This document shows positions 1 through 44,462 of a DNA stretch of 44,462 nucleotides, in pieces. A model generated the notes under the pieces. That model was not told where the DNA came from. It saw only the letters and a program-made list of their open reading frames with translations, and ran no database searches. Positions within the stretch are counted from its first letter, which is position 1, and every line of letters starts with the position of its first letter. Source of the DNA: Micavibrio sp. (GTDB lineage Bacteria > Pseudomonadota > Alphaproteobacteria > UBA9219); the NCBI GenBank assembly GCA_020718105.1, contig DYDA01000018.1, positions 1-44,462 on the forward strand. The letters run 5' to 3'. A program made the position numbers and the translations under genes.

Positions 1-15
1 GCGGATAAATCAACC

Positions 16-30
16 CCAACTCTTGAAGTG
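16..30 (-). repeat. Short dispersed motif, copy 1
   Basis: A 15-base string near the window start is the exact reverse complement of the string at 44421-44435. On the minus strand it is preceded, a few bases upstream, by a TATAC-type start like the other copies. The related copy near 2379 differs by a few bases. It is short, intergenic and of unknown function. Confidence 0.45.
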
Positions 31-55
31 GAAGGTGTATAGGCGTCTTTATGCA

Positions 56-421
56 TCAAGGTTCCCCGTCAAGTGGGGTTGGCGTGAGATCGGGTTGATC
101 ATCAAGCTCAATGTTTCGGATACGTTCCATTTCGGCTTGGGCCTTTAAATTATCTGAAGTAAGGGTCTGCCTTTCCGCATCCCGCGCCGACGACTTAGAG
201 AATTTCGGTTTTTTGTCAGGCACATCGGCAAGGTTCGGCCAGCTTTGGTCGCTTGCCCCCGATGGCGCACCGACAACACGCGACGCGTTTAGAACCGACT
301 CATCCGGCTCACCCGTCAGCCATTGCGGCCCGCGCACATCGGCGCACGAGGCCAGAAAAAAGACAAGAAAGAAAAAAGCGCTTTTGGTTAAAATTGCTGC
401 TGATTTTGAATCGCGTTTCAT
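56..421 (-). CDS. Small lipoprotein, function unknown
   Basis: Encodes 121 residues. The N-terminus is a bacterial lipoprotein signal: Lys/Arg residues, a Phe/Leu-rich core at about residues 14-24, then a lipobox LASC with the lipidated cysteine at 26. The rest is short, polar and Pro/Asp/Lys rich with no domain I recognise, and is probably disordered in the periplasm. It is divergent from phaC, with the two start codons less than 100 bases apart. A role at the envelope is inferred only from the signal peptide. Confidence 0.72.
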   Translation of the reverse strand: MKRDSKSAAILTKSAFFFLVFFLASCADVRGPQWLTGEPDESVLNASRVVGAPSGASDQSWPNLADVPDKKPKFSKSSARDAERQTLTSDNLKAQAEMERIRNIELDDQPDLTPTPLDGEP

Positions 422-514
422 GGTATGAGATATCCCCCGCCGCCGTTCTCTTCGGCCTTAAGCATAGCAGTCTTCCTCTCTTCATACCAAAGAAAAAGAA
501 GCCACGGTAACAGC

Positions 515-2350
515 ATGACCAACAAGAAAAACGATACCCCCCCGCCCGCAATGCAAGCGCCCGATTTCGGCGTGATGGCCGCCAAAATTATGAGCATCGC
601 GACGCGAAGCCAAAAACTGATTGCCGCCTTTATCGAACGCAACAAGGCGACGATGGGCAAGATGCCCGCCTCTGACCCCGCGCATATAAGCAAAGCCTTT
701 ACCGACTTCACGCAAAAAACGCTGGCCGATCCTCACCGCTTTGTGGAAACGCAAATCGCCTTTTGGCAGGATTATGTCACGCTGCTCAAACGCACCGTGG
801 CGGCGGCGTCTTCAGCTCAAAAGGCTGAGCCCGTTATCACTTGCGATCCCTCCGACAAGCGCTTTAAAGACCCAACATGGGAAGAAAGCTGGCTCTTTAA
901 CTTCATCAAACAATCCTATCTTTTGACCTCGCGCTTGGCGCAAAGTTTGGTGGAGGATAGCCACGGCCTTGATCCCAAAATCGCGCATAAAGTCAAGTTT
1001 TATACCAACCAGATGCTCGATGCGATGGCGCCTTCCAACTTCTGGATGACGAACCCCGAAGTGCTGCGCACGACACTTCAAACGCATGGTGAAAACCTGA
1101 TCCGTGGGCTGGACAATCTTCTCAAAGACATGGAGCGCGGCCACGGCAAGTTGATGATCTCAATGAGCGATAGCTCGGTCTTTCATTTTGGTGAGAATAT
1201 CGCCACGACAAAAGGCAAAGTTGTTTATCAAAACGATCTTATCCAGCTGATCCAATACGCGCCGCTGACGGAAAGCGTCCACAAAACGCCATTTTTGATC
1301 GTGCCGCCATGGATCAATAAATTCTATATCCTTGACTTAAAGGCCGAGAATTCCTTTATCCGCTATCTGGTGGAACAAGGCCACACGGTATTTTGCATCT
1401 CGTGGGTCAACCCCGATACGCGTCATGCCAAAATGGGCTTTGACGATTATATGATGCAAGGCCCCATCGCTGCCGCCGTGGAAATCGCCAAGGCCACAAG
1501 CGAAAAAGAGCTCAACATCCTTGGCTATTGCATCGGCGGCACGCTGGTCGCCAGCGCGCTGGCATGGCTGGAAAACGCGGGAAGCGCCAAGCCTGAAGGC
1601 ATGCCCACCATTGCCTCAGCCACCTATCTTGTCACGCTGATCGATTTTGCCGAGCCTGGCGATTTAGGCGTGTTCATCGACGAAGACCAAATCAGCTTGC
1701 TGGAATCCATGATGGAAGGCCAAGGCTATCTGTCGGCAGGCGTTATGGGCACAACCTTTTCGATGCTTCGCGCCAACGATTTGATCTGGTCGTTTGTCAT
1801 CAACAATTACCTGATGGGCAATGATCCCTTCCCGTTTGATTTGTTATCATGGAATTCGGACAGCACCAATCTGCCCCAAGCGATGCACAGCTATTACCTG
1901 CGCAATATGTATCTTGAAAACAACTTGATCCAGCCAAACCGCCTGTCCATGAAGGACGTGCCGATTGATCTGACCAAGATAAAAGTGCCAAGCTTCTGCC
2001 TCTCCACCAATGAGGATCACATCACGCCGTGGCGCTCAACCTATGTCGCCACGCAGACTTATAGCGGCCCCGTGACGTTCTGCCTATCGGGCAGCGGCCA
2101 TATCGCAGGCGTCGTCAATCCTCCCGCCAAAAAAAAATACGGCTATTGGACGAACGATGCAGCCAAGTGCCCCGCCGATCCTGATGAATGGTTTAAGGGC
2201 GCAACCAAGAACGAAGGTTCATGGTGGCCGGAGTGGATCAAATGGCTCTCGCACTACGCTGGCGAGAAAATAGCTCCACGCGATCCCGCTGCCAACCCGA
2301 ACGCAACCGAAGACGCCCCCGGAAGCTATGTGAAGACACGGGTACTTTAG
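515..2350 (+). CDS. phaC: Class I poly(3-hydroxyalkanoate) synthase
   Basis: Polymerises (R)-3-hydroxyacyl-CoA into PHA storage granules, releasing CoA. The 611-residue length fits class I PhaC. The C-terminal alpha/beta-hydrolase domain carries the PhaC lipase-like box GYCIGG with nucleophile Cys339, Asp501 in the NEDHITPW segment, and His529 in GSGHIAGV. The N-terminal domain, about residues 10-250, matches the family pattern, including the WEESWLFNFIKQSYLL-like stretch. I chose ATG 515 because the open frame upstream to 425 runs through the intergenic region and has no PhaC-like residues. phaA, phaB and phasin genes are not in the window, so monomer supply is encoded elsewhere. Confidence 0.95.
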   Translation: MTNKKNDTPPPAMQAPDFGVMAAKIMSIATRSQKLIAAFIERNKATMGKMPASDPAHISKAFTDFTQKTLADPHRFVETQIAFWQDYVTLLKRTVAAASSAQKAEPVITCDPSDKRFKDPTWEESWLFNFIKQSYLLTSRLAQSLVEDSHGLDPKIAHKVKFYTNQMLDAMAPSNFWMTNPEVLRTTLQTHGENLIRGLDNLLKDMERGHGKLMISMSDSSVFHFGENIATTKGKVVYQNDLIQLIQYAPLTESVHKTPFLIVPPWINKFYILDLKAENSFIRYLVEQGHTVFCISWVNPDTRHAKMGFDDYMMQGPIAAAVEIAKATSEKELNILGYCIGGTLVASALAWLENAGSAKPEGMPTIASATYLVTLIDFAEPGDLGVFIDEDQISLLESMMEGQGYLSAGVMGTTFSMLRANDLIWSFVINNYLMGNDPFPFDLLSWNSDSTNLPQAMHSYYLRNMYLENNLIQPNRLSMKDVPIDLTKIKVPSFCLSTNEDHITPWRSTYVATQTYSGPVTFCLSGSGHIAGVVNPPAKKKYGYWTNDAAKCPADPDEWFKGATKNEGSWWPEWIKWLSHYAGEKIAPRDPAANPNATEDAPGSYVKTRVL

Positions 2351-2378
2351 GAGGACAATCGTTTAACCAAAGCCCGTT

Positions 2379-2406
2379 TATACCCAAAACGGCTCAAGCG
2401 TTGGCA
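2379..2406 (+). repeat. Short dispersed motif, copy 2
   Basis: A 28-base string beginning TATACCCAAAAC and ending GTTGGCA. It matches 24 of 28 bases at 44410-44437. It lies 29 bases after the phaC stop, so it could be part of a 3' untranslated region. Function unknown. Confidence 0.45.
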
Positions 2407-2416
2407 AAGGCAACCA

Positions 2417-2490
2417 CACTCAATCACCCTCCCCTTGCGGCCTCGACGCCCTTCGGCGTCAAGCCCGCAAGGGGAAGGGCGATTTGAGTG
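2417..2490. repeat. Long hairpin downstream of phaC
   Basis: Two arms of about 33 bases with a few mismatches surround a small TTCG-type loop. The outermost CACTCAA pairs with TTGAGTG, and the inner CCCCTTGCGG region pairs with its complement. A second inverted pair (GTCATGCCC / GGGCATGAC) lies at 2529-2584. No U-run follows, so this is more likely a palindromic repeat or mRNA-stabilising hairpin than a classical terminator. Confidence 0.55.
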
Positions 2491-2599
2491 TCACGCCTTC
2501 ATTCACGAGGGGTATGCCATAAAGATTCCGTCATGCCCACGCCACCGCCGCTTTTGCTACGGGCAAGAAAACGCGGGCATGACGAAAAGGTGTTTAGTC

Positions 2600-2791
2600 T
2601 CAGCGCCCATAATTATTAGATGAATCGCCATCTGGCGCTGAACGATAGTGCGGTTGAACGTAGGTTCCATCTTGACGAGAATATCCATTGACATAAACAT
2701 CATCGGACGAACGTCTATAAGATGAGGCTTCGACAGAACCAGCGGCACATAGGCCGACAAGAGCAAGCAAGAAAACAAAGATTTTATTCAT
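2600..2791 (-). CDS. Small secreted protein, function unknown
   Basis: Encodes 63 residues. Residues 1-22 are a clear signal peptide (MNKIFVFLLALVGLCAAGS), leaving a mature peptide of about 40 residues rich in Tyr, Ser, Asp and Gly. The mature part contains the string YSRQDGTYVQPHYRSAPD. A similar DGTYVxPHxRSxPD pattern occurs in many short proteobacterial exported proteins of unknown function. Its ATG overlaps the stop codon of the upstream gene by four bases (ATGA), so the two are probably translated from one message. Confidence 0.68.
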   Translation of the reverse strand: MNKIFVFLLALVGLCAAGSVEASSYRRSSDDVYVNGYSRQDGTYVQPHYRSAPDGDSSNNYGR

Positions 2792-3063
2792 AGCGGATTC
2801 CTTTCATCTGTTGGGTGTGGTCGTAAATCGTCAAAAGATTTGAGATACGCATCGCAATCCTTTGGCAGCGAAGCATCGAATTGTTGACCATTGGGATGAG
2901 AGAGAGGAAGGCCGCAAGGATGACTTGTAGCTAAAGCAAGGGAAACGTGCATCCCGATTCCTAATCCAACAAGCAAGCCAATCCCCAACCCCAAAAGAAG
3001 AACAACCCGCCGCCCTGTTTTACCCGACAGACGACCTCGTTTTTTTTGATGGATGAAAAACAA
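2788..3063 (-). CDS. Small membrane-anchored protein, function unknown
   Basis: Up to 91 residues. A basic N-terminus (KKRGRLSGKTGRR) is followed by one strongly hydrophobic Gly/Leu/Val segment at about residues 20-45, then a polar tail with two cysteines. This fits a signal anchor with the tail outside the cytoplasm. The frame opens at a TTG codon and no better upstream start is visible, so the N-terminus is uncertain. It overlaps the downstream 63-residue secreted protein gene by four bases, suggesting a two-gene envelope operon. Confidence 0.55.
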   Translation of the reverse strand: MFFIHQKKRGRLSGKTGRRVVLLLGLGIGLLVGLGIGMHVSLALATSHPCGLPLSHPNGQQFDASLPKDCDAYLKSFDDLRPHPTDERNPL

Positions 3064-3557
3064 AGCTCACTTCCCCCAAAGGCCAGCGAACGAATTTCCG
3101 CTGGTGGCTGGGAGTTCAGAAACCGCCGTTAGACGATTGCAGAGGCCTTTGGCCGCGAGGCTTGGACATACGCCACTGCCTCCCAGCCATAAAGGACCGG
3201 AGGCAGCGTTTGTATCGGCAACGCCATGCAACATTGGCTCAAGAGCCAATGCTACACACCATTTAAAACTGTTTTGAAAACAAGCCTGTTTTCGGACAGG
3301 TTTTACATGGCTAACCGCTAACGGAAGGGTTCTGACACCCCACAAAGATAGGAAACTCCTACTTTGCATGGACAGGATGAGACAAAATAATGCCTTGGTC
3401 AATAAGAAAAAAAAGAAAATGGGATCCCCGCCTACGCGGGGATGACGCTAAAGGTAAATAAGGCCACAAAAACCACCGTCATGCCCCCTCGTCCCGCCGC
3501 AAGGGCGGCGGGCGAAAAAAAGGGGGGGCAGGCATCCCATTTGTTTAAATCATTTTA
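3064..3557. other. Intergenic stretch with doubtful ORF and repeats
   Basis: About 490 bases without a convincing gene. A 111-codon minus-strand frame (3067-3402) is open and contains strings such as GVRTLPLAVSHVKPVRKQAC and GNSFAGLWGK. From memory these resemble ORFs annotated in phage-associated Ash/Icd-like families. I cannot confirm this, and it could be a noncoding repeat. A small hairpin lies near 3275-3293 and a REP-like palindrome at 3424-3446. A GC-rich string at 3479-3540 starts with the GTCATGCC found in other repeats here. Confidence 0.4.
3424..3446. repeat. REP-like palindrome
   Basis: An ATCCCCGC / GCGGGGAT stem with a short loop, followed by GAC. Near-identical units occur at 30171-30199, 33061-33085 and at the end of the composite repeat at 21006-21112. 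These are intergenic palindromes, probably structural at DNA or RNA level. Confidence 0.7.
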
Positions 3558-4076
3558 TTACAGATCAGCTTTATACGCCCGTGCCAACGTCACGTATTCC
3601 TGTGCGCGGAAGGTGAACGCGGCGCGTTCTTCGTCATTGATAGCGCGCCAGTACTTGGCCGGAGAGCCTGCCCATATCTGCCCGCTCTTCACGACCTTAT
3701 GGGGCGTGAGCAAAGCCCCCGCCGCCAGCATCCCGCCACGCTCAACCCGTGAGCCATCCATCATCGTCGCCCTCATGCCGATAAACGCGCCGTCCTCAAC
3801 CGTACAATCATGGAGCAAAACACAGTGGCCGATGGTCACGCCGTCCCCGATGATCGTGCCCTGCCCGCCTTCGGTGACATGCACAATCGTGCCATCCTGA
3901 AGGTTCGTCTTGGCTCCAATACGGATGGGTGCGACATCGCCGCGTAAAACGCACATAGGCCAAACGGACGCGTCTGCGCCGATCACGACATCACCAATCA
4001 CGACAACGGAAGGCGCCAGAAAGGCGCTTTCGGCGATTTGGGGCATGACCCCGCGAAACGGAAGAAGGGTTGGCAT
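3558..4076 (-). CDS. Gamma-carbonic anhydrase family hexapeptide-repeat protein
   Basis: 172 residues forming a left-handed beta-helix, with hexapeptide repeats such as VVIGDVVIGADASVW and GTIIGDGVTIGH. It has the family histidines: one in TIVHVTEG and the pair in GHCVLLHDC, which would place zinc between subunits of a trimer. It matches the YrdA/PaaY/CaiE-like class in length and layout. Whether it hydrates CO2 is not decided by sequence, since many members lack measured activity. I chose ATG 4076 (MPTLLPFRG...) because the 12 extra residues upstream are unlike the family. It is divergent from recO by under 100 bases. Confidence 0.85.
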   Translation of the reverse strand: MPTLLPFRGVMPQIAESAFLAPSVVVIGDVVIGADASVWPMCVLRGDVAPIRIGAKTNLQDGTIVHVTEGGQGTIIGDGVTIGHCVLLHDCTVEDGAFIGMRATMMDGSRVERGGMLAAGALLTPHKVVKSGQIWAGSPAKYWRAINDEERAAFTFRAQEYVTLARAYKADL

Positions 4077-4163
4077 AAGGGCAAAATGGGTCGATAAGGG
4101 CGGCGCTGTCAACCCCCAACACCCATCTTGATCCCTTGGGCCAGTCTGCTAGACTCCCTCCCC

Positions 4164-4928
4164 ATGGAATGGAAAGACGAAGGTATCGTGCTCTCGGCGC
4201 GGCCGCATGGCGAAACGGCCATGATCGTGACGCTTCTCACGGCGGCTCACGGCTGCCATGCAGGGCTGGTGCAAGGTGGGCAAAGCCGCCGCCGCCAAAG
4301 CCTGCTTCAGGCAGGCAACCATGTTGAAGCGCGATGGAACGCACGGCTAACGGATCATCTTGGCACTTTTACGCTGGAGCCTTTGACCGCCTTTGCCGCG
4401 CCGTGGCTGAGCGATCCCGAAATCCTTGCCCTCCTTGCCAGCGCGACCACGATCATTGAAGCCAGTCTGCCCGAACGCCAACCGATGCCGCGCCTGTTTG
4501 ATAGCTTGATCGCGCTGTTTTCTCTGCCCGATAGAAGCCTGTGGGCTCCCTCTTATATCCGATGGGAGATGGGCGTTTTAGAGGCGCTAGGCTATGGCAT
4601 GGATCTATCGTGCTGCGCCTTAACAGGAGCCAAAGACGGCCTTGCTTTTATCAGCCCGCGCACAGGCCGCGCCGTCACGCAATCAGCCGCCGCGCCGTAC
4701 CATGGCAAGCTGCTTCCCTTGCCCTCCTTCCTATGTGGAAACCTAAGATGGGATGAAAGCGACATCCTGCAAGGCCTTGACCTTACGGGACACTTCCTAT
4801 CCCGCCACGTCTTTGCCCATCCGCAAAACCGCCGCCTTGTGCCCGAAGATGGAACCCTCCCCCAAGCCCGCCAGCGCCTTGCGGCCTATTATAAAAACCG
4901 CTTTGAGCGAGCCGTTGCGGTTGCGTGA
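4164..4928 (+). CDS. recO: DNA repair protein RecO
   Basis: 254 residues, the usual RecO length. The N-terminal OB fold opens with MEWKDEGIVLSARPHGET and continues through VTLLTAAHGCHAGLVQGG, both typical of RecO. A helical C-terminal domain follows, with the family pattern WEMGVLEALGYGMDLSCCALTG. RecO anneals SSB-coated single strands and, with RecR, loads RecA during gap repair. ATG 4164 is preferred over 4128 because the family starts just before the EGIVL segment. In many alphaproteobacteria recO lies just before parC, as here, separated only by a repeat. Confidence 0.93.
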   Translation: MEWKDEGIVLSARPHGETAMIVTLLTAAHGCHAGLVQGGQSRRRQSLLQAGNHVEARWNARLTDHLGTFTLEPLTAFAAPWLSDPEILALLASATTIIEASLPERQPMPRLFDSLIALFSLPDRSLWAPSYIRWEMGVLEALGYGMDLSCCALTGAKDGLAFISPRTGRAVTQSAAAPYHGKLLPLPSFLCGNLRWDESDILQGLDLTGHFLSRHVFAHPQNRRLVPEDGTLPQARQRLAAYYKNRFERAVAVA

Positions 4929-5000
4929 ATCAGTAAAGGTGCATAGATTGCGGGGCAGATTAGGCGGCGGTTTAAGTGCAGAAAAGAACACACTAAACAG

Positions 5001-5137
5001 CCGTCATTGCGACCCCCGCATAAGCGGGGGGAAGCAATCCAGCTGCCGCGCGTCTGCGCGGCAGAAGATTCTCTTGCGCGGCGGACGCCGCGCAACTGGA
5101 TTGCCGCGTCGGCCTAAAGGCCTCCTCGCAATGACGG
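5001..5137. repeat. Composite palindromic repeat, copy A
   Basis: Bounded by CCGTCATTGCGA and its inverted form TCGCAATGACGG, with nested GC-rich stems inside (a CCCCCGCATAAGCGGGGG stem and CGCGCGTCTGCGCG). It fills most of the recO-parC gap. The same outer ends recur at 7540-7676, 33158-33289 and 42145-42271. Confidence 0.8.
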
Positions 5138-5213
5138 ACTTTTATATGTATTCTCCTGTGATTAACCCGCAGCCTTGGTGCTCAATCAAATATCAGAAAG
5201 TTTAACGATCACC

Positions 5214-7460
5214 ATGTCCCGCACAATCACCAAGACCAAAGGCAGCGATCTGCCACCGATGCCCATTTTGGACACCAAGCTGTCCGAGGCTCTGTCAGGG
5301 CGCTATTTGTCCTATGCCCTGTCCACGATTATGGCGCGTTCGCTTCCCGATGCGCGGGACGGCATGAAGCCCGTTCATCGCCGCCTTTTGTTCGCGATGA
5401 CGGAGCTAAAGCTCGCCCCCAATTTGCCGCCCAAGAAATGCGCGCGCGTCGTCGGCGATGTCATCGGTAAGTATCACCCGCATGGCGATAGCTCCGTTTA
5501 CGATGCGCTTGTTCGCCTCGCGCAGGATTTCAACCAGCGCTATCCCCTGATCGAAGGGCAAGGCAATTTCGGCAACATCGACGGCGATAACGCCGCCGCG
5601 ATGCGCTATACCGAAGCGCGCCTCACCGAAGTCGCCCGCCTGCTTATGGACGGCATTGACGAAGACGCGGTGGATTTTCGCGAAACCTATGACGGTAGCG
5701 GGCGCGAGCCTGTCGTCCTGCCCGCCGCTTTCCCCAACCTTTTGGCGAACGGCGCGGCAGGCATTGCCGTCGGCATGGCCACATCCATCCCGCCGCACAA
5801 TGTGGCTGAGCTGTGCGACGCCATGCGCTATCTGATCAAGACGCCGAACGCTGGCATCGATAAGCTGGTGGATTTCGTAAGCGGCCCCGACTTTCCGACG
5901 GGCGGCATTATGATCGAGCCTCACGCATCCATCGTTGAATCCTATCGAACGGGACGCGGTGGGTTTCGTCTTCGCGCTCGTTGGGAAAAGGAGGAAATCA
6001 AGGGCGGCGCATGGCAAATTATCGTCACCGAGATTCCCTATCAGGTGCAAAAATCGCGCTTGATTGAAAAAGTGGCGGAGCTTTTGACAAACCGCAAGCT
6101 GCCTCTCCTTGATGATATTCGCGACGAGTCCGCCGACGATATCCGCCTTGTTCTGGTTCCCAAAAGCCGCAACGTCGATCCCGCGATTTTGATGGAAAAT
6201 CTTTTCCGCCAGACGGATTTAGAAGTCAAAATCCCGCTGAACCTCAACATGCTGGACAAGGACGGCGTGCCGCAGGTGATGGACCTTCGCGCCGCGATGC
6301 GTTGCTACCTTGACCATCGGCAAGACGTGCTGATCCGCCGCTCACGCTTCCGCCTCGCCAAAATCGAAGAACGCTTAGAAATGCTTGCGGGGTATCTCAT
6401 CGCGTATCTCAACCTTGATAAAGTCATCAAGATTATCCGCACCGAGGATGAGCCTAAGCCCGCCCTCATCAAAGCCTTTGCCCTGACCGAGGCTCAAGCC
6501 GAAGCTATCTTGAACATGCGTTTGCGCTCCTTGCGTAAATTGGAAGAGATGGAAATCAAGGGCGAGCAAAAGGAGCTGTCCGGCAAGCAGGCTGATTTGA
6601 AAAAACTGCTAAAGGACGAAGCGTTACGCTGGCAGCATATTGATGATGAGCTGGTGGCGTTGAAAAAAACGTTTGGCAAGAACACGAAGCTGGGCGCACG
6701 CCGAACGCAGCTGGCCGATGCGCCAGCGTTGGCCAATGTGGTTTTTGAAGAACCGGTGGTGCGTGAGGCGATCACCGTTATTCTCTCGGACAAAGGGTGG
6801 GTGCGCACGATGCGCGGGCATGAGCTTGCGCGCGATGCGATCAAATACAAGGAAGGCGATGCGGAACGCTTTATCTTCGAGGCGGAAACGACGGACAAGA
6901 TTCTTCTGTTCGCAACGAACGGCCGCTTTTACACGCTCTCTGCGGGTAAGCTGCCCAGCGGGCGCGGCTTTGGCGAGCCGGTGCGCCTGATGATCGATTT
7001 GGCGCAAGAAGATGAGATTATCGGCATGATCAAATACGAAGAAGCCGCGAAATACATCGTCGCCAGCACCACAGGCTACGGCTTTATTGTACGCGCTTCG
7101 GATGTTTTGGCTTTTACCAAAAACGGACGCCAAGTCCTCAATCTTGGGGACAAAGCGAAAGCCAGCAATTTCGCGCCTGTCGATGGCGATCATGTCGCCG
7201 TGATCGGCACAAACCGCAAATTGCTCGTCTTCCCGCTTGATCAACTATCAGAGCTTGGGCGCGGCAAAGGCGTTGTGATCCAGAAATATAAAGAGGGCGA
7301 ACTCTCGGACATTAAAACCTTCAACCTTGCCGAGGGTCTGACATGGGCCTCGGGCGAGCGCACGCGCACCGAACTTGACCTCCGCCTATGGCTTGGCAAC
7401 AGAGCGGGCGTTGGACACCTGCCCCCCAACGGCTTCCCACGGACCAATACTTTTTCGTGA
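5214..7460 (+). CDS. parC: DNA topoisomerase IV subunit A
   Basis: 748 residues. ParC cuts and passes DNA to decatenate daughter chromosomes, together with ParE (not in the window). The breakage-reunion domain holds the quinolone-region motif [19 protein letters not shown] and the catalytic tyrosine Tyr132 in [11 protein letters not shown] coiled-coil segment lies at about residues 425-495, and the C-terminal beta-pinwheel follows. The ending [12 protein letters not shown] is the usual close of alphaproteobacterial ParC, so the gene is complete. ATG 5214 is preferred because the 13 upstream codons read through intergenic sequence. GyrA is the main alternative, but the length and tail favour ParC. 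Confidence 0.93.
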
Positions 7461-7490
7461 AGGGGGAAGGAACGGCGGCTCCTTGAAAAA

Positions 7491-7709
7491 GACCTGTTGC
7501 ATACCAGCGAACAAATGATCCGACTCATACAAAAATAAACCGTCATCGCGAGGAGGCCCCCGCACTTGATGCGGGGGACGACGTGGCGATCCATCTCCTG
7601 AATTGGCAAGCAAGGTTATTGATGGAAAGAGCAGGTGATGGATTGCCACGCTCCCTGCGGTCGCTCGCAATGACGGAAATGGGTAGTTTCATGCGTTCGC
7701 TGGTATAAT
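7491..7709. repeat. MITE-like element containing composite repeat copy B
   Basis: A perfect 12-base inverted repeat (ATACCAGCGAAC at 7501-7512 and its complement at 7695-7706) brackets about 180 bases. The left end begins GACCTGTTGCATACC, close to the terminal repeat of the element at 26190. Inside, 7540-7676 has the CCGTCATCGCGA ... TCGCAATGACGG ends of the composite palindrome family. This explains most of the 330-base gap after parC. No transposase is encoded. Confidence 0.5.
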
Positions 7710-7791
7710 AGTGGATTCCCGTTTTGTGGTTTTAACCCGTCCGGCAAACGCTGATAAAAGGACAAAAGCCCTCCCCTAAAACGACAGGCTG

Positions 7792-8142
7792 TTAAGCCGT
7801 CACGTCAGCAACCTGACCCGTTTTGCTTTGATCAAGGCCAAGTTTTGTTTTGATCAGCTGCTTGATTTCCGCCTCGATCTTTGCGCGTTCTTCCTTGGAA
7901 AGCTTCGCCAAGGATTCCTCGGTCAGATTATGATCTTTCAAATACGCGGCGCGAAGGCGCTCAGCCGGAGACATCTTGGCAAATGTCAAAAACTCGGTTT
8001 TTGTTTGCTGACTTTCTTCGGCTTTTTGCGCTTGCTTGGCTTCTTGTGCGGCAAAGATTTCATCGCGTGTGGACGCTATCTTACGCCCGCCGATTGGATT
8101 GAGGCTCAACCCTAAACCGCCTGCGCTTGCAACACTTGTCAT
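7792..8142 (-). CDS. Conserved small protein, function unknown
   Basis: 116 residues, with no signal peptide or membrane segment. The N-terminus is Gly/Ser rich. The middle is Ala/Gln/Glu/Lys rich and likely coiled or disordered. The C-terminal half is helical, with the string KMSPAERLRAAYLKDHNLTE followed by LAKLSKEERAKIEAEIK. A SPAERxRAxYLxxxxLTEExLxxLxxEER pattern is familiar from short alphaproteobacterial proteins of unknown role. It stands alone on the minus strand between the parC-side repeat and higA. Confidence 0.6.
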   Translation of the reverse strand: MTSVASAGGLGLSLNPIGGRKIASTRDEIFAAQEAKQAQKAEESQQTKTEFLTFAKMSPAERLRAAYLKDHNLTEESLAKLSKEERAKIEAEIKQLIKTKLGLDQSKTGQVADVTA

Positions 8143-8266
8143 GGCTTATCTCCTGTTTGTTACAGAAAAACACACGCAAGAATTGTGCCACGCGGGGCAG
8201 CATTGAAGATAAAGGTTTTGCAGGACGTCTCCGAACCGAACGGGGGAACAAGCGGCACTTTATGCC

Positions 8267-8312
8267 TATTCGTCCCGCTCCCTCCCCTCCCGCGCCTTTA
8301 CGCTCGCGGATT
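8267..8312. repeat. Direct repeat of the rlmN 3' end, distal copy
   Basis: 46 bases matching 8953-8998 at 40 positions. The proximal copy is the true 3' end of rlmN. This copy supplies the last codons and the stop of higA. Together they frame the higBA module in a 686-base unit. Confidence 0.75.
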
Positions 8313-8618
8313 GGTTCTTATTTCTGCAGGCCGCCTAAAAACCTTGATCTTCGCAACATCCATCGCAATTTTACGCTTTGCTTCTAAGGTGTCATAAGCG
8401 TTCTGTAACCGCAGAAAATAACCATCAGAAAGGCCAAAGAACTTGCATAGGCGCAAATCCGTATCCGCCGTAATATCGCGCTCGCCCTTCACAATCGCAT
8501 GAATGCGGTTCGGCGGCACGCCAATCGACAATCCCAATTTATTCTGACTGATCCCGATTTCAGTCAGGAAATCTTCCTTCAAAATCTCGCCCGGATGTGG
8601 GTTGTGTAGTTGCACCAT
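8298..8618 (-). CDS. higA: HigA-type XRE antitoxin
   Basis: 106 residues. It starts MVQLHNPHPGEILKEDFL, the standard opening of the VapI/HigA antitoxin family. The helix-turn-helix follows at about residues 20-75 (GISQNKLGLSIGVPPNRIHAIVKGER). It should bind and neutralise the HigB toxin encoded ten bases upstream and repress their shared promoter. ATG 8618 is preferred over 8681, which would lie inside higB. The last residues (NPRA) and the stop are read from a duplicated piece of rlmN, so the native C-terminus may have been altered. Confidence 0.9.
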   Translation of the reverse strand: MVQLHNPHPGEILKEDFLTEIGISQNKLGLSIGVPPNRIHAIVKGERDITADTDLRLCKFFGLSDGYFLRLQNAYDTLEAKRKIAMDVAKIKVFRRPAEIRTNPRA

Positions 8619-8628
8619 AGCCCCCCCC

Positions 8629-8910
8629 CTAATGATAGTCGATAATGGCAACTTGTATGGCTTCGTCACGATCCCAAACAAAACACAGCCGCCATTGATT
8701 GTTAATGCGTAGGCTCATTTGCCCCCTTCGATCCCCTCGAAGAAACTCTAAGTGATTGCTAGGCGGAAGGCGCAAATCATCCATGGTTTGCGCGGCATCT
8801 AGCTGCCGGAGTTTTCTAAGAGCGCGGTTCTGTATCTCGCGCGGAAACTTTCGCGACGACACGCCGCACCAAATCTTTTCAGTTTCCTTGCAGGCGAACG
8901 ATTTAATCAT
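8629..8910 (-). CDS. higB: HigB-type mRNA interferase toxin
   Basis: 93 residues with the RelE/HigB fold pattern: MIKSFACKETEKIWCG at the start, then RALRKLRQLDAAQTMDDLR, LEFLRGDRRGQMSLRINNQW and RLCFVWDRDEAIQVAIIDYH at the end. HigB toxins cleave mRNA on the ribosome. The toxin gene precedes the antitoxin gene, which is typical of higBA. The start is 41 bases after the end of rlmN. It appears intact, with the Arg/Asn/Trp core RINNQWRLCF present. Confidence 0.9.
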   Translation of the reverse strand: MIKSFACKETEKIWCGVSSRKFPREIQNRALRKLRQLDAAQTMDDLRLPPSNHLEFLRGDRRGQMSLRINNQWRLCFVWDRDEAIQVAIIDYH

Positions 8911-8951
8911 GAACGACTTATCCTAGCATGATATGCGATACGTATCAAGTA

Positions 8952-10094
8952 TTATTCGTCCCGCTCTTGACCCGCCCGCGCCTTCACGCTCGCGGATTTC
9001 AGCTGGCCACAGGCGGCCATGATGTCGCGGCCACGGGGGGTGCGGATGGGGCTGGCATAACCTGCGCGGTTGACGATATCGCCAAACTTTTGAATTGTCG
9101 CGTCGTCCGAACATTCATACGGGCTGCCGGGCCATGGGTTATAGGGCAGCAGGTTGATCTTGGCCGGAATGCCTTCCAAAAGCTTCACCAGCGCCCGCGC
9201 ATCAGCGGGACTGTCGTTCACACCCTTGAGCATCACATATTCAAACGTAATGCGCCGCGCGTTCGTCGCCGCCGGATAATCGCGGCACGCTTGGATAAGG
9301 TCGGCAATCGGGTATTTCTTATTCAGCGGAATAAGCACATCGCGCACCTCATCCGTCACGGCGTGCAAACTGATCGCCAGATTGACGCCCAGCTCCTCGC
9401 CACAGCGGCGGATCATCGGCACAACGCCAGAGGTGGACAGCGTGATCCGGCGCTTGCCAATCGCAAGGCCGCCTTCGTCCATAATGATCTTCAGCGCCTT
9501 GGCGACGTTCGCATAGTTGAACAAAGGCTCGCCCATGCCCATCAACACAATGTTGGACAGCATACGCTTTTCAAGGTCGGGGATTTTCCATTCGTTCAAA
9601 ACATCCCTTGCCAGCATCACCTGCATAAGAATCTCGGACGCATCCAGATTGCGCACAAGGCGCATCGTTCCCGTGTGGCAAAAGCTGCATTTGTTCGTGC
9701 AACCGACTTGACAGGAAACGCAGAGCGCGCCGCGATCTTCTTCGGGAATATAGACGGCCTCAACCTCATGCCCGTCGGGCATCGCAAGAAGCCACTTGCG
9801 CGAGCCATCCACCGACACGGGCGCGGCGCTAACGGTTGGCCGCCCCACAGCAAAATGCGCGGCGATCTTTTCCCGCGCTGGCTTGGCCAGCGTGGTGATG
9901 TCCATCACGTCGCGTGCGCCGTGGCAGTATAGCGCCGTCCACAGTTGCTTGGCGCGAAAAGCCTCTAGGCCCAGCGCGGCCATCTCGACCTTCAACTCAT
10001 CCATCGTCAGGCCGACAAGGTTGCGTTTGCCGTCAATCAGGGTTTCGGCAGGCTCAAACCGCGCCGCATGGCCAAGGATGTTATCGGTGTTCAT
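8952..10094 (-). CDS. rlmN: 23S rRNA A2503 / tRNA A37 C2-methyltransferase
   Basis: 380 residues. Radical-SAM enzyme that methylates A2503 of 23S rRNA and A37 of some tRNAs. The cluster motif CxxxCxxC is Cys132, Cys136 and Cys139 in CTNKCSFC. The C-terminal methyl-carrying cysteine is in MAACGQL. Other family strings are GMGEPLFNY and [13 protein letters not shown] 10094 ([15 protein letters not shown]) is used because the open frame upstream overlaps brnA. It is flanked by two toxin-antitoxin modules on the same strand, 13 bases after brnA and 41 bases before higB. Its final 46 bases are repeated beyond higA. Confidence 0.96.
8953..8998. repeat. Direct repeat at the rlmN 3' end, proximal copy
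   Basis: The last 46 bases of rlmN (codons for [15 protein letters not shown] and the stop) recur at 8267-8312 with six mismatches. The arrangement resembles the attL/attR-like duplication left when a cassette inserts at a gene's 3' end. Confidence 0.75.
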
Positions 10095-10107
10095 GGATTT
10101 TCTATTT

Positions 10108-10380
10108 TTAATGCGCCGCTTCGACGAAAGCCTTAAGAACACGCCCAATGCGCGTTTGCCAACCCGCGCCTTTAGATTTGAAAAAAGCCAAGACGTCATC
10201 ATCAAGCCGAATACTCACCGGCGTTTTTGTTGACCCTGCTGGCCTTCCCCCACTTTTGCGATAATCCGCCGCAAGCTTGGGCAAAACTTCGCGCATCGGG
10301 CGAGCTCGCCCAAAATCGGCACGCGTCAATTCTCTGACTTCGCCAGCCTTATCCGTCAATGGATTCTGTTTCTTCTTCAT
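10108..10380 (-). CDS. brnA: BrnA-type antitoxin
   Basis: 90 residues. The C-terminal half has the ribbon-helix-helix pattern of Brn[24 protein letters not shown], then [20 protein letters not shown]. The start at ATG 10380 ([13 protein letters not shown]) lies within the end of brnT, with a 32-base overlap, the usual brnTA arrangement. BrnA binds BrnT and autorepresses the pair. The rlmN start is 13 bases downstream, so rlmN might share its transcript. Confidence 0.9.
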
Positions 10381-10633
10381 AATAGCAAACCTCCCTTCGA
10401 TTGGCCTTGCGTAAACTGATAACACGAAGCCCGCCCTCAATCGGCGTAAAACATAGAACATGAAGACGTCCATCGATGCGCCAATAAGCCACAAAACGCC
10501 TTTCCGGATAATCTTTCCGCTCGTCCTCTTCAACCAAGGCAGCATCAAAATCAAAGAGCTTGGCACGCTCAAAAGAAATTCCACGTTCACGGATATTGCG
10601 AAGATTTTTATTCTCGCCCCAAGTGAACTTCAT
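10349..10633 (-). CDS. brnT: BrnT-type ribonuclease toxin
   Basis: 94 residues. Matches BrnT, a RelE-fold ribonuclease: FTWGENKNLRNIRERGISFE at the start, ERRFVAYWRIDGRLHVLCFT in the middle, and the family signature [19 protein letters not shown] near the end. The gene lies between the ialB-like gene and rlmN, which are often direct neighbours in alphaproteobacteria. The module therefore looks like an insertion into that pair. Confidence 0.9.
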   Translation of the reverse strand: MKFTWGENKNLRNIRERGISFERAKLFDFDAALVEEDERKDYPERRFVAYWRIDGRLHVLCFTPIEGGLRVISLRKANRREVCYYEEETESIDG

Positions 10634-10717
10634 TTAAATTGTATATACAAAAACACAAACCACGTCAAGCGTGAAACCATAAGCCCACGATCTTCAGAGA
10701 CTTTATCAAAAGTTGCG

Positions 10718-11341
10718 TTATGGCGTTTTTTTGACCGTTTTAGGGGTCGTTTTCGTGCTCTTTTTGACCTCTTTCGGGGGCGTTTGAGCCGGTTTTTGAA
10801 CCGCCGTTTTGGGTTTGGTCACCTCAAGCCCGCACGCCTTGCCGATGGCATAATACGCATCCCCTGCGCCTTTCAAATTGACATGATCGGCCAGCGCTGC
10901 ACCGGAAGCCAGCGTGCCCGTTAGCGTCGCGGTTTGTCCCGTCCGCAGCGCGGCAGCAAGGGCATGATCCGTTGCGCTATCACGCGACCACGCCGTGTCG
11001 TCTTGGGTAAACAGATCGAACTTTTTGACGCCGATTTGAACCGACACATCGCTGGCGGGTTTGAACCTTGCGCCTGCGGCATAACTCACAACATCCAGTG
11101 CGCCTTCAGAAGGACGCTGCGTAATCATCAAAACAATATCGCCACGTTTGGCTTTCTTCTCGCCCTTTTTAACAGGCGGCTTGGCCGTGATGATCATATA
11201 GCAAATGGAAGCGTTGCCTTCCGTCAGCTGATAAGCTGACCAATAACCGAATTGGCCAAGACTTTGAGGGCCAGCCGCAAAAACGGGAGTCCCCAGCACC
11301 ACCCCAAAAACAAAGAAAAAGATAAACCATCGAATCATCAA
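10718..11341 (-). CDS. IalB-family (invasion-associated locus B) exported protein
   Basis: 207 residues. A signal peptide (residues 1-22, ending VFAA) leads into the IalB domain at about residues 24-170. Family strings are FGYWSAYQLTEG, CYMIITAKPP, RGDIVLMITQRPSEG, VQIGVKKFDLFTQDDTAWSRD and AYYAIGKACG. The last 35 residues are a Lys/Thr/Pro-rich tail (KKSTKTTPKTVKKTP), probably disordered or wall-interacting. IalB was named for erythrocyte invasion in Bartonella, but the family is widespread in non-pathogens and its molecular role is unclear. It lies 30 bases after the PBP gene, probably in the same transcript. Confidence 0.85.
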   Translation of the reverse strand: MMIRWFIFFFVFGVVLGTPVFAAGPQSLGQFGYWSAYQLTEGNASICYMIITAKPPVKKGEKKAKRGDIVLMITQRPSEGALDVVSYAAGARFKPASDVSVQIGVKKFDLFTQDDTAWSRDSATDHALAAALRTGQTATLTGTLASGAALADHVNLKGAGDAYYAIGKACGLEVTKPKTAVQKPAQTPPKEVKKSTKTTPKTVKKTP

Positions 11342-11371
11342 GAAAGCATACGGCAGAAAACAATGCTTTGT

Positions 11372-14300
11372 CTATTGCGGCAAAATATCCATCATCAGGT
11401 CTTGGTTCGATTCCGGCGGAACATAGGCAGGTTTGGGCGCTGCTTTAGGCTTGGGGGGATTCACGGGCTTTGGCTTTTCCAAAGCAGGCGGCGGCGTGAC
11501 AACGGCAGGAGTCTCTGGCGTGAGGGATGGAGCAGGCTCTGGCTGCTCTTTGGGTTTAGGCGCGGCAATGATGGGCTGCAACACGGGCGCAAGAGATTTA
11601 AGCATCTGCGCCGAAAGAGCGCTGGTGAACTTATAGTTGCCAGCCTCCTCCCCCGCCACATGCGCGGTCACCGTCCCAAAATATTTATCACCGATGAAAA
11701 AGACAATCGTGCCCGTTCTGTTCACGACGCGTGAGGAAATCAACCGATGCCCCGCGCCATATTCATCATAGCGATGATCGCCCGTCCCTGTCTTGCCACC
11801 GATCATCAACGGCTTGCCATCCTCATCAACATAAGCGCCACGCAGCCGCCGCGCCGTGCCGTTTTCAACCACCTCTATCATCGCGGCGCGAGCCACGCGA
11901 GCAATGGCAGGATCAAGCACACGCTCAATTTTATTCCCCGCAGGTTTTAAAACGGTTTCAAACGGCGTGCCCGTCGCAAATTGCAGCGTTTCAAAACGCT
12001 GCAACGGCTTGCGCAACCCATCGTTCAGCAAGATGCCCGCCAACTCCGCCAACGCGCCCGGCCTATCCGCCGAGCTGCCGATCGATGTCGCAAAGCTAGG
12101 CACAAGTTTATCGAAAGGATAACCCAAACGCGCCCAGCGTTGTTGAATGCGGGCGAAAGCGTCCAACTCTAATAAAATACGAATGCGCGTGTCCTGCGCT
12201 CCCTTTTTCTTAGGATGGAAAAGCCACGCATAACTTTCAAGGCGAATAGGTTTACTCACCGCCATAATGGCGCTACGCGAAGCGGTGGGGTTCGCCAACT
12301 TATAGGCCACAAGCCAAAGCTCTAACGGGTTGATGCCCGTGATATAGCCGCGATCCGCAAGGTTATAACGATCCACTGGATAGGAATCATAAAGTTTGCG
12401 TAAGCGCTCTGCATCCAAAGGCACGGGCACAGCCTGTTTCATGTGCGCCACAAACGCGTCATAAGAAGCCTTAGGCAACAGTGAGCGAAAAAGGATAGCC
12501 CGCGAAGTCGCGCCCTTATGCGCGCGCTTGGTCGCTTTATCGATCATCTCGTCCGCGTTCAGCTTGGCGTAATCGGCAAGATATTTGTTCAGAAATGTCA
12601 TGCCTTCTTTATCCGCATAACGCTCAAGATAGTCTTTGCGTGCAGGATGGTCAGGATCGCTCAGAAGTTCCTGCTTCGTTTGCTGACCTTGCGCGATGGT
12701 ATAATTCACGATGTCGCGCATCAAACGGATAAACACAAGATTCACGGAATCGCGCATCGCCTCACGCAAATCCATAATGCGATAATCTTCCGCTTTATCA
12801 AAATTCACGAATGTCATCGCGCCGCCGCCCGTGAAGAACGTCTCGCCAGCGTTGCCGGAATACTTGCGATCCATCGCGGCTTGCAGCATTTCATCGAGCG
12901 ATGCATCGGGGTGCGAGGAAAGCCACACCGTCGCCCACGAAGTCAAAACGTCGGGGGCTTCCTCTGTCAGGTCTTTGAGATCCTCAACCGATAAGCCTGC
13001 ATAACGGCGATAAAGCTCCCCAACGATTTCAAGATAGGTGATCAGCGTGCGCAATTTGGCCGTTGAGCCTAAATCCAGTTTACCGCCTTCATTCATATCC
13101 AAAGGCGCATCGATATTATCGGCCTGAACGCGCAGTTTATTGCCATCGGCACCGCGCTCATACAGCAAAACGCTCCAATTGATTTTGGTCAGATCATTGG
13201 CGGTATCAAGAAGGCGAAAGCCATACATGCCAATCGCCTTGACGTGTTCAGGGTCGCCCATTTTTTTCAAAAACGCAGTCACGCCTTTTTGCGCTTCTTG
13301 ATCCAGCGTGCTGCTGGCCGTCAAATCCAGACGATCCAGCTCATACAAATTGCGAAGCCCCAGCATTTTTAAAAGATGAGAGCGCAGAGCGTTCGTCGCC
13401 TTTTGATCCAGAAAAGCCATAGAAGGCGAAGGGGGCGGCTCTGGCAAAAAACGGAAAGAAGCCGCCCGCGTCGCATCGCGCAGCGCCACGGAAATCACGC
13501 CCGCCTTCGTCAGATTTTCCAGTGTTTGATCCGTAAGATCATCCAGCGCCGTCCGATCCGTCAGCAAATAGTATGTAGGGCGACGCTGTGAAAGAATAAG
13601 CCCTAAAGCCTCACGGTACGCTGTCGCCTTAAGCCGCAAGGAATCCTCATCCGTTTCCGGCAAGCCAAGCGCTGTCGTCATTTCCGGCAACGCGCGGCCA
13701 AACCAAGCCCACAGGCCATCACCGATGCTGTTAATTTCACCAAAGTTGGGGCGCGCACTAAGCGGCGTGCTGTTTAAATACTCTAACACAATGCGCTCAC
13801 GCGCGCCGCGCGTATCCGCGCCATCCAAATAAAGGCGCAAGCTGGCCGAAGCGATTTGCCGCAGCTTATCCGTAATGCCTGCCGTTTGCCCGCCTGGAGA
13901 AAAACGGAACTTCTCAATCTGTGTGGCCAGCGTGCTGCCGCCGCCTAAATTGATATTCGGCGCAAACAGTTTAAGCCCCTGCCCCAACGCGGCATAAAAG
14001 AAACGATCCCATTGAATGGCGGGGTTACGCGTGGCCACTTTATCAACCTTCAACAAATCGCGATCTTCAATAAAAAGGAGCGTATCGATCAGAAGCTTGG
14101 GAATGCTTTTGAAATCGGGAAAAATGTGCGAAGGATAATTGGCCTTATACAAAACGCTATCGGCGCGATCCCGCAGCATTAACCCAGCGTCAATTTTAGG
14201 CCTGTAAATCGGATAAAACCCTTTTTTGACCAGATCGTGATAAAGGGTGGACGTTCGCGCCTGCGCCGTGATGTGATAATCATAGCTTTCCAGAGTCTTC

Positions 14301-14629
14301 ATAAAAAAGGGCAGATAGCTATAGCCAAGACGCTGGTTGTAAGGCCCCGCATGAGGCGCCAAAAAGTCCTCAGCCGCGCCTTCTTTCACTTCATAGGTGA
14401 GCGCGGGGGCCAACGATGATAAATGCTCGGCCTGCATTTTTGACGTGCGAACTTCTTCACCGACAAAAAAACCAACCACACCGCCGAACCCCAATAAAAG
14501 CGCTAACGGCACAAGCCAGATAACTTGCGGCACGCGCATTTTATAAGGTCTATACGTTGGCGAACGTCCCCCTCGCTTCTTGGAAGCATGAGAGAGTTTA
14601 CCTTTATGCTTCGAGCGAGACGACGTCAT
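11372..14629 (-). CDS. Large class A penicillin-binding protein
   Basis: 1,085 residues. A basic cytoplasmic tail and one membrane anchor (about 36-57) precede a GT51 glycosyltransferase with catalytic Glu188 in EDRDL, GGSTLATQIEKF and IVLEYLNSTP. The transpeptidase domain has Ser522 in the STAK motif, SVN at 628-630 and KTGTGD from 946. SVN to KTG is about 318 residues, far longer than the 126 in E. coli PBP1b, implying a large helical insertion at roughly 640-880. The last 80 residues are Pro/Lys/Ala rich. It should polymerise and cross-link peptidoglycan. It follows hisS by 27 bases and precedes the ialB-like gene by 30. Confidence 0.9.
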   Translation of the reverse strand: MTSSRSKHKGKLSHASKKRGGRSPTYRPYKMRVPQVIWLVPLALLLGFGGVVGFFVGEEVRTSKMQAEHLSSLAPALTYEVKEGAAEDFLAPHAGPYNQRLGYSYLPFFMKTLESYDYHITAQARTSTLYHDLVKKGFYPIYRPKIDAGLMLRDRADSVLYKANYPSHIFPDFKSIPKLLIDTLLFIEDRDLLKVDKVATRNPAIQWDRFFYAALGQGLKLFAPNINLGGGSTLATQIEKFRFSPGGQTAGITDKLRQIASASLRLYLDGADTRGARERIVLEYLNSTPLSARPNFGEINSIGDGLWAWFGRALPEMTTALGLPETDEDSLRLKATAYREALGLILSQRRPTYYLLTDRTALDDLTDQTLENLTKAGVISVALRDATRAASFRFLPEPPPSPSMAFLDQKATNALRSHLLKMLGLRNLYELDRLDLTASSTLDQEAQKGVTAFLKKMGDPEHVKAIGMYGFRLLDTANDLTKINWSVLLYERGADGNKLRVQADNIDAPLDMNEGGKLDLGSTAKLRTLITYLEIVGELYRRYAGLSVEDLKDLTEEAPDVLTSWATVWLSSHPDASLDEMLQAAMDRKYSGNAGETFFTGGGAMTFVNFDKAEDYRIMDLREAMRDSVNLVFIRLMRDIVNYTIAQGQQTKQELLSDPDHPARKDYLERYADKEGMTFLNKYLADYAKLNADEMIDKATKRAHKGATSRAILFRSLLPKASYDAFVAHMKQAVPVPLDAERLRKLYDSYPVDRYNLADRGYITGINPLELWLVAYKLANPTASRSAIMAVSKPIRLESYAWLFHPKKKGAQDTRIRILLELDAFARIQQRWARLGYPFDKLVPSFATSIGSSADRPGALAELAGILLNDGLRKPLQRFETLQFATGTPFETVLKPAGNKIERVLDPAIARVARAAMIEVVENGTARRLRGAYVDEDGKPLMIGGKTGTGDHRYDEYGAGHRLISSRVVNRTGTIVFFIGDKYFGTVTAHVAGEEAGNYKFTSALSAQMLKSLAPVLQPIIAAPKPKEQPEPAPSLTPETPAVVTPPPALEKPKPVNPPKPKAAPKPAYVPPESNQDLMMDILPQ

Positions 14630-14656
14630 ACTCCAAAAACCTGCATCGTTAAAAAA

Positions 14657-16006
14657 TCAAACAGTCAACAACGTACGAAGCGTTGCAGCCAGATCAGCGC
14701 GCCGGACTTCATGCTGTTCTTTCTTGGCCAGCACTTTCACCAAAACCGTTCCCGCCGCCGCCTCGGTCGCGCCGAACAGAATGGCAAGCGGCATACCTGC
14801 CTTATCCGCGTATTTAAGCTGCTTATCAAGCTTGGCCGGTTCAAGATAATTTTCAACCGAAAAGCCCGCACCGCGAAGCTCTGCGCCCAAGGCCAGATAG
14901 TCCGCCGCAAGAGCCGGTTCAAGTTGTGTGATAAGCGCCTGCGTCGTGTGAGGCACCGGCGGCAACAGATTCAGCGAAGCCAATTGCTCATAAAGACGTG
15001 TCGCGCCGATGGACAACCCCACGCCTGGCAATTTAGATTTTGTGTAAAGCCCCGCCAGATTTTCATAACGTCCACCTGAGCATACACTGCCAATTTCGGG
15101 GTGAGCGTCAATCAGCGTTTCGTAAACCGTGCCCGTGTAATAGTCGAGGCCTCTTGCAATCGCGAGGTTGATGCGCGTGCGCGCCTCCGGCACGCCAAGA
15201 GCGCGAAGCGCTGTCACCATCGTGGTGATTTCGGCCAGCCCTTCTTGGAATAAAGCGTTATCAACCTTCAATTCCCTCAGCGCCGCCAGCATAGCCTCTT
15301 TACTGCCCTTCAGCGCCACAAGCTGCAACAGCTTGCCCGCTACCCCATCGGCCACGCCAAGAGCAACCATCGCGGCGCGAACTTTATCCTCGCCGATCTT
15401 GTCCAGCTTATCAATCTCGCGCAGCGCCAGTTTTTGCGCCTCGCCATCGCTGACGCCCCACGCTTCCAGCAACCCCAAAAGGATTTTGCGATTGCTAAAG
15501 TGAATGGTGAAATCGCCGATGCCAAGCTCGGTAAAAATCTGCACGATGATGGCGGGAAGCTCAGCATCATAAGCAGGATCCAGCTTATCCTTGCCAATCA
15601 CGTCAATGTCGGCCTGATAAAACTCACGCATACGCCCTTTTTGAGGACGCTCGCCGCGATAGGAACGCTGAATCTGATAGCGGCGGAAAGGAAAAGCCAA
15701 TTCGCGCTCATGCTGCGCGACATAACGCGCAAGCGGAACCGTCAAATCAAAGCGCAAGGCCATGTCCGGCGCGTGCCCTTGCTGAATCGCGCCCGTCGAT
15801 TGCACAAAGTAAACCTGCTTTTCCGTCTCGCCGCCCGATTTAGTCAGGATAATATCCTTCAACTCAAACACAGGCGTTTCAACCTGCACAAAGCCAAACC
15901 GCTCATACCCGCGCCGGATCACGTCCAACATATGCTGGAAAACCATTTGATCACGGGGCAAAAGTTCAAGCGTGCCGGACGGCGTGCGGGGCTGGATAAG
16001 GGACAT
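14657..16006 (-). CDS. hisS: Histidyl-tRNA synthetase
   Basis: 449 residues. Charges tRNA-His. Class II features in order: motif 2 around GRMREFYQADIDVIG, histidine-binding motifs RGLDYYTGTVYE and GGRYENLAGLY, motif 3 around GLSIGATRLYE, and an anticodon-binding alpha/beta domain from about residue 350. The start MSLIQPRTPSGTLELLPRDQ aligns with the family. Divergent from pyrC, leaving about 130 AT-rich bases for both promoters. A TATACT at 16104-16109 could be a -10 box for pyrC, but no good -35 accompanies it. Confidence 0.96.
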   Translation of the reverse strand: MSLIQPRTPSGTLELLPRDQMVFQHMLDVIRRGYERFGFVQVETPVFELKDIILTKSGGETEKQVYFVQSTGAIQQGHAPDMALRFDLTVPLARYVAQHERELAFPFRRYQIQRSYRGERPQKGRMREFYQADIDVIGKDKLDPAYDAELPAIIVQIFTELGIGDFTIHFSNRKILLGLLEAWGVSDGEAQKLALREIDKLDKIGEDKVRAAMVALGVADGVAGKLLQLVALKGSKEAMLAALRELKVDNALFQEGLAEITTMVTALRALGVPEARTRINLAIARGLDYYTGTVYETLIDAHPEIGSVCSGGRYENLAGLYTKSKLPGVGLSIGATRLYEQLASLNLLPPVPHTTQALITQLEPALAADYLALGAELRGAGFSVENYLEPAKLDKQLKYADKAGMPLAILFGATEAAAGTVLVKVLAKKEQHEVRRADLAATLRTLLTV

Positions 16007-16140
16007 GAGGCAAAAACTCTGTTGATGTTAAAAGATGTTACACCCTATTTATAGCTGCCTCTTCCCTTTTTAACCAATCTCTTTTTTCTGTTTATTTTTA
16101 GTTTATACTCCTAACGAATCTCTCCTGAAAGTCCTTGCCC

Positions 16141-17217
16141 ATGCCCCCTCTCCAGACTCTTACGATCCCCAAGCCCGACGACTGGCACCTGCATTTGCGC
16201 GATGGCGCGATGCTAAAGGCCGTTTTGCCCTACACAGCGCAGCATTTTGCCCGCGCCGTCGTCATGCCCAACTTAAAGCCAGCCATCACAACCACGGCAG
16301 CCGCAGCAGCCTATCGTGAGCGGATACGTGAGGCTCTCCCCCCCCATATGACCTTTACGCCGCTAATGACGGCCTATCTGACGGATACCACCAATCCTGA
16401 TGACCTAGAGCGCGGCTATAACGAGGGCGTTCTTTTCGCGGCCAAGCTTTATCCCGCTGGAGCGACAACCAACTCCGATCAAGGCGTGACGGATATGCAG
16501 GCCATCTCGTCCATCCTTGACCGTCTGCAAAAGATTGGCATGCCCCTTCTTATTCATGGCGAAGTGGCCGATCCTGCCGTTGATTTTTTTGATCGTGAGG
16601 CCGTGTTTATCGATCGCGTCCTTATTCCCCTGCGCCGCAATTTCCCTGCTCTTAAAATCGTGATGGAGCATATCACCACGCGCTATGCCGCCAACTATAT
16701 CGTCAGCGAAGCACAAGGCAGCGCGGGCAAACTGGCCGCCACAATCACCGCGCATCATATGAGGATCAACCGTAACGCCCTGTTTGAAAGCGGCCTCAAT
16801 CCTCACCATTTCTGCCTGCCTGTTGCCAAACGGGAAGAGGATCGTCAAGCCGTTGTGATGGCCGCCACATCGGGCGCTTCCATGTTCTTTGCCGGAACCG
16901 ATTCCGCACCCCATCCGCGCATGGCCAAAGAATCTTCTCATGGCTTGGGCGGCATCTTCTCAGCCCCCAACGCGCTCGCGCTTTATGCTGAAGTTTTTGA
17001 AAACGCAGGCGCGTTGGATCGTCTTGAGAATTTCCTCAGCCTCAACGGACCCGCCTTTTATGGCCTTCCCGTTAATGCGGCTTCGCTAAAGCTTGAGAAG
17101 CTTTCAGCGCCGATGGAACCTCTTAAGTCGATTTTAACGGAAGAAGCGCAAGAAATAGTGGCCTTCCCCACCGAATCGCACCTTTCTTGGCGCGTTACCC
17201 CAAAAGAACCCCTGTAG
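16141..17217 (+). CDS. pyrC: Dihydroorotase, class II
   Basis: 358 residues. Interconverts carbamoyl-aspartate and dihydroorotate in pyrimidine synthesis. Binuclear-metal site: His16 and His18 in HLHLRDG, carboxylated Lys102 in AAKLYPA, histidines in LIHGEV and MEHITT, and Asp254 in GTDSAPHP. The match to E. coli PyrC runs the whole length (TTNSDQGVTD, CLPVAKRE, GPAFYGLPVN). ATG 16141 is chosen, since a TTG two codons earlier is less likely. The next gene starts only seven bases downstream, so pyrC and the two ATPase genes are probably one transcript. Confidence 0.96.
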   Translation: MPPLQTLTIPKPDDWHLHLRDGAMLKAVLPYTAQHFARAVVMPNLKPAITTTAAAAAYRERIREALPPHMTFTPLMTAYLTDTTNPDDLERGYNEGVLFAAKLYPAGATTNSDQGVTDMQAISSILDRLQKIGMPLLIHGEVADPAVDFFDREAVFIDRVLIPLRRNFPALKIVMEHITTRYAANYIVSEAQGSAGKLAATITAHHMRINRNALFESGLNPHHFCLPVAKREEDRQAVVMAATSGASMFFAGTDSAPHPRMAKESSHGLGGIFSAPNALALYAEVFENAGALDRLENFLSLNGPAFYGLPVNAASLKLEKLSAPMEPLKSILTEEAQEIVAFPTESHLSWRVTPKEPL

Positions 17218-17224
17218 GTTTCCT

Positions 17225-18259
17225 ATGTCGCCCCGAATCAACGACCTACCCTTTATCGATCTTTATGTCCGCCTTGATGGATCAGAGGCGCCTATGTATC
17301 GCGCCCGTGAGCGCGGCAACAGCACCTATAATCAACTTGTCCCGACCGAGTTCGTCCCCGCCGTTGAACAATTTGGCGTCATGATCCGTGCCGAAATGCA
17401 AAATGTTTCCGACACAACATTGACCTATGAAGGGATGCGTTGTCGTCTTTCCAAACAGGTCATGGCTGATGGAACCCTATGGGCTTGCGCACGGCAGATT
17501 AATTCTGAACTGCCAGATATCAATAAGCTTGGCTTTGCCCCCCATATTTGTGGCCACCTGACTTCTTTAGGAAAACGCGAGGGGCTTATTATTGTGTCCG
17601 GCTCAGCCGGTCACGGCAAAACCACGACGGCGGCGGGTCTTTTAATCAATTTTATGAAATCTTATGGTGGGACGGCAATCACCATTGAGGATCCCGTCGA
17701 ATATATTCTTAAAGGCCGTCACGGCGATTTGGCGCAGTGTTTTCAAATTGAGGTGAAGGGTGACGATGAGTGGGCCCCAACGCTTAAACGCGCCTTACGT
17801 TGGGGGCCGCGTTATATCTTTGTCGGCGAAATCCGCACACCTCAAGCGGCTGAGCAACTTCTTCATGCGGCAACGACGGGGCACACCGTCATCACCACCT
17901 TACACGGCGGCATGCCCGAAGAGGCTTTAACAGGCCTTTTGTTCATGGCTGAACAATCCATGGGCAGCGGCGCAGCCGACATTCTGGCAGGTTGTTTAAC
18001 GGCGCTTTTGCACCAAACCATGAAAGAGGACGGCCCCTTTGTTCGCTATCTCTTTACCGAAGAGAATGCGCCCGGCGATCCCATCCGCTCGCTCATCCGC
18101 GAGAACAAAATCGGCATGATGTCCACCTATATTGATCGCATCGCTGCGCGTCTTGCCAATCAACCCCTACCCTTAGGACAAGGCGTTCCGCATTCACAAA
18201 TGGGAGAGCCTAATGCGCCTCATGCGCCTCTTCCGCCGCTTCCCCCCATTCGCCGATAG
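17225..18259 (+). CDS. PilT/DotB-type secretion ATPase, first paralogue
   Basis: 344 residues. A short N-terminal domain (FIDLYVRLDG...) precedes a RecA-like ATPase with Walker A GSAGHGKTTT (Lys132), Asp box ITIEDPVEYIL, Walker B YIFVGEIR (Glu202) and His box GHTVITTLHGG. These belong to the GspE/PilT superfamily. The short N-domain and MRCRLSKQVM segment recall DotB/TraJ-like ATPases of type IVB secretion or conjugation, but PilT-type retraction is an alternative. The C-terminus is Pro-rich. No other pilus or secretion gene is in the window, so the partner machine is unknown. The second paralogue follows 21 bases later. Confidence 0.85.
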   Translation: MSPRINDLPFIDLYVRLDGSEAPMYRARERGNSTYNQLVPTEFVPAVEQFGVMIRAEMQNVSDTTLTYEGMRCRLSKQVMADGTLWACARQINSELPDINKLGFAPHICGHLTSLGKREGLIIVSGSAGHGKTTTAAGLLINFMKSYGGTAITIEDPVEYILKGRHGDLAQCFQIEVKGDDEWAPTLKRALRWGPRYIFVGEIRTPQAAEQLLHAATTGHTVITTLHGGMPEEALTGLLFMAEQSMGSGAADILAGCLTALLHQTMKEDGPFVRYLFTEENAPGDPIRSLIRENKIGMMSTYIDRIAARLANQPLPLGQGVPHSQMGEPNAPHAPLPPLPPIRR

Positions 18260-18280
18260 CCGTTAAAGGAGCCGTACCTC

Positions 18281-19282
18281 ATGTTTGCCTCAAACGCCCC
18301 ACCCGCCAGCGACAAACTTTGTGATCTGTCCTTTATGGATCTTTATATCCGCATCGATCATCCCGCGCCTGCGCGTTATCGTTGCGCCGCCCGCGATTAC
18401 ACCAACAATTGGACGCGCAACCTTCCCGATATTTATAAGGGAGAAATTGAGCTTCTTGCCAACCAATTGCGCGGCCAGATTGATAACCCTGACTCGGCCT
18501 TTGAATATGACGGCATGCGCTTTCGCCTCTCGTATCAGCGCCTTGCCAATGGACAGGATTGGGTCGTTCTGCGCCGCATCAGCGCGCGCGTGCCCAAGCT
18601 AGAAGACCTTAATTTTGCCAGCCACATCTGCACGCATCTACGCCGCCTTGGGCAACGGGATGGCCTGATTGTTATCTCTGGCGCGACAGGCAACGGTAAA
18701 ACAACGACGGCCTTTGCCCTTCTCAACGATTTTCTACAAAACTTTGGCGGCGTTGGGATCACCATCGAGGATCCCGTCGAATACGCCCTTGACGGCCCCG
18801 TGGGCGAGTATGGCTATTGCTATCAGGTTCAGGTCAACAAAGACGAAGACTGGGCCTCGCCGCTTAAACGCGCTTTACGTTGGACGCCACGCTTCTTGTT
18901 GGTCGGTGAGGTGCGATCCCCCCGCGCAGCTGAGCAAATCCTACGCGCTGCCACAACGGGCCATTTGGTGATTACCACCATCCACGCGGGATCCATCGAA
19001 GAAAGTCTCATGGGGTTGATGCATCTAGCTGAACAAGGCATGGGCAATGCCGCCAACTATATGCTGGCGCAAGGTCTGACGGCGGGGATGCACCAGACGC
19101 TCAACGCGACGGGGCCGTTTTTGCGCTATGTCATGACCGAAGAAAACAACAACGGCGATCCCGTTCGCTCGCTGGTACGCGAAAACCGCGTCGGAATGAT
19201 CAATTCCTATATCGATAAGCAAATTGCCCGCATGAACACCGTTCACGGCAGCGGCAGCGCCCCTTTACAAGGAAAAAGATAG
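18281..19282 (+). CDS. PilT/DotB-type secretion ATPase, second paralogue
   Basis: 333 residues, collinear with and strikingly similar to the preceding gene. Walker A is GATGNGKTTT, Asp box ITIEDPVEYAL, Walker B FLLVGEVR, His box GHLVITTIHAG, and both end with PVRSLVREN(R/K)(V/I)GM-type strings. AAAGGAG precedes its ATG, so it is well translated. Tandem duplication followed by divergence is the simplest origin. The two could form mixed hexamers or act as an extension/retraction pair. Both retain complete nucleotide-binding motifs, so neither looks dead. Confidence 0.85.
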   Translation: MFASNAPPASDKLCDLSFMDLYIRIDHPAPARYRCAARDYTNNWTRNLPDIYKGEIELLANQLRGQIDNPDSAFEYDGMRFRLSYQRLANGQDWVVLRRISARVPKLEDLNFASHICTHLRRLGQRDGLIVISGATGNGKTTTAFALLNDFLQNFGGVGITIEDPVEYALDGPVGEYGYCYQVQVNKDEDWASPLKRALRWTPRFLLVGEVRSPRAAEQILRAATTGHLVITTIHAGSIEESLMGLMHLAEQGMGNAANYMLAQGLTAGMHQTLNATGPFLRYVMTEENNNGDPVRSLVRENRVGMINSYIDKQIARMNTVHGSGSAPLQGKR

Positions 19283-19307
19283 AAGCGTGATGCGCCTGAA
19301 AAGACGA

Positions 19308-19592
19308 CTAATAAGTTGGAAACGGAGCGGAAACCCTCACTTTAAGCTCTGACGCCTTTTCCAAAAGAGGACGAACCGCCCTATCCCCACCAACGTCATA
19401 AAGAGCCCCAACAATATCTTTCAAATAAACTCTCGCGCCCTTTTGCCTTTCAACGACCGCCCATAAAAGATGAGAGGCCAAACACTCCATGGCGGATAAA
19501 TCTTTCTTTTCTATAGCCTCCTTTGCCCTAGAGAATAAACATTCTGCACCTTGGCAATCATAGCAACGATAGACAGGAGGAGAAGGCATCAT
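19308..19592 (-). CDS. Small cysteine-containing protein, function unknown
   Basis: 94 residues. An N-terminal CYDCQGAEC cluster could bind metal or form disulfides. It is followed by mostly helical sequence (FSRAKEAIEKKDLSAMECLA, then VGGDRAVRPLLEKASELKVR). No signal peptide or membrane segment. It begins with two consecutive ATGs after an AAAGGA ribosome site. It is convergent with the second ATPase gene (25 bases between stops) and lies 46 bases after the gene at 19639. I do not recognise a family. Confidence 0.6.
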   Translation of the reverse strand: MMPSPPVYRCYDCQGAECLFSRAKEAIEKKDLSAMECLASHLLWAVVERQKGARVYLKDIVGALYDVGGDRAVRPLLEKASELKVRVSAPFPTY

Positions 19593-19638
19593 ATCGATTT
19601 TCCTTTAAAGAAACGAATCACAAAAATTCTTTATCCTC

Positions 19639-19983
19639 TTAATTAATAATCTCGTCCATCTTCATGTCAACGAGGAATTCAATAGCGCGCATATAATCAT
19701 TGCGGCGGAGCTTGGCAACATGATCGACTCCGAACTCGGCCTCGACGATCATCTGGACTGTTTCTTGGCGGACATTCTGGTTATAGGCGACATAGGCAAG
19801 AAGGGCATAAATAGAAGTCAGTTCACGTTCATTGATGCGTTCGACTTGAGGAGAAATGGTTTTATCGGAAAATTGAGGCATATCGGTAGAACAAGAGACT
19901 TTAAGCGTTTCGGCAACCTTCACCATATGTTCGCGTGATGTTGTGTCGGCTTCAGGACGTTTATTGGTCGTTGGTTTGGTCAT
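19639..19983 (-). CDS. Small protein, function unknown
   Basis: 114 residues, soluble. The first 45 residues are polar and low in structure. The C-terminal 65 look helical and globular: ERINERELTSIYALLAYVAY, then VRQETVQMIVEAEFGVDHVA and RRNDYMRAIEFLVDMKMDEI. A good SD (AAAGGAGAG) precedes the ATG. I recognise no named domain. It probably shares a transcript with the downstream 94-residue gene. Confidence 0.6.
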   Translation of the reverse strand: MTKPTTNKRPEADTTSREHMVKVAETLKVSCSTDMPQFSDKTISPQVERINERELTSIYALLAYVAYNQNVRQETVQMIVEAEFGVDHVAKLRRNDYMRAIEFLVDMKMDEIIN

Positions 19984-20299
19984 AAGGCTCTCCTTTTGAA
20001 AAAAGTTATTGTAAAACAGGCTGTTGTCAACACTTCCTTTTGATTTCGTCGTTTTAGGGTTCCATCGCGCCCCTCCATCGATTTTTGTACACTACACGAA
20101 AAGATTGTTTTCAGCAACTAAAAAGTTCTGTTGCATTACTTTCTTGAAGGTGGTAGTGTTGTTTTTAGAAAGTTACGGCACAGAGCTTAACAAGGCGTTA
20201 ATTTCTGCGCTAGAAAAATGAAACACGAAGCATAAGGCAACGGCCACGACTTTTCGCCCGCCCCTTATCGCTCCACAGACGTTAGAAGGTTTCCACGCT
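19984..20299. other. AT-rich gap between divergent genes
   Basis: About 315 bases separating the minus-strand pair from the XRE gene. It is more AT-rich than its surroundings and must hold both promoters. I see no clear gene, terminator or repeat in it. Confidence 0.4.
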
Positions 20300-20956
20300 A
20301 TGATTACAGGACGCCAGATCAGAGCCGCCAGAGCCCTTTTGGATATGAGCCAAGACGCGCTGGCCGAGGAAACGGGCCTCACCCCCCAAGCCATCCGCAA
20401 GATTGAGAACGGCGATGTTCAACCCCGCGAAGGAACCATTGCGGATATCATGAGGGCCGTCATGGAACATGGGGTAGAGTTTACGGCTGATGAAGGGGTG
20501 AAAAGAAGATCCGATAGTGTAACTGTGTTAGAGGGGTTTGAAGATTTTAAATCTTTCATGGATCAGGTCTATGAAGCCGCTTTAGACTCCAGTTCACATG
20601 ATGGAACAAAGCCAATTTGCATATGCGATTTAGACAACAACCTCTTTAAAAAACATTTAAAAGACTATCATTCCGTTCATGTTGCGCGACTCAAAAAATT
20701 GAAGAACCTCGAAATCAGATGTCTCGCCGCAGAGGTAGATAGAAATCATATTCCAGACGCAACTTATCTTACCTATCGCTATTTGAACGAACTGAAAACG
20801 GTTGCCACACCGTTTTATGTTTTTGGCGATAAGTTTGCCCTTATCGATTTCAACAGTCTCAATCCTCCAAGAATTTTAATGATACAATCGCCCCTGTTAG
20901 CTCGTTCCTATAGAGATCAATTCGAGGTGATGTGGAAAAATGCTGCAGATGAATAG
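20300..20956 (+). CDS. XRE-family regulator with C-terminal sensor-like domain
   Basis: 218 residues. Residues 1-60 are a Cro/C1-type helix-turn-helix (GRQIRAARALLDMSQDALAE, then TPQAIRKIENGDVQPREGTI). A linker leads to a domain at about 95-218 that reads ICDLDNNLFKK ... YVFGDKFALIDF ... ILMIQSPLLARSYRDQFEVMW. That ending (gDkxAlidf ... I.spxlarsyRdqFexmW) resembles the effector region of PLD-like/TrmB-type regulators, which sense small ligands. This is inference from pattern. The codons look AT-richer than flanking core genes. The phosphoribosyltransferase gene follows on the same strand past a repeat. Confidence 0.78.
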   Translation: MITGRQIRAARALLDMSQDALAEETGLTPQAIRKIENGDVQPREGTIADIMRAVMEHGVEFTADEGVKRRSDSVTVLEGFEDFKSFMDQVYEAALDSSSHDGTKPICICDLDNNLFKKHLKDYHSVHVARLKKLKNLEIRCLAAEVDRNHIPDATYLTYRYLNELKTVATPFYVFGDKFALIDFNSLNPPRILMIQSPLLARSYRDQFEVMWKNAADE

Positions 20957-21005
20957 TTATTAATGAGAAAGGAAACACGGTATATAAACAAGCTTTATCC
21001 TTTTG

Positions 21006-21112
21006 CGTCATTCCCGCGAAAGCGGGAATCCAGCGCCGAGCGTCCGCGAGGCTTATGACTCATCCGCGCCGCAGACGCGGCGCAGCTGGATCCCCGCTTT
21101 CGCGGGGATGAC
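21006..21112. repeat. Composite palindromic repeat, copy C
   Basis: Outer ends GTCATTCCCGCG and CGCGGGGATGAC. A central core (21066-21091) is identical over 26 bases to 33229-33254. It separates the XRE and phosphoribosyltransferase genes and could form a long hairpin in their transcript. Confidence 0.8.
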
Positions 21113-21188
21113 AACAGAAGAAAACATCTTTTTATAATTATGCCATTGGGCACCTTAGAAAATATACGAGAAGAAGAAGGGGATAATA

Positions 21189-21797
21189 ATGAACAACCAG
21201 AAAAACACACGTCTTATCGAAGTACCTCACAGAACATCTATCGATATTCTCCGAGAGGTGTACGAAAACGCCTATGTTGTACGGTCGGGCAAACATTTGA
21301 CAACCGTCAACGAGCTTTGCGACCAAATACCCGCCCTTCGCCCAGAAACACTTAGAGCCGCCGTTGATGAAGCTCTAACATTTGGGACATTTGGAGCTAA
21401 TAAGGTTCTAACTGAAGAAGACAAGGGCGCTCCGATTGCTACCGCTGTCTCTCTCGCCGTCAATCTGCCCCTTTGCGTGGCGCGGTGGTATCAATACAAG
21501 ATTGATGGACAAATTGAGGTTGACATAAAAAGTGAGTACTTTTCTGGATCCCTTTACCTTAATGGTATTAATCGTGGAGACAAAGTTCTTCTCATTGATG
21601 ATACGCTTAGCACGGGAGGAACAATGGTCGCCCTTATTGAGGCTGTCAGAAAAGCTGGCGCAGATGTCGTTGGCGCAATTGCGATTGTCGAGAAAGTAGC
21701 CAATGAAGGACATGACCTCGTATGGCTCAAGACAGGCATTGATGTAAAAACGTGTATGCAAATTCATGTTACAGAGTCTGGCGTAGAAGTTTTATAA
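21189..21797 (+). CDS. Phosphoribosyltransferase, archaeal Hpt/GfcR-like
   Basis: 202 residues. The type I PRTase PRPP loop is LLIDDTLSTGGTM at about residues 136-148. Around it are GAPIATAVSLAVNLPLCVAR, YFSGSLYLNGINRGDKV and GADVVGAIAIVEK. This order and wording match archaeal hypoxanthine PRTases and the related regulator GfcR more closely than bacterial Apt or Hpt. A role in purine salvage or as a PRPP-sensing regulator is possible; the sequence does not decide. The N-terminal 50 residues resemble a small pre-domain rather than a typical HTH. GAAGGGG precedes the ATG. Confidence 0.78.
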   Translation: MNNQKNTRLIEVPHRTSIDILREVYENAYVVRSGKHLTTVNELCDQIPALRPETLRAAVDEALTFGTFGANKVLTEEDKGAPIATAVSLAVNLPLCVARWYQYKIDGQIEVDIKSEYFSGSLYLNGINRGDKVLLIDDTLSTGGTMVALIEAVRKAGADVVGAIAIVEKVANEGHDLVWLKTGIDVKTCMQIHVTESGVEVL

Positions 21798-21806
21798 CCC
21801 CCCCCC

Positions 21807-22814
21807 CTACTCCCCCTTGCCCCGTGCGACGCAGGGAAGGCCAGCGGCGGAGAGGGTTTGGCACAGGCGGCTGACATCGCTTGCGCGTGCGCATCCCATC
21901 ATCCGCACGGCAAAGCGCGGCGTGCCCCCCGGAGAGGCGACTTGCGGCAATACGACGGGCTTAAGGCCACCCGCCTTTCCATATTGCTCACGCAGCTTTT
22001 GCGCCTGCGCCACCGCCATGCCTTCGGTGGCATAGGTTCCCACCTCGGCATAGGGCGCGGTGGTCACGGCTATCTCGGCACGTTCGCGCCGATAATAATC
22101 CATGTTCGCTGCGACCTTTTCAGGCGGCAAGTCCATCTTGGCGACGCGCAGCGCGTCCGCCTCCATCCCCGCAAGGCCATAGGCCAGCGCCAGATTTTGC
22201 CGCAACGCCGCCGTAGCCGACGGATTGTTGAGGGCAGGCTCCAACGTCTTGATCGCAAGGTCATAGCGATGCGTCAGAATATAAGAATACGCCAGATTGT
22301 TGAGCGTCGCGAGATTGCGCGGGTCCTTACCCAAAACTTTTTCGTATTGCACTTGCGCCTTTTTATGTTCGCCCAAATGATCCAGCGCCACGCCAAGGCC
22401 GCTACGCGCCTTAAGGTCGTCACTATCCTCATCCAAAGCCGCGTCATACTGGCGCTTGGCCGCCGCCGGATCATCAAGTGTCAACAACAACCGCCCATAA
22501 CTGCGGCGAAGCTCACCATCGTCAGGATGCGCCACCACGCCATCGCGGTACGTTTGCGCCGCCGCCGCCTTATCACCCCATTGCTCTAAAACGCCTGCAA
22601 GCCCCTTAATCGCCGTTAAATTCTTGGGGTCTTGTGCTAAAGCGCGACGATAAAAGTCGATGGCCGCGCCGACCTCCCCCTTCTCGCGCATCATCCCGCC
22701 CAACTTGGCCATGCCTGCGCCAGAGGAACTGATATCTTTTTCCTCTACCATGCTGCAAGCGCAGAGCGGCAAGACGGCAAGCAGGATAAAAAAGCGAAGA
22801 GCGCGTGAAGACAT
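21807..22814 (-). CDS. TPR lipoprotein, TadD-like, with C-terminal SPOR-like segment
   Basis: 335 residues. Signal peptide with lipobox LCAC, lipidated Cys20. Residues 45-225 are about five tetratricopeptide repeats (GAAIDFYRRALAQDPKNLTA, AKRQYDAALDEDSDDLKARS, AQVQYEKVLGKDPRNLATLN). The C-terminal 45 residues, FAVRMMGCARASDVSRLCQT onward, resemble a short SPOR-like domain that could bind peptidoglycan. The TPR block looks like TadD of Flp pilus systems, but no tad cluster is nearby, so a general envelope scaffold is as likely. It converges on the phosphoribosyltransferase gene with ten bases between stops. Confidence 0.78.
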   Translation of the reverse strand: MSSRALRFFILLAVLPLCACSMVEEKDISSSGAGMAKLGGMMREKGEVGAAIDFYRRALAQDPKNLTAIKGLAGVLEQWGDKAAAAQTYRDGVVAHPDDGELRRSYGRLLLTLDDPAAAKRQYDAALDEDSDDLKARSGLGVALDHLGEHKKAQVQYEKVLGKDPRNLATLNNLAYSYILTHRYDLAIKTLEPALNNPSATAALRQNLALAYGLAGMEADALRVAKMDLPPEKVAANMDYYRRERAEIAVTTAPYAEVGTYATEGMAVAQAQKLREQYGKAGGLKPVVLPQVASPGGTPRFAVRMMGCARASDVSRLCQTLSAAGLPCVARGKGE

Positions 22815-22943
22815 GAAAACTCCAAGGAAAAGGAGGCAAGGAAGACGACTCGGTCATTGTGCCACACTCATCGCGGGTGACAAGAGGATAAGGAGGCGCA
22901 TGTTTACCAATCCTTATCTTCTTTGCCTTTAGAATCCGCCCTT

Positions 22944-23450
22944 ATGACGGAAAATGAAAGCAAAACAGAGCACCTGATGCAGGAACTCCCCCGCCAGATT
23001 GAGCGGATGCATCGCCGTTTTCTGGACGTCGTGAGGCTAGAGCTGGGGCGCGTGGGCGTAAGGGATATCAGCCCCGTACAGGTTATGATGCTCGGCAGCA
23101 TAGGGGCCGAAACAATCTCGGTTCGCGATTTGATTGAGCGCGGTTATTACCTTGGCTCTAACGCGTCGTATAATCTTAAAAATCTGATTGAGGGTGGCTA
23201 TGTCGCGCGGCAAGCTTCGGCCCGCGATAGACGATCAGCCCATCTTACCGTAACCCCCAAGGGGGAGGCCGTTTTGACCAAGCTTGCGGCGCTAGAGTTG
23301 CAGTGGGCGCAATCTCTTATGACGGACGACAACGCCACCGCTATTGAGGCCACGCACACAACCTTGCGAGCTTTAGAGCGCTGCTGGTCGGACGCCGTCC
23401 GCTATGCAGACGGCGGCTCTACGCTGCCAGAAATCCCCGAAGACGTTTAA
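22944..23450 (+). CDS. MarR/LdtR-type winged-helix regulator
   Basis: 168 residues. A long N-terminal helix (HLMQELPRQIERMHRRFLDV) precedes a winged HTH: SPVQVMMLGSIGAETISVRD, then YYLGSNASYNLKNLIEGGYV and the wing ARQASARDRRSAHLTVTPKG. The helix and SNASYNLKNL string resemble LdtR of Rhizobiales and Liberibacter, which regulates an L,D-transpeptidase and stress genes. That target is only a suggestion here. ATG 22944 is preferred over the TTG at 22923. Divergent from the TPR lipoprotein. Confidence 0.85.
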   Translation: MTENESKTEHLMQELPRQIERMHRRFLDVVRLELGRVGVRDISPVQVMMLGSIGAETISVRDLIERGYYLGSNASYNLKNLIEGGYVARQASARDRRSAHLTVTPKGEAVLTKLAALELQWAQSLMTDDNATAIEATHTTLRALERCWSDAVRYADGGSTLPEIPEDV

Positions 23451-23520
23451 GTAGAGAAAACAGCTTCACATAGTTAAGAAAACTTTTTGTGATTTTCTTA
23501 TGCGCTTTTTCGAAAGAGTA

Positions 23521-25200
23521 TTACCTCTCCAGCGGCTTGTATTTGATCCGGTGAGGTTGGTCGGCGTCGGTGCCAAGGCGGCGGTGGCGATCCACTTCGT
23601 AATCCTGATAGTTGCCTTCGAACCAGACGACTTGGCTGTCGCCCTCAAAGGCCAGAATATGCGTGGCAATGCGATCAAGGAACCAGCGATCATGGCTGAT
23701 CACCACGATGCAACCGGGAAAATCAACCAGCGCGTCTTCCAGCGCCCGCAGCGTTTCAATATCCAAATCGTTCGATGGCTCATCAAGCAGCAGCGTGTTC
23801 GCGCCGGATTTCAGCATCTTAGCCATATGGACGCGGTTGCGCTCACCGCCCGATAGCGTGCCGACTTTTTTCTGTTGATCGGGGCCTTTAAAGCCGAACG
23901 CAGAGACATAGGCGCGACTGGCCACTGTGCGTTTACCCAAATCAATGACATCTGCGCCGTCCGATATTTCTTCCCACACATTTTTATCAGCGCTCAGGCT
24001 ATCGCGGCTTTGATCGACATAACCAAGCACCGCTGTCTCACCCACCTTGATCGTGCCGCTATCGGGCGTTTCAAGGCCTGTGATCATGCGAAAAAGCGTG
24101 GATTTCCCCGCGCCGTTTGCGCCGATGATGCCGACGATGCCACCCGCAGGCAGTTTGAATGTTAGATCATCAATCAACAAACGATCGCCGTAGCCTTTGC
24201 GTAAATGATCGGTCTCCACCACAACGCTGCCAAGGCGCGGCGGCGTAGGGATGACAATCTGGCACGTTTCAGGCGCTTTGTTGGCATTTTGCGTGAGCAA
24301 GTCATCATAGGCAGTGATGCGCGCCTTGCTTTTGGCGTGACGCGCCTTAGGTGATTGGCGGATCCATTCCAGCTCTCGCGCCAAGGTGCGCTGCCTTGCG
24401 CCCTCGTCCCGCGATTCCTGCGCCAGACGTTTTTGCTTTTGTTCCAACCATGAGGAATAATTGCCCTCATAAGGAATACCGTTGCCGCGATCCAGCTCAA
24501 GAATCCAGCCCGTCACTTGGTCAAGGAAATAACGATCATGGGTGACAAGGATCACCGCGCCCTTATAATCCACAAGGTGCTGTTGCAACCACGCAATCGA
24601 TTCCGCATCCAAATGGTTCGTCGGCTCATCCAATAAAATCAAATCGGGCTTAGAGAGCAACAGGCGGCACAGCGCGACGCGGCGACGCTCACCGCCCGAA
24701 AGCTTGGTAACATCGGAATCGGCGGGGGGGCAACGCAGCGCATCCATCGCGATTTCAACCGTGCGCGAAAGGTCCCATGCGTCGGCAGCCTCAATCTTCT
24801 CCTGCAAATCGCCTTGCTCATCCAAAAGCTTTTGCATCTCATCGGGGTCTTCGACCTCGCCCAACAAAGCGCTGACAGCCTCAAAGCGATCCAACAGAGC
24901 CTTCGTCTCGCCAAGGCCTGCCAGCACGTTTTGTTCAACCGTCATCGTGGGATCAAGCTGCGGCTCTTGTTCTAAGTAGCCAACAGTGGTGCCCTCTGCC
25001 GCGAACGCCTCGCCGCTAAAGTCCTTGTCCAGACCCGCCATGATTTTCATCAGCGTAGATTTGCCAGACCCGTTCGGCCCCAGAATGCCAATTTTTGCAT
25101 CAGGATAAAAAGAAAGCCGGATATTGTTCAAGACCGTTTTGCCATTGGTAAACGTCTTGCTCACACCGTTCATCACGTAGATATATTGATAGCTTGCCAT
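23521..25200 (-). CDS. ettA: Energy-dependent translational throttle ABC-F protein
   Basis: 559 residues, soluble with two ABC domains. Domain 1: Walker A GPNGSGKST near residue 41, signature LSGGERRRVALCRLL, Walker B LILLDEPTNHLD. Domain 2: GANGAGKST, LSGGERNRVHMAKML, TLLLDEPSNDLD. The start MASYQYIYVMNGVSKTF and the linker match EttA, which binds the ribosomal E site and gates elongation according to ATP/ADP. No transmembrane partner, as expected for ABC-F. It stands alone, with tRNA-Lys upstream on the same strand. Confidence 0.96.
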   Translation of the reverse strand: MASYQYIYVMNGVSKTFTNGKTVLNNIRLSFYPDAKIGILGPNGSGKSTLMKIMAGLDKDFSGEAFAAEGTTVGYLEQEPQLDPTMTVEQNVLAGLGETKALLDRFEAVSALLGEVEDPDEMQKLLDEQGDLQEKIEAADAWDLSRTVEIAMDALRCPPADSDVTKLSGGERRRVALCRLLLSKPDLILLDEPTNHLDAESIAWLQQHLVDYKGAVILVTHDRYFLDQVTGWILELDRGNGIPYEGNYSSWLEQKQKRLAQESRDEGARQRTLARELEWIRQSPKARHAKSKARITAYDDLLTQNANKAPETCQIVIPTPPRLGSVVVETDHLRKGYGDRLLIDDLTFKLPAGGIVGIIGANGAGKSTLFRMITGLETPDSGTIKVGETAVLGYVDQSRDSLSADKNVWEEISDGADVIDLGKRTVASRAYVSAFGFKGPDQQKKVGTLSGGERNRVHMAKMLKSGANTLLLDEPSNDLDIETLRALEDALVDFPGCIVVISHDRWFLDRIATHILAFEGDSQVVWFEGNYQDYEVDRHRRLGTDADQPHRIKYKPLER

Positions 25201-25238
25201 CTATTTGCTTTCCTTATGCGCCTTGCGCTTCGGCGCGG

Positions 25239-25343
25239 CAGCCTTCGCTCCCTGCGCCGGATAGTACTGGCTTGCCCGCCTTCGTTGCTTCGCAACTTCG
25301 GCGTGGCTAGCCGAGCCGCTGCTCGCGCAGCGAGTGAAGGCTG
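25239..25343. repeat. Palindromic repeat abutting tRNA-Lys
   Basis: Outer arms at 25239-25257 and 25325-25343 pair at 17 of 19 positions. An inner stem CCTTCGTTGC / GCAACTTCGG-like hairpin sits near 25278-25304. The right arm runs into the tRNA's encoded CCA. Probably an inserted intergenic palindrome. Confidence 0.65.
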
Positions 25344-25417
25344 GTGACCCCGATGGGACTTGAACCCATGGCCCTCTGATTAAAAGTCAAATGCTCTACC
25401 AACTGAGCTACGAGGTC
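25342..25417 (-). tRNA. tRNA-Lys (anticodon TTT)
   Basis: 76 bases including an encoded CCA. The acceptor stem GACCTCG pairs with CGGGGTC (one G-T pair), with discriminator A. The D arm is TAGCTCAGTTGGTAGAGCA, and the anticodon loop is CTTTTAA with TTT at 25382-25384, stem TTGA/TCAG-type. The variable loop is short, and the T arm contains GGTTCAAGTCC. All expected conserved bases are present, so it should be functional. It lies upstream of ettA on the same strand. Confidence 0.97.
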
Positions 25418-25538
25418 ACACTTCTTGCGAGGGGGCAAAGTAGGAAGCAAACCCCCGCAGGTCAACAAAAAAGTAAAGGTAATTCATAAAAGAACAAGAA
25501 TTTTAACAAAAAACCAGTCATGCCCCATCAAGAACGTC

Positions 25539-26081
25539 TTAATCCCGCACCTCTGGCGAGATTTTCTTACGACCGCTCTCTTGGGAAAAGCGTTTCTCAA
25601 TCTCCTTAACCACTTTCTCACTAACGAAGGAGCTTATGTCACCGCCTAAAAAGGCGATCTCTTTCACAAAGCGCGAGGAGATAAACTGATGCCTATCCGA
25701 AGCCATCAAGAACACCGTTTCAACCTCTGGGCACATGCGATGATTCATGCCCGCCATTTGAAACTCGTATTCAAAATCCGACACGGCACGAAGGCCGCGA
25801 ATGATCAAGTCCGCGCCAATGTCTCGCGCATAATGCACCAACAAATTATCGAAGGCCTTCACCTCAATCTTCGCTCCCCGTTCAATCAAGGAAGCAATTT
25901 CAGCCTCCACCATCTTGACGCGCATGCGCGTATCAAACAACGGCCCCTTCCCCGCATTTTTGGCAACGCCAATCACCAACCTGTCCACCATCTTAGTGGC
26001 GCGACAGATAATTTCGAAATGCCCATGCGTAATGGGATCAAACGTGCCCGGATAGAGGCCTGTGCGAAAGCTCTCGCTCAT
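25539..26081 (-). CDS. coaD: Phosphopantetheine adenylyltransferase
   Basis: 180 residues. Transfers AMP from ATP to 4'-phosphopantetheine in CoA synthesis. Nucleotidyltransferase motif T-x-GH in YPGTFDPITHGH, LIIRGLRAVSDFEYEFQMAGMN region, and the C-terminal ISSRFVKEIAFLGGDIS, all diagnostic for bacterial CoaD. The ending (ESGRKKISPEVRD) is a short extension. In many alphaproteobacteria coaD lies near parC/gyrA or peptidyl-prolyl isomerase genes. Here it is alone. Confidence 0.96.
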   Translation of the reverse strand: MSESFRTGLYPGTFDPITHGHFEIICRATKMVDRLVIGVAKNAGKGPLFDTRMRVKMVEAEIASLIERGAKIEVKAFDNLLVHYARDIGADLIIRGLRAVSDFEYEFQMAGMNHRMCPEVETVFLMASDRHQFISSRFVKEIAFLGGDISSFVSEKVVKEIEKRFSQESGRKKISPEVRD

Positions 26082-26189
26082 CCATAGTCCCTGAAAGATA
26101 GTTTATATAACACCTCTTCCTTTTAGGCCGATCCATAGATTCTGTCAAAAAAGGAATGAGAGAAAGAAAACAAGCCAACCTTCTCAATA

Positions 26190-26448
26190 GACCTCTTGCA
26201 TAACCTTCAAGATTCCAACAAACCTCTCGTCATTCCGGAAGTTTTGCGGCGCGTGAGCGCCGAAAAACTATCCGGAATCCGATTTGGTTTAAAATGACGC
26301 CAGAAAACAAATCGGATTTCCGCCTCTTCGTCCCGCTCTACGCGGGACTTCGCCTGCCCCGCGAAGCCCGACTTGTCCGCCGTAGTCCGAAGGACGAAGA
26401 CGGAAGGGCGTAGAGGGGTGCGGAAGACGGTGGGTTATGCAAGAGGCC
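26190..26448. mobile_element. MITE-like non-autonomous element
   Basis: A 259-base segment with 16-base terminal inverted repeats matching at 15 positions (GACCTCTTGCATAACC at the left, the complement of GGCCTCTTGCATAACC at the right). It is directly flanked by the 5-base direct repeat CAATA at 26185-26189 and 26449-26453. No transposase is encoded. The interior carries GTCATTCCGG-type and CGTCCCGCTCTACGCGGGA-type palindromes, as in other repeats of this genome. Transposed in trans by an unidentified IS is the likely explanation. Confidence 0.72.
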
Positions 26449-26455
26449 CAATACA

Positions 26456-26490
26456 AATCCGGCGGCAACCGATTGGGTCACCGCCGGATT
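26456..26490. terminator. Hairpin downstream of pnp
   Basis: A perfect ten-base stem AATCCGGCGG / CCGCCGGATT with a 15-base loop, about 165 bases past the pnp stop on the minus strand and next to the MITE-like element. U-richness afterwards is modest (ATTTGTATT), so its role as a pnp terminator is probable but not certain. Confidence 0.5.
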
Positions 26491-26506
26491 GATTGTGTTA
26501 TTACCT

Positions 26507-26653
26507 AAAACCTGTTCGCACCCTCGCTGCGGCTAAGGATTTTTGTTTGTTTTCGAGGACCGCGGCGCAAGCGTACGTTTAAGTACGTGCGCAGCGGACC
26601 ACAGAAAACGGGCAAAAAGCCAACGCCGCAGTAGAAGGGTGCGGATAGGTTTT
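26507..26653. repeat. Long inverted repeat immediately after pnp
   Basis: Imperfect arms at 26507-26533 and 26625-26653 (AAAACCT..CGCACCCT..CTGCGGC) enclose smaller palindromes, including CGTAC-GTTTAA-GTACG in the centre. The right arm ends at the pnp stop codon. It could fold into a large 3' hairpin in pnp mRNA. Confidence 0.55.
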
Positions 26654-28771
26654 TTAGCCGTCTTGCGTCACAGACAAATCCACGCCCGTCGCTTGATCAA
26701 CGACCTTCATCGACAATTTGACCTTGCCGCGATCATCCACGCCCATAACCTTGACATAGACTTCTTGGCCTTCGGTCACGACATCGCCGACTTTGCCGAC
26801 GCGTTCTTTGCTCAGTTCCGAGATATGGACGAGACCATCCTTAGAACCAAGGAAGTTTACAAACGCACCAAAGTCCATGATCTTCACGACCTTGCCTTTG
26901 TAAACGACGCCGACTTCGGCTTCGGCCACGATGCCTTTAATCCAAGCAATCGCCGCGTCGCCCGCCGCCGAGTCAACCGCCGCGACCTTGATCGTGCCGT
27001 CGTCCTCAATATCGATCTTCGCGCCCGTCGTTTCACAAATCTCGCGAATGACTTTACCGCCCGAACCAATCACCTCACGGATTTTGTCCTTGGGGATTTG
27101 GATCGTCGTGATGCGTGGCGCGTTTTGATTGACACCCTCGCGAGCGCCTGTCAAAGCCTTGGCCATCTCGCCCAGAATATGCAGTCTTCCGTCCTTAGCT
27201 TGGCCAAGGGCGATTTGCATGATTTCCTTCGTGATCGAGGTGATCTTGATGTCCATCTGCAACGCTGTGACGCCATTTTCCGTGCCTGCGACCTTAAAGT
27301 CCATATCGCCAAGATGATCTTCATCACCCAGAATATCGGACAGAACGGCAAAGCCTTTAGGCTCCTTGATCAGGCCCATGGCAATGCCCGCCACAGGACG
27401 CGCCAAAGGAACGCCCGCATCCATCAAAGACAACGATGTGCCGCAGACCGTCGCCATCGACGACGAGCCGTTGGATTCGGTGATTTCCGACACCACGCGA
27501 ATGGTGTACGGGAACTTGTCTTTGGCCGGAAGCAAAGGACGGATCGCCCTCCACGCCAACTTGCCATGGCCAATTTCGCGCCGTCCTGGGCCAGACATGC
27601 GGCCCGTTTCACCAACCGAGTACGGAGGGAAGTTGTAGTGCAGCATGAATGCCTCGCGGTATTCGCCCGTGAGTGCATCGATGATCTGCTCGTCCTGCCC
27701 CGTGCCCAGCGTGGTGACAACAATCGCTTGCGTCTCGCCACGCGTGAACAAAGCCGAGCCGTGCGTGCGATCCAAAAAGCCAACCTCGCCCACAATCGGA
27801 CGAATGGTTTTCGTATCGCGGCCATCGATGCGGCGGCCCGTATCAAGGATCATCGCGCGAACGTGATCGTACTTCATCTGCTCGACGGCATCCAAAACAT
27901 GCTCACGCAAAGGATCAGCTTCCTCGAACGAGGCGACGGCCTTTTCCTTCATCGCATCCAGCTTCGCATAGCGAACGGCTTTGGCCGTTTCGCTGTAAGC
28001 ATCGGCCAAATCAGCGCCGATGATGCCGGAAAGCTTGGCCATCAAAGCCGGACGATCGTAAGGCGCAGGCGGCAATTCGCGAGGGTCCTTGGCAGCGACT
28101 TCGGCGAGCGAGATGATCAAATCAATCACGGCCTGCATTTGATCGTGACCGAACGTAACCGCGCCCAGCATGACTTCTTCCGAAAGCTCCTTGGCTTCGG
28201 ATTCAACCATCAAAACGCCTTCACGCGTTCCTGCGATCAAAAGCTCTAGCGAGCTTTCTTCCAGCTGCGCGATTGTCGGGTTTAAGACATACGCGCCATT
28301 GATATAGCCAATGCGGCAACCGGCAATCGGACCCAAGAACGGAATGCCCGACAACGTGAGCGCCGCCGAACAACCGATCATGGCAACCATATCGGGGTTG
28401 TTTTCCATGTCGTGGCTAAGAACCGTCGCGATCACTTGCGTTTCGTTCAAATAGCCTTCGGGAAACAACGGACGAATGGGACGATCAATCAAACGGCTCA
28501 CAAGTGTTTCCGTTTCAGTCGGGCGACCCTCGCGGCGGAAGAATCCACCCGGAATGCGGCCAGCCGCAAAATACTTTTCCTGATAGTTGACCGTGAGCGG
28601 GAAAAAGCCCTGCCCGGGTTTTGGCTTTTTTGCGCCAACAACGGTACACAGAACGGCCGTGCCGCCCATCGTGATCATCACCGCGCCATCGGCTTGACGT
28701 GCGACTTTGCCTGTTTCAAGAACCAGCTTGCGCCCGCCCCATTCCGTTTCTTTTCTGTAGACTGTAAACAT
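26654..28771 (-). CDS. pnp: Polyribonucleotide nucleotidyltransferase
   Basis: 705 residues, the usual PNPase length. Phosphorolytic 3'-5' exoribonuclease and degradosome component. Two RNase PH domains (first with [20 protein letters not shown], second with [20 protein letters not shown]), an all-helical linker, then KH ([15 protein letters not shown]) and S1 ([20 protein letters not shown]) domains. It starts [20 protein letters not shown]. rpsO is usually directly upstream. Here a GNAT pair and a large palindrome intervene. E. coli pnp autoregulates through its 5' leader; the palindrome upstream could play a part but this is inference. Confidence 0.97.
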
Positions 28772-28839
28772 TTTCTTTCCGTCTTTCTGTTAGTTTTGGG
28801 AGAGAAGGAAAGTCGTCAAATAATTTTGCGTCCCTTTTT

Positions 28840-29009
28840 ACCTCCCCCCTTGCGGGGGAGGAAATGAAAACTTTGACTTGCGGAGCAAGTCACTAGTTTT
28901 CATAGGTGGGGGGTCACAAAATCTCAGCCACTATGACCCCCCACCTAGTTTTTCTAGGACTTACTACGTAAGCCCAAGAAAAACTTTCCTCCCCCGCAAG
29001 GGGGGAGGT
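28840..29009. repeat. Compound palindrome upstream of pnp
   Basis: Perfect 23-base inverted arms at 28840-28862 and 28987-29009 enclose three further hairpins: TGAAAACT/AGTTTTCA around 28864-28902, AGGTGGGGGGTCA/TGACCCCCCACCT around 28904-28946, and AGTTTTTCT/AGAAAAACT around 28947-28985. The set is fully nested and symmetric. It fills the gap between pnp and the GNAT pair. No gene is seen here. Confidence 0.75.
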
Positions 29010-29199
29010 GAAGGAGGCAATGCGCCTGATTTAAGATCGGCTTTTCTTTCTCCCTTTGACGTCCCACCCGCCCCCATGGCGGATGGCTTTCATGCTGCGA
29101 CACACTTCATGAAACTCTAATGTTTTTGTGGCCGTGTCGCTTCGCCTCAAAAACATGTCCCCGCCGTTTCAAGCGGGAGAAACTTTTTCTTCGTCAACT

Positions 29200-29622
29200 C
29201 TACTTGGATAGGATTTTTAGAAATCCAAGTTGTTGTGTTCCCTTGCCATCCACAGGTCTTTCGACAACCTTCTCAAACCCAAGCTTGGCATAAAAATCGG
29301 GAGCCTGATAACTCATCGTCCATACAAAAATAGATAGACAGCCGCGTTTTTTTGCAAGCTCTTCTGCCGCACGAACGAGATCCGATCCGATTCCTTGTCC
29401 CCGCACGCCAGATGAAACCCACAACGCCCCAATATCAAAACCATTCCGCGCCGACCATCCAGTCAACCCACCGACAAGCCCTTTCTCATCACGATAAACA
29501 AAGGCCGCGGGTTCAACGGCATAAGGCGGCTGATTATACTGAATGGAATAGTTGGCAAGCCCATTCCGAATAATGTCCCAATCTTGTTTTGACAGGTTAT
29601 CACAATAAACCGATTTGTTCAT
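29200..29622 (-). CDS. GNAT-family N-acetyltransferase, second of pair
   Basis: 140 residues. Acetyl-CoA-binding motif GxGxGS: GVRGQGIGSDLVRAAEELAK. Before it GLVGGLTGWSARNGFDIGAL, after it LSIFVWTMSYQAPDFYAKLG, the normal GNAT order. The substrate cannot be told; small-molecule or antibiotic-like substrates are typical. Its ATG overlaps the stop of the upstream GNAT gene by four bases (ATGA). The longer frame upstream would lie inside that gene. Likely arose by duplication. Confidence 0.85.
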   Translation of the reverse strand: MNKSVYCDNLSKQDWDIIRNGLANYSIQYNQPPYAVEPAAFVYRDEKGLVGGLTGWSARNGFDIGALWVSSGVRGQGIGSDLVRAAEELAKKRGCLSIFVWTMSYQAPDFYAKLGFEKVVERPVDGKGTQQLGFLKILSK

Positions 29623-30068
29623 GCCAACCTCTTCTCCAATCCTATACGTTGGTGGCCGATGGGAAAATCGTCCTGCACAACAAATTCTTTGTAGCCAAGC
29701 TTGGGATAAAAATCCCACCCTTCAAAACTCTCCGTCCACAGCCAAAGGCCAACGCAGCCGCGCTTGAGCGCCTCATCCTCGGCGGCCTTCATCAGCGCCG
29801 AGCCAACGCCCTGCCCGCGCAAGCTTTCATCGACCCACAGCATATCGACATAAAGCCGATTCCAGAACGTCTTGCCCGTCAGGCCGGCCACGATGCGCCC
29901 CTCGGCGTCACGGCGCACGATGGACAACGCTTTTTCTTTATAAGGGGGGGCCTGACAGGCGAGCGCGTGTTCATCCAACCGGCGCTCCAGCTCATCATTC
30001 ACTTCAGATGTGATCGTATCCGCAACTTCCAACAAACCAACAGTCAAGTTTTCGTGTTCCACTTCCAA
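29619..30068 (-). CDS. GNAT-family N-acetyltransferase, first of pair
   Basis: 149 residues. Motif A is ESLRGQGVGSALMKAAEDEA, followed by GLWLWTESFEGWDFYPKLGY. The layout is the same as in the downstream gene. The frame opens at TTG 30068 (no in-frame ATG upstream), and GTG two codons later is an alternative, so the first residues are uncertain. It lies between rpsO and pnp, separated from rpsO by two small palindromes. Confidence 0.83.
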   Translation of the reverse strand: MEVEHENLTVGLLEVADTITSEVNDELERRLDEHALACQAPPYKEKALSIVRRDAEGRIVAGLTGKTFWNRLYVDMLWVDESLRGQGVGSALMKAAEDEALKRGCVGLWLWTESFEGWDFYPKLGYKEFVVQDDFPIGHQRIGLEKRLA

Positions 30069-30111
30069 ACCGAATGCGACCCTATTGCCGCCTTCGCCGT
30101 TTAAAAAATGG

Positions 30112-30134
30112 GATGCCAGCCTATGCTGGCATGA
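30112..30134. repeat. Small palindrome
   Basis: ATGCCAGC / GCTGGCAT stem with a short loop, followed by GAC. It belongs to the REP-like set and lies between the first GNAT gene and rpsO. Confidence 0.55.
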
Positions 30135-30170
30135 CGGTGTTTATTATAGAGAGCGATCTCTTAAAAAGAA

Positions 30171-30199
30171 CCGTCATCCCCGCGAAGGCGGGGATCCCA
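30171..30199. repeat. REP-like palindrome
   Basis: GTCATCCCCGC / GCGGGGAT stem, the same unit as at 3424 and 33061. It lies just after the rpsO stop codon on the minus strand and could protect or terminate that mRNA. Confidence 0.7.
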
Positions 30200-30211
30200 T
30201 TTGTTTTCTTC

Positions 30212-30481
30212 TTATTTCCGCAAGCCCAATTCTGCAATCAACTTTTCGTAGACGGCAGGCTTGGTCTTTTTCAAGTATGACAGAAGGCCGCGACGGTTGC
30301 TGACCATCATCAGCAGACCACGACGCGAATGGTGATCCTTCTTATTCTTATTAAAGTGATCCATCAGATCATTGATGCGGCGCGTCAAGATCGCAACTTG
30401 CACTTCGGGCGAACCCGTGTCGCCTTTGGCACGGGCATGGTGGGCAACAATCGCCTGCTTTTGGGCTTTGGTCATCGACAT
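30212..30481 (-). CDS. rpsO: 30S ribosomal protein S15
   Basis: 89 residues, exactly the family length. It opens with [20 protein letters not shown] and contains [20 protein letters not shown] and the [20 protein letters not shown] rRNA-binding stretch. It binds the 16S central domain. AAGGAG precedes its ATG. It follows truB by 17 bases and belongs to the rbfA-truB-rpsO part of the cluster. Confidence 0.97.
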
Positions 30482-30498
30482 CGGGGACTCCTTATTTT

Positions 30499-31407
30499 CT
30501 AAAAGGTGAAACCGCGCACCACGACAAACGAACCGGCTTTGGCTTCGACCAGCGCCACAGGAACGCCCTGATGGCTGGCCAAAATCACAGGCGCATCCAT
30601 CAAAGCCACCTGATGAGGCTTGATCAAAAGAGATTGTCCGGCGCGAAGTCGCTGCGCCTCGCTTGCGGTCAAGGTCAAACCCGGGATGTCGTCCAGCGCC
30701 GATCCGATCGCAAGCAATGCCGTTAAGGCCTCGCCCTTATGCGATAATTCTTCCAGCTTTTCCAGAGAAAAAGCGTTTTCAACGCCAAAAGGCCCCACTT
30801 TGGTGCGGCGCAAGGCCGCAATAAACCCAAAAGTCCCCAATTTCAGAGCCAAATCACGCCCCAAGGAGCGCACATACGTCCCCTTGCCGCACTTAACCTT
30901 AAAATCAGCCCTATCGGCTGAGGGCATCCCGATAAGCTCCAAGGCATCAATCCGAACCTTACGAGGCGTCATCTCTGGCGGCTTGCCAGCGCGGGCAAGG
31001 TCATAGGCGCGCTGCCCGCCAATCTTGATCGCCGAGAAGGTCGGCGGAGTCTGATCGATATCTCCGACAAAAGAAGGCAGCGCGGAACGGATAGAAATCT
31101 CGGCGGGGCGACAATCACTTACCGCCATAACCTCACCCTCGCCGTCATCAGTGGTGCGCTGCTCACCCCACTGCACCGTGAACAGATATTCCTTATCGCC
31201 ATCCATGACATAGGGGACAATCTTCGTCGCCTCACCGAACGCGAGGGGCAACAAACCTGTGGCAAGAGGATCCAGCGTGCCGCCGTGCCCCGCCTTCTTC
31301 CCGCCTATCAGCCGCCGCACCTTCCCCAGCGCCTGCGTGGAGGTCAGCCCCAAAGGTTTGTCGAGGATAAGCCACCCATGAGGGATAGAATGGACGGGTT
31401 TATTCAT
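30499..31407 (-). CDS. truB: tRNA pseudouridine55 synthase
   Basis: 302 residues. Makes pseudouridine 55 in the tRNA T loop. Catalytic aspartate in [17 protein letters not shown]. Further family strings are [40 protein letters not shown], and [19 protein letters not shown]. It overlaps the end of rbfA by eight bases, so it is probably translationally coupled. Confidence 0.96.
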
Positions 31408-31807
31408 CGTCCGCTTGCTGCGCCAGAGACTCTTCCTCGCGCTTCAAATCTTTGGCCACGGCAGGATCGCTAAGGAGACGATCAATGTTAGAGGCATAAA
31501 CGAAACTGGTGTCTTCTTTGAAATCAAGCTTGGGCACAAGGCGCAGGCGCACGGACTTCGCAATCTCACGCCGGAAAAAGCCGACGATTTTATTCAGAAC
31601 GCGACGCACCTCTTTCGCCTCCGCACCATCGCCCAGCACCGTGAAGAACGCGGTTGCGTTTTGCAAGTCGGGGCTAATCTGCACTTCGGAAATCGTCACG
31701 ATAGGCGGCGTAAAATCACGCGGCCACGGCACATCACCGCGCTGAAACATCATCGCCAGAGCGTGCCGGATTTCTTCCCCGACTTTTAATTGTCTTTGTG
31801 TTCGCAT
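31400..31807 (-). CDS. rbfA: Ribosome-binding factor A
   Basis: 135 residues. Single KH-type fold: RQLKVGEEIRHALAMMFQRG at the start, TISEVQISPDLQNATAFFTV, and LDFKEDTSFVYASNIDRLL near the end. Late 16S rRNA maturation factor for the 30S subunit. It is normally directly downstream of infB; here about 1.7 kb with a reversed gene and repeats intervene, so it needs its own promoter in the 200-base gap upstream. Confidence 0.95.
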   Translation of the reverse strand: MRTQRQLKVGEEIRHALAMMFQRGDVPWPRDFTPPIVTISEVQISPDLQNATAFFTVLGDGAEAKEVRRVLNKIVGFFRREIAKSVRLRLVPKLDFKEDTSFVYASNIDRLLSDPAVAKDLKREEESLAQQADDE

Positions 31808-32009
31808 AGCGCGATGCCGCCCTTTTCTGGCTTATCGTTTACAAAATTTAACCTTTGAGAAGAACGCCCCCTCTTTCAACGCCCTGTCTTATAGAAAAGA
31901 GTCAAAAAAATCAACAAAAGCCTTATGAAAGTAATTTTCCACTCGCTTCGTTTACGATTTATAACCCCAAAAAGGCTATACTGAGGGCGTATTTAAAGGC
32001 AAATCCAAA

Positions 32010-33014
32010 ATGACAAACGCCCCGAACCATCATCTTGTTGTCGATTTATCAAACGGCCTCACCAACCGCGCTCTATGGGCGCTGACAGGCTATCCGGTGA
32101 CCGTCCATGACGTTGCCTCTAACGACGACAGCCTTCATAACACAACGCAGTGTGAACGCTTGGCTGAGCATTCCGATCTTATGTATCAGATTCAAGCGCT
32201 GCCCAAAGAACATCACACCTTCTTCGATGAAGAGTCTAAGCGGCTCGTCCTTTATCCCTATCCGCAATCTAAACCTGCCGATGCGCTGCATCTTCCAACC
32301 AAGGCTGACATTTTTATCCTTCCCCATAAAAACAATCCCAAAGTTTTGTGGACGATGATGACAGCGTTTCCCGATAAGCTTCTCACTCATTTTCCAAAAG
32401 ACGCCTCTTTTTCTCTTGTTGGGAATCTTCATGAGGTGGCTCACACCATGATGATCAGGGATCCGCGCAGGACAGAGGAAACCCTCTTTTGGGAAGAGCT
32501 TGGCTGCGACCGTTTTGCTTTTCAGGTGATGGATGCCAACGCGCTTAGCCCCAAGGATAAAAGCGCATGGATCAACGCTCGCTATCTGGGGCTTTTGGCC
32601 AGCACCTCGCGCAACTGGTTTGCGCCACTTCTGGACGCCGAGATGAATGGTCAAACGCCGCCAGATTATAAAGACATCATGATGGCCGCCAAAGATATTC
32701 AAAGCAAACTTCTCACAGAAGGAAACAAGACGCTGTCATGGGTTCAGCGCTTCAAGCTCGGTTTTTCTAACGATCCCTATAAAACATGGAAAAGAGAAGC
32801 CATTCAAAAGAACCCGACCCAAGGCTATTCGCTTTTGCGAACACTGACCGAGCAAGGCGCGTTTAAGGAAAATCCGCTGGCCGAAAGCTTTGCGCACAAG
32901 ATTCTGGATGCCGCCGAGACTTTCAGTCCAAACCTGACAAGACACAACAAGGCCGCTCCGTCGCGCCCTTCATGCAAAGCCCAATCCCCTGCCGCGCCAC
33001 AAAATCAGAAGTAA
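32010..33014 (+). CDS. Putative HExxH metallopeptidase-like protein, family unknown
   Basis: 334 residues, no signal peptide or membrane segment. The central motif is HEVAH with His141, Glu142 and His145. About 17-22 residues on comes WEELGCDRFAFQ, where Glu162/163 or Asp167 could be the third zinc ligand. That spacing resembles ImmA/M48-like zincins (HExxH ... E..aDrfA). The rest is unfamiliar. The tail is low-complexity (Pro/Ser/Ala/Lys). A TATACT at 31977-31982 lies about 30 bases before the ATG and may be its -10. It is transcribed against the surrounding nusA-rpsO cluster, so it is probably an insertion. Activity is inferred only from the motif. Confidence 0.65.
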   Translation: MTNAPNHHLVVDLSNGLTNRALWALTGYPVTVHDVASNDDSLHNTTQCERLAEHSDLMYQIQALPKEHHTFFDEESKRLVLYPYPQSKPADALHLPTKADIFILPHKNNPKVLWTMMTAFPDKLLTHFPKDASFSLVGNLHEVAHTMMIRDPRRTEETLFWEELGCDRFAFQVMDANALSPKDKSAWINARYLGLLASTSRNWFAPLLDAEMNGQTPPDYKDIMMAAKDIQSKLLTEGNKTLSWVQRFKLGFSNDPYKTWKREAIQKNPTQGYSLLRTLTEQGAFKENPLAESFAHKILDAAETFSPNLTRHNKAAPSRPSCKAQSPAAPQNQK

Positions 33015-33060
33015 TGCCAACGGGTATAAGAACATGACCCATGAAGATAAAAAGAAAACG

Positions 33061-33085
33061 GGATCCCCGCTTACGCGGGGATGAC
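33061..33085. repeat. REP-like palindrome
   Basis: GGATCCCCGC / GCGGGGAT stem then GAC, after the HExxH gene. It has the same unit as 3424-3446 and 30171-30199. Confidence 0.7.
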
Positions 33086-33157
33086 ACGTCCTTTTGTTTA
33101 TCATAATGCTAAACTCGTAGCATAGATTATATTACAGAATCACTCTAACAACCACTT

Positions 33158-33289
33158 CGTCATCGCGAGCAACCGCAGGGAGCGTGGCGATCCAGATGCC
33201 GAGCGTCTGCGAGGCATAAGAGTCATATGCGCCGCAGACGCGGCGCAGCTGGATTGCTTCCCCCCGCCTTCGCGGGGGTCGCAATGACG
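33158..33289. repeat. Composite palindromic repeat, copy D
   Basis: Ends CGTCATCGCGAG and TCGCAATGACG. It contains the 26-base core shared with 21066-21091 and the GAGCGTCTGCGAGGCATAAGA string also found (inverted) inside anmK. It fills most of the gap between the HExxH gene and the 50-residue gene. Confidence 0.8.
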
Positions 33290-33315
33290 TTCAGGAGGAA
33301 TGGCAAAGGAGTTTC

Positions 33316-33468
33316 TCAAACCTTCTTAAGGTCTTCCCGCATGGCCTCACGCATCTCATCATAAGCACGTTCTTTTGCTTTGCTTTTGTTAAGGAGAAAA
33401 TGATCAACAAGCCCTTTGAGCAAAGAACCGATGCCTAAGCCACCAATAAACGGAAAGAGCCAATCCAT
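33316..33468 (-). CDS. 50-residue protein with hydrophobic N-terminus
   Basis: A short frame of 50 residues. It starts MDWLFPFIGGLGIGSLLKGL, a hydrophobic/glycine segment that could sit in or on the membrane, and ends in a charged helix AYDEMREAMREDLKKV. A strong GGAGGGGG ribosome site lies just before the ATG. Similar short FIGGLGIGSLLK-type proteins of unknown role are familiar to me from other proteobacteria. It is 38 bases downstream of infB and likely on its transcript. Confidence 0.6.
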   Translation of the reverse strand: MDWLFPFIGGLGIGSLLKGLVDHFLLNKSKAKERAYDEMREAMREDLKKV

Positions 33469-33506
33469 TTCCCCCTCCCTGAACTCTGATCTCAGAACTC
33501 TAATCT

Positions 33507-36218
33507 CTATAACGACCGCGCGATCTCTTCGATCTCAAAGCATTCAATCACGTCGTTGGCCTGCATGTTGTCGTACGCTTCAAACGCCATGCCGCATTCA
33601 TAGCCCTCGCGCACTTCCTTGACTTCGTCCTTCATGCGCTTCAGCGTCTTCAAAGCGCCTTCATGGATGACGACGTTGTCGCGCAAGAGGCGAACCTTCG
33701 CGCCGCGCTTGACGATGCCTTCGGTGACCTTACAGCCCGCGACCTTACCCACCTTGGTGATGTTGAACACCTGCAGGATTTGCGCGTTGCCAAGGAACTT
33801 CTCACGCAACTCTGGCGCAAGCATACCCGTCAGCACCTGCCGCACATCATCAATCACATTATAGATGATCGAGTAATAGCGCACTTCGATGCCATCGCGC
33901 TTGGCCATTTCACGCGCCTGCGGATTGGCGCGTACGTTAAAGCCGATGATCATGGCGCGTGAAGCGTTAGCCAAGGTCACATCGGATTCCGTCACAGGGC
34001 CAACGGCAGCATCCAAAACACGCACCTTAACCTCGGTGTTATCCTCGGACAATTTTACAAGCGCCGTCTTCAAAGCCTCAACCGAGCCATGCACGTCGGC
34101 CTTGATCAAGATGGCAAACTCCTTCGCCGATCCGGCCTTGATGTTCTCCATGAGTTGCTCCAGCGTGCCACGTTGCGTTGTGGCCGAGGCCAAAGCGCGA
34201 CGGCGACGCATGCGGAACTCGCTGATTTCCCTTGCGCGGCTTTCGGTTGGCACAACGGCCAGCTCATCACCCGCGACGGGCGTGCCGTTAAGGCCGATAA
34301 TCTCAACAGGCATGGCGGGACCTGCCGTTGGCACGTTCTTGCCGTGATCGTTGATAAGAGCGCGAACGCGCCCCCATTCCGCGCCCGCCACAAAAATATC
34401 GCCAACCTTGATCGTGCCGCGTTGGATGAGAACCGTGGCGACAGAGCCGCGCCCTTTTTCCATTTTGGCTTCAACCACAGCGCCTTCGGCAGCGCGTTGA
34501 GCATTGGCCTTAAGGTCTAGGATTTCAGCTTGCAGCAAAATCGCGTCTTGCAGCTTATCAAGACCGGTTCGCTTCTTGGCCGAAATCTCGACCGACAGAA
34601 CCTCGCCGCCCATTTCTTCAACTTGCACATCGTGCGAGAGAAGCTCTTGCCGAACGCGTGCCGGATTGGCCGCAGGCAGATCACACTTGTTAATCGCGAC
34701 GATCAAAGGCGCACCCGCAGCCTTGGCATGGCGAATAGCCTCAATGGTTTGTGGCATGATGCCATCATCAGCCGCGACAACCAGCACAACGATATCCGTG
34801 ACGTTCGCGCCTCGCGCCCGCATTTCGGTAAAGGCCGCATGGCCCGGCGTATCAATAAAAGTGATGCGATCAAAGCCATGCATAGGCTTGGCAAGAACCA
34901 CCTGATACGCGCCGATATGCTGCGTAATGCCGCCTGCCTCACCCGCAACGACATCCGTTGAACGCAAAGCATCCAACAAAGAAGTCTTGCCATGATCAAC
35001 ATGCCCCATGACCGTGACGACGGGGGGACGCGGCAGCATGTTTTCGGACGTATCCTCAATCAACGACAGACCCGATTCAACATCCGACTCCGCCACGCGC
35101 TTAATGCGATGGCCAAATTCAGTCGCCACCAGTTCTGCGGTGTCGGCATCAATGCTTTGCGTAATCGTCGCCATCACGCCCATTTTCATAAGCGATTTAA
35201 TCACGTCGGCGGCGCGTTCAGCCATACGGTTGGCCAACTCTTGCACCGTGATAACTTCAGGAATAATAACGTCGCGCACTTGCTTGACTTGTTCTTGAGC
35301 CCCCATCGCTTGACGTTTTTCACGTTCATTGCGACGACGCATCGCGGCAACAGAGCGATGACGTCCGCCCTCTTCACCCTCTAAAACCTGCGTCACCGTC
35401 ATCTTGCCGCCACGGCGGCGATCCCCCGAAGGAGCGCCGCTGCTGCGCCGCTGTTGAGGCGCACCGCGTCCACCACGTCCACGACGAGCGCCGCCATCAT
35501 CGGGCTCTTCATCAGTGGTGACAACCGGCGTCAGACCGCGACGCGGCGATAAAGACAACGCATGTTCAGCGGTCATTTCCGCGCCGCGCATCCCGCCTGC
35601 TTTGCCGCGCTCTCCATCACCACGGCGCATACCGCTGGCCGCAAGAGTCTTGGCGCGTTTTTCATCATCCACCTTGCGCTGCTCACTATCAACGCGTTCT
35701 TGCTCTTGAATTTGTTGCAGTTCCGCCATTTCGCGCTGACGAAGTTTTTCACGCGGCGAAAGCGTGGAGTCTTCAATCACAGGCTCTTCAATTTGAGCCG
35801 CTGCCTCAAAGGCCACAGCCTCTTCTTGTTCTAATTCTTCCGCGATTTTGCGGCGGCTTTCATTATCAATAACCGCACCACGCAAAGCGCGCATGCGCGA
35901 TTCCCGTTCCTCTTGCGTTAATTGACGTCCCGCTCCAGAGGAAGCGCCCCCAACGGCAATCCTTGCGCCCAAGTCACTGGCGCGCGCGCCTGTTACGCCA
36001 TCCTTTTTAACAATGGTCGGTGAGGCGGTATCGGTACGCTTACGCTTGACCTCAACCGCAACGGTCTTTGAGCGTCCATGCGAAAAACTTTGGCGCACGC
36101 TGCCCGCGCCGCCTGTTGCGCCACTGCTGGCTTTAACTTCAGCAACAGGTGTCTTTTTCAGCTCTAGCGTAGGCTTGCTTCCAAGACTGAGAACTTTTTT
36201 AGGCTCTTTATCCGTCAT
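33507..36218 (-). CDS. infB: Translation initiation factor IF-2
   Basis: 903 residues. Long basic/acidic low-complexity N-terminal region with an infB-associated IF2_N domain near 320-375. The G domain has [25 protein letters not shown] and NKCDLP. Domains II-IV follow to the C-terminus, [13 protein letters not shown]. It brings fMet-tRNA to the 30S subunit and promotes subunit joining. The start codon overlaps the ylxR stop by four bases. Length and layout are normal for alphaproteobacteria. Confidence 0.96.
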
Positions 36219-36871
36219 CGTTCTTCACTGCTTTCCGTCTTGTCATCATCGGTTAAATCATTATCTTTCGCTCTGACCCCTTGCCAGCGCGCACATTCCT
36301 TTTGAAGCTTTTCCGTTAAAGCATGAGGCTTTAACCCCACAGAGGCCAGATGCTCATGCCCCAACGCAGCGCCCAACTCAGTCCGCGAAAAGCCAGCATG
36401 GGTCACGCAAGCGCGCGCAAGTTTTTTACGGCAATCGCGCCCAGCATCGGCGGCTAAAAGAATGGAGGCAAGCGCGTCATGCGAAAGCGCGTGTTCAATT
36501 TGCGGCTGCCCCGTGACAATTGCGCCTGCGCTTTTGGCAAGACCCAAAAAAGACAGACAGCGCCGCGCCAGCAGTCTTTCGACTTGATCCAAAAGATCGG
36601 TGGGAACCGTGACTTTGGCTTTAGCGGCGCGTGAGAACAGTTTTTTATCAATGGCGCGGGATAGAGCCTCACGCGTCGCGCTCACCCACAGACCACGCCC
36701 AGGCAAGCGCAAGGTCAGATCAGGAACAACAACCCCCAAAGGATCAACAACAAAACGGATCAGATCACTTTTAGTTTTAGCTTCGCCCGTAACAAAGCAA
36801 CGGCGCTCCGCTGATGGCAAAAGAGCCACCTGCGTGTCCGGTGCATCGCGTAAGGGGGTTACAGCCATCAT
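36215..36871 (-). CDS. YlxR-family RNA-binding protein with L7Ae-like domain
   Basis: 218 residues. The N-terminal YlxR (DUF448) domain reads [20 protein letters not shown], then [15 protein letters not shown]. The C-terminal L7Ae-like domain at about 100-190 reads [20 protein letters not shown] and [14 protein letters not shown]. This fusion is common in alphaproteobacteria between nusA and infB. It is presumed to bind RNA during ribosome assembly or transcription. It has two in-frame ATGs at the start, so one residue is uncertain. Confidence 0.92.
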
Positions 36872-36891
36872 AGTGTCCGTCGGTCCTCATG

Positions 36892-38391
36892 TTATTCGGT
36901 AGGAGCAGAAGCATCGTCCGCAAACCAATGCGCACGAGCCGCCATAATCATATCATTCGCACGAGCGATCGTAAGATCATCTTCGCCAACGATTTCGCGC
37001 AACTCATCGCCCGCCAAATCGGCAACGTCATCAAGAGTCTTGATGTCTTTTTCGCCCAGCTTCACGGCCATTTCAACCGTCATGTTGGAAAGCGCCATCA
37101 CGTCATCGGTCACACCCAACTCACAGCGCTTGGCTTCAAGCTTCGCGGCTTTTTCGGCCAACCATGAACGAGCGCGTTGTTGCAATTCGTTCCCGACCTC
37201 AAGATCAAACCCTTCAATCTCAGCCAATTCATCGGCGGGCGTGCCCGCAATCTGCTCAACGCGGGTGAAGCCTTCACTGCACAACAAATGCGCGATCACA
37301 TCATCAACCGACAGCGCTTCGATAAACAGCTCAGTGCGGCTACGCAATTCTTCCTGACGACGCTCCGACTCTTCCTTCTCGGTCAAAATGTCAATATCCC
37401 AGCCCGTCAGCATAGAGGCAAGACGCACGTTCTGCCCGCGACGTCCAATGGCCAGCGAGAGCTGCTCATCCGGCACGACAACATCCATGCGATGGTTATC
37501 TTCGTCCAAAACGACCTTGGCGACCTCAGCAGGAGCCAACGCGTTCACAACAAAGGTGGCCGGATCATGCGACCAAGGAATAATATCAATCTTTTCGCCT
37601 TGCAACTCACCCACAACGGCTTGGACGCGGCTGCCGCGCATGCCGACGCACGCGCCGACAGGATCAATCGAACTATCATTCGAAATCACGGCAATCTTCG
37701 CACGGCTTCCCGGATCACGGGCGACTGATTTAATCTCAATCACACCGTCATAAATCTCTGGCACTTCCTGCGAAAACAACTTGGCCATAAAGACGGGATG
37801 CGTGCGCGAGACAAAAATCTGCGCCCCGCGCTGCTCTTCGCGCACATCGAAAATATAGGCGCGAACGCGGTCGCCGTTTTTGAAATGCTCACGCGGCAAG
37901 CTTTCATCGCGCGACAAAAGAGCCTCAGCGCGGCCAAGATCAATGGTGATATTGCCGTATTCGACGCGCTTGACCGTTCCGCTGATAATCTCGCCCACAC
38001 GGTCCTTGTATTCGATAAATTGGCGACGACGTTCGGCCTCGCGCACCTTCTGCACGATGACTTGCTTGGCCGTCTGCGCCGCGATACGACCCAAATCAAT
38101 AGGGGGAAGATCGTCAATAATGTATTCGCCCAGCGCGGCATCGGCTTTTGTCTTGCGCGCAGCTTTAAGCGTTAATTGGGTATGTTCTTCTTCAACCGTT
38201 TCAACAACCAGCAAGTAGCGCTGCAACCTGACTTCGCCCGTCTTGCGATCAATCGTAGCGCGGATATCATGTTCATAGCCATATTTGGCGCGACCGGCTT
38301 TTTGAATAGCCTGCTCCATCGCCTCTAAGACCTCATCGCGCTCAATGTTCTTTTCACGCGCGACCGCATCGGCAACATGCAACAATTCCAT
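36892..38391 (-). CDS. nusA: Transcription elongation/termination factor NusA
   Basis: 499 residues. N-terminal RNA-polymerase-binding domain ([20 protein letters not shown]), S1 domain ([20 protein letters not shown]), KH1-KH2 ([20 protein letters not shown], then [20 protein letters not shown]), and two C-terminal acidic helix-hairpin repeats (about 350-490). It modulates pausing, termination and antitermination. rimP normally precedes nusA; here there is only a 233-base gap with a terminator-like hairpin, so rimP must be elsewhere or absent. Confidence 0.96.
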
Positions 38392-38457
38392 TTTCGAACC
38401 TCGTCCTAAACCTTGCTGTGAACCTAATCTGTTTTGGAATCACCCGAATCAGACAAT

Positions 38458-38483
38458 AAAAAAGGCGGGCTTTTTGGCCCACC
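38458..38483 (-). terminator. Rho-independent terminator between comF and nusA
   Basis: In minus-strand RNA, GGUGGGC and GCCCGCC form a seven-pair stem (one U-G wobble) with a CAAAAA loop, then UUUUUU. On the plus strand the same stem would have a C-A mismatch, so it is oriented for minus-strand transcripts. It either ends the comF transcript or acts as an attenuator in the nusA leader. Confidence 0.8.
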
Positions 38484-38624
38484 GCTCATACTACTCATCG
38501 GATTTGTCAGGCATCATAGTCCCTTGACCGCAAAAATCAAGGCTAATCGCTCGATCCGCATCGCGATCGCCTTAACCATACATTTTCTTTGTCATGTTGC
38601 GGCCTCAGCCCCTTGGAATCAAAG

Positions 38625-39389
38625 TTACATTTCGCTTTTCACACGCGCCAGCGTCAGCACATCAACCCGCGCTGCGCCTGCCGCCAGCAAGATTCGAGCG
38701 CATTCATTAACCGTCGCGCCCGAAGTCAACACGTCATCCACCAAAACAAGCTTAAGACCACGCACATCCACGCCGCGCCGCAGGGCAAACGCGCCCCGCA
38801 CATTGAGAAGACGCTGTTTTCTGGAAAAATGACCTTGAGGCGGTGTGGGGCGCGTACGCACCAAGGCATCGACAAGAACTTTTTTCCGAACAAGCCGCCC
38901 AAGCGCGATGGCCAAAAGGGCAGATTGATTATAGCGCCGTTTCAAAAGCCGCCAGCGATGCAAAGGGATGGGCATAATGCCATCAACTCCATCGGCGGCA
39001 TCCGGCCAAAAAGATTCTCCCGTTCGCGCAAGCCACTGCGCAAACAACGGCAAGCCATGAAGTTGGTCGCCGTGTTTAAAGCGCAGCACAAGCGGCTTGC
39101 TGGCTTCATCATACAAAAAGACGCTTCGCGCTGACGCATAAGAGGGAGGCGTTTCAAGACATACGCTACAAAGAGCGCCCTCCCCCATCGGCGAGTCAAA
39201 GGGCGCACCGCAACAAGGACAAAAAGGCTCGTTGATAAAATGGATAGCCTTCCAACACGTAGCGCAAAGAGTTTGATTTTCCGTGATAGGCGCGTCACAC
39301 CCCAAACATAAGGGCGGCATCAAAATATCCCAAAAAGGCCGCATCGCGCTACGCGAGACAGAAACAAATTGTTTAAAGAAAGAGGTCAT
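38625..39389 (-). CDS. comF: ComF-family phosphoribosyltransferase-like protein
   Basis: 254 residues. N-terminal zinc-finger segment with CLGCDAP, CATCWKA, CPCCGAP and CSVCLE, then a PRTase fold with MPIPLHRWRLLKRRYNQSALLA and the PRPP-like loop LVLVDDVLTSGATVNECARI. ComF supports DNA uptake during transformation, probably in late internalisation steps; in many bacteria its exact role is unsettled. No other competence genes are nearby. It lies downstream of the hscB-like gene on the same strand with a 15-base gap. Confidence 0.93.
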   Translation of the reverse strand: MTSFFKQFVSVSRSAMRPFWDILMPPLCLGCDAPITENQTLCATCWKAIHFINEPFCPCCGAPFDSPMGEGALCSVCLETPPSYASARSVFLYDEASKPLVLRFKHGDQLHGLPLFAQWLARTGESFWPDAADGVDGIMPIPLHRWRLLKRRYNQSALLAIALGRLVRKKVLVDALVRTRPTPPQGHFSRKQRLLNVRGAFALRRGVDVRGLKLVLVDDVLTSGATVNECARILLAAGAARVDVLTLARVKSEM

Positions 39390-39404
39390 ACGCCCCCAAG
39401 CCCA

Positions 39405-40073
39405 TTACTTCACGCTTGCCAGATCGTCAGCATGAGCCCCTGTATAAGGCGCAAGAACCGTGCGCCTATCGCGCACATCTTTTAAAATAGACTCAAGCCC
39501 ATCGACTTCAAACAAAACGGCATTGGCAAGAGTCCAATTCTGGCTCCGTAACGCTTGCATCAAACTGACGACGCCCTGCTCCATCGCATGTCCCGCCTTT
39601 TGCGCGATACGATCACATTGAGCGGCCTTGCCTGCCCCTTCCAAATCACGGCGCAGTTCCGCAACCATCGGGTTTGTCCCATCGGCTTGCTCTGTTTCTT
39701 TTTCATGCAGCGCCAACCAATAACGCCCGCGCCGCAAAGGCTCACACAAGGTCTGATAGGCCTCCTCTATCGCCTCTTGCTGCTTGGCGGCATGGCCCCG
39801 TTCGCCCAAGCCCCGCAAAACAAAACGCTCTGGCTCAAGAGCGCGTTTATAAGCACTATATTGACGTTCTAGAAGATCGGAATCGACATCGATGCGGCGC
39901 TCAAGGCCAAGGCGCGCAAAATGATCCAAGGGACGAACAGGCTGGATCGTCCCACAATACTGGCAAAAAAGAGCCCGAAGCGACGTGCCCTTTTGGCAAA
40001 GCCAGCAACACGCCTCCCCATTGGCACCGTTAGAGGAAACGGTAAACTCATTAAACTCGATCACATTGTCCAT
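39405..40073 (-). CDS. hscB: HscB-like J-domain protein with zinc N-terminus, HPD motif degenerate
   Basis: 222 residues. Residues 23-40 are CWLC-x10-CQYC, a four-cysteine zinc pattern as in mitochondrial HSCB. The J-domain follows (DHFARLGLERRIDVDSDLLE ... EAIEEAYQTLCEPLRRGRYW), then an HscB C-terminal domain to about 205. HscB normally hands the scaffold IscU to HscA/Hsp70. The HPD tripeptide needed to stimulate Hsp70 is replaced by EPE at 80-82, so activity may be reduced or lost. It lies between the Rrf2 gene and comF on the minus strand. Confidence 0.8.
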   Translation of the reverse strand: MDNVIEFNEFTVSSNGANGEACCWLCQKGTSLRALFCQYCGTIQPVRPLDHFARLGLERRIDVDSDLLERQYSAYKRALEPERFVLRGLGERGHAAKQQEAIEEAYQTLCEPLRRGRYWLALHEKETEQADGTNPMVAELRRDLEGAGKAAQCDRIAQKAGHAMEQGVVSLMQALRSQNWTLANAVLFEVDGLESILKDVRDRRTVLAPYTGAHADDLASVK

Positions 40074-40151
40074 AGATATTCCTCAAAAACAGCAAAGACG
40101 AAATTGAGTATACCCCAAATCGCGTCTTTCTGTATGAGGAATTTAGAGGCT

Positions 40152-40562
40152 CTAACTTTTCTCTATTTTTTTATGCACAACATCGGCCAAAGTCACAGAC
40201 TTAAGATACTTTTGAACCTCTTCCCCCACCTTGCGCCACAAAGCATCCGTCAGCTTACGCGCCGTCTGCCCTTCTGCATAGGGCAGTGCCCTTTCGGTTT
40301 GTGAAGGATCATCGACCGCCACCACAATCTGATGAATGGAAATCGAGTCAGGCTCCCCCGCCAAAATGTACCCCCCACCAGGGCCGCGCATGCTTTTCAC
40401 AAGGCTCTTCTTTTTCAGTTTTGAGACCAACTGCTCAAGGTAAGACAGTGAAATCATTTGCCTTTTAGCCACATCGGCCAACGGAACCGGCCTTTCGTCG
40501 CTGTGACGGGCTATATCAACCATCGCCATAACGGCATGTCGCCCCTTTGTGCTAATTCTCAT
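40152..40562 (-). CDS. IscR-like Rrf2 regulator lacking all Fe-S ligands
   Basis: 136 residues. The winged HTH matches IscR nearly word for word: STKGRHAVMAMVDIA, PVPLADVAKRQMISLSYLEQ, SKLKKKSLVKSMRGPGGGYI. The C-terminal dimer helix (DALWRKVGEEVQKYLKSVTL) also fits. IscR holds a [2Fe-2S] cluster with three Cys and one His. This protein has no cysteine at all, and the His position is Asp106. It would therefore bind DNA in apo-form independent of Fe-S supply. It is divergent from the hydrolase gene and upstream of the hscB-like gene. Confidence 0.88.
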   Translation of the reverse strand: MRISTKGRHAVMAMVDIARHSDERPVPLADVAKRQMISLSYLEQLVSKLKKKSLVKSMRGPGGGYILAGEPDSISIHQIVVAVDDPSQTERALPYAEGQTARKLTDALWRKVGEEVQKYLKSVTLADVVHKKIEKS

Positions 40563-40796
40563 GCTACCCCCTTTTCCTCAGTCGTTGTGACGTTATAGGA
40601 CTATGTTGGTATCACTTTAAGGCCTTTCAACCCCACAAACAAAATATATTGAGATAGCCTTAATAAAACGCATTACTTGCTTGAATTCACACCCAGCCTT
40701 TGTGCTATGTTCTCACCATAGAAAGAATGGGTCAAGCGCTTTCGTTGGCGCATACTTTGGTCTTCTTTTGATTTTAACATCTTACATTGGTGTGTC

Positions 40797-41468
40797 ATGC
40801 CTGAAGTTTTGTTTGCGGGGCCTGCGGGTCGTCTTGAAGGTCGCTATACGCCCGGAAAATCCCCGACAGCTCCCGTTGCGCTTATTCTTCACCCTCATCC
40901 TCAGCACGGTGGGACGATGAACAATAAGGTTGTTTATTCGCTCTTTAACGCCTTTGCTGAACGTGATTTCTCAACCTTGCGCTTTAATTTTCGCGGCGTA
41001 GGACGCAGTCAGGGAACTTATGACCGTGGTGAAGGGGAACTCAGCGATGCGGCTTCGGCTCTTGATTGGGTACAATCCATCAACCCCAACGCGCGGAGCG
41101 TATGGGTCGCTGGCTTTTCGTTTGGCGCATGGATCGGGATGCAGCTTTTAATGCGTCGCCCCGAAATTGAATCCTTTGTCTCGGTCGCGCCGCCCGCCAA
41201 CATGTTGGACTTTACCTTTTTAGCGCCCTGCCCTTCATCAGGCCTCATCCTTCACGGCGAAGCTGACGATATCGTGCCGGAACCCTTTGTGGCAAAACTC
41301 GTTACCAAGCTTTCGCACCAACGCGGCATTCATTTGGATTACCGCGTGATTCCAGAAGCTGGTCACTTTTTCACGCAACAAATTGATGAAATGACCACGC
41401 ACGTCGAAGGCTACCTTGATAACGCGCTGCTTCGCACCGCGCCGTCACAAATCGCGATGGCAAGCTGA
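40797..41468 (+). CDS. Alpha/beta hydrolase, COG2945-like
   Basis: 223 residues, cytoplasmic. Oxyanion region LHPHPQHGGTMNNKVVYSL, nucleophile elbow GFSFGAW, acid in HGEADDIVP and histidine in PEAGHFF complete the triad. The first part (FNFRGVGRSQGTYDRGEGEL) is typical of this family. Substrate unknown. In alphaproteobacteria this family commonly neighbours the Rrf2 regulator and cysteine desulfurase genes; here only the regulator is present. Confidence 0.88.
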   Translation: MPEVLFAGPAGRLEGRYTPGKSPTAPVALILHPHPQHGGTMNNKVVYSLFNAFAERDFSTLRFNFRGVGRSQGTYDRGEGELSDAASALDWVQSINPNARSVWVAGFSFGAWIGMQLLMRRPEIESFVSVAPPANMLDFTFLAPCPSSGLILHGEADDIVPEPFVAKLVTKLSHQRGIHLDYRVIPEAGHFFTQQIDEMTTHVEGYLDNALLRTAPSQIAMAS

Positions 41469-41515
41469 ACTTTCTACAGATTTTTGTTTTATAACTTTTA
41501 AAAAGGAGAGAGATT

Positions 41516-41881
41516 ATGACGACAACGCAACAACAACCAAACGATCTTATTCGGGAAGAAGACGAACGCATCGTTCGCCTTATTAAAAGAGGCATGTTGC
41601 TTGTCGCCTTTGGCGCGGCGGCGACTGTTTTTGTCACGCCTATCAATGGCTTTTCTATCGGGGCTTTCGCCTTAGCCGCGACGAATTATGCGGCTATTTC
41701 GGCCATAGAGGCTTTGGATGCCTCTAATCAAGAAAAGGAACAGCAACCCCATTTTAGAGCGCGCTGGAAAAAAGCTCTCTTGCATCCTTTTCAAAAACCG
41801 ATCACGGTGCAGCGTCCCGCCCGTCATCGGCGCGGGAACGGAAGTCGTGTTGGGAACGCTAAGCGGCAACCCCAACCGTGA
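41516..41881 (+). CDS. Small membrane protein, function unknown
   Basis: 121 residues. A charged N-terminus (DLIREEDERIVRLIKRGM) precedes one or two hydrophobic segments at about 28-65 (LLVAFGAAATVFVTPINGFS, then IGAFALAATNYAAISAIEAL). The last 45 residues are basic and read over the 3' part of anmK on the other strand, a 210-base convergent overlap. AAAAGGAGAG precedes its ATG. The N-terminal 80 residues look real; the tail may be read-through after loss of an original stop. Confidence 0.65.
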   Translation: MTTTQQQPNDLIREEDERIVRLIKRGMLLVAFGAAATVFVTPINGFSIGAFALAATNYAAISAIEALDASNQEKEQQPHFRARWKKALLHPFQKPITVQRPARHRRGNGSRVGNAKRQPQP

Positions 41882-43042
41882 ACGTACAGCCAGATAGGCA
41901 AAGGCTTCAGCTTCGATCGCATCGCCATTCCAGCCTAATTCATCAACGGATTTAATCGGCAGCCGCGTTTTATTCGCAAGCCAGCGCATCATCGTCGCAT
42001 TATGACGGCCACCACCTGCGATAAAAATCTCACGCGGCGCGGCAGGCACAGCCTCAAGCCCCTTTGCAATCGCGGCCACCGTCATCATGGTGAGCGTCGC
42101 CGCGCCATCCTCTACTGTCATCGCAAAAGATACATTGTCATCATCCGTCATTGCGAGCGGAGCGAAGCAATCCAGCTGCGCCGCGTCAGCGGCGCATAAA
42201 ACTCTTATGCCTCGCAGACGCTCGGCTGACTGGATTGCCACGTCGGCGCTTCGCGCCTCCTCGCAATGACGATTTAGGGTTGGCACAAAATCCGCAAAGA
42301 CATCGCGATCCAAAGACTTTGGCGGCTTTTGCGTAAAAAACGGATGCGCCAAAAACGCGGCAACGTGTGCCTCATCTGGCACGCCTTGCGCGGCCATGGC
42401 GCCATCACGGTCACAGCTTTGCCCCGCATGACGCAGCATCCAGTCATCAATCAGCGCGTTGCCTGTCCCCAGATCAAAAGCCAGAATCTCATCATCACCC
42501 TCACCGCCAATCCACGTTATGTTCGACACGCCGCCGATATTGATGATCGCGGTAGGCTTAGGCAGCGCCGCCGCCAAAGCGCGATGATACAGCGGCACAA
42601 GAGGTGCGCCTTGCCCGCCCGCTTTCACATCGGCTGTGCGAAAATCATTCACGACATCAATGCCCGTCAGCTTTGCAAGCAACGCGCCGTCGCCAAGTTG
42701 AATCGTCTCACGCTCCGCCGGATTATGCCAAATCGTCTGGCCATGAAACCCGATGAGATCAAGGGCAGAAGGCTCAAGCCCCTCTTGCTTCAAGAAAGCG
42801 GCAACAGCCTTTGCATGAAGCGTTGTCAGCTCGTCCTCAACCTCGCGCACCAAAGGATCCGTCGTTCCCTCACGCTTGCCAAAACAGGCGCGAAGACGCT
42901 CCCGAAACGCTGCCTCGTACGGCATAAACAGAAAGCCCAGCGGCTTGACATGGCTGCGCCCGTCCGTTTCAATCAGGGCAACGTCCACGCCATCCAGCGA
43001 TGTGCCGCTCATCAGGCCTATGGCACGATAGAATGGGGTCAT
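41672..43042 (-). CDS. anmK: Anhydro-N-acetylmuramic acid kinase with repeat-encoded insertion
   Basis: 456 residues. It phosphorylates and opens 1,6-anhydroMurNAc in peptidoglycan recycling. Family motifs are intact: IGLMSGTSLDGVDVA, LIGFHGQTIWH, DFRTADVKAGGQGAPLVPLY, IINIGGVSNITW, LAFDLGTGNALIDDW and IFIAGGGRHNATMM. Residues 258-299 are translated from a palindromic repeat (42145-42271) and are absent from normal AnmK. The family's usual end MTGG is at 406-409; 47 further residues continue to a stop inside the convergent gene. Minus the insert, 367 residues would remain, the normal length. ATG 43042 starts the conserved region; the open frame beyond overlaps tyrS. Confidence 0.92.
   Translation of the reverse strand: MTPFYRAIGLMSGTSLDGVDVALIETDGRSHVKPLGFLFMPYEAAFRERLRACFGKREGTTDPLVREVEDELTTLHAKAVAAFLKQEGLEPSALDLIGFHGQTIWHNPAERETIQLGDGALLAKLTGIDVVNDFRTADVKAGGQGAPLVPLYHRALAAALPKPTAIINIGGVSNITWIGGEGDDEILAFDLGTGNALIDDWMLRHAGQSCDRDGAMAAQGVPDEAHVAAFLAHPFFTQKPPKSLDRDVFADFVPTLNRHCEEARSADVAIQSAERLRGIRVLCAADAAQLDCFAPLAMTDDDNVSFAMTVEDGAATLTMMTVAAIAKGLEAVPAAPREIFIAGGGRHNATMMRWLANKTRLPIKSVDELGWNGDAIEAEAFAYLAVRSRLGLPLSVPNTTSVPAPMTGGTLHRDRFLKRMQESFFPARSKMGLLFLFLIRGIQSLYGRNSRIIRRG
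42145..42271. repeat. Composite palindromic repeat, copy E, inside anmK
   Basis: Ends CCGTCATTGCGAG and TCGCAATGACG, with the same GCGGCGCATAAAACTCTTAT-type core as copies C and D in inverted orientation. In the anmK frame it reads RHCEEARSADVAIQSAERLR onward to LDCFAPLAMT with no stop. Comparable in kind to Rickettsia palindromic elements within genes. Confidence 0.9.
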
Positions 43043-43141
43043 TTTATCCGTTTTTCGTTCATTTACGCCCTTTTCATCGGGGCAAAGTCGCATTAATCTG
43101 CCTTTTCTCCACTTAAACCACAAGATGCAAAAGAGAACCCC

Positions 43142-44383
43142 ATGACAGCCGTTAAATCCGATTTTTTGAACCTGATGATTGAGCGTGGCCACGTCCACCA
43201 ATGCTCTGACCTTGAGGCGCTGGACGCCGCCGCGTGCAAGGGCGTGATCACGGGTTATATCGGGTATGACGCGACGGCGACCTCGCTGCACGTTGGCAAC
43301 ATGGCATCCATCATGATGTTGCGCCGCCTGCAGCAGACAGGGCATAAACCCATCGTTCTTGTTGGCGGCGGCACAACGAAAGTAGGCGACCCCTCGTTTA
43401 AAACGGAAAGCCGCCCGATGCTGACGGACGAGCAGATCGCGCAAAACATCGCAGGCATCAAAAAAGCCTATAACAAGTTTCTGACCTTTGGCGACGGCGC
43501 GATAGACGCCACGCTTGTGAACAATGACGAGTGGCTGGGCAAGCTGGAATACCTTCCCTTCCTGCGCGAAGTCGGTCGCCATTTCACCATCAACCGCATG
43601 CTCAGTTTTGACTCCGTCAAGCTGCGCCTTGAGCGTGAGCAACCGCTCACGTTCCTTGAGTTCAATTACATGATCATGCAGGGCTATGACTTTGTTGAGC
43701 TGCACAGGCGCTATGGCTGCACGCTTCAGATGGGTGGATCGGATCAATGGGGCAACATCATCAACGGCGTTGAGCTTGGGCGGCGCATGGCTAACTATGA
43801 CCTTTACGCCCTTACCACGCCACTCATCATGACTTCATCAGGCGAGAAGATGGGTAAGACCGTCTCCGGCGCGCTGTGGCTGAATGAAGATCGCCTCAGC
43901 CCCTATGATTACTGGCAATACTGGCGCAACACCGAAGACGCCGACGTCACGCGCTTCATGAAAATCTTCACCGACATGCCTTTGGATGAAATTGAGCGCC
44001 TTGGCAAACTGAAGGACGCCGAAATCAACGAAGCCAAAAAGATTCTGGCGTTTGAGACGACCAAGCTTTGCCATGGCGAGGCGGCGGCGCTGGAAGCCGC
44101 AGCGACTGCCAAAGCCACATTCGAGGGCGGCGGCATCGGCGCGAACCTGCCTATCTATGCCATGGCGGGCGCGAGCGTCGCTATCGTGGATGCGCTGGTA
44201 GGGCTTGGTTTTGCCGCATCCAAGGGCGAAGCGCGGCGTTTGGTTGAAGGCGGCGGCGTGCGACTGAATGATGCGGTTGTCAGCGATGTCACGGCAAGCC
44301 TTTCAACCGCCGACCTAACCCAAGACGCAACCGCCCGCCTTAGCGCAGGCAAAAAGCGGCATGGCGTTGTGAAAAAAGGGTGA
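43142..44383 (+). CDS. tyrS: Tyrosyl-tRNA synthetase
   Basis: 413 residues. Class I synthetase: HIGH-like [16 protein letters not shown] before it, tyrosine/tRNA recognition [15 protein letters not shown]-like KMGKT, and a C-terminal S4 RNA-binding domain (about 345-410: [20 protein letters not shown]). It starts [16 protein letters not shown]. Divergent from anmK with 99 bases between starts, the usual alphaproteobacterial arrangement. Complete. Confidence 0.96.
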
Positions 44384-44409
44384 GGTTTTATTAATCAGTC
44401 CATAAGTAA

Positions 44410-44437
44410 TATACCCAAAACACTTCAAGAGTTGGCA
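44410..44437 (+). repeat. Short dispersed motif, copy 3
   Basis: 28 bases TATACCCAAAAC...GTTGGCA matching 24 of 28 positions at 2379-2406. Its last half is the inverse of 16-30. It lies 26 bases after the tyrS stop. A shortened relative may lie at 33014-33029 after the HExxH gene. Confidence 0.45.
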
Positions 44438-44462
44438 TCGTGCATGATGTTTCAGCAAGGAC

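Follow-up and report, generated by a model that had tools for sequence, protein, structure and literature searches.

Is an HscB homologue without the HPD tripeptide a sequencing error, a gene on its way out or a protein with another function? This question was raised by hscB*, an open reading frame in a 44,462-nucleotide contig of Micavibrio sp. (DYDA01000018.1), referred to here as the window. An earlier note on this DNA had described the frame as an HscB homologue with a mitochondrial-type zinc motif and EPE in place of HPD, in a reorganised or decaying Isc module. We analyzed the protein, its distribution and the history of its locus.

Domain organization and altered residues of hscB*

The frame of hscB* is open on the minus strand from 40073 to 39405 (Table 1). 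Its scores fell below the curated NCBIfam cut-offs for HscB (PRK05014, 47.8 bits against 189; TIGR00714, 34.4 against 46.75), and Pfam gave a weak DnaJ match alone (13.4 bits). The top PDB match in phmmer was human mitochondrial HSCB (3bvo; E 8.7e-12), with an alignment which spans the cysteines. A profile of 23 alphaproteobacterial relatives matched human HSCB at E 5.7e-47 across zinc ribbon, J-domain and C-domain. The AlphaFold2 model (mean pLDDT 87.7) is predicted to possess the J-type domain and the C-terminal helical domain of the HscB fold, and its best Foldseek match was also 3bvo (TM 0.81 on the target) followed by HscB of Vibrio and E. coli (4it5 and 1fpo). Both features noticed earlier in the translated frame were found. 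Cysteines 23, 26, 37 and 40 form a CxxC-xn-CxxC motif immediately N-terminal to the J-domain, which is predicted to bind metal, and EPE aligns to the HPD of HscB.

Table 1. Features of hscB* and its neighbours in the window
Feature	Position	Strand	Basis or remark
hscB*	39405..40073	-	222 aa: zinc ribbon, HPD-free J-like domain, three-helix C-domain
C23xxC26-x10-C37xxC40 zinc-ribbon motif of hscB*	39954..40007	-	invariant in 57/57 HPD-free rows
J-like domain of hscB*, residues 49-123	39705..39929	-	PDB sequence match and AlphaFold2
EPE of hscB*, residues 80-82, at HPD site	39828..39836	-	sequence and alignment
C-terminal helical domain of hscB*, residues 135-207	39453..39671	-	AlphaFold2 and alignment
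iscR ortholog (Rrf2 family), cysteine-free	40152..40562	-	position and sequence; TIGR02010 148 bits, cut-off 207.55
comF-family gene	38625..39389	-	same strand, 15 bp 3' of hscB*
abH, alpha/beta hydrolase	40797..41468	+	divergent from iscR; conserved edge of isc locus
anmK ORF	41672..43747	-	conserved isc-locus flank
tyrS	43142..44383	+	conserved isc-locus flank

Comparison with known proteins distinguished what is shared from what is lost. Human mitochondrial HSCB/HSC20 resembles hscB* in its Cys4 ribbon, J-domain, helical C-domain and CW.C...FC..C pattern. However, the human protein possesses HPD and works with mtHSP70 and ISCU, while hscB* lacks both HPD and the IscU hot spots and comes from a genome without ISC. 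E. coli HscB (1fpo) shares the J-like and C-domain fold with the predicted model of hscB*, but its solved sequence contains no zinc ribbon and retains HPD along with L92, L96 and F153. According to passages of PMC3040723, these three residues carry IscU binding in E. coli. At their positions hscB* has a gap, A138 and G192, and its first C-domain helix is four residues short, without the positions of E. coli L92/M93.

These differences were found across the HPD-free proteins. The residue comparison mixes rows of a class survey with named loci, so that some genomes enter it twice, A. cavernae (G083) and a few with HPD at the least; a second copy in G057 (L196), a fragment (L029), L193 and L194 were dropped. 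The histidine of HPD is present in 115/115 HPD rows and in 0/57 HPD-free rows, where the first position of the loop varies among D, A, N, T, S, E and L. The L92 position is a gap in 56/57 HPD-free rows against leucine in 96/115 HPD rows, and the F153 position is G or R in 42/57 against Y or F in 100/115. Sequence entropy, calculated without identical rows, was compared between the HPD-free and the HPD-type zinc proteins. It was higher in the HPD-free set for two segments, the HPD loop (1.05 against 0.75) and the opening helix of the C-domain (2.29 against 1.78). All seven remaining segments (zinc ribbon, helices I, II and III and the rest) were more conserved in this set, an overall excess which is expected because the set is phylogenetically narrower. 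The two exceptions are what would be expected if precisely the contact surfaces for Hsp70 and IscU had been set free. Arginines 70 and 77 in helix II and 83 and 87 after the HPD loop remain basic in 88-100% of HPD-free rows.

According to PMC8215388, ATPase stimulation was lost in all systems tested when H or D of HPD was replaced, and a review passage describes HPD as a feature of every J-domain (PMC9596805). Together these statements suggest that hscB* is no usual Hsp70 co-chaperone. Judged from such published residue data, it has presumably lost both the stimulation of Hsp70 ATPase and the binding of IscU. No paper on an HPD-free HscB was found in the open-licence literature searched (titles, abstract starts and passages).

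Distribution and origin of the HPD-free form

A match to hscB* was found in 37 of 59 related genomes. Within the order of the window, 29 of the 33 genomes examined possess the gene; those without it are three incomplete genomes and G006, a 99% complete family member with no detectable copy, so hscB* is dispensable somewhere. In the order copies (28 full and one fragment) the four cysteines are always present and HPD never, its place being taken by DPQ, DPE, DPA, NPE, SPE, EPE and others. Retention of HPD in close relatives had been posed beforehand as a test of the earlier note; HPD is missing in all order members, and a lone mutant or sequencing error is thereby rejected. At an end of contig 207 in G001 (L029), hscB* occurs as two partial copies in inverted orientation, probably through an assembly artefact.

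In the class survey, 275 of 385 genomes gave a match and about 100 contained HscB proper. Rows were considered down to about 37 bits, and those weak matches whose frames measure about 380 aa resemble DnaJ. With one duplicate (L196) dropped from the family count, HPD with zinc motif was found in 65 rows from 37 families, HPD without zinc motif in 30 rows from 20 families and the HPD-free form with zinc motif in 34 rows from 5 families. Two rows had neither HPD nor zinc motif (L193 from G303 and L194 from G187, the latter on a short contig); both come from small-genome members of the class. A collection of named genomes gave 66 loci, 22 from the window's order, 24 of Azospirillum type and 20 others. 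All 46 loci from the order and of Azospirillum type have the zinc motif and no HPD, and HPD is present in 20/20 of the others. The nearest relative of hscB* in this collection, at 93%, is from a MAG labelled Micavibrio aeruginosavorus. The Azospirillum-type loci include Azospirillum brasilense, oryzae and lipoferum and one labelled Roseomonas genomospecies 6; Azospirillum hscB* gave no match in the plasmid records searched.

The zinc motif is common among HPD-type proteins (65/95 rows; 37/54 sampled alphaproteobacterial families with HPD-type HscB), so it is no peculiarity of hscB*. Judging from these rows, the motif has a long history and a wide distribution in Alphaproteobacteria. Zinc-type HscB with HPD was also found in the isc loci L301-L310, whose MAGs bear Binatia, Deltaproteobacteria and other labels, and the ribbon is therefore not confined to Alphaproteobacteria. 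The possibility that all bacterial HscB share the motif, raised in the earlier note, holds for these MAGs and for the majority of class rows but not for E. coli and Vibrio, where the profile match to the PDB sequences begins past the zinc region. Its suggestion that hscB* bears on the N-terminus of mitochondrial HSCB survives in a more general form: the distribution is compatible with inheritance, but nothing is special about hscB* in this respect. The sequences support, and do not prove, that mitochondria inherited the zinc motif from alphaproteobacterial HscB. HscB was dropped as a marker in one study since it gave no clear monophyletic groups, according to a passage of PMC10631705.

To understand the relationship between the HPD-free proteins, an HscB tree was constructed without the HPD columns, and they formed one clade with support 100/100. 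In a tree of abH, tyrS and anmK from 19 loci, all HPD-free loci fell on one side of a branch with SH-aLRT 95; two changes were required in a larger tree of neighbour genes, many rows of which were gappy. A first count had suggested separate losses of HPD in the order, in Azospirillum and in G133, an idea set aside as the HscB tree and the smaller neighbour-gene tree group all of them. These two trees agree with a single old event passed down to all three, to which a shared transfer of the HPD-free locus is a possible alternative. The zinc-type HscB proteins of ISC-bearing Dongia, Stella and Zavarzinia share locus and zinc motif with hscB*, and that of Dongia is among its nearest relatives in the tree; unlike hscB*, all three possess HPD and lie between iscA and hscA. 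hscB* truly descends from a zinc-type alphaproteobacterial hscB.

Selection was estimated from six pairs of genomes, of which four were computable and two saturated. The closest pair (G000, the window genome, and G005) gave dN/dS 0.059, with 0 in the zinc region, 0.105 in the J-like domain and 0.052 in the C-domain. Values of 0.046 (G015/G008), 0.096 (G000/G002) and 0.139 (G018/G022, with 0.34 in its C-domain) were found in the other pairs. With its open frame and this low value in the nearest pair, hscB* shows neither of the marks of a pseudogene, a broken frame or relaxed selection.

Loss of the ISC system around hscB*

ISC-bearing relatives have the gene order tyrS-anmK-abH<>iscR-cysDes2-iscS-iscU-iscA-hscB-hscA-fdx, cysDes2 being a cysteine desulfurase. 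The part from abH to hscA was found in 7/7 extended HPD loci (G033, G304, G293, G119, G188, G125 and G297), with fdx next in the six which reach that far (the G119 stretch stops inside hscA); the flank genes were not all found in every fetched stretch, and an eighth HPD locus, L208, was too short upstream. In 12/12 extended HPD-free loci, hscB* occupies the same place without iscU, iscA and hscA. What else remains differs between groups. Azospirillum-type loci retain iscR-cysDes2-hscB*-fdx (G377, G083 and named loci), with cysDes2-hscB* only in G206 and G301; G133 retains cysDes2-hscB*-fdx and most order members cysDes2-hscB*. The window and its genus retain iscR-hscB*, without cysDes2 beside hscB*.

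In the named collection, HscA plus IscU and/or IscA lies beside hscB in 20/20 HPD loci, and none of the three lies beside the HPD-free gene in 46 loci. In the class survey, Hsp70 and IscU/A are adjacent in 63/66 HPD rows with zinc motif and in 0/34 HPD-free rows with zinc motif, four of the latter contig-cut on one side; these association counts are not independent because the HPD-free zinc rows form one clade. An exception to the pattern is G303, where HPD and zinc motif are both missing from HscB yet IscU and an Hsp70 are nearby. On the HPD side, the isc neighbours are missing in G353 (L164, HPD with zinc motif), two rows with HPD and zinc motif have flanks too short for neighbour reading, and five further HPD rows without zinc motif show no Hsp70 in the examined flank, one flank being short.

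The neighbouring IscR-like protein, described earlier as cysteine-free, indeed contains no cysteine. The triad of cluster-ligand cysteines of IscR is present in 0/6 order loci and in 39/39 other loci. The window locus thus encodes two ISC-linked proteins which have lost their ISC-specific residues.

The earlier note saw no iscS, iscU, hscA or fdx in view, and at curated cut-offs this extends genome-wide. HscA, IscS and fdx_isc were each over cut-off in 0/33 order genomes, and TIGR01999 iscU in 0/6 order genomes tested. PF01592 matches reached at most 90 bits in order genomes against 155-185 in ten full-length IscU matches elsewhere in the class. HscA and IscU were also below cut-off in G377, G206, G301, G083 and G133; a 131-134-bit iscU match in G377 and G083 lies in a frame of about 390-400 aa and is probably NifU. 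The window genome, which thus offers hscB* neither HscA nor IscU, contains a suf operon in which sufB, sufC, sufD, sufS, sufU and sufT stand under an Rrf2 regulator with cysteines, and hscB* lies outside this operon. The sole NifU_N protein found in this genome is SufU (TIGR01994, 135.8 bits, cut-off 92.5). In G000-G005, a single IscS-model match exceeded the SufS level, at 79 bits in G000. This genome also encodes DnaK and DnaJ. Its SufT (L092:9212-9913) appears to carry a fused DUF559-like domain at the N-terminus, and between sufB and sufC lies a second frame with a similar sequence.

G000 also encodes an 842-aa protein (L091:4310-6838, contig 37) in which an Hsp70 ATPase domain at the N-terminus is followed by about 480 residues without Pfam match; its identity is 51-57% in four other order genomes tested. 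This Hsp70-like protein is not favoured as a partner of hscB* since it is present in G006, which has no hscB*, and since only DnaK-level matches to it were found in 15/15 tested genomes outside the order, including four of the family f54 with hscB*.

In PMC10631705, ISC is placed in the alphaproteobacterial ancestor and its loss in many SUF-bearing lineages, a picture which the hscB* locus matches as a still visible trace of that loss. Of the two words first applied to the module, reorganised stands, as iscS, iscU, iscA and hscA are gone from a conserved locus in which hscB and iscR remain. Decaying does not, in view of purifying selection and of one clade found in Azospirillum and in 29 of 33 order genomes.

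Possible function of hscB* and alternative readings

hscB* has probably taken on a new job. We consider it fairly likely that it is an ISC relic retained for an Hsp70- and IscU-independent role, likely as an adaptor in Fe-S or sulfur handling. According to this proposal, iscS, iscU, iscA and hscA would have disappeared with hscB* staying at the isc locus, and SUF with SufU would have become the cluster-assembly system. With the HPD trigger and the IscU-holding residues gone, hscB* would no longer be an Hsc20 co-chaperone. It would have kept the zinc ribbon, the J-like fold flanked by basic residues, and a C-domain in which positions of its own are conserved. The ribbon and J-like body may dock a partner, and the remodelled C-domain may hold a client other than IscU. 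A SUF or desulfurase component as the partner is our guess, SufU/SufB being the best candidates, or the neighbouring cysteine desulfurase where present.

Other readings of the same evidence have to be weighed. Pam16/Tim16 is a J-fold without HPD kept by selection, a membrane import motor subunit paired with Pam18. It resembles hscB* as an HPD-free J-fold under selection, but has no zinc ribbon or HscB C-domain. By analogy, hscB* might dock on DnaK or another J-protein as a negative regulator, occupying the J-site without triggering hydrolysis. The kept J-like body with its basic residues and the presence of DnaK and DnaJ in G000 would agree with this, but the HPD-loop letters vary widely as if the site were free, the operon has no J-protein partner, and the contacts of H and D with Hsp70 reported in PMC8215388 would be lost. 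We regard such a regulator as unlikely. An ordinary HscB, in which an unusual but working substitute for HPD lets hscB* act on DnaK and SufU, has in its favour the intact fold of the predicted model and the presence of SufU as IscU homologue; the many letters at the HPD position and the shortened IscU-contact helix make it highly improbable.

The zinc site of SufU accepts or protects sulfur for SufS, and the Cys4 site of hscB* could similarly serve cysDes2, which directly precedes hscB* in most order and Azospirillum loci and retains its catalytic cysteine loop in every locus inspected. Against this relay, the window genus has no cysDes2 beside hscB* and no such desulfurase was found in G000-G005, so cysDes2 cannot be an obligate partner. 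Moreover, Cys4 ribbons are usually structural, and the ribbon, present also in many HPD-type HscB proteins, predates the HPD change. Such a relay seems distinctly unlikely, a little more so than the regulator. Slow decay, with hscB* as a left-over gene, would explain the missing partners, the IscR without cluster cysteines and the absence from G006. It is rejected as scarcely credible by conservation and purifying selection: the order copies keep the four cysteines intact, 24 Azospirillum-type loci retain the gene, and dN/dS is 0.05-0.14 in the four computable pairs of six.

Beyond the adaptor role which we favour, hscB* may, more tentatively, be the founding bacterial example of a J-fold family outliving its Hsp70 and client. 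HPD and client site would have been discarded together when ISC was dismantled, and zinc ribbon and J-body would now act as an Hsp70-independent SUF-type cluster or sulfur factor in two or more alphaproteobacterial groups, cultured Azospirillum among them. The occurrence of hscB* in Azospirillum makes it genetically testable. The widespread alphaproteobacterial tetracysteine N-terminus makes mitochondrial inheritance testable, though it is also seen outside the class. A clade-wide, selected HPD-free J-fold which outlives Hsp70 and client would be a natural experiment on the other uses of J-domains.

Follow-up and report, generated by a model that had tools for sequence, protein, structure and literature searches.

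The gene anmK of a Micavibrionaceae-like MAG carries, within its coding sequence, a palindromic repeat that leaves the reading frame open, which raises the question of how such an element came to lie in this gene and in what form it is kept. The gene and the parts of its insert are located as follows in the window (the whole stretch of DNA analysed, 44,462 nucleotides).

43042-41672, minus strand: anmK, encoding anhydro-N-acetylmuramic acid kinase, insert-bearing (456 amino acids)
42146-42271, no strand: near-perfect palindromic element of 126 bp, CGTCATTGCGAG...CTCGCAATGACG, in frame in anmK
42110-42281, minus strand: loop region differing from the empty site, 172 nt versus 19 nt in the congeners G005 and G001
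42110-42145, minus strand: non-element extension of 36 nt, on the 3' side of the element on the sense strand

The element consists of two CGTC-tagged REP-like units that face each other, with a second hairpin pair between them, and its minus-strand reading is RHCEEARSADVAIQSAERLRGIRVLCAADAAQLDCFAPLAMT (RHCEE...LAMT, 42 amino acids). As RNA, it has a folding energy of -76.7 kcal/mol (z -6.5 with respect to shuffled sequence). An Rfam scan gave no match for the element, the sole match in the window being a tRNA elsewhere, and an NCBIfam search with the inserted peptide alone returned no match at E ≤ 1. The preliminary description had placed an in-frame palindrome in anmK at 42145-42271, which holds except for the first base, located one position outside the element (42146 is correct). 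The gain of about 42 residues that it reported corresponds to what the element encodes, but the net gain with respect to the empty site is 51 residues.

This empty site was observed in G005, a MAG that carries the label Micavibrio aeruginosavorus (DYNT01000061.1), and in G001 (DNGD01000199.1). The AnmK of G005 is 89% identical to the protein studied across residues 1-255, and in both congeners residue 255 is joined to about residues 309-311 by just 3-4 residues. The claim that homologues skip the insert region was thus confirmed by these alignments, and neither of the two repeat-free homologues contains the residues in question. Alignment of the DNA with both congeners revealed a net insertion of 153 nt, or 51 codons, composed of the 126-bp element and about 27 bp of non-element flank; a simple insertion of the element leaves this additional flank unaccounted for. 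The motif ATGAC occurs twice in the extension (0.04 expected), an observation from one gene only. Since the insert is missing in both G005 and G001, the insertion is later than that split; as the source genome is a MAG, a local misassembly at anmK retains some possibility.

The interrupted protein was identified as AnmK by PF03702 (E 5e-87) and NCBIfam NF007141 (E 8e-143, above the cut-off). In an AlphaFold model, for which 45 homologues were supplied, the pLDDT was mostly >90 in the AnmK core and about 38-62 in residues 251-310, and the top solved-structure match of the modelled protein was the AnmK of P. aeruginosa (3qbx, TMt 0.92). The model shows an intact AnmK fold with an insert predicted to be disordered, in line with the initial proposal that it is tolerated as a loop. 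In an alignment of 46 AnmK sequences, which includes the insert-bearing one, some 58 columns show no variation. With G001 as the outgroup, 6/6/23 substitutions at codon positions 1/2/3 were assigned to the gene's own lineage since the G005 split and 10/5/21 to the G005 branch. The third-position bias of the own-lineage changes indicates that purifying selection still acts on AnmK and that the gene is not evolving as dead; together with the modelled fold, it agrees with the view of an enzyme that is otherwise whole. Judging from its sequence, the core enzyme is conserved despite the insert, and AnmK presumably remains active with it. Distinct from the insert is a C-terminal run-on of ~43 residues (414-456) beyond the normal stop; the G005 protein stops shortly past ...GGTLHRVT. 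This run-on (window 41675-41803) is antisense to the end of a plus-strand ORF at 41516-41881.

A search of the 1.91-Mb genome with the anmK element DNA gave 53 matches at E ≤ 1e-3, a figure in which many places are counted twice, since in a palindromic element each strand is matched separately. A profile scan identified 42 distinct end-to-end copies, variants with related ends included, counted in stretches taken around repeats of this Micavibrionaceae-like MAG. The identity between the anmK copy and other copies is 81-90% over 85-125 bp. The repeat family is thus present elsewhere in the genome, as had been supposed; it has tens of copies here, is also found in G001 and G005, and is nearly absent beyond the genus. 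Sequence comparison indicates that the family is genus-restricted. The following copies and related repeats were located in the window.

5002-5136, no strand: full-length copy of the same element, outside known genes
33158-33289, no strand: full-length copy of the same element, core 90% identical to the anmK copy
21016-21101, no strand: core copy in a modular chimera, shorter and with different ends (CGTCATTCCCGCG...CGGGGATGACA)
7541-7675, no strand: related composite with the same ends and a different core, enclosed in a larger repeat whose inverted ends are of the ATACCA type

The preliminary description had listed copies at 5001, 7540, 21006 and 33158. Those at 5002 and 33158 are indeed the same element, but those at 7541 and 21016 are only partly alike. 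In the chimera at 21016-21101, ends and cores seem to have been exchanged between families. The larger repeat at 7501-7708 (~205 bp) has inverted ATACCA-type ends that enclose a CGTC dimer, and copies 94% and 88% identical to it lie near C40:3230-3445 and C16:527-735. More than 20 near-identical CGTCATTGCGAGGAGGCCTTGGCCGACGAAGCAATCC copies were observed in G002, suggesting a recent spread in that species. Near-identical repeats of ~190 bp (L176, L177 and L178) are found at or near the ends of contigs C2, C21 and C22; as these contigs end at such repeats, the repeats probably broke the assembly.

The CGTC element is also found in frame, between two stretches of protein sequence, in CarB, MurU, UbiV, a YejF-type ABC protein, PrmC and an S74-domain protein, and insert-free congeners align straight across the site in MurU, UbiV, YejF, PrmC and CarB. 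Across genes, the element is read in each of its three main frames (RHCEE, VIAS and SLR types). Two other palindrome families, mutually related, are in frame in RecG, UvrA, PolA and MurD, where the UvrA, PolA and MurD inserts rest on profile alignment, not on an empty-site congener. The window contains a relative of these inserts:

28841-29008: palindrome CACCTCCCCCCTTGCGG...CCGCAAGGGGGGAGGTG, about 170 bp, multicopy, with relatives in frame in RecG and UvrA

AnmK and at least ten further genes are thus decorated, giving at least eleven in 1.9 Mb; this count excludes candidates located at the beginning or end of an ORF (L002, L010, L251, L252, L260, L267 and others), given that their start sites are uncertain. 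UvrA (L240), PolA (L246) and RecG (L203) belong to DNA repair and replication, which fits the published preference of REP inserts for such genes. AnmK (window 41672-43042), MurU (L171) and MurD (L247) all function in cell-wall synthesis or recycling, possibly by chance.

At two of these sites, different families were observed in related genomes. The CarB site harbors a CGTC element here versus a different palindrome (CGCCCTCCCCTTGCGGGAGGG...) in G005, and both inserts start after TGTTTTCCTG and end before TTCTGC; short loops are present at this site in G002, G003, G004 and G010. The RecG site is occupied by the CACCTCCCCCCTTGCGG palindrome here (other copies include window 28841-29008), by CGTC elements in G005 and G004, and by other hairpin-rich inserts in G002 and G003, while its flanks almost adjoin in G010 and G014 and are separated by about 36 nt in G006 and about 21 nt in G012. 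The alternative families at both sites are multicopy, and this separateness of the occupants favours repeated entry or replacement, a result that rests on two sites in a handful of draft genomes. One may speculate that the CarB inter-domain linker and the RecG linker are standing landing sites, where unrelated palindromes enter or replace one another in frame, the site or the resident palindrome being recognised, and are kept as DNA structure and not as peptide; we consider this possible, if rather doubtful.

The inserts in UbiV and YejF have identical junctions in this genome and in G005, and each probably goes back to one old event. Their differences by codon position are 17/15/15 in UbiV and 18/13/16 in YejF. 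Third positions account for 15/47 of the differences in the UbiV insert versus 117/190 in its flanks, and for 16/47 versus 183/283 in YejF (pooled Fisher test of insert versus flank bias, p = 8e-8). In the terminal units of the element, the variable stem pair is Watson-Crick (T-A or C-G) in 78/78, and T-G and C-A were never seen, a count that is not a tally of independent events since the copies share descent. The same 78 units contain 51 different inner hairpins, with a mean MFE of -7.6 versus -3.5 when shuffled. From these sequence patterns, the DNA palindrome and the open frame appear to be kept over time, not the peptide sequence, and the missing T-G pairs would speak mildly against an RNA role. 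Per element copy, 2.2 of 6 frames are open (about a third), versus 1.7 when shuffled. Frames in the element are thus often open anyway, so that openness alone is weak evidence; it was rejected as such, intergenic copies being equally open.

Taken together, these data make it quite likely that a non-autonomous, MITE-like composite dimer of CGTC-tagged REPs entered anmK, is tolerated as a disordered loop and is kept as a DNA structure, not as a peptide. The dimer would have entered after the split from the nearest sequenced relatives; it would by chance have been free of stop codons and, with the about 27 bp of extra flank, of a length divisible by three. The insertion may have hit the loop that links an ordered helix to the C-terminal domain, a place at which 51 disordered residues would let the kinase fold, and selection in general would retain insertions that keep the frame, stay open and lie in a tolerant loop. 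The element was presumably moved by a trans-acting enzyme, and the inserted peptide is presumably translated and neutral. A search for PF01797 (the RAYT family) gave no match in this genome and one in G005, and none of 37 flank pairs shares 3 or more bases as a target-site duplication. Long shared flanks around near-identical copies were limited to the larger repeats of ~110-330 bp, and no insertion sequence was seen there. The lack of a RAYT gene and of target duplication agrees with the published lack of a dedicated transposase (PMC3733652). Both would also suit a palindrome made locally by replication template switching, with no mobile copy inserted, as would inner hairpins that vary among copies yet stay paired. 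However, over 85-125 bp the anmK copy matches others at 81-90% identity, and it has the fixed ends and core of the family, which is not expected from local synthesis, and we regard this origin as highly improbable.

The insert might alternatively be selected, either because the peptide alters the regulation, partner binding or stability of AnmK or because an mRNA hairpin slows translation or controls decay. Inserts do last in important genes, two of them (UbiV and YejF) being common to two species, and the element RNA folds strongly (z -6.5). Such a role is nevertheless improbable given that the UbiV and YejF insert codons show no third-position bias, that the insert is unstructured in the AlphaFold model and that the CarB and RecG sites are filled by unrelated families; the absence of T.G wobble in 78 units is a better fit to upkeep at the DNA level than to an RNA function. 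The flat codon-position pattern was the ground for not adopting a selected peptide as the principal interpretation. It is very improbable that anmK is decaying, with the insert and the C-terminal run-on marking a gene loss in which a stop has not yet been gained. The lost normal stop and its about 43 extra residues, added to the insert, could be read in this way, but the own-lineage changes are strongly biased to third positions (6/6/23), much as in G005 (10/5/21), the some 58 invariant columns of 46 AnmK sequences are retained, and the hardly dispensable CarB, RecG, UvrA, PolA and MurD bear similar inserts.

The basic phenomenon is known, as in-frame intragenic CGTC REPs have been published. 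New are the at least ten further genes with in-frame palindromes, the CarB and RecG sites with unrelated families, and insert codons that are unbiased while the stems covary. Of these, the most interesting is that unrelated families share sites, which bears on the open question in Rickettsia of whether sites with several groups are insertion hot spots or hold one diverged old insert. The decoration of housekeeping proteins by in-frame palindromes, for which Rickettsia is the best-known case, is extended to a lineage probably related to the predatory Micavibrio, and many repeat-derived peptides are to be expected in the protein annotation of such genomes.

CGTC-tagged REPs have been described in many alphaproteobacteria, the group to which they are mostly confined, with Micavibrio in the family list, and some are intragenic and in frame (Di Nocera et al. 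2013, PMC3733652). They are frequent in DNA replication and repair genes, lack a dedicated transposase and equal RPE-4/RPE-6 in Rickettsia (PMC3733652). The present element resembles them in its outer CGTC, AT starting the stem and CCA-type tail (CGTCAT(T/C)GC...GC(A/G)ATCCA in 78 units), in the head-to-head dimer with CGTC at both outer ends of full-length copies, in being sometimes in frame in genes, and in the absence of a RAYT-type transposase gene (no PF01797 match in this genome); a scan of this genome (G000) for the CGTC pattern gave 47 matches and the reversed control 0. Families 1-4 of CGTC REPs have a stem of 8-9 bp and a loop of 4-5 bases, whereas a fixed 5-bp stem plus a variable inner hairpin was found here, and the dimer encloses a second hairpin pair, giving the 126-bp unit. 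As this stem and loop design departs from the four published families, the element is filed as a variant. Like GTAG REPs with RAYT, it is short, palindromic, dimer-forming and sometimes intragenic, but it has a CGTC tag and RAYT is absent from this genome; unlike a classical MITE, it shows no target-site duplication. With RPE-1 to RPE-3 and the Wolbachia palindromic elements it shares a palindromic, in-frame, protein-coding nature, although the inserted peptide has no NCBIfam match at E ≤ 1, in a library that may not model all RPE types. The genome copies and the CGTC-REP features support the earlier suggestion that an RPE-like palindrome family exists outside Rickettsia. Compared by described features, it differs from Rickettsia RPEs in belonging to another alphaproteobacterial order, in a much higher G+C, in the use of several frames and in alternative occupants of CarB and RecG that are clearly different palindrome families. 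It is like RPE-4 and RPE-6 in its in-frame inserts with empty sites elsewhere (AnmK, MurU, UbiV, YejF, PrmC and CarB versus congeners), like extended RPE-4 in an extension past the repeat with ATGAC motifs (seen here in one gene, anmK), and like RPE-4, RPE-6, RPE-7 and extended RPE-4 in measuring about 100-150 bp, in lying in frame at exposed or flexible sites of housekeeping genes, and in that a given site can be occupied by distinct groups in species that are related (PMC3767692).
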